A stretch of 54,755 bases of DNA from a virus. Location of the stretch: the IMG/VR virus record IMGVR_UViG_3300047550_001848, positions 1-54,755 of that record. One strand, given 5' to 3'. The notes under the pieces are model-generated. The model was given only the letters and a program-made list of their open reading frames with translations, searched no databases and was not told where the DNA came from. Made by a program: the position numbers and the translations under genes. Each line of letters opens with the position of its first letter. The first letter of the stretch is position 1. Shown piece by piece: positions 1 to 54,755 of this stretch.

Positions 1-12
1 TGACGTGTCACA
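1..12. promoter_or_regulatory. Truncated inverted repeat of the TGTGAC-N2-GTCACA type
   Basis: The window opens with TGACGTGTCACA, which is all but the first two bases of TGTGAC-GT-GTCACA. The complete form occurs at 52315 and a longer-armed version at 788. The left arm is cut by the window edge, so completeness cannot be checked. By analogy with the 788 copy, which sits upstream of a leftward promoter, this one may control a leftward promoter lying beyond the window. That last step is inference. Confidence 0.35.
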
Positions 13-58
13 CGCCTAACTCCGCCCTTCCCTGCTTGCCTCGTGCGCCCTGCGCACG

Positions 59-103
59 CTCACTCACTCGCTCACTCACTCACTCACTCACTCACTCACT
101 CAC
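59..103. repeat. (CTCA)n tetranucleotide tandem repeat
   Basis: About eleven copies of a CTCA unit run in tandem with a single interruption (CTCG near 67-70). The tract is followed by a GC-rich stretch around 110-150. No convincing gene covers it: the open frame across it only translates the repeat and has no ribosome binding site. Such tracts are prone to slippage and to assembly breaks, which may explain why the window starts here. Confidence 0.8.
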
Positions 104-177
104 CTACGCGCGAGGGAACTGGCGACGCGCCCGCGCGGCGCGGGCGGGGAGGGTGCTAGGTGCGGGAACGATGGGCG

Positions 178-203
178 AAAAAAAGCCCGCCTTTCGGCGG
201 GCT
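178..203 (-). terminator. Intrinsic terminator of the leftward gene at 221-700
   Basis: Read on the minus strand this is an 8-bp perfect stem AGCCCGCC / GGCGGGCT with a GAAA tetraloop, followed by a run of at least six T. It lies 17 bases past the stop codon of the 221-700 gene. The fit to a rho-independent terminator is very good. Confidence 0.9.
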
Positions 204-220
204 GGAAGGATCGGGGAAGG

Positions 221-700
221 TTAGAGAATGTCGAGAGTCGCGCGGAATGCTGCGATCAATTTAGTTGCGTCAAATTCTACGGCCTCCTCGGCCTGGACTG
301 CCGCGATTGCGGCATTCAACCACTCGCGCATACCATTGCGCGTGAGCGGAATTACATGCGTGATCGTCGGCGCGTCGGCCTTGGTCTTGGTCTTTTTCTT
401 TTTCCCCCCATACAACCGAGAGACCGCCTTCCGAGCCGCGGCATACGCGCGGAGCACGCGGCTAGCATGGGCATCCCCCGCATCAGCGAGGGCCTTCAAT
501 TCACGGACGGATAACATGTCGTCCGGCCCAGAATACAGGGCGCGCAGCGCGTTATAAAACTGCCGCTGGGTTGCCTTTCGATCTTTTGCTGGGACACCGG
601 CAAAGACGCTGCGAACCGCGTCTGCGATGCAATCTGCCGCGTCATCTGCGGCATCAATCGAGACAAGCACGTGCTGCGCTGCGAATTCAAACTTGTTCAT
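221..700 (-). CDS. Unknown 159-residue protein, leftward monocistronic gene
   Basis: I do not recognise this protein. The start chosen is ATG at 700, 7 bases after a GGAG ribosome binding site. The open frame continues upstream, but that part crosses the promoter and is Gly/Arg-rich, so it is probably not translated. The product is Ala-rich and helical in look, with a basic tract KKKKTKTK near its middle and an acidic segment close to the C-terminus. It has no signal peptide or membrane segment. It has its own promoter (753-780) and terminator (178-203), unlike almost every other gene here, and faces away from the terminase genes. That independence suggests separate timing, for example very early or constitutive expression. 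Confidence 0.75.
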   Translation of the reverse strand: MNKFEFAAQHVLVSIDAADDAADCIADAVRSVFAGVPAKDRKATQRQFYNALRALYSGPDDMLSVRELKALADAGDAHASRVLRAYAAARKAVSRLYGGKKKKTKTKADAPTITHVIPLTRNGMREWLNAAIAAVQAEEAVEFDATKLIAAFRATLDIL

Positions 701-752
701 TACATTCTCCGCTAAAAGATTAACTAAATGAACTACGTTTACTGCAAGATCG

Positions 753-780
753 ATTCTACCATCATCTATGGAATTGTCAA
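753..780 (-). promoter_or_regulatory. Sigma70-type promoter for the 221-700 gene
   Basis: On the minus strand a perfect TTGACA -35 box (775-780) is followed after 16 bases by TAGAAT (753-758), five of six matches to the -10 consensus. Transcription would start near 746, about 46 bases before the ATG at 700. The inverted repeat at 788-805 lies directly upstream of the -35 box. Confidence 0.75.
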
Positions 781-787
781 TATGTAT

Positions 788-805
788 TGTGTGACCTGTC
801 ACACA
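788..805. promoter_or_regulatory. Putative operator, TGTGTGAC-N2-GTCACACA
   Basis: A perfect inverted repeat has 8-bp arms and a 2-bp centre (TGTGTGACCTGTCACACA). Its centre is about 50 bases upstream of the predicted start site of the leftward promoter at 753-780, a typical position for an activator and a possible one for a repressor. The half-site TGTGA with a 4-bp spacer resembles CRP/FNR-superfamily sites, though canonical CRP sites have 6 bp between the half-sites. The binding protein is unknown. Confidence 0.55.
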
Positions 806-1122
806 CCGCCCCGGCACCCTTTTCCGCCCAGAGCCGACCCCACTACCCCGGCACCCCCCAGATTTCAATTACCTCCTGCCCCTGCCTGCCTTGCCCTGTG
901 TTTTGCACGAACAACACCACATTTCCTCCACTCCGACACCCCCTTACCCCCGCACCCCTAAGTCCACATAATCACCATGGTCTTTACCCCACCCCCTCTT
1001 TATAGAAACACCCCCCTTTGGGACTCCTAACCTCCTGCTCTTGCCCTTTGTAACACCCCCCTTTGGGACTCCTAACCTCCTGCTCTTGCCTTTCGTACCT
1101 CCTCCGTGCTATATACCGCCGC
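806..1122. other. G-poor, C-rich intergenic stretch before the terminase genes
   Basis: Together with 701-805 this is the only gene-free stretch longer than 300 bases. From about 806 the plus strand is strikingly rich in C and poor in G, with runs such as CCCCC and repeated CCTCC. No open frame here has a credible start. It contains the two 39-bp direct repeats listed separately, and near its end a weak promoter-like pair (TTGCCT at 1086, TATATA at 1110, 18-bp spacer). That promoter would put the transcript start almost on the terS start codon. Its position just upstream of terS makes it the natural candidate for the packaging recognition region. Confidence 0.5.
1007..1090. repeat. Two 39-bp direct repeats (45-bp period) upstream of terS
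   Basis: Copies at 1007-1045 and 1052-1090 are identical over 39 bases, from AACACCCCCC to CTGCTCTTGCC, separated by 6 bases. The second copy ends 32 bases before the terS start. Direct repeats next to terS are typical of sites bound by small terminase rings, so a pac/cos role is plausible. The role is inference; the repeat itself is directly visible. Confidence 0.85.
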
Positions 1123-1737
1123 ATGATGATTATTCCTGAAGACGCCGCGCCCTTTGGCAGTGTGGATGTCGCTGATTTGTCGGTACTTGAGCGCGCGCGG
1201 TTGGCGTGCCACACGGCGAAACTTCTTAATCCAGACGACGACACCCCACCAACTGAGGAAGACAAGGCACTTGCCCGAGAGGCGTTTGAGACAGTTACTA
1301 CCATTAAGAACAAGTCGCATGTGAATATAGGAGCATTGGCAAACTACCCGAATGCGTCCTTGCGGCATCTGGATGCGATGCTGTCTGAATACGACCATGA
1401 GTTGATCAATAGCGCGATGCGTATCCGGGAGTTCACGAAAAATCGATTGTTGCTTGAAGCAGACAACCCGGATGGAAAGATCCGTATCCGGGCGTTAGAG
1501 TTGCTAGGCAAGATTAAGGACGTCGGATTGTTCACAGACCGCATCGAGATTACGCACAAGGCGAAAACCGACGAAGAGTTGGCTACGGAGTTGTACAACA
1601 AGCTCGAAAAGTTTATGGGCACCGCGCAGGTTATATCCGACGTCGAGCCAATTACAGAAGCGTTGCAGCTATCCGTAGAACCCGAAGTGCAAAAAGAGCG
1701 GCAACTCTACGGGCTGCTCAATCAGTTGGAAGCCTAG
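1123..1737 (+). CDS. terS: Terminase small subunit (probable)
   Basis: The assignment rests mainly on position: it ends 4 bases before the large terminase gene. It also fits on size (204 residues), with an N-terminal helical region and a C-terminal acidic, helix-rich tail. In tailed phages this subunit forms a ring that recognises packaging DNA and hands it to the large subunit. The start is ATG at 1123 (or 1126); the longer frame from 1063 runs through the direct repeats and is unlikely. No clear Shine-Dalgarno sequence precedes the start, and a weak promoter-like pair would give a nearly leaderless transcript. Segments such as KTDEELATELYNKLEKF (about 166-182) suggest oligomerisation helices. 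I see no residue-level signature that proves the family. Confidence 0.7.
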   Translation: MMIIPEDAAPFGSVDVADLSVLERARLACHTAKLLNPDDDTPPTEEDKALAREAFETVTTIKNKSHVNIGALANYPNASLRHLDAMLSEYDHELINSAMRIREFTKNRLLLEADNPDGKIRIRALELLGKIKDVGLFTDRIEITHKAKTDEELATELYNKLEKFMGTAQVISDVEPITEALQLSVEPEVQKERQLYGLLNQLEA

Positions 1738-1741
1738 CCTC

Positions 1742-3355
1742 ATGCTGGATCCAAAAGCGCTTAAATTTTTGCGAAACAACCTGCACAAACTAACCCCCCA
1801 GCAAAAAGAAGACGTTCTAGCCCTTTTGGCTGAATTAGAGTCGCGCGACCGCGTAAAAAGGGCAAAAACGTCCCTTTTGGATTTTGTGACCTTCATAGAG
1901 CCTGACTATAAGATCGGTGCCCATCACCGGCGGCTCGCGTCCCTGTTGGAAAACCTAGCAAACGGCGAAAAAGATCGAGTTGCGGTCAACATCGCACCTC
2001 GTTTTGGCAAGTCGCACCTCGTTTCGTACTATTTTCCTGCATGGTTTTTAGGTAATCACCCCGATCAGAAGGTCATGATGGTGTCACACACGGCGGATTT
2101 AGCCGTGGATTTTGGCCGAAAAGTGCGAAATTTGATCGCAAGTGAGCGATATCAGGTGATTTTTGGGGGTAAAGACGGGGTAGAACTCTCGCAAGACTCG
2201 AAAAGCGCGGGTCGGTGGCATACGAACCACGGAGGGGAGTATTTTGCGGTGGGTGTGGGGGGTGCAATTGCGGGGCGGGGTGCAGATCTGCTGCTAATTG
2301 ACGATCCACATAATGAACAAGACATCATCAACGGCAATCTGGACGTTTTTGACAAGGCATATGAGTGGTTTACGACCGGTGCGCGTACCCGTCTGATGCC
2401 GGGGGGCCGTGTAGCCATCGTGCAGACCCGGTGGGCGTTAAATGACCTTACTGGGCGTGTGGTTAAAGACATGGTGATGAACGACCGTGCGGATCAATAC
2501 GAGGTCGTGGAGTTTCCTGCGGTCATGGAAGTGGAAGAAGAAGTAGAAGTTGAAGACCCGGAGAATCCGGGAAGCACAGTAAAGACGGTACAGATCGTCC
2601 AGAAGTCTCTCTGGCCGGAGCAATGGTCGCTAGAAGCGCTTCTAAGGACCAAGGAGTCGATGCCTGCGTACCAGTGGTCTGCGCAGTACCAGCAGAATCC
2701 GACGTCCGAGGAAGGCGCTATCGTCAAACGAGAATGGTGGCGAGAGTGGCGGGAAGAGCAGCCTCCACGGTGCAACTTTATTATTCAGTCTTGGGATACG
2801 GCGTTTGAGAAGACTACGCGCTCGGACTTCAGTGCGTGCACGACGTGGGGGGTGTGGTGGCCCGAGCGCGAGCCGAACGAGCCAACGACGGGGTCTGCCA
2901 ATATCATACTGCTCGACTCATTCAAGGACCGGATGGAGTTTCCGGAGTTGAAGCAAATTGCCTTGCAGCATTACCGCACGTGGGAAGCGACGGGGATCCC
3001 GGTAAGTCTGATCGTTGAGAAAAAGGCTTCTGGTGCGCCTCTTATTTATGAGCTTCGTGCGATGGGGATACCGGCGCAGGAATATACGCCAAGCAAAGGG
3101 CACGATAAAATCAGTAGGTTAAACTCTGTTGCTGACTTATTCAGGTCGGGAATGGTGTGGGCTCCGCAGACGCGGTGGGCCGAGGAGTTGGCGGATGAGA
3201 TTGCGGCGTTCCCTGCGGGGGAGCATGACGACTTGGTGGATGCAACGACACTCGCACTTATGAGATTCAGACAGGGTGGGTTTGTGCGGCTCCCAAGCGA
3301 TGAGCCCGATCCGATCCGCTATTTTAAGTCCCGGCGTTCTGCGGGGTACTATTGA
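1742..3355 (+). CDS. terL: Terminase large subunit
   Basis: This is the packaging motor ATPase and headful nuclease, 537 residues. A deviant Walker A (APRFGKS, residues 85-91) and Walker B (LLLIDDPH, 183-190) form the ATPase domain. The C-terminal RNase H-like nuclease shows SWDTAF (D352), VEKKASG (E426) and HDDLVDA (D496/D497/D500). The order and motifs match the phage terminase family often annotated by its psiM2 ORF9-like C-terminal domain. An acidic Glu-rich insertion at about 263-275 lies between the domains. It starts 4 bases after terS and its stop overlaps the next start (TGATG), so the packaging genes are coupled. Confidence 0.95.
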   Translation: MLDPKALKFLRNNLHKLTPQQKEDVLALLAELESRDRVKRAKTSLLDFVTFIEPDYKIGAHHRRLASLLENLANGEKDRVAVNIAPRFGKSHLVSYYFPAWFLGNHPDQKVMMVSHTADLAVDFGRKVRNLIASERYQVIFGGKDGVELSQDSKSAGRWHTNHGGEYFAVGVGGAIAGRGADLLLIDDPHNEQDIINGNLDVFDKAYEWFTTGARTRLMPGGRVAIVQTRWALNDLTGRVVKDMVMNDRADQYEVVEFPAVMEVEEEVEVEDPENPGSTVKTVQIVQKSLWPEQWSLEALLRTKESMPAYQWSAQYQQNPTSEEGAIVKREWWREWREEQPPRCNFIIQSWDTAFEKTTRSDFSACTTWGVWWPEREPNEPTTGSANIILLDSFKDRMEFPELKQIALQHYRTWEATGIPVSLIVEKKASGAPLIYELRAMGIPAQEYTPSKGHDKISRLNSVADLFRSGMVWAPQTRWAEELADEIAAFPAGEHDDLVDATTLALMRFRQGGFVRLPSDEPDPIRYFKSRRSAGYY

Positions 3356-3618
3356 TGGCGACGCAAAAATTCATGGGGCGCGGGCAGCTTATTGACCGCT
3401 TGGCGGCTCAGGTAGGTAGTCGAGAGTCCGCGATTAAGATCCTGCAAGAACGTGGGCACCTTAAAGCCGACGGTAAGACTTTTACGGTGCAAGGGCAGCG
3501 GCGTAACGCCATGACGGCAGAAGAACGCGCAAAAGATAGAGCCGCAAAACGCTCAGGAAACCCCAAATCGCAGTACACCTATGACCCCCGGACTAACCGG
3601 GCGACGTTAAGGAAATAA
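3355..3618 (+). CDS. Small basic protein between terminase and portal
   Basis: An 87-residue, Lys/Arg-rich protein with no identifiable fold. The start is the ATG overlapping the terL stop (TGATG at 3353-3357). The N-terminal half (GRGQLIDRLAAQVGSRESAI) looks like a small helical domain for nucleic acid or protein contact, and the C-terminal half is polar and probably disordered, ending TNRATLRK. Proteins of this type sit between terminase and portal in related uncultured phages, so a packaging accessory role is possible but unproven. Confidence 0.75.
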   Translation: MATQKFMGRGQLIDRLAAQVGSRESAIKILQERGHLKADGKTFTVQGQRRNAMTAEERAKDRAAKRSGNPKSQYTYDPRTNRATLRK

Positions 3619-3620
3619 TT

Positions 3621-6035
3621 ATGGCAATCGAGAAAGCACTGTACGAAGCCCCGGTAGGGTTGAGCGCGCTTGCGGGTGAGCCGGATCTTGAGATCGAGAT
3701 TGTCGATCCGCAGGAAGTTACTATTGGCATGGGAGACGTTGAGATCACGCTTTCCCCGGACGGCGCAGATGAAGATTTTGAAGAGAATCTTGCCGAAGAT
3801 ATGGATGAGCGAGTGTTGGCAACGCTCGCTGGCGAGCTTCTGGGGGAAGTGGACGCGGATATCCGCAGCCGCAAGGACTGGATCGATCTATATGTCAAAG
3901 GGTTGAAGCTGCTTGGGGTCAAGCCCGAGGAGCGTACAGAGCCGTGGCCCGGGGCGTGTGGGGTCTTCCATCCGCTGCTTATCGAGAGCGCGGTTAAGTT
4001 TCAGTCTGAAACGATGATGGAGACATTCCCTGCGGCGGGGCCGGTCAAGACGCAGATCGTTGGCAAGGACACCAAAGAGAAAGAAGAAGCCGCGACGCGC
4101 GTCAAGGAGGATATGAACTACGAGCTAACGGAGCGGATGGTGGAGTACCGCTCTGAACACGAGCGGATGCTGTTTAGCCTGTGTCTTGCCGGGAATGCCT
4201 TCAAGAAAGTTTACTTCGACCCCGCGTTGGAGCGTCAGGTAGCCATTTTTGTCCCTAGCGAAGACGTCATCGTGCCCTATGGGGCGTCTAATCTCGACAC
4301 CGCGCCGCGTGTTACGCACTTGATGCGCAAGACCAAGAACGAGCTACGCAAGCTGCAAGTATCCGGGTTCTACCGGGATGTAGAGTTGGGCGAACCGGTG
4401 CGGGTCGTGGACTCGGTGGAGAGGCAGAAAGCGACGGAACAAGGGTTCTCGCTGGAGGTAGATAATCGGTTTCAAGTGTATGAGATCCACGCGGAGATTG
4501 ACCCCGAGGGGGCCGGGTTCAAGGATAAGTACGCCAAGGACACCAACGGGGTTGCGGTCCCGTATGTCATAACTGTCGAGCGGGGTACGCAGAACATCCT
4601 CGCTATTCGCCGCAACTGGAGGCCGGATGACGCCACCCGGCTAAAGCGCCAGCATTTCGTGCATTACCCCTACGTGCCCGGGTTCGGGTTCTATGCGTTT
4701 GGTCTAGTCCATTTGATCGGTGGGCACGTGCAGGCGGCGACGTCTCTCATTCGTCAGCTTGTTGATGCCGGTACGCTGGCAAACCTTCCGGGCGGCTTTA
4801 AGTCTCGGGGGCTGCGTGTCAAGGGTGATGACACACCCATCGCGCCGGGGGAGTTCCGGGATGTGGACGTCCCGAGTGGGTCCATACGCGACAACATCCT
4901 GCCGCTGCCGTACAAAGAGCCTAGTCAGTCGCTCATCATGCTGCTGGATAAGATTGTGGCAGATGCGCAGCGGTTTGCTGCGACGGCGGATATGAAGGTA
5001 TCGGATATGTCGGCCCAATCGCCTGTGGGTACGACATTGGCAATCCTTGAGCGCATGCTCAAGGTCATGAGTGCCGTGCAAGCACGGATCCACTATGCGA
5101 TGAAGCAGGAGTTCAAGCTCCTGCGCGACATCATCCGGGATAACCGCGAGGACGCGTATTCGTACGAGCCGGAGAGTGGGGACAAAAAAGCCAAGCAGTC
5201 CGACTATGACATGGTGGAGGTTATCCCCGTGTCGGACCCCAATGCGGCAACGATGTCGCAGAAGGTCGTGCAGTACCAAGCTGTGTTGCAGTTGGCGCAG
5301 AGTGCGCCGCAGTTGTACGACCTGAAGCTCCTCCATCGGCAAATGTTGGAGGTCTTGGGCATCAAGAACGCGGCAAAGTTGGTACCCACTGATGACGATA
5401 TGAAGCCGGTGGATCCTGTGACGGAGAACATGAACATCCTCATGGGTAAGCCTGTGAAGGCGTTCCAGTATCAAGATCACGAGGCCCATATTCAGGTGCA
5501 CATGGCGGCGGTACAAGACCCGAAGATTGCGCAGGTTATGGGGCAAAACCCCATGGCGCAGACCATCATGGCGGCGGCTGCGGCGCATATTACAGAACAC
5601 GTCGCACATGCATATCGGCGGGAAATCGAGAAGCAGTTGGGTAGCCCGCTGCCGGATATGAAGGACACGCTGCCCCCTGAGCTTGAAGTCCAAGTATCCC
5701 AGCTTGCCGCACAGGCTGCTGCACGGCTACTCCAGAAAGACCAAGCGGAAGCTGCAATGCAGCAGGCTCAACAGCAGATGCAAGACCCGCTTGTGCAGAT
5801 GCAGCAAAAAGAGTTGGCGATCCGTGAGAAGGAAGCTGCGACTAAGGAGAAGAAAGTCATCGTCGACGCCGCTGCCCGGGCAGATGAGATTAAGTTGCGG
5901 GAGAAGGAAGTCCTTATTAGGGCTGCATCAGAGGCCGATAAGGGGGCGCGTGAGGAGATCCTTAACGGGCTGAAGATCGGCGTGGATATTGCCAAAGCAC
6001 ATAGCCAACCTAAATCCAAACCTAAAGGCGACTAA
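3621..6035 (+). CDS. Portal protein (P22-like)
   Basis: The dodecameric channel at the capsid vertex through which DNA is packaged and ejected. At 804 residues it is slightly longer than P22 gp1. After an acidic N-terminal region (about 20-70) come portal-core segments, including RSRKDWIDLYVKGLKLLG, WPGACGVFHPLLIESAVKFQSE and the FGFYAFGLVHLIGGH region, followed by the long helical segment around VGTTLAILERMLKVMSAVQARIHYAM. The last 110 or so residues are a Gln/Glu/Lys coiled coil that could form the barrel extending into the head. A good ribosome site (AAGGAAATAATT) precedes the ATG. Its stop overlaps the next start (TAATG). Confidence 0.92.
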   Translation: MAIEKALYEAPVGLSALAGEPDLEIEIVDPQEVTIGMGDVEITLSPDGADEDFEENLAEDMDERVLATLAGELLGEVDADIRSRKDWIDLYVKGLKLLGVKPEERTEPWPGACGVFHPLLIESAVKFQSETMMETFPAAGPVKTQIVGKDTKEKEEAATRVKEDMNYELTERMVEYRSEHERMLFSLCLAGNAFKKVYFDPALERQVAIFVPSEDVIVPYGASNLDTAPRVTHLMRKTKNELRKLQVSGFYRDVELGEPVRVVDSVERQKATEQGFSLEVDNRFQVYEIHAEIDPEGAGFKDKYAKDTNGVAVPYVITVERGTQNILAIRRNWRPDDATRLKRQHFVHYPYVPGFGFYAFGLVHLIGGHVQAATSLIRQLVDAGTLANLPGGFKSRGLRVKGDDTPIAPGEFRDVDVPSGSIRDNILPLPYKEPSQSLIMLLDKIVADAQRFAATADMKVSDMSAQSPVGTTLAILERMLKVMSAVQARIHYAMKQEFKLLRDIIRDNREDAYSYEPESGDKKAKQSDYDMVEVIPVSDPNAATMSQKVVQYQAVLQLAQSAPQLYDLKLLHRQMLEVLGIKNAAKLVPTDDDMKPVDPVTENMNILMGKPVKAFQYQDHEAHIQVHMAAVQDPKIAQVMGQNPMAQTIMAAAAAHITEHVAHAYRREIEKQLGSPLPDMKDTLPPELEVQVSQLAAQAAARLLQKDQAEAAMQQAQQQMQDPLVQMQQKELAIREKEAATKEKKVIVDAAARADEIKLREKEVLIRAASEADKGAREEILNGLKIGVDIAKAHSQPKSKPKGD

Positions 6036-6235
6036 TGGACGCTATTGAACTGCTCCTTAGTAAGAATGCTGATGAGCGCAAACGCAAAACTGAGTTTTTA
6101 GTGGCGGGGACCGCTAAAGACTACGCAGAGTACCGACACATCTGTGGGGTTATTCGAGGTCTTGACCTTGCAGATGAACATCTCCACGACCTCGCAAAAA
6201 GGATGAATGACGATGACGGCGATGACAGCCCTTGA
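6035..6235 (+). CDS. Small unknown protein after portal
   Basis: A 66-residue protein of unknown function, starting in a TAATG overlap with the portal gene. It looks entirely helical, with a charged N-terminus (LLLSKNADERKRKTEFL) and a run of Asp at the C-terminus. It overlaps the next gene by 29 bases. Its short length, position and coupling suggest a head assembly accessory protein, but no motif supports a specific role. Confidence 0.75.
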   Translation: MDAIELLLSKNADERKRKTEFLVAGTAKDYAEYRHICGVIRGLDLADEHLHDLAKRMNDDDGDDSP

Positions 6236-6608
6236 GCAGAAATGGGCGCAGGAGGAAGTTGAAGCAGCAGAAAAGGCGAAGCAATTGCCTGATCCAGCGG
6301 GGTATCACATTCTATGTGCTGTGCCCGAGATAGAACGCAAGTACGAAAGCGGACTAATTAAGGCGGATACCACCGTGCATTATGAGGAAATCCTCACCAC
6401 GGTATTGTTCGTCATAAAACTCGGCCCAGACGCATATAAAGACACTGCTAAATTCCCTACAGGTCCGTGGTGTAAAGAAGGCGATTTCATTATCGTCCGA
6501 TCCAATTCGGGTACTCGATTGGATATCCATGGCAAGGAATTCCGGATCATCAATGATGATACGGTGGAAGCAGTTGTTCAAGATCCGCGGGGAATCAGGA
6601 GAAAATAA
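6207..6608 (+). CDS. GroES-like (Cpn10-fold) protein
   Basis: A 133-residue protein whose C-terminal half has GroES-like beta-barrel sequence: KEGDFIIVRSNSGTRLDIHG (about 90-109), then KEFRIINDDTVEAVV and DPRGIRRK. The 'GD-V-V...-G----G--Y-I' pattern is that of the chaperonin-10 fold. Phage GroES homologues such as T4 gp31 help the host GroEL fold the capsid protein, and the location between portal and capsid genes fits. The start at 6207 is supported by AAAAGGA 4 bases upstream; in-frame ATGs at 6213 and 6222 are alternatives. The GroES mobile loop is not obvious, so a structural protein using the same fold is possible. Confidence 0.65.
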   Translation: MTMTAMTALEQKWAQEEVEAAEKAKQLPDPAGYHILCAVPEIERKYESGLIKADTTVHYEEILTTVLFVIKLGPDAYKDTAKFPTGPWCKEGDFIIVRSNSGTRLDIHGKEFRIINDDTVEAVVQDPRGIRRK

Positions 6609-7567
6609 TGAATCAAGAAGCCTTTAAGTTTCCGGACGAGCAAATCGTTCATCAAAAGCAAGATGACGCGCCCTTGGCAGAGGTCGAAGTCGAAATTGTT
6701 GACGACACTCCCGTGCAAGATCGTGGGCGGGAACCGCTACCCAAGGAAATCGTCAAGGAGTTGGAAGATGATGACTTGGAGGAGTATTCTGACAAGGTAA
6801 AGAAACGTCTGTCCCAGATGAAAAAAGTCTGGCATGACGAGCGTCGGGAGAAGGAAGCCGCTCGACGAGAGGCGGACGAAGCGTTTCGGCTTGCTCAGGT
6901 GCGAGAGCAGGAGATCCGTACTCTACGGGACCGCGTAGGTCAGCGGGAAAAGACCTATAACGAGGATATGGCTAAGGCGTTTGGGAATGAAATCCTTAAC
7001 GCTAAAAACAAGCTTAAGCAGGCGTATGAATCAGGAGATCCGTCGGAAATTGCAGATGCTCAGGAAGCCCTGACAGATGCAAAAATCCGCCTTAAAGAAC
7101 TTGAATACAGAAAACCCACTTTACAATCTGATGAAAATACTGTAGAAAGCATCCAACAGTACACAAGCCAACCACAGCAAGGTGTTGACCCCAAGGCAGA
7201 AACTTGGCGTCGTAACAATACGTGGTTCGGAGTCGATGACGAAATGACTTCCTTGGCGCTTGGGCTGCATTCGAAGCTCGTCAAGTCGGGCGTGGACCCG
7301 CGTAGTGATGATTACTACCGGCAGCTTGACAACTCACTTCGGAAGCGATTTCCGGAGTACTTTACCAGCGAGGGTGTAGACCCTCCTGCCGAAACGAAGC
7401 CTGAAAAGGCACGCAAACCCGCTACTGTTGTAGCTCCTGTAACACGGAGCACCGCGCCAACGAAAGTTCGCCTAACGCAAACTCAGTTGGGGCTGGCTAA
7501 GAAATTGGGCCTTACCCCCGAACAGTATGCTAAAGAACTGATCAAACTGGAGACGCAAAATGGGTGA
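6608..7567 (+). CDS. Scaffolding protein (probable)
   Basis: A 319-residue, highly charged protein. Acidic residues dominate the N-terminal 65, a long coiled coil follows (about 66-170, with YSDKVKKRLSQMKKVWHDERREKEAARREADEAFRLA), then a WFGVDDEMT segment near 208, a Pro/Lys/Thr linker and a basic C-terminal helix (QTQLGLAKKLGLTPEQYAKELIK). An acidic, coiled-coil, internally disordered protein between portal and capsid with a basic C-terminal helix is the usual scaffold profile; in P22 a C-terminal basic helix-turn-helix binds the coat. It starts in a TAATG overlap. No protease gene is obvious nearby, so the scaffold may be released rather than cleaved. Confidence 0.7.
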   Translation: MNQEAFKFPDEQIVHQKQDDAPLAEVEVEIVDDTPVQDRGREPLPKEIVKELEDDDLEEYSDKVKKRLSQMKKVWHDERREKEAARREADEAFRLAQVREQEIRTLRDRVGQREKTYNEDMAKAFGNEILNAKNKLKQAYESGDPSEIADAQEALTDAKIRLKELEYRKPTLQSDENTVESIQQYTSQPQQGVDPKAETWRRNNTWFGVDDEMTSLALGLHSKLVKSGVDPRSDDYYRQLDNSLRKRFPEYFTSEGVDPPAETKPEKARKPATVVAPVTRSTAPTKVRLTQTQLGLAKKLGLTPEQYAKELIKLETQNG

Positions 7568-8015
7568 ATCTAATCGTGCATCGCGGGATTTGGGGGATCG
7601 TGAATACGCCAAGCGCAAAAACGCATGGACACCCCCGCAACTGTTGCCGTCACCTACGCCCCAACCGGGGTGGACGTTTCGGTGGATACGGACGAGTATT
7701 CTAGGGCAGCTTGATCCAACGAATGCGTCTGCAAAGTTTCGTGAGGGGTGGGTTCCGACGAAAGCCGAAGACCATCCTGAAATAATGATGATCGCTGATC
7801 CGACGAGCAAGTTTCCCGGCTCTATCGAGATTGGGGGTCTGGTGCTGTGTAAAGCCCCGACTGAGATGGTGGAAGCGCGCAAGGAGTGGTTCGATGCGCA
7901 GACTCAATCGCAGGTGGAGGCGGTGGACAGCAATTTTATGCGGACCAACGACGCCCGTATGCCTCTTTTCTCGGAGAAGCGTTCGGGGATCACGTTTGGT
8001 CGAGGTAATAAATAA
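7560..8015 (+). CDS. Conserved-type head protein of unknown function
   Basis: A 151-residue protein whose start lies inside the end of the scaffold gene (8-base overlap). It has a proline-rich basic N-terminus (NAWTPPQLLPSPTPQPG), then a compact region containing RWIRTSILGQLDPTNASAKFREGWVPTKAEDHPE and a C-terminal tail LFSEKRSGITFGRGNK. There is no membrane segment or known motif. The location between scaffold and decoration-like genes suggests a virion or assembly role. Confidence 0.75.
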   Translation: MGESNRASRDLGDREYAKRKNAWTPPQLLPSPTPQPGWTFRWIRTSILGQLDPTNASAKFREGWVPTKAEDHPEIMMIADPTSKFPGSIEIGGLVLCKAPTEMVEARKEWFDAQTQSQVEAVDSNFMRTNDARMPLFSEKRSGITFGRGNK

Positions 8016-8030
8016 TCTAGGAGCTAAATC

Positions 8031-8645
8031 ATGGCTTATCCTACCGTTTCAAACCCGTACGGCTTTAAGCCGGTTAACCTGTTGGGGGGCCAAGTGTTTG
8101 CTGGTTCGACTCGACAGTTGCCGATTGCTTCGGGGCATGCTACGGCGATCTACTACGGCGACGTAGTTATCATGTCGTCCAACGGATGCGTGAATAACGC
8201 CACTCTGACGGCGACTACCGTGAACGTTCTGGGCATCTTCCAAGGCTGCTCGTACACGAACACGCAAGGTCAGCGGGTCTTCTCGCAGTACTACCCGGCA
8301 AATACGACGGGTACGCCTGACACGGCGGATGCGATTGTTGCTTATATCGCGGACGACCCTGATCTAGTGATGAAGACGGCTATTGTTTCGGGTACGACGG
8401 TTGTGGCGCAAGCTACCCGGGCGAATCTGGTGGGCGGTACGATTTCTCTTGTCGCTAACACCGGATCTACGACTACGGGCGACAGCGCGCAAGCGGTGCT
8501 TAACTCGGCGGGTACAACTACGACCTGTCCGTTTAAGATCATCGACGTTGTTCCGGATACTTCGCCTGCGGCGGGGTCGTTTGTCGAGGTTCTCGTCACT
8601 TGGAACCAAGGCGTCCATCAATACCGCAGCAACGGCGGCGTCTAA
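8031..8645 (+). CDS. Probable head decoration/minor capsid protein
   Basis: A 204-residue beta-rich protein, low in charge and rich in Thr, Ser, Gly and Val, beginning MAYPTVSNPYGFKPVNLLGGQVFAGSTRQ. Its place directly before the major capsid gene, and its size, fit a capsid-decorating or minor head protein. A ribosome site (TAGGAGCTAAATC) precedes the ATG, and a similar leader (AGGGAGCTAAACC) precedes the capsid gene, suggesting matched high expression. No specific family motif is visible, so the assignment is contextual. Confidence 0.6.
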   Translation: MAYPTVSNPYGFKPVNLLGGQVFAGSTRQLPIASGHATAIYYGDVVIMSSNGCVNNATLTATTVNVLGIFQGCSYTNTQGQRVFSQYYPANTTGTPDTADAIVAYIADDPDLVMKTAIVSGTTVVAQATRANLVGGTISLVANTGSTTTGDSAQAVLNSAGTTTTCPFKIIDVVPDTSPAAGSFVEVLVTWNQGVHQYRSNGGV

Positions 8646-8659
8646 TAGGGAGCTAAACC

Positions 8660-9574
8660 ATGGCAATTTCACGCGCGCAACTACTGAAGGAACTGCTCCC
8701 CGGACTGAACGCCCTGTTCGGCATGGAGTACGCCCGCTACGGAGAAGAGCACAAGGAGATTTTCGAAACCGAAACCTCCGAGCGTTCGTTCGAAGAGGAA
8801 ACCAAGCTGTCCGGTTTCTCTGCGGCTCCGGTGAAAAACGAAGGCCAAGCCATTGACTACGACAATGCGCAAGAAGCTTGGACCGCTCGTTACAACCACC
8901 AAACCATCGCCCTCGGGTTCTCGGTCACTGAAGAAGCGATTGAGGACAACCTGTACGACTCGCTGTCGTCCCGGTACACGAAGGCGCTTGCTCGTGCGAT
9001 GGCTTACACGAAGCAGGTCAAGGCTGCCTCGGTGCTCAATAACGCTTTCCAAGCCACCGGATACAACGGTGGGGACAACGTTAGCCTGTGTAATACGAGC
9101 CACCCTCTGGTGTCTGGTGGTACCAACAGCAACACGTTCTCGACCCAAGCTGACCTGAATGAAACGTCGCTGGAAGCAGCGGTGATTCAAATTGCGGGTT
9201 GGACGGACGAGCGTGGCCTGCTGATCGCTGCCAAGCCCCGGAAGCTGGTAGTTCCCCCCGCCCTGATGTTCGTGGCGACCCGTCTGTTGGAAACCGAACT
9301 TCGTGTCGGTACCACCAACAACGACGTCAATGCGATCAAGTCGATGGGGTCTATCCCGGAAGGCTATCGTGTCAACCACTTCTTGACCGATACCAACGCG
9401 TGGTTCCTCTGCACTGACGTGCCCAACGGTCTGAAGCACTTTGTCCGTGTTCCGCTGCAAAACTCCATGGACGGAGACTTCGACACCGGGAACGTACGTT
9501 ACAAGAGCCGCGAGCGTTATTCGTTTGGCTGGTCTGATCCGCTGGGTATCTTTGGTTCCAGCGGTTCTAGCTGA
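8660..9574 (+). CDS. Major capsid protein
   Basis: A 304-residue protein with the layout of the HK97-fold capsid group related to Mu gpT-type major head subunits. There is an N-terminal helical segment (SRAQLLKELLPGLNALFGMEY), an EFETETSERSFEE-like E-loop region, a central helix (LSSRYTKALARAMAYTKQVKAASVLNNAF) and the SHPLVSGG...NTFSTQADLNETSLEAA block typical of these capsids. The C-terminus RERYSFGWSDPLGIFGSSGSS is also typical. The strong ribosome site AGGGAG and the terminator right after the gene fit a highly expressed product. Confidence 0.88.
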   Translation: MAISRAQLLKELLPGLNALFGMEYARYGEEHKEIFETETSERSFEEETKLSGFSAAPVKNEGQAIDYDNAQEAWTARYNHQTIALGFSVTEEAIEDNLYDSLSSRYTKALARAMAYTKQVKAASVLNNAFQATGYNGGDNVSLCNTSHPLVSGGTNSNTFSTQADLNETSLEAAVIQIAGWTDERGLLIAAKPRKLVVPPALMFVATRLLETELRVGTTNNDVNAIKSMGSIPEGYRVNHFLTDTNAWFLCTDVPNGLKHFVRVPLQNSMDGDFDTGNVRYKSRERYSFGWSDPLGIFGSSGSS

Positions 9575-9590
9575 TGTAGTTTAAGCAGCG

Positions 9591-9624
9591 CAAACGCCCC
9601 CTTCTGGGGGCGTTTGTTTTTATT
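9591..9624 (+). terminator. Strong intrinsic terminator after the capsid gene
   Basis: A perfect 11-bp stem CAAACGCCCCC / GGGGGCGTTTG with a TTCT loop is followed directly by TTTTTATT. It lies 16 bases past the capsid gene stop. It separates the packaging/head transcript from the next unit, which has its own promoter immediately downstream. Confidence 0.92.
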
Positions 9625-9651
9625 GCCACCGTTCTTACTTCGTGTTATAAG
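9623..9651 (+). promoter_or_regulatory. Sigma70-type promoter for the second structural unit
   Basis: TTGCCA (9623-9628, five of six) and TATAAG (9646-9651, five of six) are separated by exactly 17 bases. Transcription would start near 9658, leaving a leader of about 84 bases before the ATG at 9742. The terminator tail runs directly into the -35 box, giving a compact terminator-promoter boundary. Confidence 0.75.
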
Positions 9652-9741
9652 ATCTCTGTATCTGGGGATTTACCTATATCGACTGTCCCAGCAGACCTAG
9701 TAGGGACGATATGGGGAGTGCTACTACACGAAAGGTTTATC

Positions 9742-10281
9742 ATGGCTCAATCTACTTTTGATGGTCCGATTCGTTCGCTTGGCGGTATTTTCCAGCAGGG
9801 CGCGGGTTCAGTTATTACGATCACTGCCAGCGCGACGCTCAATCCCACGGACCACGGGGGGCGTATTCTTGCTGTTGGAGGGTCGCTGGCTGCAAACGTT
9901 GTCCTGACGCTGCCGACGATCAACACGACCGCTAGCTCGGCTTCGGCGGGGCCGGGGTATGACCCGAACACCCCTAATAACCTCGGTGTGACGTATACCA
10001 TTTGGGTGCCGACGACGATTAGCACTTCGTCGCTCAAGATCGGTACGGACGGTACGGACAAGTATGTTGGGTATGTCCTGTCTATCGATAGTGACACGAC
10101 TGATGCGACTCGTGGTTTTGGTGCGGCTGCGACGAATGATTTCATCAATTTCAATGGCTCCACGACGGGTGGAATAGCCGGTACTTGGGTGCAGATTGTC
10201 GCGCTTGCCGCCCTCAAGTACATGGTGACTGGGGTAGCCGTGGGGTCTGGCACGGTCGCTACACCGTTTGCGGACAGCTAA
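9742..10281 (+). CDS. Putative virion structural protein, beta-rich
   Basis: A 179-residue protein starting MAQSTFDGPIRSLGG at the ATG at 9742, preceded by GAAAGG. A longer frame exists upstream (from 9718) but has no ribosome site. The sequence is Gly/Thr/Ser/Ala-rich with alternating beta-type stretches (GSVITITASATLN, VVLTLPTINT, YTIWVPTTIS), consistent with a surface or fibre-type virion protein. It is the first gene after the promoter at 9623, so it is probably abundant. No family recognised. Confidence 0.65.
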   Translation: MAQSTFDGPIRSLGGIFQQGAGSVITITASATLNPTDHGGRILAVGGSLAANVVLTLPTINTTASSASAGPGYDPNTPNNLGVTYTIWVPTTISTSSLKIGTDGTDKYVGYVLSIDSDTTDATRGFGAAATNDFINFNGSTTGGIAGTWVQIVALAALKYMVTGVAVGSGTVATPFADS

Positions 10282-10293
10282 TAGTTGGTTCTC

Positions 10294-10309
10294 GGGGGCT
10301 TCGGCCCCC
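10294..10309 (+). other. UUCG-capped hairpin between two virion genes
   Basis: The sequence GGGGGC-TTCG-GCCCCC makes a perfect 6-bp stem closed by a C(UUCG)G tetraloop, one of the most stable RNA hairpins. The following bases (TGTACCTTCTTT) are too weak a T-tract for an efficient terminator. It may act as a partial terminator or protect the upstream message from 3' exonucleases. The next gene starts 24 bases later. Confidence 0.6.
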
Positions 10310-10332
10310 TGTACCTTCTTTGGAGAACAGCT

Positions 10333-10638
10333 ATGTCTATGCAAACTGACGTACTCGCCAGTGTGCCGCTTACTGCGAGCGGCGCTTTTACCGACCAAGC
10401 GACTAACGCTATCCAGCGTACTCGCGTCAAATCCATCTACATTGTCCCTTCGGGTACTGCCGGGTCACTTGTAATCAAGGACGGCGGGGCTTCGGGTACG
10501 ACGCTTTTGACCATCGATACAGTGGCGTCTGCAACGCAGCCAACTTACTTGCTGCTTCCCGGTGAAGGGGTTTTGGCGCGTACGTCGGTATACGGTGTGG
10601 TCACTAATTTGGGTTCCGCGACTATTTTCTACGGGTGA
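10333..10638 (+). CDS. Small virion protein, unknown
   Basis: A 101-residue protein. The start ATG at 10333 follows TTTGGAGAACAGCT; the longer frame upstream crosses the UUCG hairpin and is unlikely. The sequence is beta-rich, with VKSIYIVPSGTAGSLVIKDGGASGTTLLTIDTVA and a C-terminal YLLLPGEGVLARTSVYGVVTNLGSATIFYG, which looks like a small compact beta-sandwich. Its position after the capsid block suggests a decoration or connector accessory role. No family is claimed. Confidence 0.65.
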   Translation: MSMQTDVLASVPLTASGAFTDQATNAIQRTRVKSIYIVPSGTAGSLVIKDGGASGTTLLTIDTVASATQPTYLLLPGEGVLARTSVYGVVTNLGSATIFYG

Positions 10639-10641
10639 CCT

Positions 10642-11388
10642 GTGCAAAATCAAAAAGGTTACGATCTCGCTGGTAAAAAGTTGATGATCGGGCTACCTGC
10701 GTACGACCATAAAGTCGGCGTAAAAATGGCGATTTCGCTGATGCGGTTTGCCCAAATGGCGTTGGAATACGGCGTTACGATTCAAGTTAGCAGCATTTGC
10801 GGCTGCTCGGTGGTTACCCGTGCGCGGAATATGATCGCTGATGAGTTCATGAAGTCTGATTGCGATCACTTGCTCTTTATCGACGCAGATATGTCGTTCC
10901 AACCGGAGTCAATTATCCGGCTGCTTGCGTTTGGGCAAGAAAAACCTATCGTTGCCGGGGCTTACGAAGCGCGTAAGGCAGGTAAAGTTTACATCCTTAC
11001 GCTTGACCACGACAAGGATGGCAACGTCATCATGGATCCCATGGGGCTTGTAAAGGCACGCCGGGTAGCGACTGGGTTCATGATGATCCAGCGGCAGGTA
11101 TTTGAAACCCTAGCAAGGCTACACCCTGAGTGGTACCACAAGGACGTCAATTCGGACAACATGCTGTATAGCTTCTTTGACTTTCTTGTCACCCCGGAAG
11201 GCTACGTTGGCGAAGACTTTTTGTTCTGCCAACGCGCGATTGATGCGGGGTATACATGCTGGATTGACCCGACGATCAAGCTAGGCCACATGGGCATTCA
11301 TGAGTACGAGAGCGACTTCGGCAATGACGTTCTATATCCTCGGCTTCAAGCTACACAAGAACCCGAATTAAAGGTTGCATATGGCTAA
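10642..11388 (+). CDS. Glycosyltransferase, GT-A type
   Basis: A 248-residue protein with the hallmarks of a GT-A (GT2-like) enzyme. These are an N-terminal nucleotide-binding strand (KKLMIGLPAYDH), a helix containing VVTRARNMIADEFMKS, and a DxD metal/nucleotide-sugar motif LLFIDADMSF (D81, D83). Further on come GYVGEDFLFCQRAIDAGY, carrying the catalytic-loop acidic pair, and LGHMGIHEYESD. The predicted start is GTG at 10642, with ATG at 10684 as an alternative. It sits within the structural gene block, so it may glycosylate a virion protein or act on host surface polysaccharide; the acceptor cannot be read from sequence. Its stop overlaps the next start by 8 bases. Confidence 0.85.
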   Translation: MQNQKGYDLAGKKLMIGLPAYDHKVGVKMAISLMRFAQMALEYGVTIQVSSICGCSVVTRARNMIADEFMKSDCDHLLFIDADMSFQPESIIRLLAFGQEKPIVAGAYEARKAGKVYILTLDHDKDGNVIMDPMGLVKARRVATGFMMIQRQVFETLARLHPEWYHKDVNSDNMLYSFFDFLVTPEGYVGEDFLFCQRAIDAGYTCWIDPTIKLGHMGIHEYESDFGNDVLYPRLQATQEPELKVAYG

Positions 11389-11635
11389 GTCCCCAGCATG
11401 GCAACGCAAAGAAGGCAAAAGTCCCTCTGGTGGTTTGAATGCCAAGGGGAGAGCTTCTTACAATCGGGCGAACCCCGGCAAGCCGGGGCTGAAAGCCCCA
11501 CAACCCGAAGGTGGTCCGCGTCGAGATTCTTTTTGCGCCCGGATGGAAGGGATGAAGAAGAAACTGACGAGCAAGAAGACCGCCAGCGATCCGAATAGTC
11601 GGATAAATAAAAGTCTTAGGGCGTGGAACTGCTGA
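11381..11635 (+). CDS. DUF6321-type small basic protein
   Basis: An 84-residue, Lys/Arg/Gly/Pro-rich protein starting at ATG 11381 (AAAGG upstream), inside the end of the glycosyltransferase gene. The pattern AWQRKEGKSPSGGLNAKGRA, then EGGPRRDSFCARM, then SRINKSLRAWNC matches what I know as DUF6321, a family recurrent in uncultured phages with no known function. It has no membrane segment. It could be a DNA-associated or packaged protein given its charge, which is inference. Confidence 0.75.
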   Translation: MAKSPAWQRKEGKSPSGGLNAKGRASYNRANPGKPGLKAPQPEGGPRRDSFCARMEGMKKKLTSKKTASDPNSRINKSLRAWNC

Positions 11636-11636
11636 C

Positions 11637-11828
11637 ATGGCAACGATCCCCGACCATGCAAAAGCCGCTTTTGACGTCACTTCTGTCTTCGCGGCTTTTG
11701 GCGCATTTTTCGAGTATTTACCCACCGCCGCTGCGCTATTCAGCCTTATCTGGACCGGACTGCGGATTGCGGAAATGGTTTCTGGCAAACCGTTTCATGA
11801 ACTGATCAAAAGGAAACAAAATGGCTGA
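11637..11828 (+). CDS. Small membrane protein, holin candidate
   Basis: A 63-residue protein with one extended or two short hydrophobic segments: about residues 12-27 (FDVTSVFAAFGAFFEY) and 29-47 (PTAAALFSLIWTGLRIAEM). A short basic tail HELIKRKQNG follows. Small size, hydrophobicity and a charged C-terminus fit a holin. However, the endolysin and another holin-like gene lie 12 kb away, so this could be a second holin, an antiholin or an unrelated virion membrane protein. Its end overlaps the next gene by 8 bases. Confidence 0.55.
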   Translation: MATIPDHAKAAFDVTSVFAAFGAFFEYLPTAAALFSLIWTGLRIAEMVSGKPFHELIKRKQNG

Positions 11829-12078
11829 CAATAAAAAAGCGCCTCCGCCGCGACTCGTGTCTCAGCGCACGCCCCCGCTCGATTTGACACCTTCGCAACT
11901 TGAAGCATGGGAAGCCGCGAGGGACAAAATGGTTAGAGAAGAAGAAACAAAACGTGGCGGCGCACCTACACCGGATAAACCGGGAAGACTTTTTAGACGA
12001 GGCGGCTCCGTAGGCTCTGCGTCCCGTCGTGCGGACGGCATTGCTCAACGTGGTAAGACGAAAGGGCGGTTTGTATAA
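11821..12078 (+). CDS. Small basic protein with C-terminal RGKTKG motif
   Basis: An 85-residue protein with a polar, Pro-rich N-terminus (KKAPPPRLVSQRTPPLDLTPS) and a Gly/Arg C-terminus reading GGSVGSASRRADGIAQRGKT and ending KGRFV. The same terminal pattern (GI-x-RRGKTKG) occurs in the next gene. It is probably largely disordered. The function is unknown. ATG at 11821 overlaps the preceding gene, and its TAA overlaps the next ATG (TAATG). Confidence 0.7.
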   Translation: MADNKKAPPPRLVSQRTPPLDLTPSQLEAWEAARDKMVREEETKRGGAPTPDKPGRLFRRGGSVGSASRRADGIAQRGKTKGRFV

Positions 12079-12575
12079 TGCCGTCAAAATCTCCAGCGCA
12101 ACACCGGCTTATGACGGCTGTCGCTAACAACCCAAAGTTTGCCGAAAAGGTTGGTATTCCGCAGACGGTTGGGAAAGAATTCGCTTCGGCGGATAAACGT
12201 AGTAGCGGGTATAGCACCAAGGCGATGATTAACCGCCCAGATACCCGGCATGGTAGCATCGATATGCCGTATACAGGCGTCCTTAGTCATGTAGGAAAGA
12301 GGCAGGGAGGTGCAGTGATGCGTTCAAAGCGTGATATCGCCGTCGATCAAATAAGCATGGCTCCTTTTAGGAAAGGAAACGCTGTGAAAGAACCTAAAGC
12401 AATGATGAAGAAAGAGATCGCCTTCATGCAAAAGAAGGGCGCCCCGAAGTCGATGCTTGCACACGAGAAGCGGGAAGCTCGTGAGGCGGGTTACGCCCGT
12501 GGGGGTGGCATTGAGCGCCGGGGCAAGACTAAGGGTACGATGATTAAGATGAACCGTGGTGGACGGGCGTGCTAA
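12078..12575 (+). CDS. Basic phage protein with C-terminal RGKTKG motif
   Basis: A 165-residue strongly basic protein beginning MPSKSPAQHRLMTAVANNPK, a start often seen in uncultured phage proteins. The middle contains AVMRSKRDIAVDQISMAPFRKGNAVKEP and a helical Lys/Met-rich stretch. The C-terminus reads ARGGGIERRGKTKGTMIKMN then RGGRAC. The shared tail with the preceding protein suggests a common ligand or address signal. It has no membrane segment or catalytic motif. Its location among structural genes suggests a virion or DNA-bound protein. Confidence 0.7.
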   Translation: MPSKSPAQHRLMTAVANNPKFAEKVGIPQTVGKEFASADKRSSGYSTKAMINRPDTRHGSIDMPYTGVLSHVGKRQGGAVMRSKRDIAVDQISMAPFRKGNAVKEPKAMMKKEIAFMQKKGAPKSMLAHEKREAREAGYARGGGIERRGKTKGTMIKMNRGGRAC

Positions 12576-12860
12576 GTGCGACCTTCGCGCGGTATGGGTG
12601 CAATACGCCCAAGTAAAGTACCAAAGCCCCGCAGGGTTGTGAAGCGAGATGGGCCACAGCCCGTCTCGCTGTTTAGCAAGGGGGGTATAAGCCGCGTCAA
12701 TCAAGCAGGCAACTACACCAAACCCGGGATGCGGGAGTCGCTGTTTAGGAGCATTAAGTCCCGGGCAGTGCAGGGTACCAAAGCAGGACAATGGAGTGCC
12801 CGTAAGGCGCAACTGTTGGCGAAGCAGTATAAAGCCAAGGGCGGGGGCTACCGCGATTGA
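12576..12860 (+). CDS. Small basic protein, unknown
   Basis: A 94-residue protein that begins directly at GTG 12576, next to the preceding stop; ATG at 12594 is an alternative. It is very Arg/Lys-rich at the N-terminus (RPSKVPKPRRVVKRDGPQP). The C-terminal half, GMRESLFRSIKSRAVQGTK then AGQWSARKAQLLAKQYKAKG, is a pattern seen repeatedly in aquatic phage proteins and looks like a short helical domain. No function is known to me. Its stop overlaps the next gene. Confidence 0.65.
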   Translation: MRPSRGMGAIRPSKVPKPRRVVKRDGPQPVSLFSKGGISRVNQAGNYTKPGMRESLFRSIKSRAVQGTKAGQWSARKAQLLAKQYKAKGGGYRD

Positions 12861-13090
12861 AAGCCCCCCAACAAAGCCTGAAGGCATGGACGCAGCAGCG
12901 TTGGACAACCAAGTCAGGGAAGCCCTCCAGCAAAACCGGGGAGCGGTATCTGCCCGAGGCCGCTATCAAGTCCCTGAGTCCCGCTGAATATGCCGCCACC
13001 ACCCGAGCTAAGCGAGCGGGTACGAGGGTTGGAAAACAGTTTGTTGCCCAGCCCAAGAGCATCGCCAAGAAGACTGCGAGGTTCCGATAA
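12857..13090 (+). CDS. DUF5872-like small protein, TTG start
   Basis: A 77-residue protein. The segment WTQQRWTTKSGKPSSKTGER followed by YLPEAAIKSLSP matches the pattern I associate with DUF5872. The only usable start is TTG at 12857, overlapping the preceding stop (TTGA), with a GGCGGGGG stretch upstream as a possible ribosome site. There is no ATG or GTG start in frame before the conserved segment. The rest is basic (RAKRAGTRVGKQ, KKTARFR). The function is unknown. The next gene starts in a TAATG overlap. Confidence 0.65.
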   Translation: MKAPQQSLKAWTQQRWTTKSGKPSSKTGERYLPEAAIKSLSPAEYAATTRAKRAGTRVGKQFVAQPKSIAKKTARFR

Positions 13091-13815
13091 TGGTTGCGAA
13101 AACGACGGCAACGACGGATTTCAACCTTGACCTTAATGCGTTGGTTGAGGAAGCGTTTGAGCGCTGTGGCGCGGAACTTCGTTCTGGCTATGATTTCCGT
13201 ACGGCGCGTCGTTCTCTGAACCTGCTAACCATTGAGTGGGCGAACAGAGGAATCAATCTCTGGACGATTGAGCAAGGCTCTCAGGTGCTGACCTACAACG
13301 AGTCTACTTATGATATCCCGGTCGACACCATCGACCTGTTGGATCACGTCATTCGCACGGGTACGGGCGCGAACCAGATCGATATCAATATCTCTCGTAT
13401 TTCGGTAAGTACCTACGCAACGATCCCTAACAAGAACGCCACGGGGCGCCCGATCCAAGTGTGGTTCCAGCGCAAGACCGGCGCGACGGACGCAGCCAGT
13501 GTTGTACAGTACCCCCAGATCCACGTTTGGCCTAAGCCGGATAGTTCGCAAACTTATACGTTCGTTTACTGGCGGCTGCGTCGGATATTGGATGCGGGTA
13601 ACGGTATCAACGGCCAAGATATTCCCTTCCGCTTCCTGCCCTGCATGGTTTCGGGGCTAGCGTACTATCTGGCGCAAAAGATCCCCGGGGTTGACCCCAA
13701 CCGCCGTGCGGAACTCAAGATGGACTACGAGCAGCAGTTCCAGCTTGCAGCCGATGAGGATCGGGAAAAAGCCCCGGTACGGTTCGTGCCCCGCCAGATG
13801 TTCCTCGGTGCGTAG
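13090..13815 (+). CDS. Head-tail connector / tail accessory factor (probable)
   Basis: A 241-residue protein whose N-terminal half has the adaptor pattern: LNALVEEAFERCGAEL, the basic segment RTARRSLNLLTIEWANRGIN and LWTIEQGSQVLTYNEST, followed by YDIPVDTIDLLDHVIR. The central part is beta-rich with IHVWPKPDSSQTYTFVYWRL, and the C-terminus is a helix (RAELKMDYEQQFQLAADEDR). This layout is that of P22 gp4-like or T7 gp11-like tail adaptors, which dock under the portal. Two further adaptor-type genes lie at 14624 and 25008. The precise family assignment is not certain. Confidence 0.7.
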   Translation: MVAKTTATTDFNLDLNALVEEAFERCGAELRSGYDFRTARRSLNLLTIEWANRGINLWTIEQGSQVLTYNESTYDIPVDTIDLLDHVIRTGTGANQIDINISRISVSTYATIPNKNATGRPIQVWFQRKTGATDAASVVQYPQIHVWPKPDSSQTYTFVYWRLRRILDAGNGINGQDIPFRFLPCMVSGLAYYLAQKIPGVDPNRRAELKMDYEQQFQLAADEDREKAPVRFVPRQMFLGA

Positions 13816-13823
13816 GTGTTACG

Positions 13824-14249
13824 ATGCCTAATCGGTTCGCGTCTGGTAAATACGCAATCGCGGAATGCGATAGGTGCGGGTTTCGGTATAAGCTAACCCA
13901 GCTTAAAGCCCTTGTCGTCAAGACAAAAAATGTGAACATCATGGTCTGCCCCACCTGTTGGGATCCAGATCATCCTCAGTTGCAGCTTGGTATGTACCCT
14001 GTGGATGACCCGCAGGCAGTGCGCAACCCCCGCCCCGATGTAAGTTATACTACGTCCGGTACGACTGGGTTGCAGATACAGTCGGAAGGTACTGGACCTT
14101 TGGCAGTAGGGTACCCCGGGGCAGGGAGCCGAATTATTCAGTGGGGGTGGGCTCCTGTCGGAGGGGCGGCTGCGGATGACGCTGGGTTGACCCCTAATAA
14201 CCTAGCTTTGACCATAAGCATTGGCGCGGTTACGGTAGTTACTACCTAG
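13824..14249 (+). CDS. Zinc-ribbon virion-associated protein
   Basis: A 141-residue protein. Two Cys pairs, CDRC (C15/C18) and CPTC (C42/C45), spaced as in a zinc ribbon, occupy the N-terminal 50 residues (AIAECDRCGFRYKLTQLKAL ... NIMVCPTCWDPDHPQ). After a flexible Pro/Asp-rich linker, the C-terminal half is Gly/Ala/Thr-rich and beta-like. It is inserted between two adaptor genes, so it is probably a virion or assembly component rather than a regulator. Similar proteins recur in uncultured phages. Confidence 0.7.
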   Translation: MPNRFASGKYAIAECDRCGFRYKLTQLKALVVKTKNVNIMVCPTCWDPDHPQLQLGMYPVDDPQAVRNPRPDVSYTTSGTTGLQIQSEGTGPLAVGYPGAGSRIIQWGWAPVGGAAADDAGLTPNNLALTISIGAVTVVTT

Positions 14250-14258
14250 GAGATTGAA

Positions 14259-14411
14259 ATGAATGAGAAACAAGTCAAGCAAATTGCTGATAAAGAAGTT
14301 CGCGTGCATGAAAAGCGTATGCATGGCATGAAAAAGGGTGGCGTAACCAGCATGGAGGCCAAAAAGTATGGCCGTAATGTGGCGCGGGCTATGAACCAAA
14401 GGAGCAAATAA
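14259..14411 (+). CDS. 50-residue basic protein
   Basis: A short gene with a good ribosome site (TAGGAGATTGAA) and an ATG at 14259. The product is 50 residues, rich in Lys, Arg and Met, starting MNEKQVKQIADKEVRVHEKR and ending KKYGRNVARAMNQRSK. It looks wholly helical and basic. Its TAA overlaps the ATG of the next gene (TAATG at 14409-14413), which strongly supports translation. Its function is unknown; it belongs with the series of very small basic proteins in this region. Confidence 0.7.
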   Translation: MNEKQVKQIADKEVRVHEKRMHGMKKGGVTSMEAKKYGRNVARAMNQRSK

Positions 14412-14611
14412 TGGCTCAGGAATTTAAGTTCTTTGATGTGGGTACTGACCGTCCAATTGGTAAGTACACTCAACCGAAGCCCAATACGCATAAACCCGGT
14501 AACCAAGCCGACACTGGATACCCGCAAACCGATATCAAGACGGACGGGATTCAGATGCGTGGGTTTGGGGCAGCAACCAAAGGTAAAATGTGCCGCGGTC
14601 CAATGGCATAA
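14411..14611 (+). CDS. 66-residue small protein
   Basis: A short polar protein beginning MAQEFKFFDVGTDRPIGKYT, with a Pro/Asn/Thr-rich middle and a C-terminus GIQMRGFGAATKGKMCRGPM then A. It is coupled to the preceding gene by TAATG. The Gly/Lys/Arg tail recalls the RGKTKG tails at 11821 and 12078 but is not the same motif. No membrane segment or known domain is visible. A small virion or assembly protein is the best guess from context. Confidence 0.6.
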   Translation: MAQEFKFFDVGTDRPIGKYTQPKPNTHKPGNQADTGYPQTDIKTDGIQMRGFGAATKGKMCRGPMA

Positions 14612-14623
14612 CAGGAAGCAATT

Positions 14624-15355
14624 GTGAATTACACTACCCTGTTCAATACGATTAAGGCGTATGTGGAGTCGGATTTCCCGTCTACGTCGTTTACTGGTAC
14701 GGACAATAGCAGCACTGCGGTTGTTACAAGTTCGGATCAAATCAACACGTTTATTGAGCAGGCTGAACTTCGTATTTACAACACGATTCAGTTTCCTTCG
14801 CTACGAAAAAATGTTACTGGCACAACCTATGGGGGCAATAAATATCTCTCTTGCCCTATAGACTTTCTGTCTGTGTACTCGATGGCAGTAATTGACGGGG
14901 ATGGGGTGTATCATTATTTGTTGAACAAAGACGTTAGCTATCTGCGGGAAGCATTTCCAACGAATAGTGCTGGGGATCAAGATGTGCCGCAGTACTATGC
15001 GATCTTTGGGCCAACCACTACGGATGCCGAACCCCCCGCAATCACTACAGAACTGTCGTTTATCCTAGCCCCCACCCCAGATACCGCCTACACAATAGAG
15101 TTGCATTATTACTACTACCCAGAAAGCATAACTACGGCGGCTAGCGGGCAGACTTGGCTTGGAGATAACTACGACGCTGCGTTGCTTTACGGGGCGCTCG
15201 TTGAGGCGTGTACGTTCCTGAAGGGCGAACCGGATATGATGGCAAGATACGATGCTAAATATCAGGAATCGCTTGGACAAGCAAAACGTCTGGGTGATGG
15301 GCTAGAGCGTCAGGATGCGTACCGGTCCGGGCAGTACCGCCAAGGGGTGAACTAA
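14624..15355 (+). CDS. Phage adaptor protein (DUF6682-like)
   Basis: A 243-residue protein starting at GTG 14624 after ACAGGAAGC. It begins MNYTTLFNTIKAYVESDFPS and continues with INTFIEQAELRIYNTIQFPS, YLSCPIDFLSVYSMAVID, a central beta region with TIELHYYYYPES, and a C-terminal helical part (LLYGALVEACTFLKGEPDMM, MARYDAKYQESLGQAKRLGD). This is the head-tail adaptor pattern I know as DUF6682 (gp6-like). It would sit in the connector stack between portal and tail. It ends in a TAATG overlap with the next gene. Confidence 0.8.
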   Translation: MNYTTLFNTIKAYVESDFPSTSFTGTDNSSTAVVTSSDQINTFIEQAELRIYNTIQFPSLRKNVTGTTYGGNKYLSCPIDFLSVYSMAVIDGDGVYHYLLNKDVSYLREAFPTNSAGDQDVPQYYAIFGPTTTDAEPPAITTELSFILAPTPDTAYTIELHYYYYPESITTAASGQTWLGDNYDAALLYGALVEACTFLKGEPDMMARYDAKYQESLGQAKRLGDGLERQDAYRSGQYRQGVN

Positions 15356-15792
15356 TGCCTTTCACAGGTAATTACGCAACCAATACCTATAAAAATGGGC
15401 TCAATACAGGGACTTTTGACCTAAGTGCGAGCACCACACAGGTGTTTAAGATAGCGCTGTACACGAATGCCGCAACGCTGGATTACACCACTACGACGTA
15501 TACTGCTACTGGGGAAGTAGCAGATACGGGGTACACCGCTGGGGGTGAGATTTTAGTAGTAACCCAAGTTCCCACCGTGGGGGCCAGCGGTACAATTTCG
15601 TATTATTCATTTGCCAATGCGTCTTGGGCGGGGGCGATTACGGCACGCGGGGCTTTGATATATAAGTACGACGGAATAAGCAATCCCGCGATGTTGGTGC
15701 TGGATTTCGGGAGCAATAAGACGTCTACTACGACGTTTACTGTGCAGTTCCCTGCGGCAACTAATACAACTGCGCTTGTTCGTATTTCTTAG
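15355..15792 (+). CDS. Virion structural protein, beta-rich
   Basis: A 145-residue protein starting MPFTGNYATNTYKNGLNTGT. The composition (Thr, Ala, Gly and Tyr with very few charges) and patterns such as VFKIALYTNAATLDYTTTTY, GEVADTGYTAGGEILV, ARGALIYKYDG and AMLVLDFGSN match a small virion protein often found next to tail genes in podovirus-like genomes. It is probably a beta-sandwich. Its exact place in the virion is unknown. Translation is coupled to the preceding adaptor. Confidence 0.7.
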   Translation: MPFTGNYATNTYKNGLNTGTFDLSASTTQVFKIALYTNAATLDYTTTTYTATGEVADTGYTAGGEILVVTQVPTVGASGTISYYSFANASWAGAITARGALIYKYDGISNPAMLVLDFGSNKTSTTTFTVQFPAATNTTALVRIS

Positions 15793-15803
15793 GAGTACCC
15801 TAA

Positions 15804-16379
15804 ATGGAAGTAAAAAGTGTAGGTAAGGATAGTGTGCTGGCGGGGCTATCGTGCGGTACGCATCCTCATGACGCCGCACGGGCTTTTGGTAAATTCAAAA
15901 TTCAGTGCCTCGATAAAGACGGTAACCTTAAATGGGAAGCCGAGGAGCATAATCTGGTTGTTAACGTCGGGCTGCAATATATGTGTGGCACGGCTTTGAC
16001 CAGTGTTGCCCAAATTACGACGTGGTATCTAGGGTTGTACGGGGCAGGCGCATCTAATACCCCGGCGGCGGGGGATACGATGTCCTCACATGCGGGGTGG
16101 ACAGAGGTTACGCCCTATAGCAACGCGACCCGCCCAACGTGTACGTTTGCAACTGCGACAACTGCGAATCCCTCGGTAGCCACTAATAGTGCCTCTACGG
16201 CTTCGTTTACCATCAACGCTTCCTCCACAGTCGGCGGGGCCTTTTTGGTTTCAAATAGCACTAAGGGGGGCTCAACCGGTACGCTCTTTTCGGCAGCGGA
16301 TTTCTCTTCTCCGGGGGATCGTAGCGTGGTGTCTGGGGACACTTTGAACGTTACTTATACGTTTAGTTTGTCGGGTTGA
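15804..16379 (+). CDS. Virion structural protein, unknown
   Basis: A 191-residue protein with a conserved-looking N-terminal part (GKFKIQCLDKDGNLKWEAEE, HNLVVNVGLQYMCGTAL, TTWYLGLYGAG) and a C-terminal Thr/Ser/Ala-rich beta region. Proteins with the KWE...HNLV...G start recur beside tail genes in many phages and are usually annotated as structural. A ribosome site (TAGGAGTACCCTAA) precedes the ATG. No enzymatic motif is seen. Confidence 0.65.
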   Translation: MEVKSVGKDSVLAGLSCGTHPHDAARAFGKFKIQCLDKDGNLKWEAEEHNLVVNVGLQYMCGTALTSVAQITTWYLGLYGAGASNTPAAGDTMSSHAGWTEVTPYSNATRPTCTFATATTANPSVATNSASTASFTINASSTVGGAFLVSNSTKGGSTGTLFSAADFSSPGDRSVVSGDTLNVTYTFSLSG

Positions 16380-16389
16380 TAGGTAGCTT

Positions 16390-16605
16390 ATGAAAATCAA
16401 CTTCGAATTTCAAACTCCTCACGGCAAGTTTGCTGACGCTCTGCATCTGCCAGACGACCATACGTTTTCGGATGCAGAGATTGAGGCAATGAAGGAGCAG
16501 CGGCGGGACAATTGGATCGCGGCGGTGACTACCCCACCGGTCGAGGATACGTCTCCGGAAACTATTGAAATTGGGGGTGTGAAGTACGTGAAGGTTAAGG
16601 AGTAA
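16390..16605 (+). CDS. Small acidic protein before the giant appendage protein
   Basis: A 71-residue protein with an acidic composition, two short helical stretches (SDAEIEAMKEQRRDNWIAAV) and a C-terminal beta-type end (IEIGGVKYVKVKE). It lies 10 bases after the preceding gene (start leader ATAGGTAGCTT) and 2 bases before the 1497-residue appendage gene. The size and position are what is seen for small tail-fibre chaperones, but there is no sequence evidence for that role. Confidence 0.6.
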   Translation: MKINFEFQTPHGKFADALHLPDDHTFSDAEIEAMKEQRRDNWIAAVTTPPVEDTSPETIEIGGVKYVKVKE

Positions 16606-16607
16606 CT

Positions 16608-19600
16608 GTGGCGGATCGCTACTGGGTTGGCGGCAGCGGAAGCTGGAACTCAACGACAAAGTGGGCGACATCTTCCGGCGGGGCGTCGGGTGCATCTGTG
16701 CCGACCTCAACCGATAATGCTATTTTTGACGCTAATTCTGGTTCGGGGGCGGTACATTATACGGTTACGGTAACCGCAAGTTCTACTTGTGCAAATCTAA
16801 CGTTTACCCCTGTTGCAGCAAACGGAGTAACCCAGTTTGTAGTTGATACCGGTTTTGTAATCGCTGGCACGTTCTCAACAAGCGGTACACAAGGAAATCG
16901 TCGAGCGTGGTTTTATTCGTCAACCTATGGTCTTTTGCGCGACATGCAAATTGCCACCATTGGAACTGTAACCGACGTAGACTTTAGAGACATTAGGGTT
17001 ACAGGAGCAGGCGGGACGCTATCAGGCACTCGCCTTGGGGATCTGAAGGGGTGTAGTGGAATTACGTTCGATGCGCCAAAGACGGTGTATTGGAACCTTG
17101 CTGCTGGCGGCAACTGGTCGGCTACTGCGTGGGCTGCTACATCTGGCGGGGCTGTAAGCACTAATAATTTCCCCTTAGCGCAAGACACCGCGATTATTGA
17201 AAATACAGGGCTGAACACTAGCGCAACAGTAACTTGGGATAATGTAATTACGTACTCAGGTACGCTTGATATGTCCACTCGTAGTAATGCTATGACATTC
17301 GCTACGGGGACAACGACACCTACAATTTATGGCGATTGGAAAAACGGTGCTGGCGTTACCTTTACCGGAACCGGCATTATTACTTTTAGTGGACGTAATA
17401 CGCAGACTATTACTTCTTCTGGAAAAACATTTACCCAACCTCTTACAGTTGATTCCTATGGGGGTACTGTTCAACTTGCTGATGCTTTGAACATTGGCGC
17501 AACCACTCTCACCGTCACCAACGGTACGTTTAGTACGCAGAACTTTAACGTCACGGCGGGAGTGCTGTCTTCTAGTAACTCCAATGTGCGTGCAATCCAG
17601 CTTGGCAGTAGCACGGTTACATTAAGTGTAACAGGAGCGGTTTCGTTTACCACATCAACAAACCTTACTCTTAACGCTGGAACATCACAAATAACTCTCA
17701 CGGACCCTGCGCCAACATTTGCGGGTGGGACAGGACTTACCTTTTATAACTTAACTTTTTCAGGAATCGGCGCTGGGAGTATCGCAACATTTACAGGCAC
17801 TAGCGTTTTCAATAACGTGTCCGTAACATCCAACGCCTCCGCGGGTTTGGTTATTGTGACTTTTCAAAATAACCAGACTATCGACGGCACCCTTACTGTT
17901 GCTGGTGCTTCAGCGGTTCGTCGTATTTTTTTGCGTTCGAACACAATCGGTACAACCCGCACTTTGACGGTCAATAGCCTGTCGGCTGATGATTGCGACT
18001 TCCGCGACATCACAATTGCGGGCACTGCGGCTGGCTCATCTCCGACGCGAGCGGGAGATTGCGGGGGTAATTCGGGGGTTACTTTTCCCTCAACTAAAAC
18101 TGTTTACTGGAATCTTTCCGGTGCGCAAAACTGGAGCGCCACTGGTTGGGCAACGACAAGCGGCGGCTCTCCTGCGCTTAACAACTTTCCGCTAGCCCAA
18201 GATACTGCGGTATTTGACAACACCGGTAGCGTAACAGGTACGATTACGATTAACGCTGCATGGAATATTGGTACGTTTGATGCGTCTGCTCGCACCAGCG
18301 CAATGACGCTAACGACCAGCACCATTGCGCCATTTATCTACGGTGATTGGAAGTTTGGTACCGGGGTTACATCGTCAAGCACCACGGGTGCTGTTACTTT
18401 CGGGAAACGTGGTACACAAACTATTACCAGTAATGGCGTAACTTTTGGGTGCCCAGTAACCATTAACGCCGCTTCAGGTACAACTCAACTTGCAGATGCA
18501 TTGGCACTTGGATCTACTCGCACACTCACCGTCACTAGCGGTACGTTTGACGCTGTTAGCTACAGCGTGACGACTGGACTATTTACTTTATCTGCGGCTA
18601 CTGGCACCTTACAAATGGGGTCTGGAACGTGGACGCTGTCTGGTACGGGGGCGGTATGGACAAATACGGGGGGTACTTTTTATAAGAGCACCGCCAACAT
18701 AGTTTTATCTGATACATCAACTACGGCGCGTACTTTTGCCGGAGGGGGTCGTTCCTACAATAAGCTTACTATAGGAGGAACGACCGGTATATCAACATTG
18801 ACAATCACGGGCAATAATCAATTCACCGAGCTTGCCTCTACCAAAACCGTTGCCCACACCATTGCTCTTGGCACCACGACACAAACTCTCGGTGCATGGA
18901 CAGTTACGGGGGCGATAGGTAACGTAGTCACTGTTACGGGGACCGCCACGGTCACCATCGCGGGCGCGCGAGTTACCGGGGTTGACTATCTTGCTCTCGG
19001 AACGACCGTAGTTAGCGCTACAAGCCCGGCGGAGTTTTACGCAGGGGCAAATTCTACCGGTGGTACAAATGCTATTTTGACTGCGGCTCCGGCAGGGGTA
19101 ACGCGGTATTGGGTTGGAGGTTCTGGAACATGGGATGCTACTACGACCTCGCATTGGTCCGCTACATCCGGGGGAGCTACTGGGGCTAGTGTCCCCACCT
19201 CCGCAGATGCTGTGGTCTTTGATTCTGCCTCCAACGCTACCGCGTATACAGTGACTTGCACGGCGACCCAACTGCGCTGTGGCTCTCTGACGATCTCTGG
19301 CCCTGCATCGGGCAACGTGACTTGGGCGGGGACTGCACCTTTAGCCATTCATGGGGACGTAAGTCTGCCAGCTACTGGGATTACACGCTCGTATACAGGG
19401 GGTATTACATTAACTAGCTCGTCAACGGGTAGAACGTTTACTACAAATGGTATAGTTTTAGCAAGCGCAGTTACCGTAAATGGTGTTGGGTGTGGTTGGA
19501 CACTCGGAAGCGCTATAGATATCGGTTCGTCCGTATTAACGGTTACCAATGGGTCTTTTAGTACAGGCAATTATGCCGTTACTGCGCAGTCTCTATCTTC

Positions 19601-21101
19601 AGATAACGCACATTCCAGAACTATCACACTTGGGTCTAGTACAGTTACGTTAACATCCACTGCAAATACAGTAACTTTTACATCTTCGTTAAATTTAACA
19701 TTCTCCGCAGGAACTTCTAGTATCGTATGTAGTGGAGGGGTTACCGGTTTTACTTTTGACGGTGGGGGACAGACGTTCAGTAGTGTATCTTTTTCAGACA
19801 CAAGCAAAGGAGCACATACGATTGCCGGTGCCAATACTTTCAACAATTTGACCATTGCGGGCCAAACATCGGGGTCAATATTTACGCTTTCGCTATCCAA
19901 CGATCAAACCATTACAGGTACTTTAACCATCTCTGCGGGTACCAATGCTACAGGAAGAGTTTTCTTCGCATCTGACACTATCGGCACCACCCGTACATTA
20001 ACCTGCGCGGCGTTTTCGGGTACTGACGTTGATTTTCGAGATATCACCATTGCTGGTGCTGCTGCGCCTGTGTCTGGTACCCGCTTAGGAGATTGCAAGG
20101 GTAATAGCGGAATTACTTTTGCCGCAGGGGCTAACAAGTATTGGAACCTTGCAGGTGGGGGGAACTGGTCAGCCACAGGCTGGGCTACGTCAAGTGGAGG
20201 CGCAGTCGCGGCTAATAATTTCCCCCTTGCGCAAGATACTTGTTACTTTGAAGCCACTGGGCTAAACAGCGGATCTACAGTTACCGTCAATGCAGCCTAC
20301 AACATCGGCACTATCGACATGAGTGCCCGTACCAGCAACACGATGACGCTGGCTACAGGTACGACTACTCCAACGATTTACGGCAACTGGATCAACGGTA
20401 CAGGAACTACGCTGACTGGTACCGGTACGCTGACTTTTGCGGGGCGTGGTTCACAGACGATTACAAGTGTGGGGAGAACTTTTACTCAGCCAATTACTGT
20501 GGACACGCCTGGAGGATCGGCTACTCTACAGGACGCCTTTTTAAGTTCTTATACCACGAACGCGGCGCTTCTGATTACTAGCGGAAGTTTTAACGCTAAT
20601 AATTACAACGTAACACTTTCTTCTGGGGGCGTGTTTTCCAGCAATTCCAACACAAGAACTATTGGAATTGGTTCTGGTTTATGGATTCTTGGAGTGAGCG
20701 CGGGGAACGCATGGGGTAGCTCGACATCTACTAACTTAACCGTCACAGGCACAGGCACAATCCGTCTAACTTCCGCTTCTGCTAAAACATTCGCTGGTGG
20801 GGGAGCCGCGTACACTAGCATTACCATTGACCAAGGCGGCGCGGGTACATTGACCATTACGGGCAATAATACCCTTGGAAATATCTCAAACAGTTACAGC
20901 ACTACGGGGGCTACAACTATCGCAATGGGGACCACGACACAGACGGTTTCCCAATTTACGGCTACAGGCACCGTTGGTAACGTACTTACCCTCCAAGGTA
21001 CGTCAGCGTCTAACCCGTGTACTTTGATCTACACCGGGGCGGGTGACGTGACTGGGCTTGACTACTTAACGATTACTGGGGTTAGGGCGTACCCGCTATG
21101 A
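16608..21101 (+). CDS. Giant modular beta-repeat appendage/adhesin protein
   Basis: A 1497-residue protein, almost entirely Thr/Ser/Gly/Asn/Ala with regular short beta strands, as in beta-helix fibres. Five Trp-rich caps start modules: RYWVGGSGSW (about 4), YWNLAAGGNW (161), YWNLSGAQNW (500), RYWVGGSGTW (833) and YWNLAGGGNW (1178). The YWNL caps are each preceded by a DFRDI...RxGDxxGxSG segment. That gives an order A-B-B-A-B of two module types. It starts at GTG 16608 and overlaps the next gene by ATGA. A host-binding or decoration fibre is the likely role. No enzymatic or intramolecular chaperone domain is evident. Confidence 0.75.
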   Translation: MADRYWVGGSGSWNSTTKWATSSGGASGASVPTSTDNAIFDANSGSGAVHYTVTVTASSTCANLTFTPVAANGVTQFVVDTGFVIAGTFSTSGTQGNRRAWFYSSTYGLLRDMQIATIGTVTDVDFRDIRVTGAGGTLSGTRLGDLKGCSGITFDAPKTVYWNLAAGGNWSATAWAATSGGAVSTNNFPLAQDTAIIENTGLNTSATVTWDNVITYSGTLDMSTRSNAMTFATGTTTPTIYGDWKNGAGVTFTGTGIITFSGRNTQTITSSGKTFTQPLTVDSYGGTVQLADALNIGATTLTVTNGTFSTQNFNVTAGVLSSSNSNVRAIQLGSSTVTLSVTGAVSFTTSTNLTLNAGTSQITLTDPAPTFAGGTGLTFYNLTFSGIGAGSIATFTGTSVFNNVSVTSNASAGLVIVTFQNNQTIDGTLTVAGASAVRRIFLRSNTIGTTRTLTVNSLSADDCDFRDITIAGTAAGSSPTRAGDCGGNSGVTFPSTKTVYWNLSGAQNWSATGWATTSGGSPALNNFPLAQDTAVFDNTGSVTGTITINAAWNIGTFDASARTSAMTLTTSTIAPFIYGDWKFGTGVTSSSTTGAVTFGKRGTQTITSNGVTFGCPVTINAASGTTQLADALALGSTRTLTVTSGTFDAVSYSVTTGLFTLSAATGTLQMGSGTWTLSGTGAVWTNTGGTFYKSTANIVLSDTSTTARTFAGGGRSYNKLTIGGTTGISTLTITGNNQFTELASTKTVAHTIALGTTTQTLGAWTVTGAIGNVVTVTGTATVTIAGARVTGVDYLALGTTVVSATSPAEFYAGANSTGGTNAILTAAPAGVTRYWVGGSGTWDATTTSHWSATSGGATGASVPTSADAVVFDSASNATAYTVTCTATQLRCGSLTISGPASGNVTWAGTAPLAIHGDVSLPATGITRSYTGGITLTSSSTGRTFTTNGIVLASAVTVNGVGCGWTLGSAIDIGSSVLTVTNGSFSTGNYAVTAQSLSSDNAHSRTITLGSSTVTLTSTANTVTFTSSLNLTFSAGTSSIVCSGGVTGFTFDGGGQTFSSVSFSDTSKGAHTIAGANTFNNLTIAGQTSGSIFTLSLSNDQTITGTLTISAGTNATGRVFFASDTIGTTRTLTCAAFSGTDVDFRDITIAGAAAPVSGTRLGDCKGNSGITFAAGANKYWNLAGGGNWSATGWATSSGGAVAANNFPLAQDTCYFEATGLNSGSTVTVNAAYNIGTIDMSARTSNTMTLATGTTTPTIYGNWINGTGTTLTGTGTLTFAGRGSQTITSVGRTFTQPITVDTPGGSATLQDAFLSSYTTNAALLITSGSFNANNYNVTLSSGGVFSSNSNTRTIGIGSGLWILGVSAGNAWGSSTSTNLTVTGTGTIRLTSASAKTFAGGGAAYTSITIDQGGAGTLTITGNNTLGNISNSYSTTGATTIAMGTTTQTVSQFTATGTVGNVLTLQGTSASNPCTLIYTGAGDVTGLDYLTITGVRAYPL

Positions 21102-21781
21102 CTTGGTTTGCTGGCGCAAATTCGACGAACAACGGCTCGCTTGGATGGCTATTCGAAGCAAGTGGGCCAATTGTCTACGATGCGTCGGTAACAGAAACTA
21201 GCTCCGGCGCGGATGCGATAACAAGCGGTCTTGCGTATCTAAGCAGTGTCATTGAAACTAGTTCCGGCACGGACGTCATTGTTGGCGTTATGAGTGTCTC
21301 AGCGTCGGTAAATGAGATAGGTTCCACGCTTGATACTACGGCGGCTCAAGTGGTGTTTGGCGGCACAATATCCGAAACTAGCTCCGGGGCGGACGTTTTA
21401 TCGGGCGGTCTTTTGTATCTTGGTAGTATTTCGGAGACTGGCTCCGGGACGGATGCGGCAACAGGCGGTCTTGCGTATCTAAGTAGTATTTCGGAGACTG
21501 GTTCCGGCGCGGACACCGTACTTACCCAAGTAGCGTTCAATGGGTCGGTGCCGGAATCGGCGGTGGGGGCGGACACTCTTACTACGGCTATCGTTTTTGT
21601 AGCAGCTACGACAGATGCAGCAACCGCTACGGATGTTGCTGCAAGCGGGTTTTTATGGAACCTAATTAACGACGCCCAGCCCGGGGAGTGGAGCACTATG
21701 AACACCGCGCAAACCTCCGATTGGACTGTAATAAATGATACCGCGCCGACTGTGTGGACAAACATTAAAACGGTAAACTAA
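21098..21781 (+). CDS. Repeat protein with eight 20-residue units
   Basis: A 227-residue protein. Residues 30-189 are eight consecutive 20-residue repeats of the type SISETGSGADxxxxGLAYLS (units 1, 2 and 4-6 are closest; units 3, 7 and 8 are degenerate). The N-terminus contains WFAGANSTNNGSLGWLFEAS and the C-terminus three Trp-centred segments (PGEWSTMN, TSDWTVIN, PTVWTNIK). The gene overlaps the giant appendage gene by ATGA. Its N-terminus echoes the FYAGANSTGGTN phrase inside that protein, so the two are probably partners in one appendage. No known domain. Confidence 0.75.
   Translation: MTWFAGANSTNNGSLGWLFEASGPIVYDASVTETSSGADAITSGLAYLSSVIETSSGTDVIVGVMSVSASVNEIGSTLDTTAAQVVFGGTISETSSGADVLSGGLLYLGSISETGSGTDAATGGLAYLSSISETGSGADTVLTQVAFNGSVPESAVGADTLTTAIVFVAATTDAATATDVAASGFLWNLINDAQPGEWSTMNTAQTSDWTVINDTAPTVWTNIKTVN
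21185..21664 (+). repeat. Eight 60-bp tandem repeats in the 21098-21781 gene
   Basis: The protein-level repeat has a strict 60-base period at DNA level. Units sharing ACTAGCTCCGG or ACTGGTTCCGG and CGGTCTTGCGTATCTAAG are nearly identical in places, while others have drifted. This suggests growth by unequal recombination followed by divergence. Confidence 0.75.
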
Positions 21782-21867
21782 CCCCATTTTACCTTGCAAG
21801 TCATATGGGTAAACCGCTACCATTGACTGATTAGGCTGGGTACTTTTGCGTGGTTTAAGGAGCCCAA

Positions 21868-23148
21868 ATGGCTACGTATAGCACAAACCTGAAATTGACT
21901 TTGATAGCTACCGGTGACGAGTCCGGTACGTGGGGTACTACGACAAACACTAATCTAGGTACGCTGCTTGAGCAGGCGATTTCGGGCTACACCACGCAAG
22001 CTATTACGGACGGTGCGGATACCACAATTACTATTCCTAACGGCGCGACGGGCGTTGCGCGGAACATGGTTATTGAGTGCACTGGAGCACTTACCGCGGC
22101 GCGCAATTTGGTAGTCCCGGCAAGCACAAAGCTTTACTTTATCTATAACAATACGTCGGGCGGATACGCAGTCACTGTCAAAGTCAGCGGGCAAACCGGC
22201 GTGTCTGTGCCTAACGGGGCAAAAGTGTTGCTCATGAGCAACGGCACCGACATCGTATCTGCGACTAGCTACGTCGCGTCTTTGACCCTTGGCTCGGCTC
22301 TTGCTGCCACCTCCGGGGGTACTGGGTTGGCTAGTTACACCACGGGGGATATTTTGTATGCCTCGTCTGCGTCTGCGCTGTCCAAGCTTGCGGGGGTTGC
22401 TGTTGGTAACGCACTAATTTCTGGGGGTGTGGGCACTGCACCTGCGTGGGGGAAAATTAGTCTTACTGGGGCGGTTTCCGGTACTTTGCCCGTGGCGAAC
22501 GGGGGTACAGGAGTTACGTCGTCTACTGGATCTGGGTCCGTTGTACTTTCAACTTCTCCGACGTTTACAACTCCAAACCTCGGTACCCCTTCTGCGGGGG
22601 TTCTAACAAACGCAACGGGGCTTCCTCTGACAACCGGGGTCACCGGCACGCTCCCCGTCGCTAATGGGGGGACTGGAACCGCGTCGTTGACCGCTAACAA
22701 TGTTTTGTTGGGCAACGGCACCTCTGCGGTTCAGGTTGTAGCCCCCGGCACAGCCGGTAATGTTCTGACTTCAACTGGTACAACATGGGCTTCAACAGCC
22801 CCCGCATCGGCGGTAACGTCAGTAAACAGCCAAACTGGTGCGGTGGTCACTACGGGGGTTGATAGTATTGGGTGCACGATGTGGCTTATGTGTTCAAACA
22901 CCGCGGACCTAGGGGCGGTGGGGGTGACTGTCAGCGGCTCCAACCTGCGCTACGGGTATAGTACTAATAATTCAAGAACTCAAACGGAATATGCAGCTAA
23001 TGCCTCTAATACGTATTCCGCGGGGGGCACCTCCCTAGCTAGTGGGGGCACGTGGCGTAAAATGAGTAGTGGCCCAACATGGGTGGATGACTCTGGCGGT
23101 AGCGGGGCCTACTATTGGTACCCGCAACTCTTTGTTCGGATTTCCTAA
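21868..23148 (+). CDS. Tail fibre protein with GTLPVANGGTG repeats
   Basis: A 426-residue fibre protein. The N-terminal 130 residues (MATYSTNLKLTLIATGDESG, TWGTTTNTNLGTLLEQAISG) form the domain widely found at the start of fibre proteins of this type. The middle contains the classic phage fibre repeat GTLPVANGGTG twice (plus a related ALAATSGGTGLASYTTGDIL), and SPTFTTPNLGTPSAG. The C-terminal 80 residues (IGCTMWLMCS ... YYWYPQLFVRIS) look like a distinct tip domain. A strong ribosome site (TTTAAGGAG) precedes the ATG. The 86-base gap upstream holds only weak promoter-like sequence. Confidence 0.85.
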   Translation: MATYSTNLKLTLIATGDESGTWGTTTNTNLGTLLEQAISGYTTQAITDGADTTITIPNGATGVARNMVIECTGALTAARNLVVPASTKLYFIYNNTSGGYAVTVKVSGQTGVSVPNGAKVLLMSNGTDIVSATSYVASLTLGSALAATSGGTGLASYTTGDILYASSASALSKLAGVAVGNALISGGVGTAPAWGKISLTGAVSGTLPVANGGTGVTSSTGSGSVVLSTSPTFTTPNLGTPSAGVLTNATGLPLTTGVTGTLPVANGGTGTASLTANNVLLGNGTSAVQVVAPGTAGNVLTSTGTTWASTAPASAVTSVNSQTGAVVTTGVDSIGCTMWLMCSNTADLGAVGVTVSGSNLRYGYSTNNSRTQTEYAANASNTYSAGGTSLASGGTWRKMSSGPTWVDDSGGSGAYYWYPQLFVRIS

Positions 23149-23161
23149 AAACGGGCACATC

Positions 23162-23338
23162 ATGGCTAATAAATGGATTCAGAAAGCAATTAAAGCCCCC
23201 GGGGCACTGCGTAAGTCGCTTGGGGCGAAGCCCGGAAAACCTATCCCCGTAAGTAAACTTGCATCTGCTGCGGCTAAGCCCGGTAAACTGGGGCAACGCG
23301 CCCGCCTCGCGCAAACCCTGCGCAAATTGGATAAATAG
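23162..23338 (+). CDS. 58-residue basic protein
   Basis: A short, strongly basic protein from ATG 23162 (the upstream extension has no ribosome site and overlaps the fibre gene). It begins MANKWIQKAIKAPGALRKSL and ends GQRARLAQTLRKLDK. This pattern is common in uncultured phage genomes and has no assigned function to my knowledge. It could be a small DNA-binding or virion protein. It precedes the lysis cassette. Confidence 0.7.
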   Translation: MANKWIQKAIKAPGALRKSLGAKPGKPIPVSKLASAAAKPGKLGQRARLAQTLRKLDK

Positions 23339-23343
23339 CTATC

Positions 23344-23841
23344 GTGGAGCCAATTACCGCGGCTCTTGCTGCTATTGCAGCAGTAAAAAAGACTGTCGAG
23401 GTCATTAAACAAGCACGATCGGCGGTTGATGACGTAGCCAGTCTAGGCCCGATGCTTGGCACGTACTTTGGCAACAAATCTAAAGCTGCGCAGGCTTTGC
23501 AGGAAGCTAAGGAGGCAGGAGGGTCAAATCTTGCCCAAGCCATTCAATTAGAAATGGAGCTTCTTTCGCAAAAGCAGTTTGAAGAAGAACTTAAGATGCT
23601 GTTCTTCCAATCGGGGCATGCGGATATTTGGCAAAACATCCAGAAACGTATCGCAGAGTCTGAACGGGAACTGCGGGAAGCACAACGCCGGGAACGCGAA
23701 GCGGCAATCCAGCGTAAGAAAAAATTAAAGCAGCGCATCGAGGTGGCTATCGGGGTCGTGCTAGGGCTCTCGTTTATACCCGTAGTAATATGGGCAATTA
23801 TTGAGCTTGCGATTTTGATCCGAGATATGAAAGGGATATGA
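23344..23841 (+). CDS. Coiled-coil protein with C-terminal membrane anchor
   Basis: A 165-residue protein starting at GTG 23344. The N-terminal part is Ala-rich (ITAALAAIAAVKKTVEVIKQ), the centre is a long charged coiled coil (about 90-130, with ESERELREAQRREREAAIQR), and residues about 133-158 form one membrane helix (VAIGVVLGLSFIPVVIWAII). Position directly upstream of the holin and endolysin genes suggests a lysis accessory or spanin-like role, but the anchor is C-terminal, which is not the usual i-spanin arrangement. It ends in an ATGA overlap with the holin gene. Confidence 0.65.
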   Translation: MEPITAALAAIAAVKKTVEVIKQARSAVDDVASLGPMLGTYFGNKSKAAQALQEAKEAGGSNLAQAIQLEMELLSQKQFEEELKMLFFQSGHADIWQNIQKRIAESERELREAQRREREAAIQRKKKLKQRIEVAIGVVLGLSFIPVVIWAIIELAILIRDMKGI

Positions 23842-24248
23842 TGTTTCCACTTACTGCGTTGCTTGAAGTCGGTGGTAGGATCCTCGATAAAGTTATCCCC
23901 GACCCTGAGGCGAAGGCAAAAGCGCAACAGGAATTGGCGCAGCTTCACCAATCTGGTGAGCTTGCCAAGATGGCAAATGAGACAAAGCTCTACGAAACTG
24001 AGCAGGAAAACATCACTGCTCGTCATAGTGCGGACATGGGTAGTGATTCTTGGCTGTCTAAGAACATCCGCCCTATGACACTCATAGCCATCCTCGCAGG
24101 CTACTTCACATTTGCCATGATGTCGGCATTTGGGAAAGACACGAATAAAGAATACGTGCAACTGCTCGGACAGTGGGGGATGCTCATTATGAGTTTTTAC
24201 TTCGGCGGCAGGACGCTTGAAAAAATTATCGACATGAGACGCAAATGA
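23838..24248 (+). CDS. Holin of the 3-TM type (probable)
   Basis: A 136-residue protein. The N-terminal segment GRILDKVIPDPEAKAKAQQE and the helix following it are typical of the Holin_3TMs family. The C-terminal half has two clear hydrophobic segments: PMTLIAILAGYFTFAMMSAF (about 79-98) and LLGQWGMLIMSFYFGGRTLE (about 109-128). A third would be the amphipathic N-terminal stretch. Holins of this family permeabilise the inner membrane to release the endolysin. The start is ATG at 23838 or 23841, both overlapping the preceding stop. It is coupled to the next gene by ATGA. Confidence 0.8.
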   Translation: MMFPLTALLEVGGRILDKVIPDPEAKAKAQQELAQLHQSGELAKMANETKLYETEQENITARHSADMGSDSWLSKNIRPMTLIAILAGYFTFAMMSAFGKDTNKEYVQLLGQWGMLIMSFYFGGRTLEKIIDMRRK

Positions 24249-24487
24249 CGGTGAAAGATTTTTGTATTTGCATCTCTACGCTTGCATTAGCAAGTGTTGT
24301 CGGTGCAATGTGTTGGATGTTCGGCTACGCCACGATTGACCCGACGGTCGACACCAAAGAAGTCTTTGCGCATATCGGCCCTGCGTTTCAAACGATTGTA
24401 GGTGGGTTTATTGGCTTGATTACCGGTATTCGGGTGGGGGAAGCAAGGCCAAAGGAAAAAGAGAAGGAGGGAGTAAGTGAAAGCTAA
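24245..24487 (+). CDS. Two-TM membrane protein of the lysis cassette
   Basis: An 80-residue protein with hydrophobic segments at about 6-29 (CICISTLALASVVGAMCWMFGY) and 48-66 (FQTIVGGFIGLITGIRVGE), and a highly charged tail (ARPKEKEKEGVSES). It lies between the 3-TM holin and the endolysin, overlapping both (ATGA and 11 bases). It may be a second holin, an antiholin or a lysis regulator. No sequence motif decides between these. Confidence 0.7.
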   Translation: MTVKDFCICISTLALASVVGAMCWMFGYATIDPTVDTKEVFAHIGPAFQTIVGGFIGLITGIRVGEARPKEKEKEGVSES

Positions 24488-24992
24488 TTTCGACCGCGCG
24501 TTACGGGCAGTGTTGATGCATGAAGGCGGTTTTGTAAACCACCCGGCGGACCCCGGCGGGATGACAAATCTTGGCTGCACTAAGCGGGTTTGGGAGGAGT
24601 GGTGCGGGCACGAAGTTGACGAAAAAACTATGCGGTCGCTGACCCCCGACAAAGTTGCACCTTTATATAAAGCGAAGTATTGGGATAAGATTTCTGGGGA
24701 TGATCTGCCTTCCGGCGTCGATTACTGTGTGTTTGACTGCGCGATTAATTCTGGCCCCGGGCGCGCGGCAAAATTTTTGCAGCAGGTTGTTGGGGCTACG
24801 CCTGATGGCGCAATCGGCCCCGCTACACTTAAGGCTGTTGCAGCGCTTCCGGTAGCTGACGTAGTAAACAAATACTGTGCAGAGCGGCTTGCGTTTCTGC
24901 AAGCGTTGAAGACGTGGGCTACGTTTGGCACCGGCTGGAGCCGGAGGGTCGCAGAAGTGCGTGAGCACGCATTGGTACAGGGATGTGCCTAG
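24477..24992 (+). CDS. Endolysin, GH108 muramidase with PG-binding domain
   Basis: A 171-residue peptidoglycan hydrolase. The catalytic Glu is E16 in the MHEGGFVNHPADPGGMTNLG motif characteristic of glycoside hydrolase family 108. The C-terminal region from about 100 (VVGATPDGAIGPATLKAVAA) is the PG_binding_3 type. There is no signal peptide, so export depends on the holin upstream. The start is GTG at 24477 with a near-perfect Shine-Dalgarno AAGGAGG, inside the preceding gene. Overlapping starts suggest the lysis proteins are tightly coordinated. No clear spanin pair is found beside it. Confidence 0.93.
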   Translation: MKANFDRALRAVLMHEGGFVNHPADPGGMTNLGCTKRVWEEWCGHEVDEKTMRSLTPDKVAPLYKAKYWDKISGDDLPSGVDYCVFDCAINSGPGRAAKFLQQVVGATPDGAIGPATLKAVAALPVADVVNKYCAERLAFLQALKTWATFGTGWSRRVAEVREHALVQGCA

Positions 24993-25007
24993 GTGTAAAG
25001 GTGCGCT

Positions 25008-27155
25008 ATGCCGCTACAAAAACTTCAGTTTCGCCCCGGGGTTAACCGCGAAAATACAAACTACGCGGGGGAGGGGGGATGGTACGACTGCGATAAGATT
25101 CGTTTTCGTTCAGGCTTCCCTGAAAAAATTGGGGGTTGGCAAAATATCGCCGCATTAGACGGAGGAACTCCGTACACCTATAAGGGGGTGTGTCGCACCG
25201 TCTGGAATTGGATTACGCTTAATAACACTAATTTGCTTGCCCTTGGTACGGAGCAGAAGCTATATACAGAAAATGGCGGAGCGTACTATGATATTACGCC
25301 AATCCGAGATACCAGTACGATAAACAGTAACCCTTTTGCAATTACTAGCGGGTCTAAACTTGCCACTGTGACGGACACCGCGCATGGGGCTACCGCGGGT
25401 ACTTACGTTACTTTTTCTGGCGCTACCGGTGCCGACTACACGGTATTCAACGCCGAGTATGAAATTATCACCGTAATAGACGCAAACTCCTATACAGTTA
25501 TTCTCTCTTCGGCGGCTACAGCGACGGGGTCCGGGGGTGGAGCATCCGTTACCGCAGCTTACCAAGCCAACTCCGGTAATTCTGTTGCTTCCCCCGGCGT
25601 AGGGTGGGGGGTTGGGCCATGGGGCCGAGATGGTTGGGGGGAGGAATACTCAGGTACCGCGGTAGTGCAAGAATCAAATGCGCTTCGCCTTTGGTCACTC
25701 GATAATTACGGGGAAGATCTTGCGGTCGCTATCCGTGAAGGGGCGCTTTACTATTGGGTGGCAGACACGACTACTAGCCCCGCCCGTGCGGTGACGTTGG
25801 AAAGTCTGGCTACTGCCGCGGGGTACGATGGGGATTTTGTACCCAACCGAGTGTACGAGCTTCATACATCGGGGGTGCAACGTTTTGCAATAACGATTGG
25901 GGCTAACCCATATGACCCCGCGGATTCGGAAACCGCGTTTGACCCGATGCTTGTTAGGTGGTCTGACCAAGAAAGCATCTATGAATGGGTACCCGCGGCC
26001 ACGAATCAGGCCGGAGAGTTACGTCTTTCTCATGGATCACAACTCGTGACCGGGCGGCATAGTCGTCAGGAATTTATAGTCTGGTCGGATAGCGCTATAT
26101 ACACCATGCAGTACCTCGGCCCTCCTTATGTATGGGGTATAAACCTTCTTATGGATGGGATTTCAATTGCTTCCCCCAATGCAGTTGTAGGCTCAAGTAA
26201 CATCCAATTTTGGATGGGGGTAGACAAATTTTATATGTATGACGGACGGGTCCAGACGCTGCCGTGTACGGTGCGGCAGTATGTTTTTGACGACATTAAC
26301 TCTACACAGTTGTATCAAGTGGTTGCAGGAGGTAATGAGCAGTATAGTGAAGTGTGGTGGTTCTACCCGTCTGCAAATAGCTACGTCAATGATCGGTACG
26401 TTGTCTATAACTATCTGGATAACGCGTGGTACTACGGCACACTTAACCGGACAGCGTGGTTAGATTCCCCCCTCCGCGTCAAACCTATGGGGGCGTACAG
26501 CGTGCGAACTACGTATCTTTCCGCCGCCGCTACTGCGTCGGATACATCCCTTTCAGTTGTCGATGCGGCATCATATCCCGCCGCAGGGGTGGTGCAGATT
26601 GACAGTGAGCAAATTGCGTACACTGACCGGACTCCTACTTCTCTTAATGGCTGTACACGTGGGTACAACAATACTACGGCAGCAACGCATGTAGCATATT
26701 CAACCGCGGGGTTAACCATACCGAATCAGGTTATGTACCATGAGGTCGGGAACGACGATTATTCCGCAACTACGGGGGTCGCAATCACTGCGTATATTAG
26801 CTCGTCTGACTTTGATATTGGGGATGGGCATAACTTTGGGTTTATATGGCGGATCCTCCCCGATTTGACGTTTGATGGGTCTACCACGCCTTCTCCTAAC
26901 TACCCCAGTGTCACGATGGTATGTAAGCCGCGACAGAACTCCGGCACCGCTTACGGTGCCCCCGATGCCCCCGCAGTGACGAGCACGCAGAACTACAATA
27001 CCCAGCGGGTCTACACCGTGCAGCAGTTTACGGGGCAAGTGTACACGCGGGTACGCGGGCGGCAGATGCAGTTTGAAGTTCGCTCCACCGAGTTAGGGGT
27101 TGCATGGCAGCTTGGTACCCCGAGAATCGACATCCGTCCTGATGGGAAGAGGTAA
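25008..27155 (+). CDS. Tail hub / packaged-DNA stabilisation-type protein
   Basis: A 715-residue beta-rich protein beginning MPLQKLQFRPGVNRENTNYA, which is a recurrent start for the large tail hub (P22 gp10-like or T7 gp12-like) protein of podovirus-like phages. Core segments include the repeated beta-propeller-like strands WSDQESIYEWVPAATNQAGE, SAIYTMQYLGPPYVW, NIQFWMGVDKFYMYDGRV and VWWFYPSAN. Two inserts stand out. One is Ig-like, about residues 107-185 (KLATVTDTAHGATAGTYVTF). The other is about 503-560 (TASDTSLSVVDAASYPAAGV). The C-terminus ends with RRGRQMQFEVRS-type strands. The P22/T7 equivalence is inference from length, start and position. Confidence 0.75.
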   Translation: MPLQKLQFRPGVNRENTNYAGEGGWYDCDKIRFRSGFPEKIGGWQNIAALDGGTPYTYKGVCRTVWNWITLNNTNLLALGTEQKLYTENGGAYYDITPIRDTSTINSNPFAITSGSKLATVTDTAHGATAGTYVTFSGATGADYTVFNAEYEIITVIDANSYTVILSSAATATGSGGGASVTAAYQANSGNSVASPGVGWGVGPWGRDGWGEEYSGTAVVQESNALRLWSLDNYGEDLAVAIREGALYYWVADTTTSPARAVTLESLATAAGYDGDFVPNRVYELHTSGVQRFAITIGANPYDPADSETAFDPMLVRWSDQESIYEWVPAATNQAGELRLSHGSQLVTGRHSRQEFIVWSDSAIYTMQYLGPPYVWGINLLMDGISIASPNAVVGSSNIQFWMGVDKFYMYDGRVQTLPCTVRQYVFDDINSTQLYQVVAGGNEQYSEVWWFYPSANSYVNDRYVVYNYLDNAWYYGTLNRTAWLDSPLRVKPMGAYSVRTTYLSAAATASDTSLSVVDAASYPAAGVVQIDSEQIAYTDRTPTSLNGCTRGYNNTTAATHVAYSTAGLTIPNQVMYHEVGNDDYSATTGVAITAYISSSDFDIGDGHNFGFIWRILPDLTFDGSTTPSPNYPSVTMVCKPRQNSGTAYGAPDAPAVTSTQNYNTQRVYTVQQFTGQVYTRVRGRQMQFEVRSTELGVAWQLGTPRIDIRPDGKR

Positions 27156-27162
27156 CGGTTAG

Positions 27163-28047
27163 ATGGCTATCCTTCGGGTATCGCGTGCTCCTTTTCTTAT
27201 TAACGCGCCACAAGACTATCAGGCGCGATACCATGACCAGCTAAACCGAGAGCTACGTAATTACTTTAATACGCTTGATAACGGATTAGCTGCGGTATTT
27301 GGCCCCTATGGTGGGGACTATCTTACTTTCTCCTATGGGGCATTCTTAAGCACCCAAGACCAAGCGGACGGGTCCACAACAACTGCGTATCCGATTACCT
27401 ACGATACTATTACCTTCAGTCAAAATGTATCCCTCGGGGCTAATTCCGCTGTTTTTACGGGGACAATTGACGATGGCGCGGCCCCCGGAGCGGGCACAGT
27501 ATTGACAGTTACCGCGATGACTTCAGGAACTATCACCCCCGGGATGTTGATAACGGGGGGTTCCATCACTGCGGGTACACGAATTGTCTCGTTCGGAACA
27601 GGAACCGGCGGCGCTGGCACTTACACCGTCAATACGTCTCAAGAACGTACGTCTACCAGTATCACCGGCACTCAAAACTCGCGTATCGAGTTTGCAGAGG
27701 CGGGGGTTTACAACATTCAGTTCAGTGTGCAGTTTACCAATACCGATACCCAGATCCACGACACAGATATTTGGCTCCGTCGTAACGGTGTAGATGTTGA
27801 TAATAGTAACAGTCAATTCTCGGTGCCTAACAAGCACGGCGGGGTCGATGGGCACTTAATTGCGGCACTCAATTTTTTTGTGCAAGTTGCCGTAGATGAT
27901 TACATTGAACTCATATGGGCGACGCAAAGTAACAGTGTCACGATAGATTATCTCCCCGCTCAAACAAGCCCGACACGCCCCGCTACCCCCTCGGTAGTCG
28001 TCACAGCCGCCCGAGTTTCCGACGTTACGTCAGATATTTACGGGTGA
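27163..28047 (+). CDS. Fibre/tip protein with C1q-like domain
   Basis: A 294-residue protein. The N-terminal 60 residues include [20 protein letters not shown] and [20 protein letters not shown], a likely attachment and coiled-coil part. Residues about 96-168 are an inserted Thr/Gly-rich repeat domain ([20 protein letters not shown]). From about 172 on the sequence ([20 protein letters not shown] ... [11 protein letters not shown] ... [20 protein letters not shown]) has the pattern of the C1q/TNF-like trimeric jelly roll. It is a likely receptor-binding or tip protein. The stop codon TGA lies inside an extended -10 promoter for the next unit. Confidence 0.75.
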
Positions 28048-28053
28048 TATAAT
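28045..28053 (+). promoter_or_regulatory. Extended -10 promoter for the internal-virion-protein unit
   Basis: TGATATAAT is a perfect extended -10 element (TG-N-TATAAT). No good -35 box is present at the right spacing, which extended -10 promoters do not need. Transcription would begin near 28060, 19 bases before the ATG at 28079. The TG of the element is also the first two bases of the preceding stop codon. Confidence 0.6.
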
Positions 28054-28078
28054 CCGCCAAATCCATAAGGATACCGCC

Positions 28079-29236
28079 ATGAAAGATATAGCCGCTGGTC
28101 TTGCCTCCCTTGGGCGCGGTCCTGACACCATGCTGGTGCACATGACACCGGGGGAAGTTGCGGGTCTTCAGTCGCTTGCCAAGGCACACGGCGGTTCTCT
28201 GACGCTCAACCCTCATACTGGGCTCCCCGAGGCGGGTTTCCTAAGCAACATTCTGCCGACTGTTTTGGGGATAGGGCTTAGTTTTATGGGCGTCCCGGCT
28301 TGGGCCGCGGGACTTGGGGTCGGTGGGATTGAAGCCGCCCGTACGGGGGATATTGGCAAAGGGTTGATGGCGGGCTTGGGGGCTTTCGGCGGGGCAGGGA
28401 TGGGGGGTGCTCTGAGTGAGGTAGGTGCGGGAGCGCTAGGACATGAGGCGGGGCTTCAGGCTATCGGCGCAGCGGATTTCAACGCTATGACCCCTGAAGT
28501 AACGCATCAATACGCTCAAAAGTTTCAAGCCGCGCAACCCACAGGGGTTACTGGGGCGCTACAAACCGCAGGGCGGGGGCTTTCGGAACTTGGTTCTCAA
28601 TTTGCGGCCTCTCCTTCGCAAGCGTTATCCACTGCGGGGACCGCTCTTCAAAACGCCTATGGGGGTAAATACGGCCAAATGGCTGCGGGTATTGGCGCTC
28701 TTGGTGCGCTAGGAGGGGTCGAACAGCCTAAGACGATGCAGCTACCGCAGGAAGAGCGGTCCCAAGCCAAGCTGGCGCAGCCATTCCGCCGCCCCTATGA
28801 CCCCACGGCCCCGGGGGGATACTACTTCACGGACTACGGTACGCTTCGCCCTACGTACACGAACGGGGGGGTAGTCGCTTTTAGCCAAGGGGGTGCGCCG
28901 GAATTGAGTGACGGCGGATTTGTGTTGCCCGCTGATGTGGTAAGCCACCTAGGTAATGGGGATACAGATTCCGGCTTGGCATACGTGGCTAAACGATTAG
29001 GTGCAACTCCAATCAAGGGGGCTGGAGACGGGATGAGTGACTCGATTCCTACGTCTATCGATGGTAAACAGCGTGCGCGTGTAGCGGCGGGGGAAGCGTA
29101 TATCCCTCCGGAAAAAGTCCAGCGCATGGGCGGGGCTAAAAAACTTTACGCGATGATGGGTAAGGTCCGTCAGGCGCGTACTGGCTCAACTAAGCAAGGT
29201 CGGCAAATCAACCCGGAAAGGTTTATGCCCGCATGA
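28079..29236 (+). CDS. Gly-rich internal virion (ejection) protein
   Basis: A 385-residue Gly/Ala-rich protein. A hydrophobic, glycine-zipper-like stretch at about 54-115 (FLSNILPTVLGIGLSFMGVP ... GLMAGLGAFGGAGMGGALSE) could insert in a membrane. The middle is Gln/Ala-rich and the C-terminus (SIDGKQRARVAAGEAYIPPE ... AKKLYAMMGKVRQARTGSTK) is basic. It is the first of a run of large genes after the tail hub, the position of ejection proteins in P22 and T7. A ribosome site (ATAAGGATACCGCC) precedes the ATG. It is coupled to the next gene by ATGA. Confidence 0.65.
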   Translation: MKDIAAGLASLGRGPDTMLVHMTPGEVAGLQSLAKAHGGSLTLNPHTGLPEAGFLSNILPTVLGIGLSFMGVPAWAAGLGVGGIEAARTGDIGKGLMAGLGAFGGAGMGGALSEVGAGALGHEAGLQAIGAADFNAMTPEVTHQYAQKFQAAQPTGVTGALQTAGRGLSELGSQFAASPSQALSTAGTALQNAYGGKYGQMAAGIGALGALGGVEQPKTMQLPQEERSQAKLAQPFRRPYDPTAPGGYYFTDYGTLRPTYTNGGVVAFSQGGAPELSDGGFVLPADVVSHLGNGDTDSGLAYVAKRLGATPIKGAGDGMSDSIPTSIDGKQRARVAAGEAYIPPEKVQRMGGAKKLYAMMGKVRQARTGSTKQGRQINPERFMPA

Positions 29237-29655
29237 TGGTAAGTCTTGTACCGCCAGATCATGTACATGAGTGCTGGCCCCACGTGCAGGAATTTATGCG
29301 GAAAGCGGCGCGGTACACATATGGCCGTTTCCATGAAGAAGACATCTACGACCTAGTATCGCAGCGCTCTGATTACCATCTTTGGATTGCGTTCGAAGAA
29401 GGGCCAAAATATTACGGCGCGGTGGTTACTGGGTTTTCTGAGTACCCCAACAAGCGGGTGCTGACTATGCAGTTCTGTGGTGGAGAAGAAATCCACCGCT
29501 GGAAGGATCCAATGCTTGCATTATTTCGGCGTTGGGCTAAAGATACGCAATGCGAGGCAATTGAATTTACCGGGCGCAAAGGTTGGGCTAAGCTGTTCGC
29601 CAATGACGGTAACCAAGTCCAATGGGTAACCTGTGAGTTACCGCTAGGAGATTGA
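29233..29655 (+). CDS. GNAT-like acetyltransferase-fold protein
   Basis: A 140-residue protein with the GNAT layout: N-terminal helix (HECWPHVQEFMRKAARYTYG), strand pair around YHLWIAFEEGPKYYGAVVTG, strand KRVLTMQFCGG and a helix-strand ending LALFRRWAKDTQCEAIEFTG then RKGWAKLF. The acetyl-CoA pyrophosphate loop (Q/RxxGxG/A) is not clearly present, so it may lack activity. Proteins of this type are often encoded next to internal virion proteins in podovirus-like genomes. ATG 29233 overlaps the preceding stop. Confidence 0.65.
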   Translation: MMVSLVPPDHVHECWPHVQEFMRKAARYTYGRFHEEDIYDLVSQRSDYHLWIAFEEGPKYYGAVVTGFSEYPNKRVLTMQFCGGEEIHRWKDPMLALFRRWAKDTQCEAIEFTGRKGWAKLFANDGNQVQWVTCELPLGD

Positions 29656-29656
29656 T

Positions 29657-32401
29657 ATGGGCAAAGGTGGCGGCAGTTCACAACCGACGACGCAAACGGT
29701 TCAGCAGTCCAACATCCCTGAATACGCGCGGCCATACTTCGAAGACATAATGACGCGCGGGCAAGCCGCGTCTCAGGTCCAATACCAACCCTACAGCGGG
29801 GAGCGGGTTGCGCCTTTTTCGCCAATGCAAGAGCAGGCGTTCCAAGGCATCTCACAACTTGGTCCTTCTCCGCTACTTGGTACGGCTGCGGGGCTCACGG
29901 GGCTTGGTGCGAAACAGGCTGCGCAGGCTGGGGAATATAACCCGCTTACTGCGGGTGAAGTTTTTGGACGTCCCGGGGCTATGGTGGGTACTGGATCTTT
30001 TGCGCAGCCCGGTGTCGCCGGGGTGTATATGTCCCCGTATATGCAGAATGTCGTTGACATCCAAACCCGGGAAGCACAGCGCCAAGCGGATATCGCTCGT
30101 ATTGGACGGCAAGCGCAAGCAACGGGTATGGGCGCTTTTGGGGGCTCGCGTCAAGCAATTATGGAAGCCGAAGCCGCGCGGAATCTCGCACAGCAAAAAG
30201 GGGACATCCAAGCTACCGGGCAGCAGGCAGCATTTCAACAAGCTCAGCAAACTTATCAAGCGGACGCGGCACGACAACTTCAGGCGCGGCTCGCCAACCA
30301 ACAAGCGGGACTCGCAGGACTCCAAGCTGCGGAACAGTCGCGCCAATTTGGCGCGGGGCTTGGGATGCAAGGAGTGCAGCAGCTTCTGGGGGCCGCGGGG
30401 CAGTTGGGGCAATTGGGGCAGACCGCGTATGGACAGCAAGTCGGTACCCTTCAAGCGCAACAGCAAGCGGGTGCACAACAGCAAGCGCAAGCGCAGCAGA
30501 TGCGAGATCTCGGGTACGAGGAGTTCATGCGCCAGCAGCTTTACCCGCAATCTCAGTTGCAGTTCTTGAGTTCCCTGCTTCGCGGGTCAGTCGTTGCCCC
30601 GCAGCAAACAATGTATACCTATCAGCAAGCCCCGTCGCTCGCTTCACAGTTGGGTGGTATTGGGATGGGTATATACGGTCTAAGCCGCGCAGGTGGGATG
30701 AAAGAAGGTGGCGAGGTTAAGTCGTACGCGCTTGGTGGAGTTACTGAAGGAGCATTTGCATCGAATATTTCGAAGCTGGTTAAGTTGGGGCTTTCGGACC
30801 CGCGCCTGATAGATCAGGATAGGACCGCTACCCCACTGGAGAAAAACATTGCCAAGATGAAGGTCGCGCAAATGCGGCAGGCGTTCTCCAACCAGCAAGC
30901 ACTTGATCGGGGTATTCCTTCCGAAGAGCCGGTGTTAGGGGGCATCGCAGATCTTGACGTTGCAGAACCCGAGTACGGAGCGGCGAGCGGCGGGATTGTT
31001 GCGTTTGAAGCGGGAGGTACTTCGGAAGCCACTGCAAAATATCAACAGGCTATGTCGCAATCATTGCCGATGGAATTTGGGCGGCGGCTCGGTGCGGGGG
31101 TTGCGGATCTCATTGCACTGCCCGGGCAATTCGCTTGGGAAATTGACCCCGCAACAGGTAAGCTACGGAAGAAATACGAGCGAGAAGGGTTTTTTCCAAT
31201 TTCCCGGGATATCGCGGATAAAGGAGCCGGTATAGAGGCGGGCTACGCGCAACAGGCCGCAGATATCGCTACCCGCAGAAAATTAGCGCGGCAACAGTTT
31301 CAGACAGAACAAGGCACCCCTGTAGTCGACCAGATTTCGGGGCCGCAACCGGCACCTGCTACCCCTACGGGGGTAGATTTTTTAGCGGCAAACGATGCGG
31401 TTCAGTCTAAAGCCGGCATCGGAGCATTGCTTAGCGGTCCGAAAGCCCCCCCTAGAAAAGTTGAAGATTTAACACCGCGAGCACCGCAAGCACCCGCCGT
31501 ATCGGCTGTTCCCGATCTTAATAAATTAGTGGAGCCGTACGTTAGCGAGCAAAAACGACTAATCTCCGCTGCCGAGATAGATGCTCAGCGTATGCCAACG
31601 CGGGAACAAACCGAGGCAAGCTATATAAAAAAAGTCACTCAGGATCTGCCGTACGACGTAGCAGACCAACTCACGTCCCTTACTACCGAGGGGCAAGAAG
31701 CTATTAAGCAGCGCGATAGCGACCGCTGGCTTGCCGTGGCTATGGGGGGTTTCGCAGCGGCAGCGGGCCAGTCTCCGCGTGCATTGCAGAACTTCGCAGA
31801 AGGGTTGGGCCTGACGGCGAAGGAATTCCGTGTAATCAATAAAGACTTCAAAGCGGCGGAAACTGAACGTCGCAAAATGCAGATTGCGCTACAGCAACAA
31901 GCCCGGGCGGAAGAGTTGGGGCTGCGGGAGAAAGCAGTGGCTGCGGGCGATAGGGCAGACACCGCGCGGCGAGCAGCGCAAGATCGTGTAGATAGTATGC
32001 AAACGAATCTCTTGGGTTCACAAATGGGGCTGGTTGTTACAGGCGCACAAATGGGGCAGCAGGAGAGGCTTACGCTGGCAAAAATTGCGGCCCAGCAAGA
32101 GGCGACCGGGGAAGTTCGACGTGCTCGGGAAGAGGGTAGGGAATCAGCAAGACTCAATAATTTAGCGGTGCGTTATGGTGCTGAGATTGATCGTCTTGCG
32201 AAGCTAATATTGGCGGGTATGGGGCCGACTGCGTTGACTGACCCTACCGCTGCGGCAAAAGCAGAAGCTCAGGCACGGCGAACAGTACTCAACCGTAACC
32301 CCCAATACAAAGAGATCACGGGGGAGGACGCCGAGTCTTCTACGCCGGGGGCGGGGGCAGCAGTTAAACGATACAATTTGGCTACTGGTAAACTGGAATA
32401 A
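29657..32401 (+). CDS. Gln/Ala-rich internal virion protein
   Basis: A 914-residue protein starting MGKGGGSSQPTTQTVQQSNI. Residues about 100-300 are Gln/Ala-rich helices (QADIARIGRQAQATGMGAFG, QQAFQ repeats, LQAQQQAGAQQQAQAQQMRD), followed by a Gly-rich hydrophobic patch (LGGIGMGIYGLSRAGGM). A long charged helical C-terminal half contains another hydrophobic patch near 700 (LAVAMGGFAAAAGQSPRALQ). It ends RYNLATGKLE. The composition is that of ejection proteins that enter the host envelope with the DNA. Its place between two similar proteins supports this. Confidence 0.7.
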   Translation: MGKGGGSSQPTTQTVQQSNIPEYARPYFEDIMTRGQAASQVQYQPYSGERVAPFSPMQEQAFQGISQLGPSPLLGTAAGLTGLGAKQAAQAGEYNPLTAGEVFGRPGAMVGTGSFAQPGVAGVYMSPYMQNVVDIQTREAQRQADIARIGRQAQATGMGAFGGSRQAIMEAEAARNLAQQKGDIQATGQQAAFQQAQQTYQADAARQLQARLANQQAGLAGLQAAEQSRQFGAGLGMQGVQQLLGAAGQLGQLGQTAYGQQVGTLQAQQQAGAQQQAQAQQMRDLGYEEFMRQQLYPQSQLQFLSSLLRGSVVAPQQTMYTYQQAPSLASQLGGIGMGIYGLSRAGGMKEGGEVKSYALGGVTEGAFASNISKLVKLGLSDPRLIDQDRTATPLEKNIAKMKVAQMRQAFSNQQALDRGIPSEEPVLGGIADLDVAEPEYGAASGGIVAFEAGGTSEATAKYQQAMSQSLPMEFGRRLGAGVADLIALPGQFAWEIDPATGKLRKKYEREGFFPISRDIADKGAGIEAGYAQQAADIATRRKLARQQFQTEQGTPVVDQISGPQPAPATPTGVDFLAANDAVQSKAGIGALLSGPKAPPRKVEDLTPRAPQAPAVSAVPDLNKLVEPYVSEQKRLISAAEIDAQRMPTREQTEASYIKKVTQDLPYDVADQLTSLTTEGQEAIKQRDSDRWLAVAMGGFAAAAGQSPRALQNFAEGLGLTAKEFRVINKDFKAAETERRKMQIALQQQARAEELGLREKAVAAGDRADTARRAAQDRVDSMQTNLLGSQMGLVVTGAQMGQQERLTLAKIAAQQEATGEVRRAREEGRESARLNNLAVRYGAEIDRLAKLILAGMGPTALTDPTAAAKAEAQARRTVLNRNPQYKEITGEDAESSTPGAGAAVKRYNLATGKLE

Positions 32402-32413
32402 TAGGATCTTACT

Positions 32414-35400
32414 ATGCCTCTTATCGACATCCCGACCGTAGGACTTGTCGAATTTCCGGATTCTATGAGTTCGCAGGATATCGAAAAAGCAATACGCGAA
32501 AATATCCTAAAGCCAAAAACCACCCCCGCAGGCTATGTCCGCGAAGCTCTCAAAGGGGTACCTCGGGGGCTTGTTGGGGGGCTAGAGCAGGCAGGCTTAG
32601 GTCTTGCTGCGTTGCTCCCAGAGGAAACGGAAAAAACCGCGCGGGGGAAGATTAAGTCTATTGCGGAAAGCCTGAAGCCGTCTGTAGCCCCCGGGTACGA
32701 AGAGGCGATTCCGACCAAGCTTGGGGAGGCGGTAGGTTCTGTAGGCTCATTCCTTATTCCCGGCCTCGGGGCGGGCCGCGTAGCGGGTATGCTGGGCGCG
32801 GGAGTTGCGGGTGCTAGGGCAGCGCAGCTTGGGACAGCGGGGGTGCTTGCTCCTGCGGCGGGAGCGGGCGAAGCCCGTGAAAAGGCAATCACAGAAGGAG
32901 CTACCCCAGAGCAAATTCGGACGGCGACACAGCTTGGCTCACTTATCGGGTTGACTGAGCTTGCCCCCATCGAGCGCATGTTCCGGGGGCTGGGTAAAGA
33001 AGTCACTGGAGGACTTATCGGGCGCGTAAAGAACGCTCTTGTCACAGGCGGGTTTGAGGGTGCTCAAGAAGCGGCTGCACAGATTGCTCAAAACCTTGTT
33101 GCTCAGCGAATATACAAACCAAGCCAAGAACTCCTAGAGAGCGCGGGGGAATCCGGCGCGTACGGTGCGGGGGCGGGTGCGATCGTACAGTTTCTTCTCG
33201 ACGCGGCTGCGGGTCGCCGCGCGCCCCGTGCTGCCCCTACTCAACCTCTTGAAGCTGCACCCACTCAACCGATCCCCACGACGGCACAGCAACCTTTCTT
33301 TACGCCCGAGCAAGCACCCATTCCTACTGCGCCGCAAGCGGCCCCTCGTGCTTATACCCCCTCGGGGCAGTTGCTTACTGGTGAGCGCCTCGCGCCTGAA
33401 ACTCCGTCAGAGGATCTCACGGCGGATCTCGAAAGTGCAGTGAATGTCCTTGGGGTCGCAGAGCGGGAAGTAGAGCGAGTAAAGACGCAGATTTCCCAGA
33501 CCCGAGATCCTAACGAACGGGTGCGACTGTTCGAAGCCTTGGAACCCCTAGAAGCACGTCGGAAGGCGGCGCAGCAACAAGTTAATACATTGCGTAAACA
33601 AGCGGGGGTACCCACACCTACTGTAGCCCCGGGGCAAGGCGAGTTTGCGTTTGGGGAAGAAGGGCCAGAAATTCCCGAATTTGTAATCACTGACCGCACT
33701 TTACGTGGGCTGGGGTTCAAGGCAGATAGTACGCGAAAAGCAATCCTGAGAAAGCTGCGGGGTGTGGATGTTTCTACCCCTGAAGGATACGCCGCTTTTG
33801 AGGAGCTATTGACTGAACGGGACCGTAAAAAACAATCAATTGGGGGCTCAGAGGTTATAGATTTCATGACCCGCGCCCGCCGCCAGCTTCCCCCCGTCGA
33901 ACCCGCTGTTGCACCCCCCGAGGCTCCCGCAGTAAGCGCACCGTCTTTGCCACTCCAACCGACGGAAGGTCCGCGCGGAAAGATCGTAGAACCTACGATC
34001 ATTGGGGGATCCGTCGCGGCACCCACACCTTCTCCAGAGGTGGAACTCGACTTTATTCGGCAACGCTACGAAGCGGGGCTGCCGCTTACCCCTGCGGAGC
34101 AATATCGCCTCCGGGAAGCACAGAAAGCCGCGCCTACCCCTGAACTTGCCCTACCCGAACAACCCACCCCGCAGTCCTTGGAGGTAATCGAGAACCTCCC
34201 GCGCCAAACGCCCCCGCTGCAACTAACTAAAACCCAGATCCCGCAGCCGATAGAACCTACGTACCCTTCTGCGCCAATGCCTGCGTTCGTCGATGAGAAA
34301 AGCCTTGAAGCGATGGGGATAGCGAAGCGTAAGGACAAGGCAGCGGTTGCATTACGTGATACGTTGCTTGCCAAGGATCTAAACGATCCGGCGGATGCAG
34401 ATGCTGTTCGCACGGCGCTTCGTGCGTATCGTGACCGTGGGACTACGCTAAAAACCACCCGGGAAAAGATCGACAACTACCTGCGTTCTATCCCTGAACA
34501 GAGGGGGTTTGACTTTGAACGAGTTGATTCTACTGACGGACAAGTTGGTGAGCCAAGCGTGGGCGTGCCTGTACCACAACGAACCCCCGGAAGATCCCGT
34601 GCTCCTCAACCTCGACGAACCAACGTGGATGTATCTAGCGAAGCTCCTGAGCCAAGTACTCAAAGAGCGCAACCAGAGCCGAGTGCATTGACTCCGGTCG
34701 CCGCGTGGAAACAATACGCCCCTGAAGGCGCGAAGTATTCGCAGCTTAGCCCTGAAGAGCGGAATATATGGAAACGCGAGGTGGAAGGTAAGGCTTCGCT
34801 GGAAGAGCTTACGGAGCTAGCTAAAGCCCTTACAGAATTTCAGGCGAGTAGAAGGTTAGGAGAAGATCCAGATCTCGACGAAGCCCGGACAGTGCAGTCC
34901 GCAATCGAAGGAAAAAGTCTAGTCGATGCTGCTCGATGGTTGGCGCTGAACGCCCCTTCCAAAGACTACCAACTGATTGCAAGCCGCGTAGAAATACAAT
35001 TGCGGCGGCTAGAGGCGGCAGGGCTTAAATTTGATTTGAAGATCGCGCATCTAAACGATCGAGTACCCGGGGCGTTGCTTGGGGCGCGGGGGCTCGCGCA
35101 TGCAGAATATATAAAAGGCCAATTGACTGTTTGGCTAAACGGAACAGATGTCACGGGCAAAATAGGCACCTCATACGAAACACTACTGCACGAGCTTGTC
35201 CATGCAGCCACTATGTCAGCGGTGCGTGTAGGAAATACGCGGGGGGCTGCGGGCACCCCTCTCGCACAGTCAGTCAAAGATCTATACGCCGTAACAGACG
35301 CGATCATTAGGGAATTTAACCAAAGAGTTAGCGCGGATAAAACTAAACTATCAGAATTTGAACGGGCAGTATTTAGTAACCGCGTAAATGCCCTGAAAGA

Positions 35401-38341
35401 TCCGGACGAGATTCTTGCGTGGGCGCTTACAAACCGAGACGCGCAAGCATGGTTAGATACAGTCTCATACAAGAACAAATCTTTGTGGACCCGGTTTGTC
35501 GAGGCAGTTCGTACATTCCTTGGGTTGCCCGCAAAAACGGATACCGCGCTGTCCGAAGTACTCCGCATCGCGGATGAGTTGCTTGACATTCCTCCGGCGG
35601 ACATCGCCGCGCTCGCGGGGAAGATAGGGCAGACGTTACAGGTACAACAGCCTGCGGGCGAAGATATTCGTGCGCAGGTTTCCACAAACAACCCCATCCT
35701 CGATTCCTTCCTCGTACGGCGGGAGCAGGAGCTTACACGCGACGGAGATCGGCCTTGGTTCACGCAGCTTTGGGACGCCATTACCAAGTCTCCTGCCCAG
35801 TACGCCCGCAAGTTTGCGGTAGATATCGTGGACAACCAGTATGTCGCTAAACGTGAGTTAGAGAAAGCCGATCAGTGGGTACCGCGTATGCATATGGCGT
35901 TTGCTTCGCGTGCGGGGGATATCGCTGCCTCTTCGCTAATCACAGGACCGATCCAACTCACGACGTTGGGCGGGGGACGGGGGGTGCAAACCTTCGGGGT
36001 GGTCCAAGGGAAGTCCATCCGCGATGTCATGCAGTCTCTTGAAGAAGTAGCAGACCTGCTCCCACCGGGGGGTTCAAAGGGTAAGCGGTTTGCTGCGGCG
36101 TCCAAGCTGTTTGATGCTTATTCGTGGATAAAGCGGTTCAATAGTTTCACGCCCGCGATGAAGGCAAAATACACCATACCGCCTGAAATCTTTGCGGCAG
36201 GCCGCGAAGCTGATCGTCTATATGGTAGGCAATTTCGCAAAGCTCTCGACGATTGGACGACATATAAAAACGCGCTCTTGGAAGCGGCCCGGGCGGCAGG
36301 TAGGTTCAGTGATGAAGACGTGCAGGCATGGAAAGACGCCCCAGACTACGTGCCGTGGAACCGTATATTGGAGGATGCTAAGCACGGGTATCAAACCAAG
36401 TCCAGTGCGCGCACCTTCTTCTCATCGTTGAAAGCAGGCGGCGATATGAAGTCTCTCGTTGGCGGCGATATCGCGGAACGCCCCATCGGGTCCATGCTCA
36501 ACAACATGCAGTCATTGGCGTTCTGGCTCTCTACCAGCGCGGTAAAGAACCACGCCGCAAGTATTGTTGCGGATACCCTCGGGGGTAGTGCTTTTGGCGG
36601 GCGTTCGATTGCTGATCCCAATGTGCCCGGTGTAGACAAATCTCGGGTTATTGAGGTTTACGACAAAGGGGTGAAAAAGTATTACGAGCTTTCCGACCCC
36701 CTCGCAGCGGCTGCGTTCATGCCCATTGCCGAGGTGGCAGGGCCGATTCTGAAGGGGCTTAGCTCGATGACCCAACTGGTTCGCAGGGGGGTCACTCTTA
36801 TGCCGGGGTTCGTCGTGAATCAGCTTGCGCAGGATAGCTTCCGAGTCGCAACCTACAGTGGCGTAGGTCGCCCTTTCCGCGCGGGATCTCGGGTGGTTGG
36901 GAGCTTCTTAGGAGCGTTGCGCAACGACTCCCTTACTCAACGGCTTAGCCAATTCGGTCTGGAAGGGCAAGTCGATTACCTTTTTACAGGGCAATTCGGA
37001 GAAAAAACCCGTGCTGCCAAGCAGCTAGCACCCGCTGACCCCGGGCTGCGTACCGCCGCGAATAAGTTAGTCGAGAAGCTGGAGGCGTTTTCCCATGCCT
37101 CTGATATGGCGCAGCGTGAAGCTGTGTTCAAGCAGACCATGGAAGAAACCGGGGGTGACGAAGCGCTTGCCTTGTTCCGTGCTATCGAGATCATCAACTT
37201 CCAGAATCGGGGTAAATCGGGAGTCTCATCTATCCTGCGACACACCATCCCCTTCTTCAACGCTTACCTGCAAGGTCAGAACGTCGCGTACCGTGCGATG
37301 TTTCAGCAAGGAATCTCTGGGAAAGACCGTCAAGCGGCTTTGCGGCAGTTCCGTAACACTGCGCTTAAGATCGGGGCGTTCTCCATATTGTACGCAGCGC
37401 TCATGGCGGACGATGATGACTACAAGAAGATGTCCCCCAATGAGCGCATGCGGGGGTGGTTGCTGCCCGGAAGCCGTGAACAGTTGAAGCAACTTACTGG
37501 GGTGGACATCGGGCAAAACCTTATGATCCCGGTTCCGGCGGACCCTGCGGGTTTGATCACGAAGGCGCTGCCCGAATTGTTCACTACGTACTTTGCCTAC
37601 GAAGGCACCGCGTCTGAAATAGACGGACGCAAATTATTGAAAGCCATGGGGGACGGGGTGGCAAAGGCTATCTCGGCTCCGAATGTCGTGCCTCAAGCAG
37701 TCAAACCGTCGGTAGAGCTAGCGCTTAATTATTCCTTCTTCACCGGACGCGCTATCGTGGGTAAGGGGCAGGAACAGAAAGAGCCGTTTTTGCAATTCAC
37801 AGAGTCAACTTCTGAACTATCCAAAGCAATTGGGGAGTTTGCAAATATCTCCCCTATCAAACTCGACTACTTTATCCGTGGCACATTAGGAATGTTTGGT
37901 AGCACTCTTCTGCACTACGGGAGCGCTGCATATGCCTCGGCAGCGGGGGTTCAAGTTCCAGAATCTCGGTTGAGTGATAATCCCCAAGTGCGTGCGTTCC
38001 TTGCGGGTAGGGAGGGAGGTGGACAGCGTGAAGACTATTACGATCTCCGGGATCAAATTCAGCGTGTTGTACGCACGGTAAACGACCTGAAGATCTCTAA
38101 CCCCGCCAGACTTCAAACCTATTTTGAAGAGAACAAAGAACTTTACGCGCTCGGGCAAACGGGGCTGACGGGGCGGGTTGACGAGTGGGTGGAGAAATTC
38201 CGGAAACAACGGCAAATAATTCGCGGTTCTGATCTCCCCCCGGAAGTGAAACGACAACGATTGGATGAGCTTGAAAAGGCCGAGATTCAGCTATTCGCTA
38301 ACCTCAACCTTGCCACGCTACGTCGGGCTGTAAATCAGTAG
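32414..38341 (+). CDS. 1975-residue polyvalent ejection-type protein with zincin motif and LPD38-like region
   Basis: The largest protein in the window. The N-terminus (IDIPTVGLVEFPDSMSSQDI) is typical of podovirus internal virion proteins. A Gly/Ala hydrophobic stretch follows (about 110-160) and then long Pro-rich disordered linkers (to about 760). A zinc metalloprotease motif appears at 926-930: TSYETLLHELVHAATMSAV, with HELVH. Residues about 1430-1700 contain RRGVTLMPGFVVNQLAQDSF and TIPFFNAYLQGQNVAYRAMF with a hydrophobic helix (LKIGAFSILYAALMAD), a pattern I associate with the large polyvalent protein domain LPD38. It is probably packaged and injected with the DNA; the protease could act on envelope or host targets. 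The gene ends facing the leftward block. Confidence 0.75.
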   Translation: MPLIDIPTVGLVEFPDSMSSQDIEKAIRENILKPKTTPAGYVREALKGVPRGLVGGLEQAGLGLAALLPEETEKTARGKIKSIAESLKPSVAPGYEEAIPTKLGEAVGSVGSFLIPGLGAGRVAGMLGAGVAGARAAQLGTAGVLAPAAGAGEAREKAITEGATPEQIRTATQLGSLIGLTELAPIERMFRGLGKEVTGGLIGRVKNALVTGGFEGAQEAAAQIAQNLVAQRIYKPSQELLESAGESGAYGAGAGAIVQFLLDAAAGRRAPRAAPTQPLEAAPTQPIPTTAQQPFFTPEQAPIPTAPQAAPRAYTPSGQLLTGERLAPETPSEDLTADLESAVNVLGVAEREVERVKTQISQTRDPNERVRLFEALEPLEARRKAAQQQVNTLRKQAGVPTPTVAPGQGEFAFGEEGPEIPEFVITDRTLRGLGFKADSTRKAILRKLRGVDVSTPEGYAAFEELLTERDRKKQSIGGSEVIDFMTRARRQLPPVEPAVAPPEAPAVSAPSLPLQPTEGPRGKIVEPTIIGGSVAAPTPSPEVELDFIRQRYEAGLPLTPAEQYRLREAQKAAPTPELALPEQPTPQSLEVIENLPRQTPPLQLTKTQIPQPIEPTYPSAPMPAFVDEKSLEAMGIAKRKDKAAVALRDTLLAKDLNDPADADAVRTALRAYRDRGTTLKTTREKIDNYLRSIPEQRGFDFERVDSTDGQVGEPSVGVPVPQRTPGRSRAPQPRRTNVDVSSEAPEPSTQRAQPEPSALTPVAAWKQYAPEGAKYSQLSPEERNIWKREVEGKASLEELTELAKALTEFQASRRLGEDPDLDEARTVQSAIEGKSLVDAARWLALNAPSKDYQLIASRVEIQLRRLEAAGLKFDLKIAHLNDRVPGALLGARGLAHAEYIKGQLTVWLNGTDVTGKIGTSYETLLHELVHAATMSAVRVGNTRGAAGTPLAQSVKDLYAVTDAIIREFNQRVSADKTKLSEFERAVFSNRVNALKDPDEILAWALTNRDAQAWLDTVSYKNKSLWTRFVEAVRTFLGLPAKTDTALSEVLRIADELLDIPPADIAALAGKIGQTLQVQQPAGEDIRAQVSTNNPILDSFLVRREQELTRDGDRPWFTQLWDAITKSPAQYARKFAVDIVDNQYVAKRELEKADQWVPRMHMAFASRAGDIAASSLITGPIQLTTLGGGRGVQTFGVVQGKSIRDVMQSLEEVADLLPPGGSKGKRFAAASKLFDAYSWIKRFNSFTPAMKAKYTIPPEIFAAGREADRLYGRQFRKALDDWTTYKNALLEAARAAGRFSDEDVQAWKDAPDYVPWNRILEDAKHGYQTKSSARTFFSSLKAGGDMKSLVGGDIAERPIGSMLNNMQSLAFWLSTSAVKNHAASIVADTLGGSAFGGRSIADPNVPGVDKSRVIEVYDKGVKKYYELSDPLAAAAFMPIAEVAGPILKGLSSMTQLVRRGVTLMPGFVVNQLAQDSFRVATYSGVGRPFRAGSRVVGSFLGALRNDSLTQRLSQFGLEGQVDYLFTGQFGEKTRAAKQLAPADPGLRTAANKLVEKLEAFSHASDMAQREAVFKQTMEETGGDEALALFRAIEIINFQNRGKSGVSSILRHTIPFFNAYLQGQNVAYRAMFQQGISGKDRQAALRQFRNTALKIGAFSILYAALMADDDDYKKMSPNERMRGWLLPGSREQLKQLTGVDIGQNLMIPVPADPAGLITKALPELFTTYFAYEGTASEIDGRKLLKAMGDGVAKAISAPNVVPQAVKPSVELALNYSFFTGRAIVGKGQEQKEPFLQFTESTSELSKAIGEFANISPIKLDYFIRGTLGMFGSTLLHYGSAAYASAAGVQVPESRLSDNPQVRAFLAGREGGGQREDYYDLRDQIQRVVRTVNDLKISNPARLQTYFEENKELYALGQTGLTGRVDEWVEKFRKQRQIIRGSDLPPEVKRQRLDELEKAEIQLFANLNLATLRRAVNQ

Positions 38342-38344
38342 CCC

Positions 38345-38373
38345 AAAAAGAAACCCCGGCATTGCGCCGGGGT
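38345..38373 (-). terminator. Intrinsic terminator of the leftward replication block
   Basis: On the minus strand ACCCCGGC / GCCGGGGT form an 8-bp stem with a 5-base loop, followed by TTCTTTTT. In the plus direction the stem is followed by GAAGAGG, so it terminates only leftward transcripts efficiently. It lies between the two convergent gene blocks. Confidence 0.85.
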
Positions 38374-38407
38374 GAAGAGGGGGGATACAACGGGTAGGGG
38401 TATTATA

Positions 38408-38671
38408 TTACGCTACGCGCCAAACGCGTACACCTAACACCCCACGTTCTGCGACGAGTTGTGTGACAACTCTAAACCCTAGGCGGGAAGCCTCATTGCG
38501 AAGCTCGTCGGCAAGCCGCATCTGGTGGACCCCGGGGACAAAAAAAGTCTTACCGATCTGAAACCGCCCCCACGCGATCTGGATCAGTTTCCCATGCGTC
38601 CGAAGTAGCTGCGGTATCGGTTCCGGTTCCGGTGTCGGAGGTAGCGTCGGAGAAGGGGTTGCCCGGGTCAC
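38408..38671 (-). CDS. Small protein at the end of the replication block
   Basis: The open frame gives up to 87 residues from GTG 38671, which would overlap the primase-helicase end by 122 bases. The C-terminal 60 residues look like a real conserved protein: KLIQIAWGRFQIGKTFFVPG, then a helix MRLADELRNEASRLGFRVVT and a strand ending RGVLGVRVWRV. The N-terminal Pro-rich part may only be the overlap frame. No good ribosome site is visible, so the start is uncertain. The fold hints at a small alpha/beta DNA-associated protein. It is the last gene before the terminator. Confidence 0.55.
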   Translation of the reverse strand: MTRATPSPTLPPTPEPEPIPQLLRTHGKLIQIAWGRFQIGKTFFVPGVHQMRLADELRNEASRLGFRVVTQLVAERGVLGVRVWRVA

Positions 38672-41432
38672 GGAATATTAGCACAAGTTCGGGTTGCGAG
38701 AACGCCAGCCCTTTGCCCAACCGCACGCGGCGCTCCTCGACATACTTCTTAGTTTCACGGAGGTAGTTAAGTACTTCCGCAAGCGACAGTTGCCTATCAT
38801 TGCAAAACTTACGAAACAGCGAACGCCGAATATAAATATTCTGGGTATCAGGTTCATACCGAACACATAGTTTACCACGCGGCTCTCGTATAGGAACTTC
38901 TGCCACCCCATTTGGCCGCAAACTCGCGGAGCTATTGATAATAAGGGTATCATTGAAATGGTCCGCAAGGAACGCACCAAGTACTGACGCCTTTTCCCCT
39001 TCTGAAGCCTTCGCCTTATTCTTACGTTCGATCAGTTCCGCGACAATCCAGTTCACTACGCGGGTAAAGTCGTCATCTGAGAAAGCCAATACCCCGGCTT
39101 GCCGCGCCATGAGCCCCCCGGCAAGATGCGTAGCGACCATCGCGGACCAATGCCGCTCTCGGTTCGTCAACTGCGCTTTCGTATCTATGATCCGCCCCAT
39201 GCGCTCTAAGGTGTCTACAGCAATCGCCAAATTCCGGATCAGAAACTGCGCATAGACATCCCCCGCTAAACCGTAGTTAGAATCCAAGGGCGCGAAGATC
39301 GCATCGGACTCTAGCTTGCTGAGAGTATTTCCTGACGACCAAGAAAACTCCAAGAATCTCGACATCTCCCCATCGGGGTTGCTCTTCTTCGCGTACAGTT
39401 TTTCCTCGATGAGCGCGTTAGACGTAACATAGCAATTCGCCGCCCACGTCGTGGTGTTTAGACGCTCGATGTTGTTGCTGCCTTGCAGCCGATTCCCCCC
39501 TCGGGCGTGCAAATAGTCGTAGAGAAAATCTGACATCTTCTCGGGGGTTTCGTTTGTAATCTCGTCTATGGTCGCTGCGATATTCTGCATCGTGCCGATA
39601 CGGTTGACTCTGGACTTTGGCGTATCCTTGAGCAGCAGCATCGTCTCATCGGGGTGCCCAAAGACGCTGTTGATAACCCGAAGCATGGTGGTCTTACCCG
39701 TACCAGAGGTTTCGCTGTACATGCTCATTACGGAACCCTTCTTCTTGGAGAAGGGCACCAGAGGGGACGAGAATCCTCCGAACAGAGCAAACATTTGGCG
39801 CTCCATGCCGGGTTGGTTGTAAAACGCGACAACCTTTTTCCATTCGTCTAGCGACCCTGCTTGCCGGAATTTATCTACGAGGTCTAGGGTCACCGACGAT
39901 GGGGGGCTGTAGGATATCTCCGTTGCTGTTATGCAACGATCACCGACGATGAACGCTGAGTAATTATCTGCCCACCCAAATTGAAGCCGAGATTTCTTCG
40001 CCTTCAACCGTCCTTGGAAAGATTTAATTGATCGCGCGGCATACATAGTTAATAGCTCCATTTGTTTAGCTAACGCAAAAATGCCTTCCCGTGCTAACCG
40101 TTTCGAGAATATGTCCCGACCGACCATATCCTGCATGGGCACCATAAACTCCCGCATTCCGTCTTGAGGAAGATGCACCCGGAAAAGCGCTGCCATGCCA
40201 AGAATTGGGTCATCCACCGTATGCACAAGGTAGAAGTCATGGTCATACACTAATACATCTTCTACATTCCCGTCCTTGTCTTTCGTACGTAGATACACCC
40301 CGCCGTTCTTCCCCCGCAAATACGGGAACGGATATTCGGGGATGACATAACTTCTCGACGGTACAGCCGTATCTGCTACAACATTATCTTCCGGGGTTGC
40401 CTCTTCGACGAGCCCTCTGCCTAGCTGGATAGGCGACGTAATAGACCCCCGGTGCTTGCACCCCTCGCACCCTTTCGGGTTGTCTTTCCAAAATGTATCG
40501 CACTTGTACGGCCCTTGAATACGGGATGCTTTTTCTTCCGTATCGAAAAAAGAATACTCAGGATGTTTACGTGAGATCGCGTGTACTGCCTTGTCTCGAT
40601 CTTTGCAGAATTGCGCAATGGACAACGCCGCCCGCCACAAGGGCTCGCTCGTTGTCTCCTGTTCTTGTACCGCAGTAAGTAATTGCTGGCATCCTTCTCC
40701 GGCAATACTTTTCTTAAGGATTACCTTGAACTCCGATGGCTTGTTCGCCAAGAGACTCTTTGTCACTTCGTCCAACGGAGCGCGCATCGATTGGACGGTA
40801 GCCCCTTCTTCCACCCCCATGAGTCTCCGAAACTCTGCAAACTCTACGGGGGGTGCCGTGCGTAGTACCTCAACCTTCAACGGGTTAAGCGGATCTTTGA
40901 AGTTCGACGACCCTATGGCCCGCATCACTCGCGCTGCGTCTGCGGGTACCGCAGGGTCAATTGTCATCCCTCGCAGCAGGCACGTAGTCTTAAACCGCTC
41001 GGCAACTGCCTTCCACTCGTCTCGGGGGACTGCCTCAGTCAAAGGCCAATATACGTGTATCCCGCGCCCTGAGTTTACGACCACAGGTTTCGGCAGCTTG
41101 AGTTCGTCGACTAATCCCTCTAATGCTTGGAGTGCGTCACTTTGACTCGGGTAATGTTTCCCGTCATCTATAGTCGGATCACAATCGAGATCTAGGAAGA
41201 ATGAGCGTACAGACTGTACGTTGGGTGCCGTTCGATTTTCTGCGGAGTGGAAATTACCAACCGCAACATACGAGTTGAGCCCTTCTTCTTCCAGCAAATC
41301 AACAGCGGTGTCGACTTCCTGCTTCGTCTTATGAAATGTTTGGCTATGAAGAAATTTCCCCTTCAACGCGACGACGCAGTAGATCCCCTCTGGAGGTAAC
41401 ACTACCTCCATAAACTCCTGTCGTGTCAGCAT
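38550..41432 (-). CDS. Primase-helicase: AEP-like primase fused to an SF3/DUF927-like helicase
   Basis: A 960-residue replication protein. The N-terminal third has archaeo-eukaryotic primase features: SVRSFFLDLDCDP (D81, D83) and VVNSGRGIHVYWPLTEAVP (H126). A Cys cluster at about 316-330 (CDTFWKDNPKGCEGCKHRGS) may bind zinc. The C-terminal ATPase has Walker A SGTGKT (576-581) in SMYSETSGTGKTTMLRVI, an acidic Walker B-like segment ATIDEITNETPE and a conserved Asn/Ser block (TTTWAANCYVTSNALIEEKL), as in DUF927/SF3-type helicases. The last 30 residues are a disordered Asp/Thr tail. One polypeptide could unwind and prime DNA for the family A polymerase at 45608. Confidence 0.85.
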   Translation of the reverse strand: MLTRQEFMEVVLPPEGIYCVVALKGKFLHSQTFHKTKQEVDTAVDLLEEEGLNSYVAVGNFHSAENRTAPNVQSVRSFFLDLDCDPTIDDGKHYPSQSDALQALEGLVDELKLPKPVVVNSGRGIHVYWPLTEAVPRDEWKAVAERFKTTCLLRGMTIDPAVPADAARVMRAIGSSNFKDPLNPLKVEVLRTAPPVEFAEFRRLMGVEEGATVQSMRAPLDEVTKSLLANKPSEFKVILKKSIAGEGCQQLLTAVQEQETTSEPLWRAALSIAQFCKDRDKAVHAISRKHPEYSFFDTEEKASRIQGPYKCDTFWKDNPKGCEGCKHRGSITSPIQLGRGLVEEATPEDNVVADTAVPSRSYVIPEYPFPYLRGKNGGVYLRTKDKDGNVEDVLVYDHDFYLVHTVDDPILGMAALFRVHLPQDGMREFMVPMQDMVGRDIFSKRLAREGIFALAKQMELLTMYAARSIKSFQGRLKAKKSRLQFGWADNYSAFIVGDRCITATEISYSPPSSVTLDLVDKFRQAGSLDEWKKVVAFYNQPGMERQMFALFGGFSSPLVPFSKKKGSVMSMYSETSGTGKTTMLRVINSVFGHPDETMLLLKDTPKSRVNRIGTMQNIAATIDEITNETPEKMSDFLYDYLHARGGNRLQGSNNIERLNTTTWAANCYVTSNALIEEKLYAKKSNPDGEMSRFLEFSWSSGNTLSKLESDAIFAPLDSNYGLAGDVYAQFLIRNLAIAVDTLERMGRIIDTKAQLTNRERHWSAMVATHLAGGLMARQAGVLAFSDDDFTRVVNWIVAELIERKNKAKASEGEKASVLGAFLADHFNDTLIINSSASLRPNGVAEVPIREPRGKLCVRYEPDTQNIYIRRSLFRKFCNDRQLSLAEVLNYLRETKKYVEERRVRLGKGLAFSQPELVLIFRDPGNPFSDATSDTGTGTDTAATSDAWETDPDRVGAVSDR

Positions 41433-41434
41433 GG

Positions 41435-41707
41435 CTATTTCATTTCATGAAAAGAAGATGCAGTAGGCGTCTCCTTTAGTTGTTGGACGAAATCTTTAAC
41501 TCGGACTAGAGTCGGACCACTCGGCAGTGTCCGCCCTGACATCCAATTGTGCACGGTTGCCCGCGTCACGCTAAACCTATCCGCAATCGCACTAACCGTA
41601 ATGCGGTGCCTAACACACTGCCGTCCAAGCTCAACCCCTAAACCTGTATTGTTTGGGTCATTCCATACCTGCCGATGTTGCTTTGAGAAAGATCTTTTTG
41701 TGTGCAT
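41435..41707 (-). CDS. HTH transcription regulator
   Basis: A 90-residue protein with a clear Cro/XRE-like helix-turn-helix at about 34-58: HRITVSAIADRFSVTRATVH then NWMSGRTLP. The chosen start is ATG 41707 (MHTKRSF), with GGGGG 6 bases upstream; ATG 41719 is possible but abuts a hairpin. No ligand-binding domain is present. Being embedded in the replication block, it could act as a Cro-like repressor or temporal switch and is a candidate to bind the hairpin/palindrome at 41721-41746 or the TGTGAC repeats. Which one is unknown. Confidence 0.8.
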   Translation of the reverse strand: MHTKRSFSKQHRQVWNDPNNTGLGVELGRQCVRHRITVSAIADRFSVTRATVHNWMSGRTLPSGPTLVRVKDFVQQLKETPTASSFHEMK

Positions 41708-41720
41708 TGTAACCCCCATG

Positions 41721-41746
41721 CTAGGCGCGGCTGAAGCCGCGCCTAG
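41721..41746 (-). promoter_or_regulatory. 11-bp perfect inverted repeat upstream of the HTH gene
   Basis: Arms CTAGGCGCGGC / GCCGCGCCTAG flank a 4-base loop (TGAA on plus, TTCA on minus). It lies between the SSB-like gene stop (41757) and the HTH start (41707), just ahead of the ribosome site. It has no T-tract, so it is not a usual terminator. It could be an operator for the HTH protein or an RNA hairpin controlling the HTH message and the primase-helicase gene downstream. Confidence 0.65.
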
Positions 41747-41756
41747 TTGCTACTGC

Positions 41757-42614
41757 TTACTCATCATCCCATTGGTCTAGGATATCCTTAAGGTCTTTCT
41801 TAGGGGCGGGTTCGTCCTGCTTCTTCGCTTCCCGCTTCTTGGGCTCTTCGATAGAGGCGTCCTCCGTAGGTGCAGGGAGTTGGGGTGCCGCGACCTTTGC
41901 CCCAGAAGCCCCGAAAGAAACTACTACCGCAGCTTTAGCTTCCTCCGTCTGCCCCCGCGCTGCAATCTTCCGGTACTCATCCTCACTAAGAGGGCGTAGT
42001 GCCTTGAAAGTTAGCTTCGGAGTAGCGCTCTTGGTATCGAAACGCATCTCCGTTACCACCGCGCCCAAGTTGACGTTGAAGCCCGCCAAGAATTGCACGT
42101 AGGCGTTCAGCGGTAGCTTGCCGTTCTCTCCCTTACCAAAGATCGAAGTAGCAGGCAGCGTAAGCTGAAACAAATCGCCCTCTAGGTCATTCTCAAGCAC
42201 CAGAGCTACCCGACGAGAAAAACGGCACGCCCTAGACTCCCCCTGCCCGGAGCCTTTGACGTTCTTGGGGCAGGGCGCGCAGCTACTGCTCTGCGGCGTC
42301 CCGACGCTCTTGTCAGGCCGATCCCCGTCGGCGGACCAGCACGCCGGGGTGATGTTAGGGACGCCGGGATCAAACGCTTGATCGTAGTACATACGGGACG
42401 TCTTGGGTGCCGCGTTGACGACCACGACACTCATCGCTCGATCTTCGTTTGTGGCAATCTCCTTACCATCCGAGATCAGGCGAAATACGCCCCCACGAAT
42501 CGAGATGCGCTTCCCCCCGCTCCCTGAAAGGAACGATTTGGTCACATCATCTAGCTTCGTGCTGCGCAGGTAGTCGGGGATGCCGTTCTTAAACAACGTG
42601 AGATCAGTACTCAT
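41757..42614 (-). CDS. Single-stranded DNA-binding protein (probable), with Cys cluster
   Basis: A 285-residue protein with a beta-rich N-terminal two-thirds and a disordered acidic C-terminal tail (Lys/Glu/Asp-rich, ending KDILDQWDDE). An acidic tip after a flexible linker is typical of phage ssDNA-binding proteins such as T7 gp2.5 and T4 gp32. Four Cys (C92, C112, C115, C130) in ACWSADG...SCAPC...RAC could form a zinc site as in gp32. It lies among polymerase, primase and helicase genes. A good ribosome site (ATAGGAGCATAT) fits high expression. The SSB role is inferred from architecture and context. Confidence 0.65.
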   Translation of the reverse strand: MSTDLTLFKNGIPDYLRSTKLDDVTKSFLSGSGGKRISIRGGVFRLISDGKEIATNEDRAMSVVVVNAAPKTSRMYYDQAFDPGVPNITPACWSADGDRPDKSVGTPQSSSCAPCPKNVKGSGQGESRACRFSRRVALVLENDLEGDLFQLTLPATSIFGKGENGKLPLNAYVQFLAGFNVNLGAVVTEMRFDTKSATPKLTFKALRPLSEDEYRKIAARGQTEEAKAAVVVSFGASGAKVAAPQLPAPTEDASIEEPKKREAKKQDEPAPKKDLKDILDQWDDE

Positions 42615-42622
42615 ATATGCTC

Positions 42623-43018
42623 CTATCTACGACGGATTGAAATGTCATACTTACTATCAGCATTAAGACCCGGTGGAACTACGTTAGGGTTATCCGCCAA
42701 AAAGGTCTTCATGTTCGTCTGGTGGATACGCCGCTCCAACAAATCCAAGGCGTCGTATTCTACACAGAATTTATGCATTGACGACCAGTCTGTTGTCCAA
42801 TAACGCGTTTTCACCGTGCGGGTCACTGTGCCATGCGCGGTTTTTAACCCCGTTGCGCCCAGAGACTCACACAACTTAAGTAATTGCTTTTTAACCGTAT
42901 CGAGATCTTCGTCGAGCGCTGCCTCGTCGCGCTCGTACTTTTCTCGTAACGTTTCTTTTTTCTTACGAATAGCAATGAAAACACGCACTAACTTATCTAC
43001 TGAATCACTGTCACTCAT
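42623..43018 (-). CDS. Coiled-coil replication-block protein, unknown
   Basis: A 131-residue protein with an N-terminal coiled coil (AIRKKKETLREKYERDEAAL then DEDLDTVKKQLLKLCESLGA) and a C-terminal region with KTAHGTVTRTVKTRYWTTDW and NPNVVPPGLNADSKYDISIR. This helix-plus-'YW' arrangement recurs in phage genomes next to recombination or replication genes, in the manner of Gp157-like proteins, but I cannot assign it. The start follows AGGAG and lies 8 bases inside the end of the SNF2 helicase gene. Confidence 0.7.
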   Translation of the reverse strand: MSDSDSVDKLVRVFIAIRKKKETLREKYERDEAALDEDLDTVKKQLLKLCESLGATGLKTAHGTVTRTVKTRYWTTDWSSMHKFCVEYDALDLLERRIHQTNMKTFLADNPNVVPPGLNADSKYDISIRRR

Positions 43019-44576
43019 GACTAGCTCCTGACTCGTCTAACTCTTCTTTATACAGATCGATTAACCGTTGATGGATATCGACTTTTCCTTGCAGCATTTT
43101 ATACATCTTACGTTCAACTGGGCTCCCTTGTAAATGGACTACGGTAACTTTGTTGACTTGCCCCGCGCGATGCACGCGGGCATTAGCTTGCAAATACGTC
43201 TCTACACTCATCACCGGACCCCAGTAGACCACAACATTCGCTGCATGCAGCGTGACCCCGTGTGATGCGGCTTGGGGCTGGATGACAAGCACCCGAGGAT
43301 CTGGGCTAGTTTGGAACTTGTTAAATATTTCTGTGCGTTTACGAGGCGAGACTTTACCATTGATGATCTCCGTAGTTATGCCTTTAGACTGCAACCAACT
43401 TGATACCAAATTAAGACTGTGTGTGAACGGCGCAAACACTAGGACTTTATGACTTGCTTCGTCTATGACCTCCTTCAGAGCTTGTAAGCGGTTACTACAA
43501 TCGAACTCAATGACTTCCTTATTATCGGAATACACTGCACCACTAGCGACTTGCAACAACTTCGTTAGCATCGCTGCTGCACTAGGGGCGGATATCTCTT
43601 CCCCCGCTGCTCGTACTAAATGCTCTTGGATTAACCATTGGTAGTACTTTTCTTGCTGCTTGGTGAGGGGCACCTCACGCGTCGCGTACATCATATCCGG
43701 CAAATCTAAGCAATCTTCCTTCGAGAACCTAATCGCCGGTTGCAGCGCGCGAAACACTATATCGGTTGCATCGGGGCGTGGAACCCATTTGAATCTAGTA
43801 AGCTGGGTCATCACCTGACCACGGAACGACCCATAAAACTGTGGCACCCCAGAAGGATTGATAATGCGGGCCAGCCCGAAGGCATCGCTTGGTTCTTGGG
43901 ACGCAGGAGTACCTGTCAACATCCATACCCATGTATGCGCCCGTATGATTCGGGCAAGCTGCTTCCAACGGGTTGTATGTACGTTCTTATAGCTATTTGC
44001 CTCATCTACAATGATGAGATCGAACTTCCCGTCGTCCAGCACGGTGTCCCCAATGATCCCAACACCGTCGTAGTTCACAATCACAAACTCTACATCGCTT
44101 GCAACGATCTGTCGTCGAGTGTCCGCCTTGGCGTTATGCGCTATCTCACAGGTGCGGTGCATGGCGAACTTGAAGATGTCGGCCTGCCATGCGGAACCCA
44201 TGATAGAGACAGGGCATATGATGAGCACTCGTTGGATTTTGCGTTGTGTCATCAAGTAGTCCGCAGCCCAAATGCAGCTTGCGGTCTTGCCTGTTCCTTG
44301 TGCGTTAAAACAAAACGCTCGTCGATGCAGCGTAAGAAATTCGGCTGTCGTTACTTGGTGCGCGAACGGTTTGTGCAACCCGGGCCAACTGTATGCTTTG
44401 CGGATGGGGGATGGCACGTTCTTGATCTTCATGTTCTTGAGGACTTGTGCTTCTTCCAACCCCCACCGTACAACTACTTCGTGCGCGCCAACTTGGGTAC
44501 TTGTCGGGATAACGGTTGTTATTTTCGATGGGTCGCGCACGCGTAACCGTAGTGCTTTGTTCTCTAATATTTGCAT
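43011..44576 (-). CDS. SNF2-family DNA helicase/translocase
   Basis: A 521-residue superfamily 2 enzyme. Motifs in order: Q-like FAHQ (71-74), Walker A NAQGTGKT (91-98), motif II VDEANSYKN with DEAN (191-194) rather than the common DEAH, motif III LTGTPASQ, and in the second RecA domain VLVIQPQAASHGVTLHAAN and motif VI QANARVHRAGQ. It is a minimal helicase core without accessory nuclease, as in many phage SNF2 proteins. It could act in replication restart, recombination or displacement of host proteins from DNA. The upstream leader has a hairpin (44598-44625). Confidence 0.9.
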   Translation of the reverse strand: MQILENKALRLRVRDPSKITTVIPTSTQVGAHEVVVRWGLEEAQVLKNMKIKNVPSPIRKAYSWPGLHKPFAHQVTTAEFLTLHRRAFCFNAQGTGKTASCIWAADYLMTQRKIQRVLIICPVSIMGSAWQADIFKFAMHRTCEIAHNAKADTRRQIVASDVEFVIVNYDGVGIIGDTVLDDGKFDLIIVDEANSYKNVHTTRWKQLARIIRAHTWVWMLTGTPASQEPSDAFGLARIINPSGVPQFYGSFRGQVMTQLTRFKWVPRPDATDIVFRALQPAIRFSKEDCLDLPDMMYATREVPLTKQQEKYYQWLIQEHLVRAAGEEISAPSAAAMLTKLLQVASGAVYSDNKEVIEFDCSNRLQALKEVIDEASHKVLVFAPFTHSLNLVSSWLQSKGITTEIINGKVSPRKRTEIFNKFQTSPDPRVLVIQPQAASHGVTLHAANVVVYWGPVMSVETYLQANARVHRAGQVNKVTVVHLQGSPVERKMYKMLQGKVDIHQRLIDLYKEELDESGASHE

Positions 44577-44597
44577 GACTTACGCCGATACTGAACG

Positions 44598-44625
44598 GAG
44601 CGAAGTGCCGTTTTGCACCTCGCTC
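44598..44625 (-). other. RNA hairpin in the leader of the SNF2 gene
   Basis: The minus strand reads GAGCGAGGTGC-AAAACG-GCACTTCGCTC, an 11-bp stem with one G-U pair and a 6-base loop. It sits about 22 bases upstream of the SNF2 start, in a 97-base gap. There is no T-tract following it. It may affect translation or mark a processing site. The gap holds no convincing promoter. Confidence 0.5.
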
Positions 44626-44673
44626 GTGTATAAAGTATTACCTTATTCTCAACCTGCAATACGCAGGGGCCAA

Positions 44674-44949
44674 CTACTTCTTTGGTGCGTTCCGCTTGAC
44701 GGTATGATCTGAGTTACGACTAAATGAACGATTACTACTTGGACTACGCAGGCGGAGATTACTCGCGCCGTTCGTACCACCCTTAGACAAGGGAATACTA
44801 TGATCAATATCTTTGCCGGTTCTGTCAATGCCTTTTGCATCTAGGAGACGCCTAGCTGCGGCTCGTTTCGCCCGGGCTGGGTTTTCGTCCCGGGCTTGCT
44901 GTTGCTGGTACTCTTTTTTGTATGGTCGGGGTTTGTTAACGTAAGGCAT
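44674..44949 (-). CDS. Small HNH-type endonuclease (probable)
   Basis: A 91-residue protein with the HNH signature core GKDIDHSIPLSKGGTNGASN then LRLRSPSSNRSF: D49-H50, N64 and N73 match the D-H...N...N pattern of the beta-beta-alpha metal fold. The N-terminus is basic and Gln-rich. Cys metal-knuckle pairs are absent. Proteins of this exact layout are common in phages of this kind, encoded with replication genes; they may nick DNA in packaging or recombination. It starts in a TAATG overlap with the Cas4/RecB-like gene. Confidence 0.75.
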   Translation of the reverse strand: MPYVNKPRPYKKEYQQQQARDENPARAKRAAARRLLDAKGIDRTGKDIDHSIPLSKGGTNGASNLRLRSPSSNRSFSRNSDHTVKRNAPKK

Positions 44950-45608
44950 TATGGTTCTCGTCCATTGTGTTTACAGTTCAGTACCGGGCACCATGCGCGG
45001 CACGTAAAATTCTGCTGCGGATTCCACACGTTGTTCTTATACGCTGCCTCCAACCGTGCGGTTTCCTCCAACCACTTAGCCCACCGCGCCTCGGACTCTT
45101 CTCGGGCGTAATCTGCCTTAACCAACGCGGAATGGACAACAAACAAAAGCGCCGCTTTGACCCGCTGCACTTGTGGGTAGTGCTTGAAGACGGCGAGAGA
45201 CAGGAGTTCCAACTGCTTTGTGTCTGCATACTGGCTCTTTCCAGTTTTGTAGTCCAGTACCTTTGCGGTATCCCCATCTACTACCAACAAGTCAGCGATT
45301 CCGCGCCACCACACCTGCGGGGCTCCGAAGTTGCACGGCTCTAGGTCTTTAGTTAGCCCAAGCCGCTGCTCGCACATAATTTCCCCGGGCATCCCCCGCA
45401 ATTTATCCAAGGAGGCTTGCATGTAGGACAGCGAAGGGGGTAGGGGGGTGCCGTCGCGCACATAATCTTCTGCGGCTTTATGTACTTCAAGCCCGTACCG
45501 AATCTGCGGCGACGGCGGGTCGTACGCGTCTTTAGCAACCCGAAGATGGTAGTACTTTTTCGGGCACTGTTGAAAAAGGTTCAGGCTGCTATAAGACCAC
45601 TTGACCAT
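44949..45608 (-). CDS. Cas4/RecB-like PD-(D/E)XK nuclease with Fe-S cysteines
   Basis: A 219-residue nuclease. H43, E80, D106 (GIADLL), D119 and K121 (VLDYKTGK) and Q132 form the RecB-type active site in order. Four Cys, C15 in SSLNLFQQCPKKYY and C203/C207/C212 in CRAWCPVLNC, match the 4Fe-4S cluster of Cas4 and AddB nucleases. It probably degrades or resects DNA ends, supplying 3' tails for recombination or breaking down host DNA. The start is ATG 45608 in a TAATG overlap with the polymerase gene; GTG 45614 is an alternative. Confidence 0.88.
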   Translation of the reverse strand: MVKWSYSSLNLFQQCPKKYYHLRVAKDAYDPPSPQIRYGLEVHKAAEDYVRDGTPLPPSLSYMQASLDKLRGMPGEIMCEQRLGLTKDLEPCNFGAPQVWWRGIADLLVVDGDTAKVLDYKTGKSQYADTKQLELLSLAVFKHYPQVQRVKAALLFVVHSALVKADYAREESEARWAKWLEETARLEAAYKNNVWNPQQNFTCRAWCPVLNCKHNGREP

Positions 45609-47446
45609 TAGCACTCCCCGTAACTTCGCCCCATCCCCGACTCACAATTCAGAGGGAGCCCGTCGGCCCAGCTAGGCGTCCAACGCATACATTCTTCGAC
45701 ATACGCACGAGCCTCAACAGCTTCTGCCTCCGGAGCAATACATGCAATCGCGTCATGCACAGTAAGAACCACCCGATACCGTTTTGCGATCCTAAGTAAC
45801 TGTTCCCCGATGATCACTCGGGCAAGATGCTGCGTGAGATTTTCCGTGAATTTGCCGCCCCATATACCAGTAATACCGGTACGGGAAGTATACACGATTG
45901 TTGCATCGCCGTTTGCCTTTCGGGACCGACGTAGTTCGTGATAGCGCAACGGTATGCCATTGGGTGATACAACCCCGCCTAAAAACCCATTGACCTGCAC
46001 TACCCCTTCTCGCCCATAAGGCGCGGACCGCCCGTCGATTAGGGCAGCTAGTGCCCGGTCGCCTTGCGCCCAGAGGGCCGGAATCGCGGGGTAGGTGCGC
46101 CGGTAGGTATCAATAATGTGCTTTGCCTCATCGTACGTCATCTCGACGTTCGCCACCTGCATGAACAACTGGAACTTCCGTGCCCCCATACCATACCCGC
46201 TACCAAGAACGGTAGACTTTCCTATGAACCGTTCCGGCCCAGTAATATCCGCGATGGGTTTGCGGTAGATCGCAGACGCCATGATTTTGTACACATCCCG
46301 ACCGGTACGGAATGCATCGACGAGATCTTGCTGCCCCGCCATCCAAGCAAGCACGCGAGCTTCGATCTGAGAGGAGTCACAATCAATCATGACGTAACCG
46401 GGAGGGGCAAGAATAGCCCGCTTTAGTGCACCCGCGTCAGCCCCTCGACTTGGGAGGTTTTGCAGGTTTATTAGATCCCACCCGCCCCAACGCGCGGTAT
46501 GCGCCGCGTAATACTTTAGGGGGATAGGTAGGTTCCCTCGCTGCGCAATGGACATAAACCGCTGGGTGCGTGTTTCCTCCAAGGTAGACTTGATCCCCAA
46601 CCGGGCGGCAACGATCGCTTGGACTTCTGGGTTTGGGTGCTCCAATAGCTCCTTCATCCCGTCATCCGTCTTCGCGAACGCATACGTCGTCTTACCCGTT
46701 GTGGGGCTTATCTTAGTCGGAGGAATAACCCCATAGGCCCGCAACGTATCCGCAAACTTGGGGTTACTCATAATGTGCTTCTTAACTGCTTCGGGGTCGC
46801 CTCCGATCTTGGCAAGTAACTCCTTCTTGCGCTCTTGCACTTCGACGAGGTGCTTCTCCAACGCGAACGCATCCAACCTCAATACCGGCTCGGTATACAT
46901 CCTGAGCGTTTGGTCGATCAACTTAAGCTCAGTTTTCGGATAAGCGTCGAGCAAGATCTGGAACAACTTATACGTCAACCGCGTGTCGTTGCGACAATAC
47001 TCTCCGTACTGCATGAGATCGTACGAAGAAAAATCTAGTCGCCGCTTCCCTCGCGCGTTGACTACCTCGGTGCCCTTCGCCCCCAAGTTGTAGTACTCCG
47101 CGAGTTTTGCGAGACTGTGGCTCATGGTAGCCCCGTGGATTGCACGGGCCATGCTTAGCGTATCCGCAATGGCTCTAGGCTTAATGCCAAATATCCAACT
47201 CAAGATCGCCATATCGAAGGCAGCGTTATGCGCGACCGCCATCGATTCATCCCACGGAAACTTTTGTAGCCAGTTCTTTACTGCCGCATGATCCCCGGAA
47301 AACCACTCCGGCTCTCCTGCATCCATTTGAACCGCAACCCCGATGACTTCAAACGCGTCACTACGTATGTACTGCTCTGTGGTTAACTTAGATAAGGAAT
47401 ACTCCGGGTCATAATAAGTCTCAAAGTCTACTGTTAGTAAGCGCAT
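45608..47446 (-). CDS. DNA polymerase, family A, with 3'-5' exonuclease
   Basis: A 612-residue replicative polymerase. Exonuclease motifs are DFET (D7, E9), HNAAFD (N74, D78) and YCRND (D154). Polymerase motif A is DCDSSQIEAR (catalytic D357), motif B is KSTVLGSGYGMG (K410) and motif C is VHDAI (D565). Leu414 occupies the place of E. coli Pol I F762. The 5'-3' exonuclease domain is absent, as in most phage enzymes. The gene lies between a small protein gene and the Cas4/RecB nuclease, overlapping both. Together with the primase-helicase and SSB-like protein it makes a nearly self-contained replisome. Confidence 0.95.
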   Translation of the reverse strand: MRLLTVDFETYYDPEYSLSKLTTEQYIRSDAFEVIGVAVQMDAGEPEWFSGDHAAVKNWLQKFPWDESMAVAHNAAFDMAILSWIFGIKPRAIADTLSMARAIHGATMSHSLAKLAEYYNLGAKGTEVVNARGKRRLDFSSYDLMQYGEYCRNDTRLTYKLFQILLDAYPKTELKLIDQTLRMYTEPVLRLDAFALEKHLVEVQERKKELLAKIGGDPEAVKKHIMSNPKFADTLRAYGVIPPTKISPTTGKTTYAFAKTDDGMKELLEHPNPEVQAIVAARLGIKSTLEETRTQRFMSIAQRGNLPIPLKYYAAHTARWGGWDLINLQNLPSRGADAGALKRAILAPPGYVMIDCDSSQIEARVLAWMAGQQDLVDAFRTGRDVYKIMASAIYRKPIADITGPERFIGKSTVLGSGYGMGARKFQLFMQVANVEMTYDEAKHIIDTYRRTYPAIPALWAQGDRALAALIDGRSAPYGREGVVQVNGFLGGVVSPNGIPLRYHELRRSRKANGDATIVYTSRTGITGIWGGKFTENLTQHLARVIIGEQLLRIAKRYRVVLTVHDAIACIAPEAEAVEARAYVEECMRWTPSWADGLPLNCESGMGRSYGEC

Positions 47447-47624
47447 CGTGTAACTTTCGTTTTGTCTCGTCGTCGAACGAGTTGTAGATTGACCGATACA
47501 TGTTTCTAGCCCTCTCCGAGCGCACCGCTAAATCGTAAGCCATAGTTTTCGAAGTAGGGGGTAGCTGATAGTGTAGGGCAACAGCGTCAAACTCATACAT
47601 CCTCGGATTCGGGCGTCGATACAT
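47421..47624 (-). CDS. Small charged protein preceding the polymerase
   Basis: A 67-residue protein with a strong ribosome site (CGGAGGAGCT) before ATG 47624. It has MYRRPNPRMYEFDAVALHYQ followed by two helices (YDLAVRSERARNMYRSIYNS, DETKRKLHDALTNSRL). It overlaps the preceding gene by 32 bases and the polymerase by 26. The strong translation signal and coupling suggest it is made with the polymerase and could be an accessory factor. No motif supports a more exact call. Confidence 0.7.
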   Translation of the reverse strand: MYRRPNPRMYEFDAVALHYQLPPTSKTMAYDLAVRSERARNMYRSIYNSFDDETKRKLHDALTNSRL

Positions 47625-48009
47625 AGCTCCTCCGTTTGGTTATAGTCTGCCATGCCCCCTCAAGGGTACATTTTTTCCCGCGCCATTGTCTGTAGTACTC
47701 CTTCCGAGGGATCGCCGTCGGCTTAGGCACATCATCCCCTGCCCCCCACTGGTACACACGCGAAGTCGTGCGGTTGTTGGGGCTGCGCAGGTACTCGATG
47801 ATATGCACACATTTCGCTGCGTGAAGCTCTGCTGTCCATCGATTAGCACTACCGTAAGACACCTTGGCAAACTTAGCTAGCTGTACAACGGTGAACTTCA
47901 TAGTCATCATCCGGTATGTCATCTTTGCTAACATCGCATAGGAATACCGCGTGCCGCTGCGTGGAGACTTTTTGAGATTGTCCAGACTATTCTGATGCTG
48001 CTTCCTCAT
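47593..48009 (-). CDS. Winged-helix-like DNA-binding protein (possible)
   Basis: A 138-residue basic protein. Residues about 36-80 (MKFTVVQLAKFAKVSYGSAN, RWTAELHAAKCVHIIEYLRS) fit a helix-turn-helix followed by a wing (NNRTTSRVYQWGAG), as in small winged-helix regulators. The C-terminal part is basic and Trp-containing (RKEYYRQWRGKKC). ATG 48009 follows AAGAGG at moderate spacing. Its neighbour at 48044 carries an NrdR-like zinc ribbon, so two regulatory-looking genes are adjacent just upstream of the polymerase. Confidence 0.65.
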   Translation of the reverse strand: MRKQHQNSLDNLKKSPRSGTRYSYAMLAKMTYRMMTMKFTVVQLAKFAKVSYGSANRWTAELHAAKCVHIIEYLRSPNNRTTSRVYQWGAGDDVPKPTAIPRKEYYRQWRGKKCTLEGAWQTITKRRSYVSTPESEDV

Positions 48010-48043
48010 ATAAGCGCCTCTTCAACGTCACTGTTCATTAGCT

Positions 48044-48298
48044 TTAGCAACTCTGATCCTCGGACTCTAGTAAAAGGCCAATCTGGGTATGGATCTTTGT
48101 GAGTCCATCGAGCGTTGATGTTAGCTGTACTTGCTTCTTTAGATACCCTCGGTACTCTTCTTCCGGTATCTCCCACGTGTTCCACCGTGCTTTGCACTCT
48201 AGGCACTCTCTGCGTCTCCATGTTGCTTGATTGTCCTCGTTCGACTCCGCTGGTCGGGAGTCAATCACTTTACTGCGTAAGTGGTCACACTCATTCAT
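48044..48298 (-). CDS. NrdR-like zinc-ribbon protein without ATP-cone
   Basis: An 84-residue protein. The core SKVIDSRPAE...WRRRECLECKARWNTWEIPE closely follows the NrdR zinc ribbon (KVxDSR...RRRECxxCxxRFTTxE). C32/C35 form the second knuckle, but the first knuckle is altered to CDH (C4, H6) instead of CxxC. The ATP-cone that lets bacterial NrdR sense dATP is missing; instead a short helix follows (YLKKQVQLTSTLDGLTKIHT). Bacterial NrdR represses ribonucleotide reductase genes, so mimicry of its DNA binding is one idea; a generic zinc ribbon is another. The start is ATG 48298. Confidence 0.65.
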   Translation of the reverse strand: MNECDHLRSKVIDSRPAESNEDNQATWRRRECLECKARWNTWEIPEEEYRGYLKKQVQLTSTLDGLTKIHTQIGLLLESEDQSC

Positions 48299-48393
48299 CT
48301 ACGCCCTCGGTTTATCTTTTGTAGCGTCAGCCATACCTTGCTAAGCGGGTCATCTGGCAAGGCTGTCCACGGTTTGCGGCACGGGCGCTCCAC
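48295..48393 (-). CDS. Possible 32-residue peptide overlapping the NrdR-like gene
   Basis: A short frame from GTG 48393 ends with TGA overlapping the NrdR-like ATG (ATGA at 48295-48298), the coupling used throughout this block. The peptide contains MERPCRKPWTALPDDPLSKV then WLTLQKINRGRR, which reads like protein rather than random sequence. Upstream in the same frame lies a Cys/Gly stretch with no start codon. No good ribosome site is present, and a hairpin covers the start. Treat as tentative. Confidence 0.3.
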   Translation of the reverse strand: MERPCRKPWTALPDDPLSKVWLTLQKINRGRR

Positions 48394-48407
48394 GTGGGAG
48401 CACCCGT
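48381..48407 (-). other. Minus-strand RNA hairpin in the 48299-48483 gap
   Basis: Arms ACGGGTGCTCC and GGAGCGCCCGT (minus strand) pair over 11 positions with one U-G wobble and a 5-base loop. On the plus strand the same site has a C-A mismatch, so pairing is better in the leftward RNA. No T-tract follows. The 185-base gap otherwise holds the tentative 32-residue peptide. Confidence 0.45.
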
Positions 48408-48483
48408 CTTGATCTACACCTTGCTTGCCACATAATGTTACTGTCTACATTTCTGGTTCACTCTGCATCAATGTTACTTTGGT

Positions 48484-49311
48484 TTATGGCGCTCCTCCCA
48501 ACTCGTGGTCGAAGGGTACGCGGAAGCCCGCTGCGTTTGCATGGCCCCCGCCGCCATACTGCTTGGCAACGTCACTCACATCTACTGCTCCAACCCCGCG
48601 CAATGAATATACCCGATACGCGGGCGCATCCCAGTAGGTAGCAGCAAAAAATTCTCCGGTGCTCGCCATGAGGTTCCCTGCATCAGACGCAAACATATAT
48701 GGCATATTTGCTACAGGCACATTGTAGCCACCAATGATACGCCGATGCTTCGTCTGTCTTAACATCTCCAACATCTCTTTGTGATGTACCCGCTCAATCG
48801 CGCGCCCCTCTGCAATCAACGTGTTCACGTCGACCTTCATCAGTTCATCCCACACATCAAAGTCGTAGGGGTGGCTAAAGAGGTTGCTCTGTATCTCCCG
48901 CGTATAGGGTAGTGCAAAGCGCCACAGATCCCGATCCTCAATATGATGCAGCAAGCGCGGGGCATCTTCGACCTTGCCACGCAGGTAGATCCACGCGAGC
49001 ATCGCGCCCGAGTGATCGAGATCAGAGAACGACCGCAACGCCCCACAGGATACCAACGGGGCGAGATCTTCGATAGCAGTTTTGTGATGGTCAATCAGTA
49101 TGACTTTATCTGCTACGTTGATCATCCTTTCTACAACATCCCGCTTGTAGCTGAAGTCCACGAGGAAAACTTTTCTCCCGGTTACATCAGGCGGCGGGTC
49201 GCTGTACACACCAGCATGGAAGTCTATGTCCCCGCCGTAATGCTTCTTGAATACCCAAGCTGCGCCAAACCCGTCTGCGCAGTTTCCATGATAGATACAA
49301 ATCGGCTTCAT
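48484..49311 (-). CDS. DHH-family phosphoesterase
   Basis: A 275-residue enzyme of the DHH/DHHA1 superfamily (RecJ, NrnA and pyrophosphatase relatives). Motif I is YHGNCADGFGAAW (D13), motif II FLVDFSYK (D52), the signature LIDHHKTA (D74-H75-H76), a later DLDHSG segment, and DHHA1 ends with YGGGGHANAAGFRVP. The size fits a nanoRNase/phosphoesterase rather than RecJ exonuclease. It may degrade short oligonucleotides released by host DNA breakdown or cleave signalling nucleotides; the substrate is not readable. The start is ATG 49311 in a GGAGGGGTAATG overlap. Confidence 0.88.
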   Translation of the reverse strand: MKPICIYHGNCADGFGAAWVFKKHYGGDIDFHAGVYSDPPPDVTGRKVFLVDFSYKRDVVERMINVADKVILIDHHKTAIEDLAPLVSCGALRSFSDLDHSGAMLAWIYLRGKVEDAPRLLHHIEDRDLWRFALPYTREIQSNLFSHPYDFDVWDELMKVDVNTLIAEGRAIERVHHKEMLEMLRQTKHRRIIGGYNVPVANMPYMFASDAGNLMASTGEFFAATYWDAPAYRVYSLRGVGAVDVSDVAKQYGGGGHANAAGFRVPFDHELGGAP

Positions 49312-49478
49312 TACCCCTCCTGCTTCTTAATAAATTTCCGGTACGCTTCCCACGTCTTACGCACATCGGTACCTGCTGCGGGAGTCGGCCTGAACGACGT
49401 GCTTTCAAGGATGTAAATCCCCCGCCACCGCAGATACTCAACTGCCTTAGCTTTTGCCTGCTCCATTGCTTCTGTCAT
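49311..49478 (-). CDS. 55-residue small protein
   Basis: A short helical protein starting MTEAMEQAKAKAVEYLRWRG at ATG 49478, after GGAAG. The ATG overlaps the preceding stop (ATGA) and its stop overlaps the DHH gene start (TAATG), so it lies firmly in the operon. The middle (IYILESTSFRPTPAAGTDVR) and the C-terminal helix (KTWEAYRKFIKKQEG) have no known match. It could be a partner of the DHH protein, but that is only context. Confidence 0.6.
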   Translation of the reverse strand: MTEAMEQAKAKAVEYLRWRGIYILESTSFRPTPAAGTDVRKTWEAYRKFIKKQEG

Positions 49479-49900
49479 TTCACAGTCTTCCAATCATGTT
49501 GTTTAAGCCACCCATTCGCAAATGCCCTTGCCGATAGCGCCCCAGCGGTATTTTTTTTAGCAGCGTATCGACCCCCCTCCTGCCGTGCGTTAAGTTCTCG
49601 CTGTATCCCTGTATTGACGCAGTGTTTTGTCTTACCCCACAACTTTATCGCCCGCGCGTCATCTGCTCCGTCCCATAACGCCTCGGATACCGGCGAAAAA
49701 TACTTTGCCAACCAAACCCGTGCGTCTATTTTTAGCGTGATGTCACCTCCACTCTCTAACTTCTTTAGCTCTTCAAACGTTGCATACAAATCCTTACCGT
49801 TGTACTTCTGATAAGTAGCAATAGCGGCTGACATTTTCTTGGCTTTCCTCCATGCGGAAAGAACGCAGGTCATCCAAATATACTCGTCAGCATCCATCAT
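49475..49900 (-). CDS. Unknown 141-residue protein
   Basis: A helical protein starting MMDADEYIWMTCVLSAWRKA. The central part has ATFEELKKLESGGDITLKID then ARVWLAKYFSPVSEALWDGA, and the C-terminus is basic with Ala-rich helices (RYAAKKNTAGALSARAFANG, WLKQHDWKTVK). I recognise no family. Both ends are coupled to neighbours by ATGA overlaps. The Lys/Trp-rich C-terminus could bind nucleic acid. Confidence 0.7.
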   Translation of the reverse strand: MMDADEYIWMTCVLSAWRKAKKMSAAIATYQKYNGKDLYATFEELKKLESGGDITLKIDARVWLAKYFSPVSEALWDGADDARAIKLWGKTKHCVNTGIQRELNARQEGGRYAAKKNTAGALSARAFANGWLKQHDWKTVK

Positions 49901-50016
49901 GCCCCCAGTAGCAGCGCAGCGAGCCCAAGGATGGCTACCCCTACGACCAAGACTTCAACATCAACGCCAAACGAAGTCACGCGGCTCAGTGACTGCTTTA
50001 ATTTTGTCGCAAACAT
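49897..50016 (-). CDS. 39-residue membrane peptide overlapping a zinc-ribbon gene
   Basis: ATG 50016 follows GAGGGGG at normal spacing, and the TGA overlaps the next gene's ATG (ATGA at 49897-49900). The peptide has a basic N-terminus (MFATKLKQSLSRVTSFG) and ends with one hydrophobic segment (VEVLVVGVAILGLAALLLGA) long enough to span the membrane. Its first 56 bases lie in another frame inside the end of the zinc-ribbon gene at 49961. Small single-TM phage peptides can act as lysis inhibitors, superinfection-exclusion factors or membrane toxins; none is indicated specifically. Confidence 0.6.
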   Translation of the reverse strand: MFATKLKQSLSRVTSFGVDVEVLVVGVAILGLAALLLGA

Positions 50017-50149
50017 CACACACCCCCTCATGATAAGTTGCTACGTGATCCATCGGCTGTTTGCCCCCGTACATATGGGCGCATTCCATGCAGATCCACC
50101 CCATGTCATTGACGTTGAGCCGTGCCTTATATGTTGCTCCGTAGATCAT
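49961..50149 (-). CDS. Small double-CxxC zinc-ribbon protein
   Basis: A 62-residue protein with two CxxC knuckles: WICMEC (C20, C23) and GVCDVC (C44, C47). H40 in DHVATYHEG lies just before the second knuckle. The layout WIC--CA--YGGK...HEG-CDVC...VTEPRDFVW recurs in phage early regions. Such ribbons bind nucleic acid or partner proteins. It overlaps the preceding gene start by ATGA and shares its last 56 bases with the membrane peptide at 49897. Confidence 0.75.
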   Translation of the reverse strand: MIYGATYKARLNVNDMGWICMECAHMYGGKQPMDHVATYHEGVCDVCDKIKAVTEPRDFVWR

Positions 50150-50403
50150 TCCTGCTCCTGTTCCTTAAGATGTCTAAGCCCCTCAGATAGCCATTTGCGG
50201 GACTTACTGCCACTGTGATCAATGTACAGCGCCGCTTCCTCAAGCACAGCATTGCGAGTCGCTTGTACGAACTTCTCAAGTGCTGCGGGGGTAAACCCAT
50301 AGTAATACTCACGCCGCACTTCCTCGTCGTCGCATGCCGTAACGGCGACGAGATCGGATTTTCCCCCGCACTGGAACACCCGTTCGAAGTCTTCACGCTT
50401 CAT
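50146..50403 (-). CDS. Unknown 85-residue protein
   Basis: A small protein starting MKREDFERVFQCGGKSDLVA, with TACDDEEVRREYYYGFTPAA and a helical C-terminus (LEKFVQATRNAVLEEAALYI ... LSEGLRHLKEQEQE). I recognise no family. The start lies inside the end of the DUF3310 gene and its stop overlaps the next start. Its composition suggests a soluble cytoplasmic protein. Confidence 0.7.
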   Translation of the reverse strand: MKREDFERVFQCGGKSDLVAVTACDDEEVRREYYYGFTPAALEKFVQATRNAVLEEAALYIDHSGSKSRKWLSEGLRHLKEQEQE

Positions 50404-50632
50404 CGTCGTCCTCTTCTTGCAATACTTCGATCAGCTTCTCCATATAGTGCGCTGCCTTGCGGGCTTCCTGCAACTGCGCATCCTTACTGCCCATCCGCAT
50501 CAGGTACTTGCAGGCATTGCCTCGATAGAACCCGATCTGCTGCTCAAGGGGCCACGTAGCAATTACATCCCATGGCTCGACAGCCATATTCGTGTAGTGG
50601 TCACCCCCTACTTGCCTATCATTCGCTGCCAT
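50393..50632 (-). CDS. DUF3310 (SaV-like) protein
   Basis: A 79-residue protein with the DUF3310 pattern: VGGDHYTNMAVEPWDVIATW, FYRGNACKYLMRMGSKD and EARKAAHYMEKLIEVL. The GDHY and RGNACKYL-R segments are its signature. The family is widespread in phage early regions and sometimes described as nucleotide-kinase-like, although its biochemical role is not settled. The last residues are acidic (EEDDDEA). It starts in a TAATG overlap with the VRR-NUC gene. Confidence 0.88.
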   Translation of the reverse strand: MAANDRQVGGDHYTNMAVEPWDVIATWPLEQQIGFYRGNACKYLMRMGSKDAQLQEARKAAHYMEKLIEVLQEEDDDEA

Positions 50633-50934
50633 TACTTCCTCTCTGTGATTTTAATTAAGGCATCTTCAAGTATTTTGACGTTGCTTTCGTTAATAACGAA
50701 GGCATACCCCCCTGCTGTAGCTATCCGCTCTAACTCTCGTATCTGCAATGCTGTCGGTTTATTCGTACCAGCTTTACATTCGATTGCCAAGAAGTACCCG
50801 TCGTGGCACCCGATAATGTCGGGCACTCCGGAGCGTCCATACCCCGCCATATTTGGCGAGAAGTGATATACGCCGTGGGTATCTAGTAACCGCTTAACCT
50901 GCGCTTTGACCTTTCCTTCCGGTGTAGTAGCCAT
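50632..50934 (-). CDS. VRR-NUC domain nuclease
   Basis: A 100-residue stand-alone VRR-NUC protein. The active-site residues are E6, D39 in RSGVPDIIG, E52 and K54 in AIECKAG, and Q64. This PD-(D/E)XK subfamily includes FAN1 and phage Holliday-junction-type nucleases. The start is ATG 50934 (MATTPEGKVK) after GAGGGG; the frame extends upstream through the palindrome at 50961 but has no good ribosome site there. It probably processes branched DNA in replication or before packaging. Confidence 0.88.
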   Translation of the reverse strand: MATTPEGKVKAQVKRLLDTHGVYHFSPNMAGYGRSGVPDIIGCHDGYFLAIECKAGTNKPTALQIRELERIATAGGYAFVINESNVKILEDALIKITERK

Positions 50935-50960
50935 GTGCCCCTCAATTGTCGCCAGTTCTT

Positions 50961-50984
50961 GGGTGTGTGACATATCACACACCC
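50961..50984. promoter_or_regulatory. 24-bp palindrome upstream of the VRR-NUC gene
   Basis: Perfect 10-bp arms GGGTGTGTGA / TCACACACCC with a 4-base centre CATA. It contains TGTGA-N4-TCACA, the same core as the repeats at 788 and 52315. It fills most of the 64-base gap between the DUF3150 stop and the VRR-NUC start. No T-tract follows on either strand, so a terminator is unlikely. It is a probable operator or RNA hairpin. Confidence 0.65.
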
Positions 50985-50998
50985 CAATGCCCTATCGC

Positions 50999-51850
50999 TT
51001 ACCACTCAAACCGACTCAGGATTGCATCGACGCTGGCCTTGATTTCTTTACGCGCGCTCTCGTCCTTGCGTAGATCTTTGGCGTCCAGACCGACCAACGT
51101 GCCCTCAAGATGCTTGCGGGCGATCTCCAACGCAGGATCATTCATTACGTTAAGCCGGGTCAACAATCCACACAAGTCGACCGCATTAGTAAGCAACGAA
51201 TCCCTGAAGATCTTGCGCTTACCTTCGTCTCCGTCAGTCAGTCGGTCACTCATGTGAGTGAGGCAGGAGTGCAACCTACCCCATAGGTCTTTCGTGACGG
51301 TACCGAGACGATCATTGTACGCTCGCTGGTACTGCTGCTCCAACTCACGGCGCACGTCATCATCAGCTTGCACCCGCCAGTCCTGCGTGCCCGGTACGGG
51401 GGAGAACGTATAACCCATGTGGAACTTATGTTGGATCTGATCCGCGACCGGATACTCACTGCGGTCGAACAACGCGCCCATCTGGAAGGCTTGCGCTGCG
51501 ATGAGCGTGGGGTACTTGTCGCAGAAGTTTTTCACTGCGTCGTTGAACTTCGCCTCCCACTCGACCAACCCTTGCTTGTACGCAAGAAAGTTAGGCAACG
51601 GAAGCAACCGCTCACCTCCATCAGACCACGGCAGCGTCTGCCGTTGGTTCCACATGCGGATTGCCTTGGACACAGCAATGACGCTTTCCAACTCGACGAC
51701 CCCGGCGAAGAGGTTTTTGTTGTAGTTACCCGCACGAGTGCGAGTGCTCTTCGCTACGTCGATCTCTTCGGATACCTGCCGATCCAGCTTGCGACCAGAC
51801 CATACCGACAACGTGATGTTCACCAACATGCTGTTATCAACGATACTCAT
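50999..51850 (-). CDS. DUF3150-type protein of the AAA/VWA cassette
   Basis: A 283-residue, mostly helical, soluble protein. The start MSIVDNSMLVNITLSVWSGR and the segment DRQVSEEIDVAKSTRTRAGN match the DUF3150 family, which I know to be encoded next to AAA and VWA genes in phages and bacteria. The middle has RLLPLPNFLAYKQGLVEWEA and the C-terminal third long charged helices. Its function is unknown; it may be the client adaptor or substrate recogniser of the AAA/VWA machine upstream. A strong ribosome site (CAAGGAGTATCGCA) precedes the ATG. Confidence 0.78.
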   Translation of the reverse strand: MSIVDNSMLVNITLSVWSGRKLDRQVSEEIDVAKSTRTRAGNYNKNLFAGVVELESVIAVSKAIRMWNQRQTLPWSDGGERLLPLPNFLAYKQGLVEWEAKFNDAVKNFCDKYPTLIAAQAFQMGALFDRSEYPVADQIQHKFHMGYTFSPVPGTQDWRVQADDDVRRELEQQYQRAYNDRLGTVTKDLWGRLHSCLTHMSDRLTDGDEGKRKIFRDSLLTNAVDLCGLLTRLNVMNDPALEIARKHLEGTLVGLDAKDLRKDESARKEIKASVDAILSRFEW

Positions 51851-51876
51851 TGCGATACTCCTTGAACGTAAATTGA

Positions 51877-52155
51877 CTAGGACTTAGCTTCTTGCGACTG
51901 TTCTGCTGCGTACAATATCTTACCTAGGGCATAGGTTTCTTCCGACAAGACACGTAGTCTAAGCGAATTGTCGTCGATGTCCATGGGCTTTACCCTTGGT
52001 TCTTGCTTCCTGCTCTCGCTGTTCCATGCTACATCATACAACTCTACCCCATTAGAAAGCGCTTTGAACAACTCCATTGCTGCGTCTGCGTCAAGGATGA
52101 AGTTATGATACCCCAATGATAGGATCATCTTCATCGGTTTTGCTACCTTCCCCAT
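51877..52155 (-). CDS. Small protein inside the AAA/VWA/DUF3150 cassette
   Basis: A 92-residue protein with a strong ribosome site (TTGGAGGTGTGAG). It has a short beta-helix start (MKMILSLGYHNFILDADAAM then ELFKALSNGVELYDVAWNSE), basic linkers, and a C-terminal helix (LSEETYALGKILYAAEQSQE). I do not recognise a family. It lies between the VWA and DUF3150 genes and is likely part of the same functional unit. Confidence 0.7.
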   Translation of the reverse strand: MGKVAKPMKMILSLGYHNFILDADAAMELFKALSNGVELYDVAWNSESRKQEPRVKPMDIDDNSLRLRVLSEETYALGKILYAAEQSQEAKS

Positions 52156-52156
52156 C

Positions 52157-53308
52157 TCACACCTCCAAATGAATTGTTTGCCCGTTACCTGCGATTATGT
52201 TCTTTGTTGTGATGCACCATAACACGGGGCACGGCCATGCCCCGCCCCACTCGCCCCCTACGTGCCCATCGGTTAGCATGATGGCGCAGTCCGGTCGCAA
52301 GCTAGTCTCACGCATGTGACGTGTCACACACTCCGGAGATGTCCCTCCACCCCCCTTGGGCTTGGTTGACTGCGCGAGCATGTCGTACTGCCCTTCGGAG
52401 TATTTCTCATGCGCTGCAACACGGGTATCCCAATACAATAGATCGACGACTTCGGGTTGGACTGTCGTAGCGATGGACGCTACCTCTGCTAGGAATGCCA
52501 CCAGCATCGCCCCGTCCACAGATCCGGACGTATCCACCCCAACCAGCACCCGACCAGCCCGTTCGTTAAAGTGCGACGGAAGATAGATGCCGTTATGTAG
52601 ATGCCTGCGGTTAGGCCGACGCCATGAGGACAAGTCCTTGCCTGCACAGATGGACATTACGAAGTCCCGCAACACTTCACGCCAGTTGATCTTCGGCGCG
52701 AGCAAGTCTCTTACAGCCCGATCTAAACCACTCTCCTCCTTACCCGCCAAGATAGAGCCCTGCTGCAACGCCTCAGTTACTTTATCTGCTAACGCCTCCT
52801 TCTCCTGCTCCGTGAGTTGCCTTGCCTTTCCCCAATCGTGGTGGTCGAACCCCTCACACCCGCCCCCATCGTTGCCATCCTCCTTCAGCTTGCGATATAC
52901 CTCACCTGCATCCATGCCTTGATACTGCAAGTCAAACGCCCCCATCGGCGGCATCTGGATGAAGTTATCCCCGTCGTCCGATAGGACAAGTAGGAGGTTA
53001 ATAACGTGGTCGCATGCAAGGTTGGCAAGCTGCGGGTTCTCTTTCCACATCCACTGCCGCGTTGTCAGATGAAGCAACGCTTTGTGCATGTTCTCGTGCA
53101 GAATAAGAAAGCGCAACTGCGCATCACTCAACCCGGCTACGAACTTCTTGCCGTAGGTGACATTTAGCCCATCGGTACACGCGGTTGGGTAGTCGTCATC
53201 CAAGGATACCTCCCCCATCATGATGACCCCACCCAGACTGCGGTACTTGGGGTGTGAAAGCAACGCAAGCGTTGCCTTCTGTATCGTTTGCTCGATTGTC
53301 AGATCCAT
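52157..53308 (-). CDS. VWA protein with N-terminal metallopeptidase-like domain (DUF2201-type)
   Basis: A 383-residue protein. The N-terminal domain has a zincin-like HENMH (71-75) in RFLILHENMHKALLHLTTRQ followed by ACDHVINLLL. The C-terminal VWA domain has a MIDAS motif DTSGS (D259-S263) in RVLVGVDTSGSV, GGGTSPECV and ML TDGHVGG. A charged Asp/Gly linker joins them. The architecture is that of VWA-like DUF2201 proteins, which pair with MoxR ATPases. With the AAA protein immediately upstream it resembles cobalamin-chelatase-type CobS/CobT or MoxR/VWA insertase machines. The client is unknown. A TGTGAC-N2-GTCACA repeat lies within its coding sequence (52315). Confidence 0.88.
   Translation of the reverse strand: MDLTIEQTIQKATLALLSHPKYRSLGGVIMMGEVSLDDDYPTACTDGLNVTYGKKFVAGLSDAQLRFLILHENMHKALLHLTTRQWMWKENPQLANLACDHVINLLLVLSDDGDNFIQMPPMGAFDLQYQGMDAGEVYRKLKEDGNDGGGCEGFDHHDWGKARQLTEQEKEALADKVTEALQQGSILAGKEESGLDRAVRDLLAPKINWREVLRDFVMSICAGKDLSSWRRPNRRHLHNGIYLPSHFNERAGRVLVGVDTSGSVDGAMLVAFLAEVASIATTVQPEVVDLLYWDTRVAAHEKYSEGQYDMLAQSTKPKGGGGTSPECVTRHMRETSLRPDCAIMLTDGHVGGEWGGAWPCPVLWCITTKNIIAGNGQTIHLEV
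52315..52328. promoter_or_regulatory. TGTGAC-GT-GTCACA inverted repeat inside the VWA gene
   Basis: A perfect inverted repeat with 6-bp arms and GT centre. It shares the 13-base string TGACGTGTCACAC with the window start and the core with 788-805. It is within coding sequence (codons for VTRHM), so coincidence is possible, but the match to three other sites argues for a functional element. Confidence 0.4.
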
Positions 53309-53309
53309 A

Positions 53310-54380
53310 TCACACCATCCAGTGATTGTCGGTAGCCCACTTCACAAAGGCACGACTGCTCAGTGCCGCTGAACGAGCGGGAGATTTAAGAACATTCAAT
53401 GCAAACACCCCCTGATATTCCTTCGGGAGTCGCTCACAGTACGTCATCCACGGAGTCATGGTTTTCTGCGATACAAGAGAAATGGCGCTGAAAACCGAGA
53501 CGAAGTTAGCCGCGAAGTCGGTGTGCCCCGGCACCTGTGCCGTGTCAGGCGAAGCAACAATAGCTTCCCACGAGGGTAGCCGGTCGTAAGTCTCCGCGAA
53601 GGTCATGATGTCGTTCGCTGCGGATACACCTACACAACCTGCAAGAGCTACGCGCGCTGCATTCGGGGTAAGGTTTGTGCGTTGGTGCATGATGAAGCTC
53701 GACTTGTGCAGGCTACGTGGGGTGACGCACGCGGCTATTGGTTTATTCGGATAGTTGATGTAGGGGTTACCATCACCATCCTTGTACGATGCAAGGCAAC
53801 GCGGGAACCGCTTGACCCATGCAATAATGACTGGGTGGATGCCGTTATCCATAGCCCACACGATCCACTCTTCGGCATTAGGCTTTCGAATCTCACACAC
53901 AGAGCCACGATTGCGGAACTGACTTTGCACATGATCCCCCAACCCCTCGGCTGCTAGGTTTGACGTAGCAAACACCCGACTACCTGCGGGTAACGCATAC
54001 TCCCCGATCCGCTTCTCGTGAAACAACCGCATGAATGAATTCTGCGTCATGCGGGGTGCCTTGCCGATCTCGTCGATCATGAACAGCACGGGCTTATGCT
54101 CATGGATGTTCAACAAGAAGTTAGGTGCAAACCGGGTCACCTTGATGCCGTTGATGTCCTCAACGAACGGCACCCCAACAAGATCCGACGTATCGAACGT
54201 CGGTGCGTCTGCGTACATACACTGATACCCGGGCATGCGCTTGCCCAACTCATAGAGCATATGCGACTTACCTATACCCATCTCGCCAAGAAAAAGATAC
54301 GACACATCATCCCCGGTGTACTGCACAAGATCGGTTGCTTCTGCCAAAGATACAACGTGGGTGGGTTTGATATCACTCAT
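53310..54380 (-). CDS. MoxR/CobS-like AAA+ ATPase
   Basis: A 356-residue AAA+ protein. Walker A is GEMGIGKS (32-39), Walker B VLFMIDE (98-104), sensor 1 ATSN (138-141) and an arginine-finger-like QFRNR (154-158). The pattern, with FDTSDLVGVPF and IGEYALPAGSRVFATSN, is that of the MoxR/CobS branch, which remodels protein complexes with VWA partners. Starting with AAAGGAGTGATAGC-ATG, it is directly followed by the VWA gene (1 base gap). It is downstream of the GN-repeat genes in the same operon. Target proteins are unknown; takeover of a host complex or virion assembly are options. Confidence 0.9.
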   Translation of the reverse strand: MSDIKPTHVVSLAEATDLVQYTGDDVSYLFLGEMGIGKSHMLYELGKRMPGYQCMYADAPTFDTSDLVGVPFVEDINGIKVTRFAPNFLLNIHEHKPVLFMIDEIGKAPRMTQNSFMRLFHEKRIGEYALPAGSRVFATSNLAAEGLGDHVQSQFRNRGSVCEIRKPNAEEWIVWAMDNGIHPVIIAWVKRFPRCLASYKDGDGNPYINYPNKPIAACVTPRSLHKSSFIMHQRTNLTPNAARVALAGCVGVSAANDIMTFAETYDRLPSWEAIVASPDTAQVPGHTDFAANFVSVFSAISLVSQKTMTPWMTYCERLPKEYQGVFALNVLKSPARSAALSSRAFVKWATDNHWMV

Positions 54381-54392
54381 GCTATCACTCCT

Positions 54393-54688
<296 letters not shown>

Positions 54689-54692
<4 letters not shown>

Positions 54693-54754
54693 GACGCTCC
54701 CTCGTACTTAGTTACAACACGTATCCACAAGTCGACTTCGGCAAGGGCGTAGCT
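54689..54754 (-). CDS. 3' end of a second GN-repeat-type gene, cut by the window edge
   Basis: Only the last 21 codons are visible: SYALAEVDLWIRVVTKYEGA then S and TGA. The first 17 residues match the tail of the neighbouring gene exactly at DNA level; only the end differs (EGAS instead of FPPTCK). Its TGA overlaps the GTG start of the next gene (GTGA at 54689-54692). It is therefore probably an upstream tandem paralogue whose repeat part lies beyond the window. Confidence 0.65.
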
Positions 54755-54755
54755 C
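54705..54755. repeat. 51-bp direct repeat, copy 2, at the window edge
   Basis: Identical to 54415-54465 right up to the last base of the window, so the true extent of the repeat is unknown. The window ending inside a repeat suggests an assembly break in a tandem array. Confidence 0.95.

Follow-up and report, generated by a model that had tools for sequence, protein, structure and literature searches.

A predicted AAA+ ATPase, VWA-metallopeptidase and DUF3150 gene trio shared by phages and plasmids

Pairs of an AAA+ ATPase and a VWA protein are already known from N4-like and jumbo phages (PMC7824862). In jumbo phages of group 2.2 a MoxR AAA+ protein is paired with a metallopeptidase-vWA protein, and a role in virion assembly was proposed (PMC7824862). 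That pair has the same two-domain vWA architecture and the same type of MoxR partner as the cassette analyzed here, but was described without a third component. In phage N4, gp24 (AAA+) matched our AAA profile at 1.8e-55 and gp25 (VWA) our VWA profile at 1.3e-59, and their genes are adjacent and on one strand, like the cassette pair; they are middle genes, which some analyses list among the core genes of N4-like phages. However, N4 belongs to an unrelated phage family and lacks DUF3150 throughout its genome, and we found no characterized function for its pair. VWA-AAA pairs without DUF3150 were also observed in Possum and phi30-2.

Two bacterial systems are similar in composition. NorQ/NorD of denitrifiers (PMC13036017, PMC9976466) combines a MoxR-class AAA protein with a VWA protein carrying a MIDAS, as here, but NorD has no described metallopeptidase domain, the pair lacks DUF3150, and its client is nitric oxide reductase. 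In the ternary conflict systems (PMC7159879), a MoxR-vWA pair is joined by a dedicated third protein, i.e., VMAP, iSTAND, FtsH or a beta-propeller. These systems are host-encoded, whereas the present genes are carried by mobile elements and the third protein is related to DUF3150; none of the four alternatives was matched by the four cassette proteins of the window (the whole 54,755-nt stretch of viral DNA that was analyzed).

The cassette and its gene products

ORF calling in the window placed four tightly packed genes on the minus strand at 50999-54380, and the span that a sequence-only reading had given for its AAA, VWA, 92-residue and DUF3150-like genes proved exact:

53310..54380, minus strand: AAA+ ATPase of the AAA_5/MoxR-midasin branch, 356 aa, core gene 1 (ORF; phrog_1297; AAA_5 in relatives)
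54264..54287, minus strand: Walker A GEMGIGKS, AAA residues 32-39 (sequence and 40-sequence alignment)
54069..54086, minus strand: Walker B LFMIDE, AAA residues 99-104 (40-sequence alignment)
52157..53308, minus strand: predicted metallopeptidase-VWA protein, DUF2201_N plus DUF2201, 383 aa, core gene 2 (PF13203 and PF09967)
53084..53098, minus strand: HExxH motif HENMH, VWA protein residues 71-75 (41-member alignment)
52520..52534, minus strand: MIDAS DTSGS, VWA protein residues 259-263, with T323 and D347 completing the site (41-member alignment)
51877..52155, minus strand: 92-aa protein, accessory (same-slot homologues in L093 and L043)
50999..51850, minus strand: DUF3150-related protein, 283 aa, core gene 3 (PF11348 in aligned members; fold match)

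The VWA gene lies 1 nt from both the AAA and the 92-aa gene, 26 nt separate the latter from the DUF gene, and a Shine-Dalgarno-like sequence precedes the AAA, 92-aa and DUF genes. As the suggestion of an early-operon placement had implied, the cassette heads the gene block on the replication strand, opposite to the head genes. In 55 loci it diverged from terminase, and in 51 it lay upstream of DNA polymerase; genes for a VRR-NUC nuclease, DNA polymerase A, an exonuclease and a helicase formed part of the syntenic neighborhood. The same phage encodes a 1975-aa LPD38 polyvalent protein. A G-x repeat was rejected as a marker of the cassette, because hexamer repeats of this type are frequent in viral contigs.

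The AAA protein matched phrog_1297 (7e-46). Its score against Pfam AAA_5 was 19.5 bits, just below the 22-bit cut-off; among its relatives, AAA_5 was matched in 36 of 40 (best 7.8e-11) and AAA_3 in 13 of 40, and the match to a bpMoxR profile was weak (15/40, best 3.4e-5). When the AAA profile was compared with the PDB, midasin was the best match, followed by Clp, sigma-54 activators, the MoxR-like 2r44 and NorQ (9qhd). In the alignment of 40 sequences, G32, G37 and K38 of Walker A, D103 and E104 of Walker B, N141 of sensor 1 and R158, a candidate arginine finger, were all invariant, so that every one of these predicted elements of an AAA+ module is present.

The VWA protein matched PF13203 (4.5e-26) and PF09967 (1.9e-14), and both DUF2201 domains were found in 41/41 aligned members. 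Invariant in that alignment were H71, E72 and H75 of the HENMH motif, N96 and D100 beyond it, and the MIDAS residues D259, S261, S263, T323 and D347, with H80 conserved in at least 90%. It is thus a predicted metallopeptidase, on the strength of HExxH and Pfam. In an AF2 model (pLDDT 85.6) the VWA fold was recognized over residues 250-381 (Z 12.2), the N-terminal half being barely covered by the fold comparison, and NorD was among the weak fold matches. In one search, 708 phage records contained a match to this gene. The label HNH endonuclease, given to phrog_1314 and in many phage records, was rejected because Pfam gives DUF2201 domains and no HNH domain. Of the assignment to a MoxR/CobS branch in the sequence-only reading, the MoxR-type AAA stands, but CobST does not, since the VWA protein is a DUF2201 protein with no CobT match.

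The DUF protein of the window scored 15.2 bits against PF11348, below the gathering cut-off of 24.9, but 43 of 47 aligned members matched this family (best 5.9e-7). Its AF2 model (pLDDT 79.6, pTM 0.58) combines short beta elements with long helices. Two rows from named phage records were left out of the first of the structure predictions. The best viral fold match was a named DUF3150 phage protein (1.2e-15). Against the PDB there was no match under E 0.5; a generic similarity to four-helix bundles covered residues 166-283, with the remainder of the fold barely covered, so that a new fold is not proposed. No paper with the term "DUF3150" was found in the literature searched, which likewise gave no function for the cassette; the sequence-only reading had called it the best candidate for a little-described system.

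Conservation of three genes in phages and plasmids

In IMG/VR loci seeded with DUF3150, all three of the AAA, VWA and DUF3150 genes lay on one strand in 44/44 informative cases, i.e., those with at least 4 kb on either side of the seed, and each incomplete locus was cut by a contig end. This retention is far beyond chance. The order was DUF-AAA-VWA in 38 cases, AAA-VWA-DUF in 34, and AAA-DUF-VWA in cyanophage MinM2; the informative IMG/VR loci displayed two of these orders, MinM2 having the third, and on the DUF3150 tree at least two changes of order are required. Distance correlations within the trio were 0.76-0.86, but TerS gave the same range (0.76-0.86), so these values are non-specific and were rejected as evidence of interaction.

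By contrast with the trio, the 92-aa gene was not retained in most loci, where its slot contained unrelated small ORFs or was empty, and a four-gene unit was therefore rejected. The 92-aa protein had no family match in profile searches. Clear homologues in the same slot occurred only in two close relatives, L093 (3.6e-22) and L043 (7.4e-16), with doubtful ones in L086-L088; a 90-aa protein between AAA and DUF3150 in MinM2 bore no resemblance to it on reading. The proposed multi-protein set of MoxR-type AAA, VWA-metallopeptidase and DUF3150 proteins is thus genuine, but its constant module is three genes rather than four, the 92-aa gene being accessory. That DUF3150 is the constant third partner of the AAA-VWA pair in one large phage group is new here.

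The description of the cassette as phage-encoded did not hold as a mark of phage specificity: the same trio was found on plasmids of Burkholderiaceae and Acetobacteraceae, some of them conjugative. By accession and position, the VWA protein was also present in 41/42 plasmid records with this DUF3150, and in intact cases its gene was directly downstream of DUF3150. Three annotated plasmid loci had the order AAA-DUF3150-VWA and matched the phage profiles throughout (DUF 1e-55 to 2e-66; VWA 1e-60 to 1e-68; AAA 1e-47 to 1e-59). Plasmid copies of the trio lie between PRTRC genes and the type IV secretion operon. In Planctomycetota and on a Manganitrophus plasmid, in loci that also contain DUF1257, a DUF3150 homologue likewise adjoins an AAA+ ATPase, but one of the CDC48 clade (PF00004) and without a VWA protein; in phage Tunturi_3, DUF3150 is a few genes from a CDC48-clade AAA. 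Both the trio on plasmids and the association of DUF3150 with this unrelated ATPase are new here.

Two sister phages, HTVC023P and DSL-LC04, share capsid (65% and 63% identical), portal (39% and 38%) and terminase (45% and 49%) with the cassette phage, the comparison of virion proteins being confined to capsid, portal and GroES-like proteins. Whole-record searches found none of the three trio genes in either. The replication block of HTVC023P, with polymerase, helicase and endonuclease, resembles that of the cassette phage but has no cassette. In the window and the sister phages alike, the head block includes a GroES-like gene, and the cassette was rejected as a GroES replacement because the window still carries this gene.

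Candidate roles of the trio

On balance we favor the view that the trio forms an ATP-driven remodeling complex with a built-in metallopeptidase, borne by mobile elements (this phage group and several plasmid families) and acting on a client outside the virion while the element establishes itself or replicates in the host. This view draws on homology, intact motifs, conserved linkage, occurrence on plasmids and the lack of the trio in sister phages whose head genes are homologous; genes kept together need not encode proteins that bind one another. By analogy with its family, the AAA protein would form a hexameric ring, on which the VWA domain would dock, perhaps with a finger in the pore as NorD on NorQ. 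The MIDAS metal site, whose residues are invariant, might grip an acidic residue of the client, which DUF3150, the linked third protein, may present to the motor as a dedicated adaptor or regulator. ATP-driven movement would then remodel the client, and the HExxH domain, with its invariant active-site residues, would cut it.

The client could instead be a host defense or silencing protein, dismantled or degraded after entry. The trio is common to phages and conjugative plasmids, which both face host defenses, it is missing in some close relatives, as is often the case with accessory counter-defense genes, and the phage encodes the LPD38 polyvalent protein. However, PADLOC, whose library of defense proteins makes it a poor test, gave only weak similarity of the AAA protein, and strong conservation of the trio in many phages suggests a more general client; we regard this role as unlikely. 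Equally doubtful is that the complex loads or clears the element's own replication or DNA-processing complex rather than acting on a host protein: the synteny with nuclease, polymerase, exonuclease and helicase genes and the plasmid position beside PRTRC and type IV secretion genes would fit, but the sister phages manage with a similar replication block and no trio. A part in host takeover, as the sequence-only reading proposed, is possible.

Also unlikely is a virion-assembly chaperone with a maturation peptidase, as suggested for the homologous jumbo-phage pair (PMC7824862). Acidianus two-tailed virus offers an analogy, its p618 binding both virion proteins and p892, a VWA protein (PMC4124505); in roseophage RPP1 some virion-protein genes lie near the gp24/gp25 homologues (PMC4193335). 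Such a role is disfavored because the sister phages have homologous head genes without the trio and the plasmids that carry it make no virions, which strengthens the earlier argument against assembly; the strand of the cassette, opposite to the head genes, and the GroES-like gene in the head block of window and sisters alike also speak against it. Finally, that the pair are CobST-like cobaltochelatase subunits raising cobalamin via host CobN is highly improbable. This has been proposed for cyanophages and for archaeal tailed viruses, and phage AAA-VWA pairs have been annotated CobS/CobT (PMC8651126, PMC9503304), but the identity was rejected here on the DUF2201 match and the lack of any CobS/CobT match to the window proteins (Pfam, NCBIfam) or VWA relatives, while HExxH is invariant and DUF3150 has no place in the model.

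Extending the favored view of a remodeling complex, we tentatively propose a previously undescribed three-subunit AAA+ remodeling peptidase of phages and plasmids that would help an incoming element to become established. DUF3150 would here be a modular client adaptor that has been joined to two unrelated AAA+ motors, a MoxR protein with a VWA-peptidase in one case and a CDC48-clade AAA with DUF1257 in the other. Both assembly and vitamin B12 supply were suggested earlier as roles of the AAA-VWA pair; its occurrence with DUF3150 in phages and plasmids shifts the question from virion building to needs common to incoming elements. The plasmid copies offer a tractable test system for the trio, and the DUF3150 family gains a concrete working hypothesis, i.e., that its members may be partners of AAA+ motors.

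Layout of the cassette in the window

The window is a linear virus record in IMG/VR (54,755 bases), and four closely spaced genes were called as ORFs at its right end.

Cassette genes in the window (ORF calls)
53310-54380 (-): AAA gene
52157-53308 (-): VWA gene
51877-52155 (-): 92-aa gene
50999-51850 (-): DUF3150-like gene

The spacing is 1 nt for AAA/VWA, 1 nt for VWA/92-aa and 26 nt for 92-aa/DUF3150-like, and Shine-Dalgarno-like sequences lie 5' of the AAA, 92-aa and DUF3150-like genes. The DUF3150-like gene is followed downstream by a VRR-NUC/Hjc-like gene and one for DUF3310; after more small ORFs come genes for a DHH phosphoesterase and for a family A DNA polymerase. In phages of this group, the cassette heads a gene block that extends as far as the genes for DNA polymerase, exonuclease and helicase; the terminase and portal genes point the other way, divergent from this block.

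Twelve nucleotides before the AAA start ends a glycine-alternating ORF (GNGYGDG...; 54393-54692, -), built of a hexamer array (54472-54677). Similar ORFs adjoin the cassette in four relatives (L043, L093, L089 and L090), in L089 as tandem copies with a 4-nt overlap; hexamer repeats of this kind are frequent across viral contigs. An exact 51-nt repeat occurs at 54705-54755 and 54415-54465 and, because the first copy forms the right end, the record probably ends within a tandem repeat. Elsewhere, 32414-38341 (+) encodes a 1975-aa protein with an LPD38 domain (large polyvalent proteins) close to its C-terminus.

Linkage of the core genes in phages and on plasmids

A profile of four DUF3150 proteins retrieved 152 relatives from IMG/VR, and 80 were kept. 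Loci seeded by DUF3150 and extending at least 4 kb on both sides were treated as informative (n = 44). AAA and VWA genes accompanied DUF3150, on its strand, in all 44; the incomplete DUF3150-seeded loci (n = 8) were all cut by a contig end. Two main gene orders were found (38 and 34 loci), with a third in the cyanophage MinM2, and the DUF3150 tree requires at least two order changes. Because adjacency was kept despite rearrangement, there is good evidence, from gene order, that the three core genes would function jointly. A clear homologue of the 92-aa protein occupied the equivalent position in just the two closest relatives; three further relatives gave doubtful matches. The four-gene cassette originally described thus contracts to a three-gene module, which is secure.

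The trio also occurs on plasmids. Among plasmid records, 61 matched the VWA protein and 42 a plasmid DUF3150 query; when compared by accession and coordinates, the VWA list included all of the latter except a Manganitrophus record, and in intact cases the VWA match lay directly downstream of DUF3150. The annotated loci of Burkholderia vietnamiensis pBVIE02, B. ambifaria pBMC401 (both typed conjugative) and a Rhodovastum plasmid have the order AAA, DUF3150, VWA, and all nine of their trio proteins match the phage profiles at ~1e-47 or better. On pBMC401 and pBVIE02, the trio has PRTRC/ThiF-type genes on one side and a type IV secretion operon on the other.

Properties of the three proteins

The window AAA protein matched the PHROGs family phrog_1297 (7e-46) and scored slightly below the Pfam AAA_5 cut-off, which its relatives clear. 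The top solved-structure relatives of the AAA profile were midasins, with Clp ATPases, sigma-54 activators, MoxR-like 2r44 and NorQ lower. The VWA protein comprises DUF2201_N and DUF2201, as in 41/41 aligned members, and its predicted model (pLDDT 85.6) has a clear VWA fold at residues 250-383 (Z up to 12.2). Among aligned members, the AAA catalytic residues, the HExxH residues of the VWA protein and all five of its MIDAS residues are invariant, so that neither protein looks degenerate; the designation of the VWA protein as a putative peptidase rests on its invariant active-site residues. PHROGs (phrog_1314) and many deposited phage genomes (e.g., H63, H69 and H109) label this family "HNH endonuclease", a label also carried by the DUF3150 protein of phage Tunturi_3.

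The DUF3150 label holds at family level, not for the window protein on its own, whose predicted model (pLDDT 79.6, pTM 0.58) has short strands and two helices of 41-43 residues. The word "DUF3150" was not found in the literature searched. In Planctomycetota, a DUF3150 relative adjoins a CDC48-clade AAA (PF00004), usually directly after it; no VWA protein was found nearby within the available locus sequence, and a DUF1257 protein lies close where flanks were available. On the Manganitrophus plasmid the order is AAA, DUF1257, DUF2997, DUF3150, and Tunturi_3 carries an AAA of this type (27% identity to the planctomycete AAA, 2e-38) a few genes from DUF3150. The window AAA gave a short, weak match to the CDC48-clade AAA (E 0.006). 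Because one family accompanies two AAA clades, it is plausible, judging from gene position, that DUF3150 proteins act as AAA partners. Several planctomycete genomes have more than one DUF3150 copy, and at L102, L103, L109-L112 and L115 the gene after the DUF3150-AAA pair encodes a conserved protein, 480-520 aa long in complete copies, with no Pfam match.

Known systems and possible role

The AAA-VWA pair itself is already known, as N4 gp24/gp25. In jumbo phages it takes the form of a MoxR chaperone whose vWA co-chaperone carries a fused metallopeptidase, and a role in virion assembly has been proposed for it (PMC7824862); other phage pairs were interpreted as CobST (PMC8651126). In the NorQ/NorD system, the VWA protein extends a finger into the pore of the AAA protein, and it has been proposed that ATP use twists this finger (PMC13036017); this arrangement may serve as a mechanistic model for the trio, with no membership implied.

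By terminase, the phages nearest to the window are DSL-LC04 and the pelagiphages HTVC027P and HTVC023P. HTVC023P and DSL-LC04 share its capsid (65% and 63% identity), portal (39% and 38%) and a GroES-like co-chaperonin gene of the head block (6207-6608, +; 3e-20 and 6.8e-26), and whole-record searches of both found no match to AAA, VWA or DUF3150. The sequence-only reading had favoured host takeover or DNA/protein remodelling over assembly, and it is the departure from assembly that gains support: because plasmids carry the trio and these sister phages, compared through their terminase, capsid, portal and GroES-like genes, do without it, a role outside the virion is favoured.
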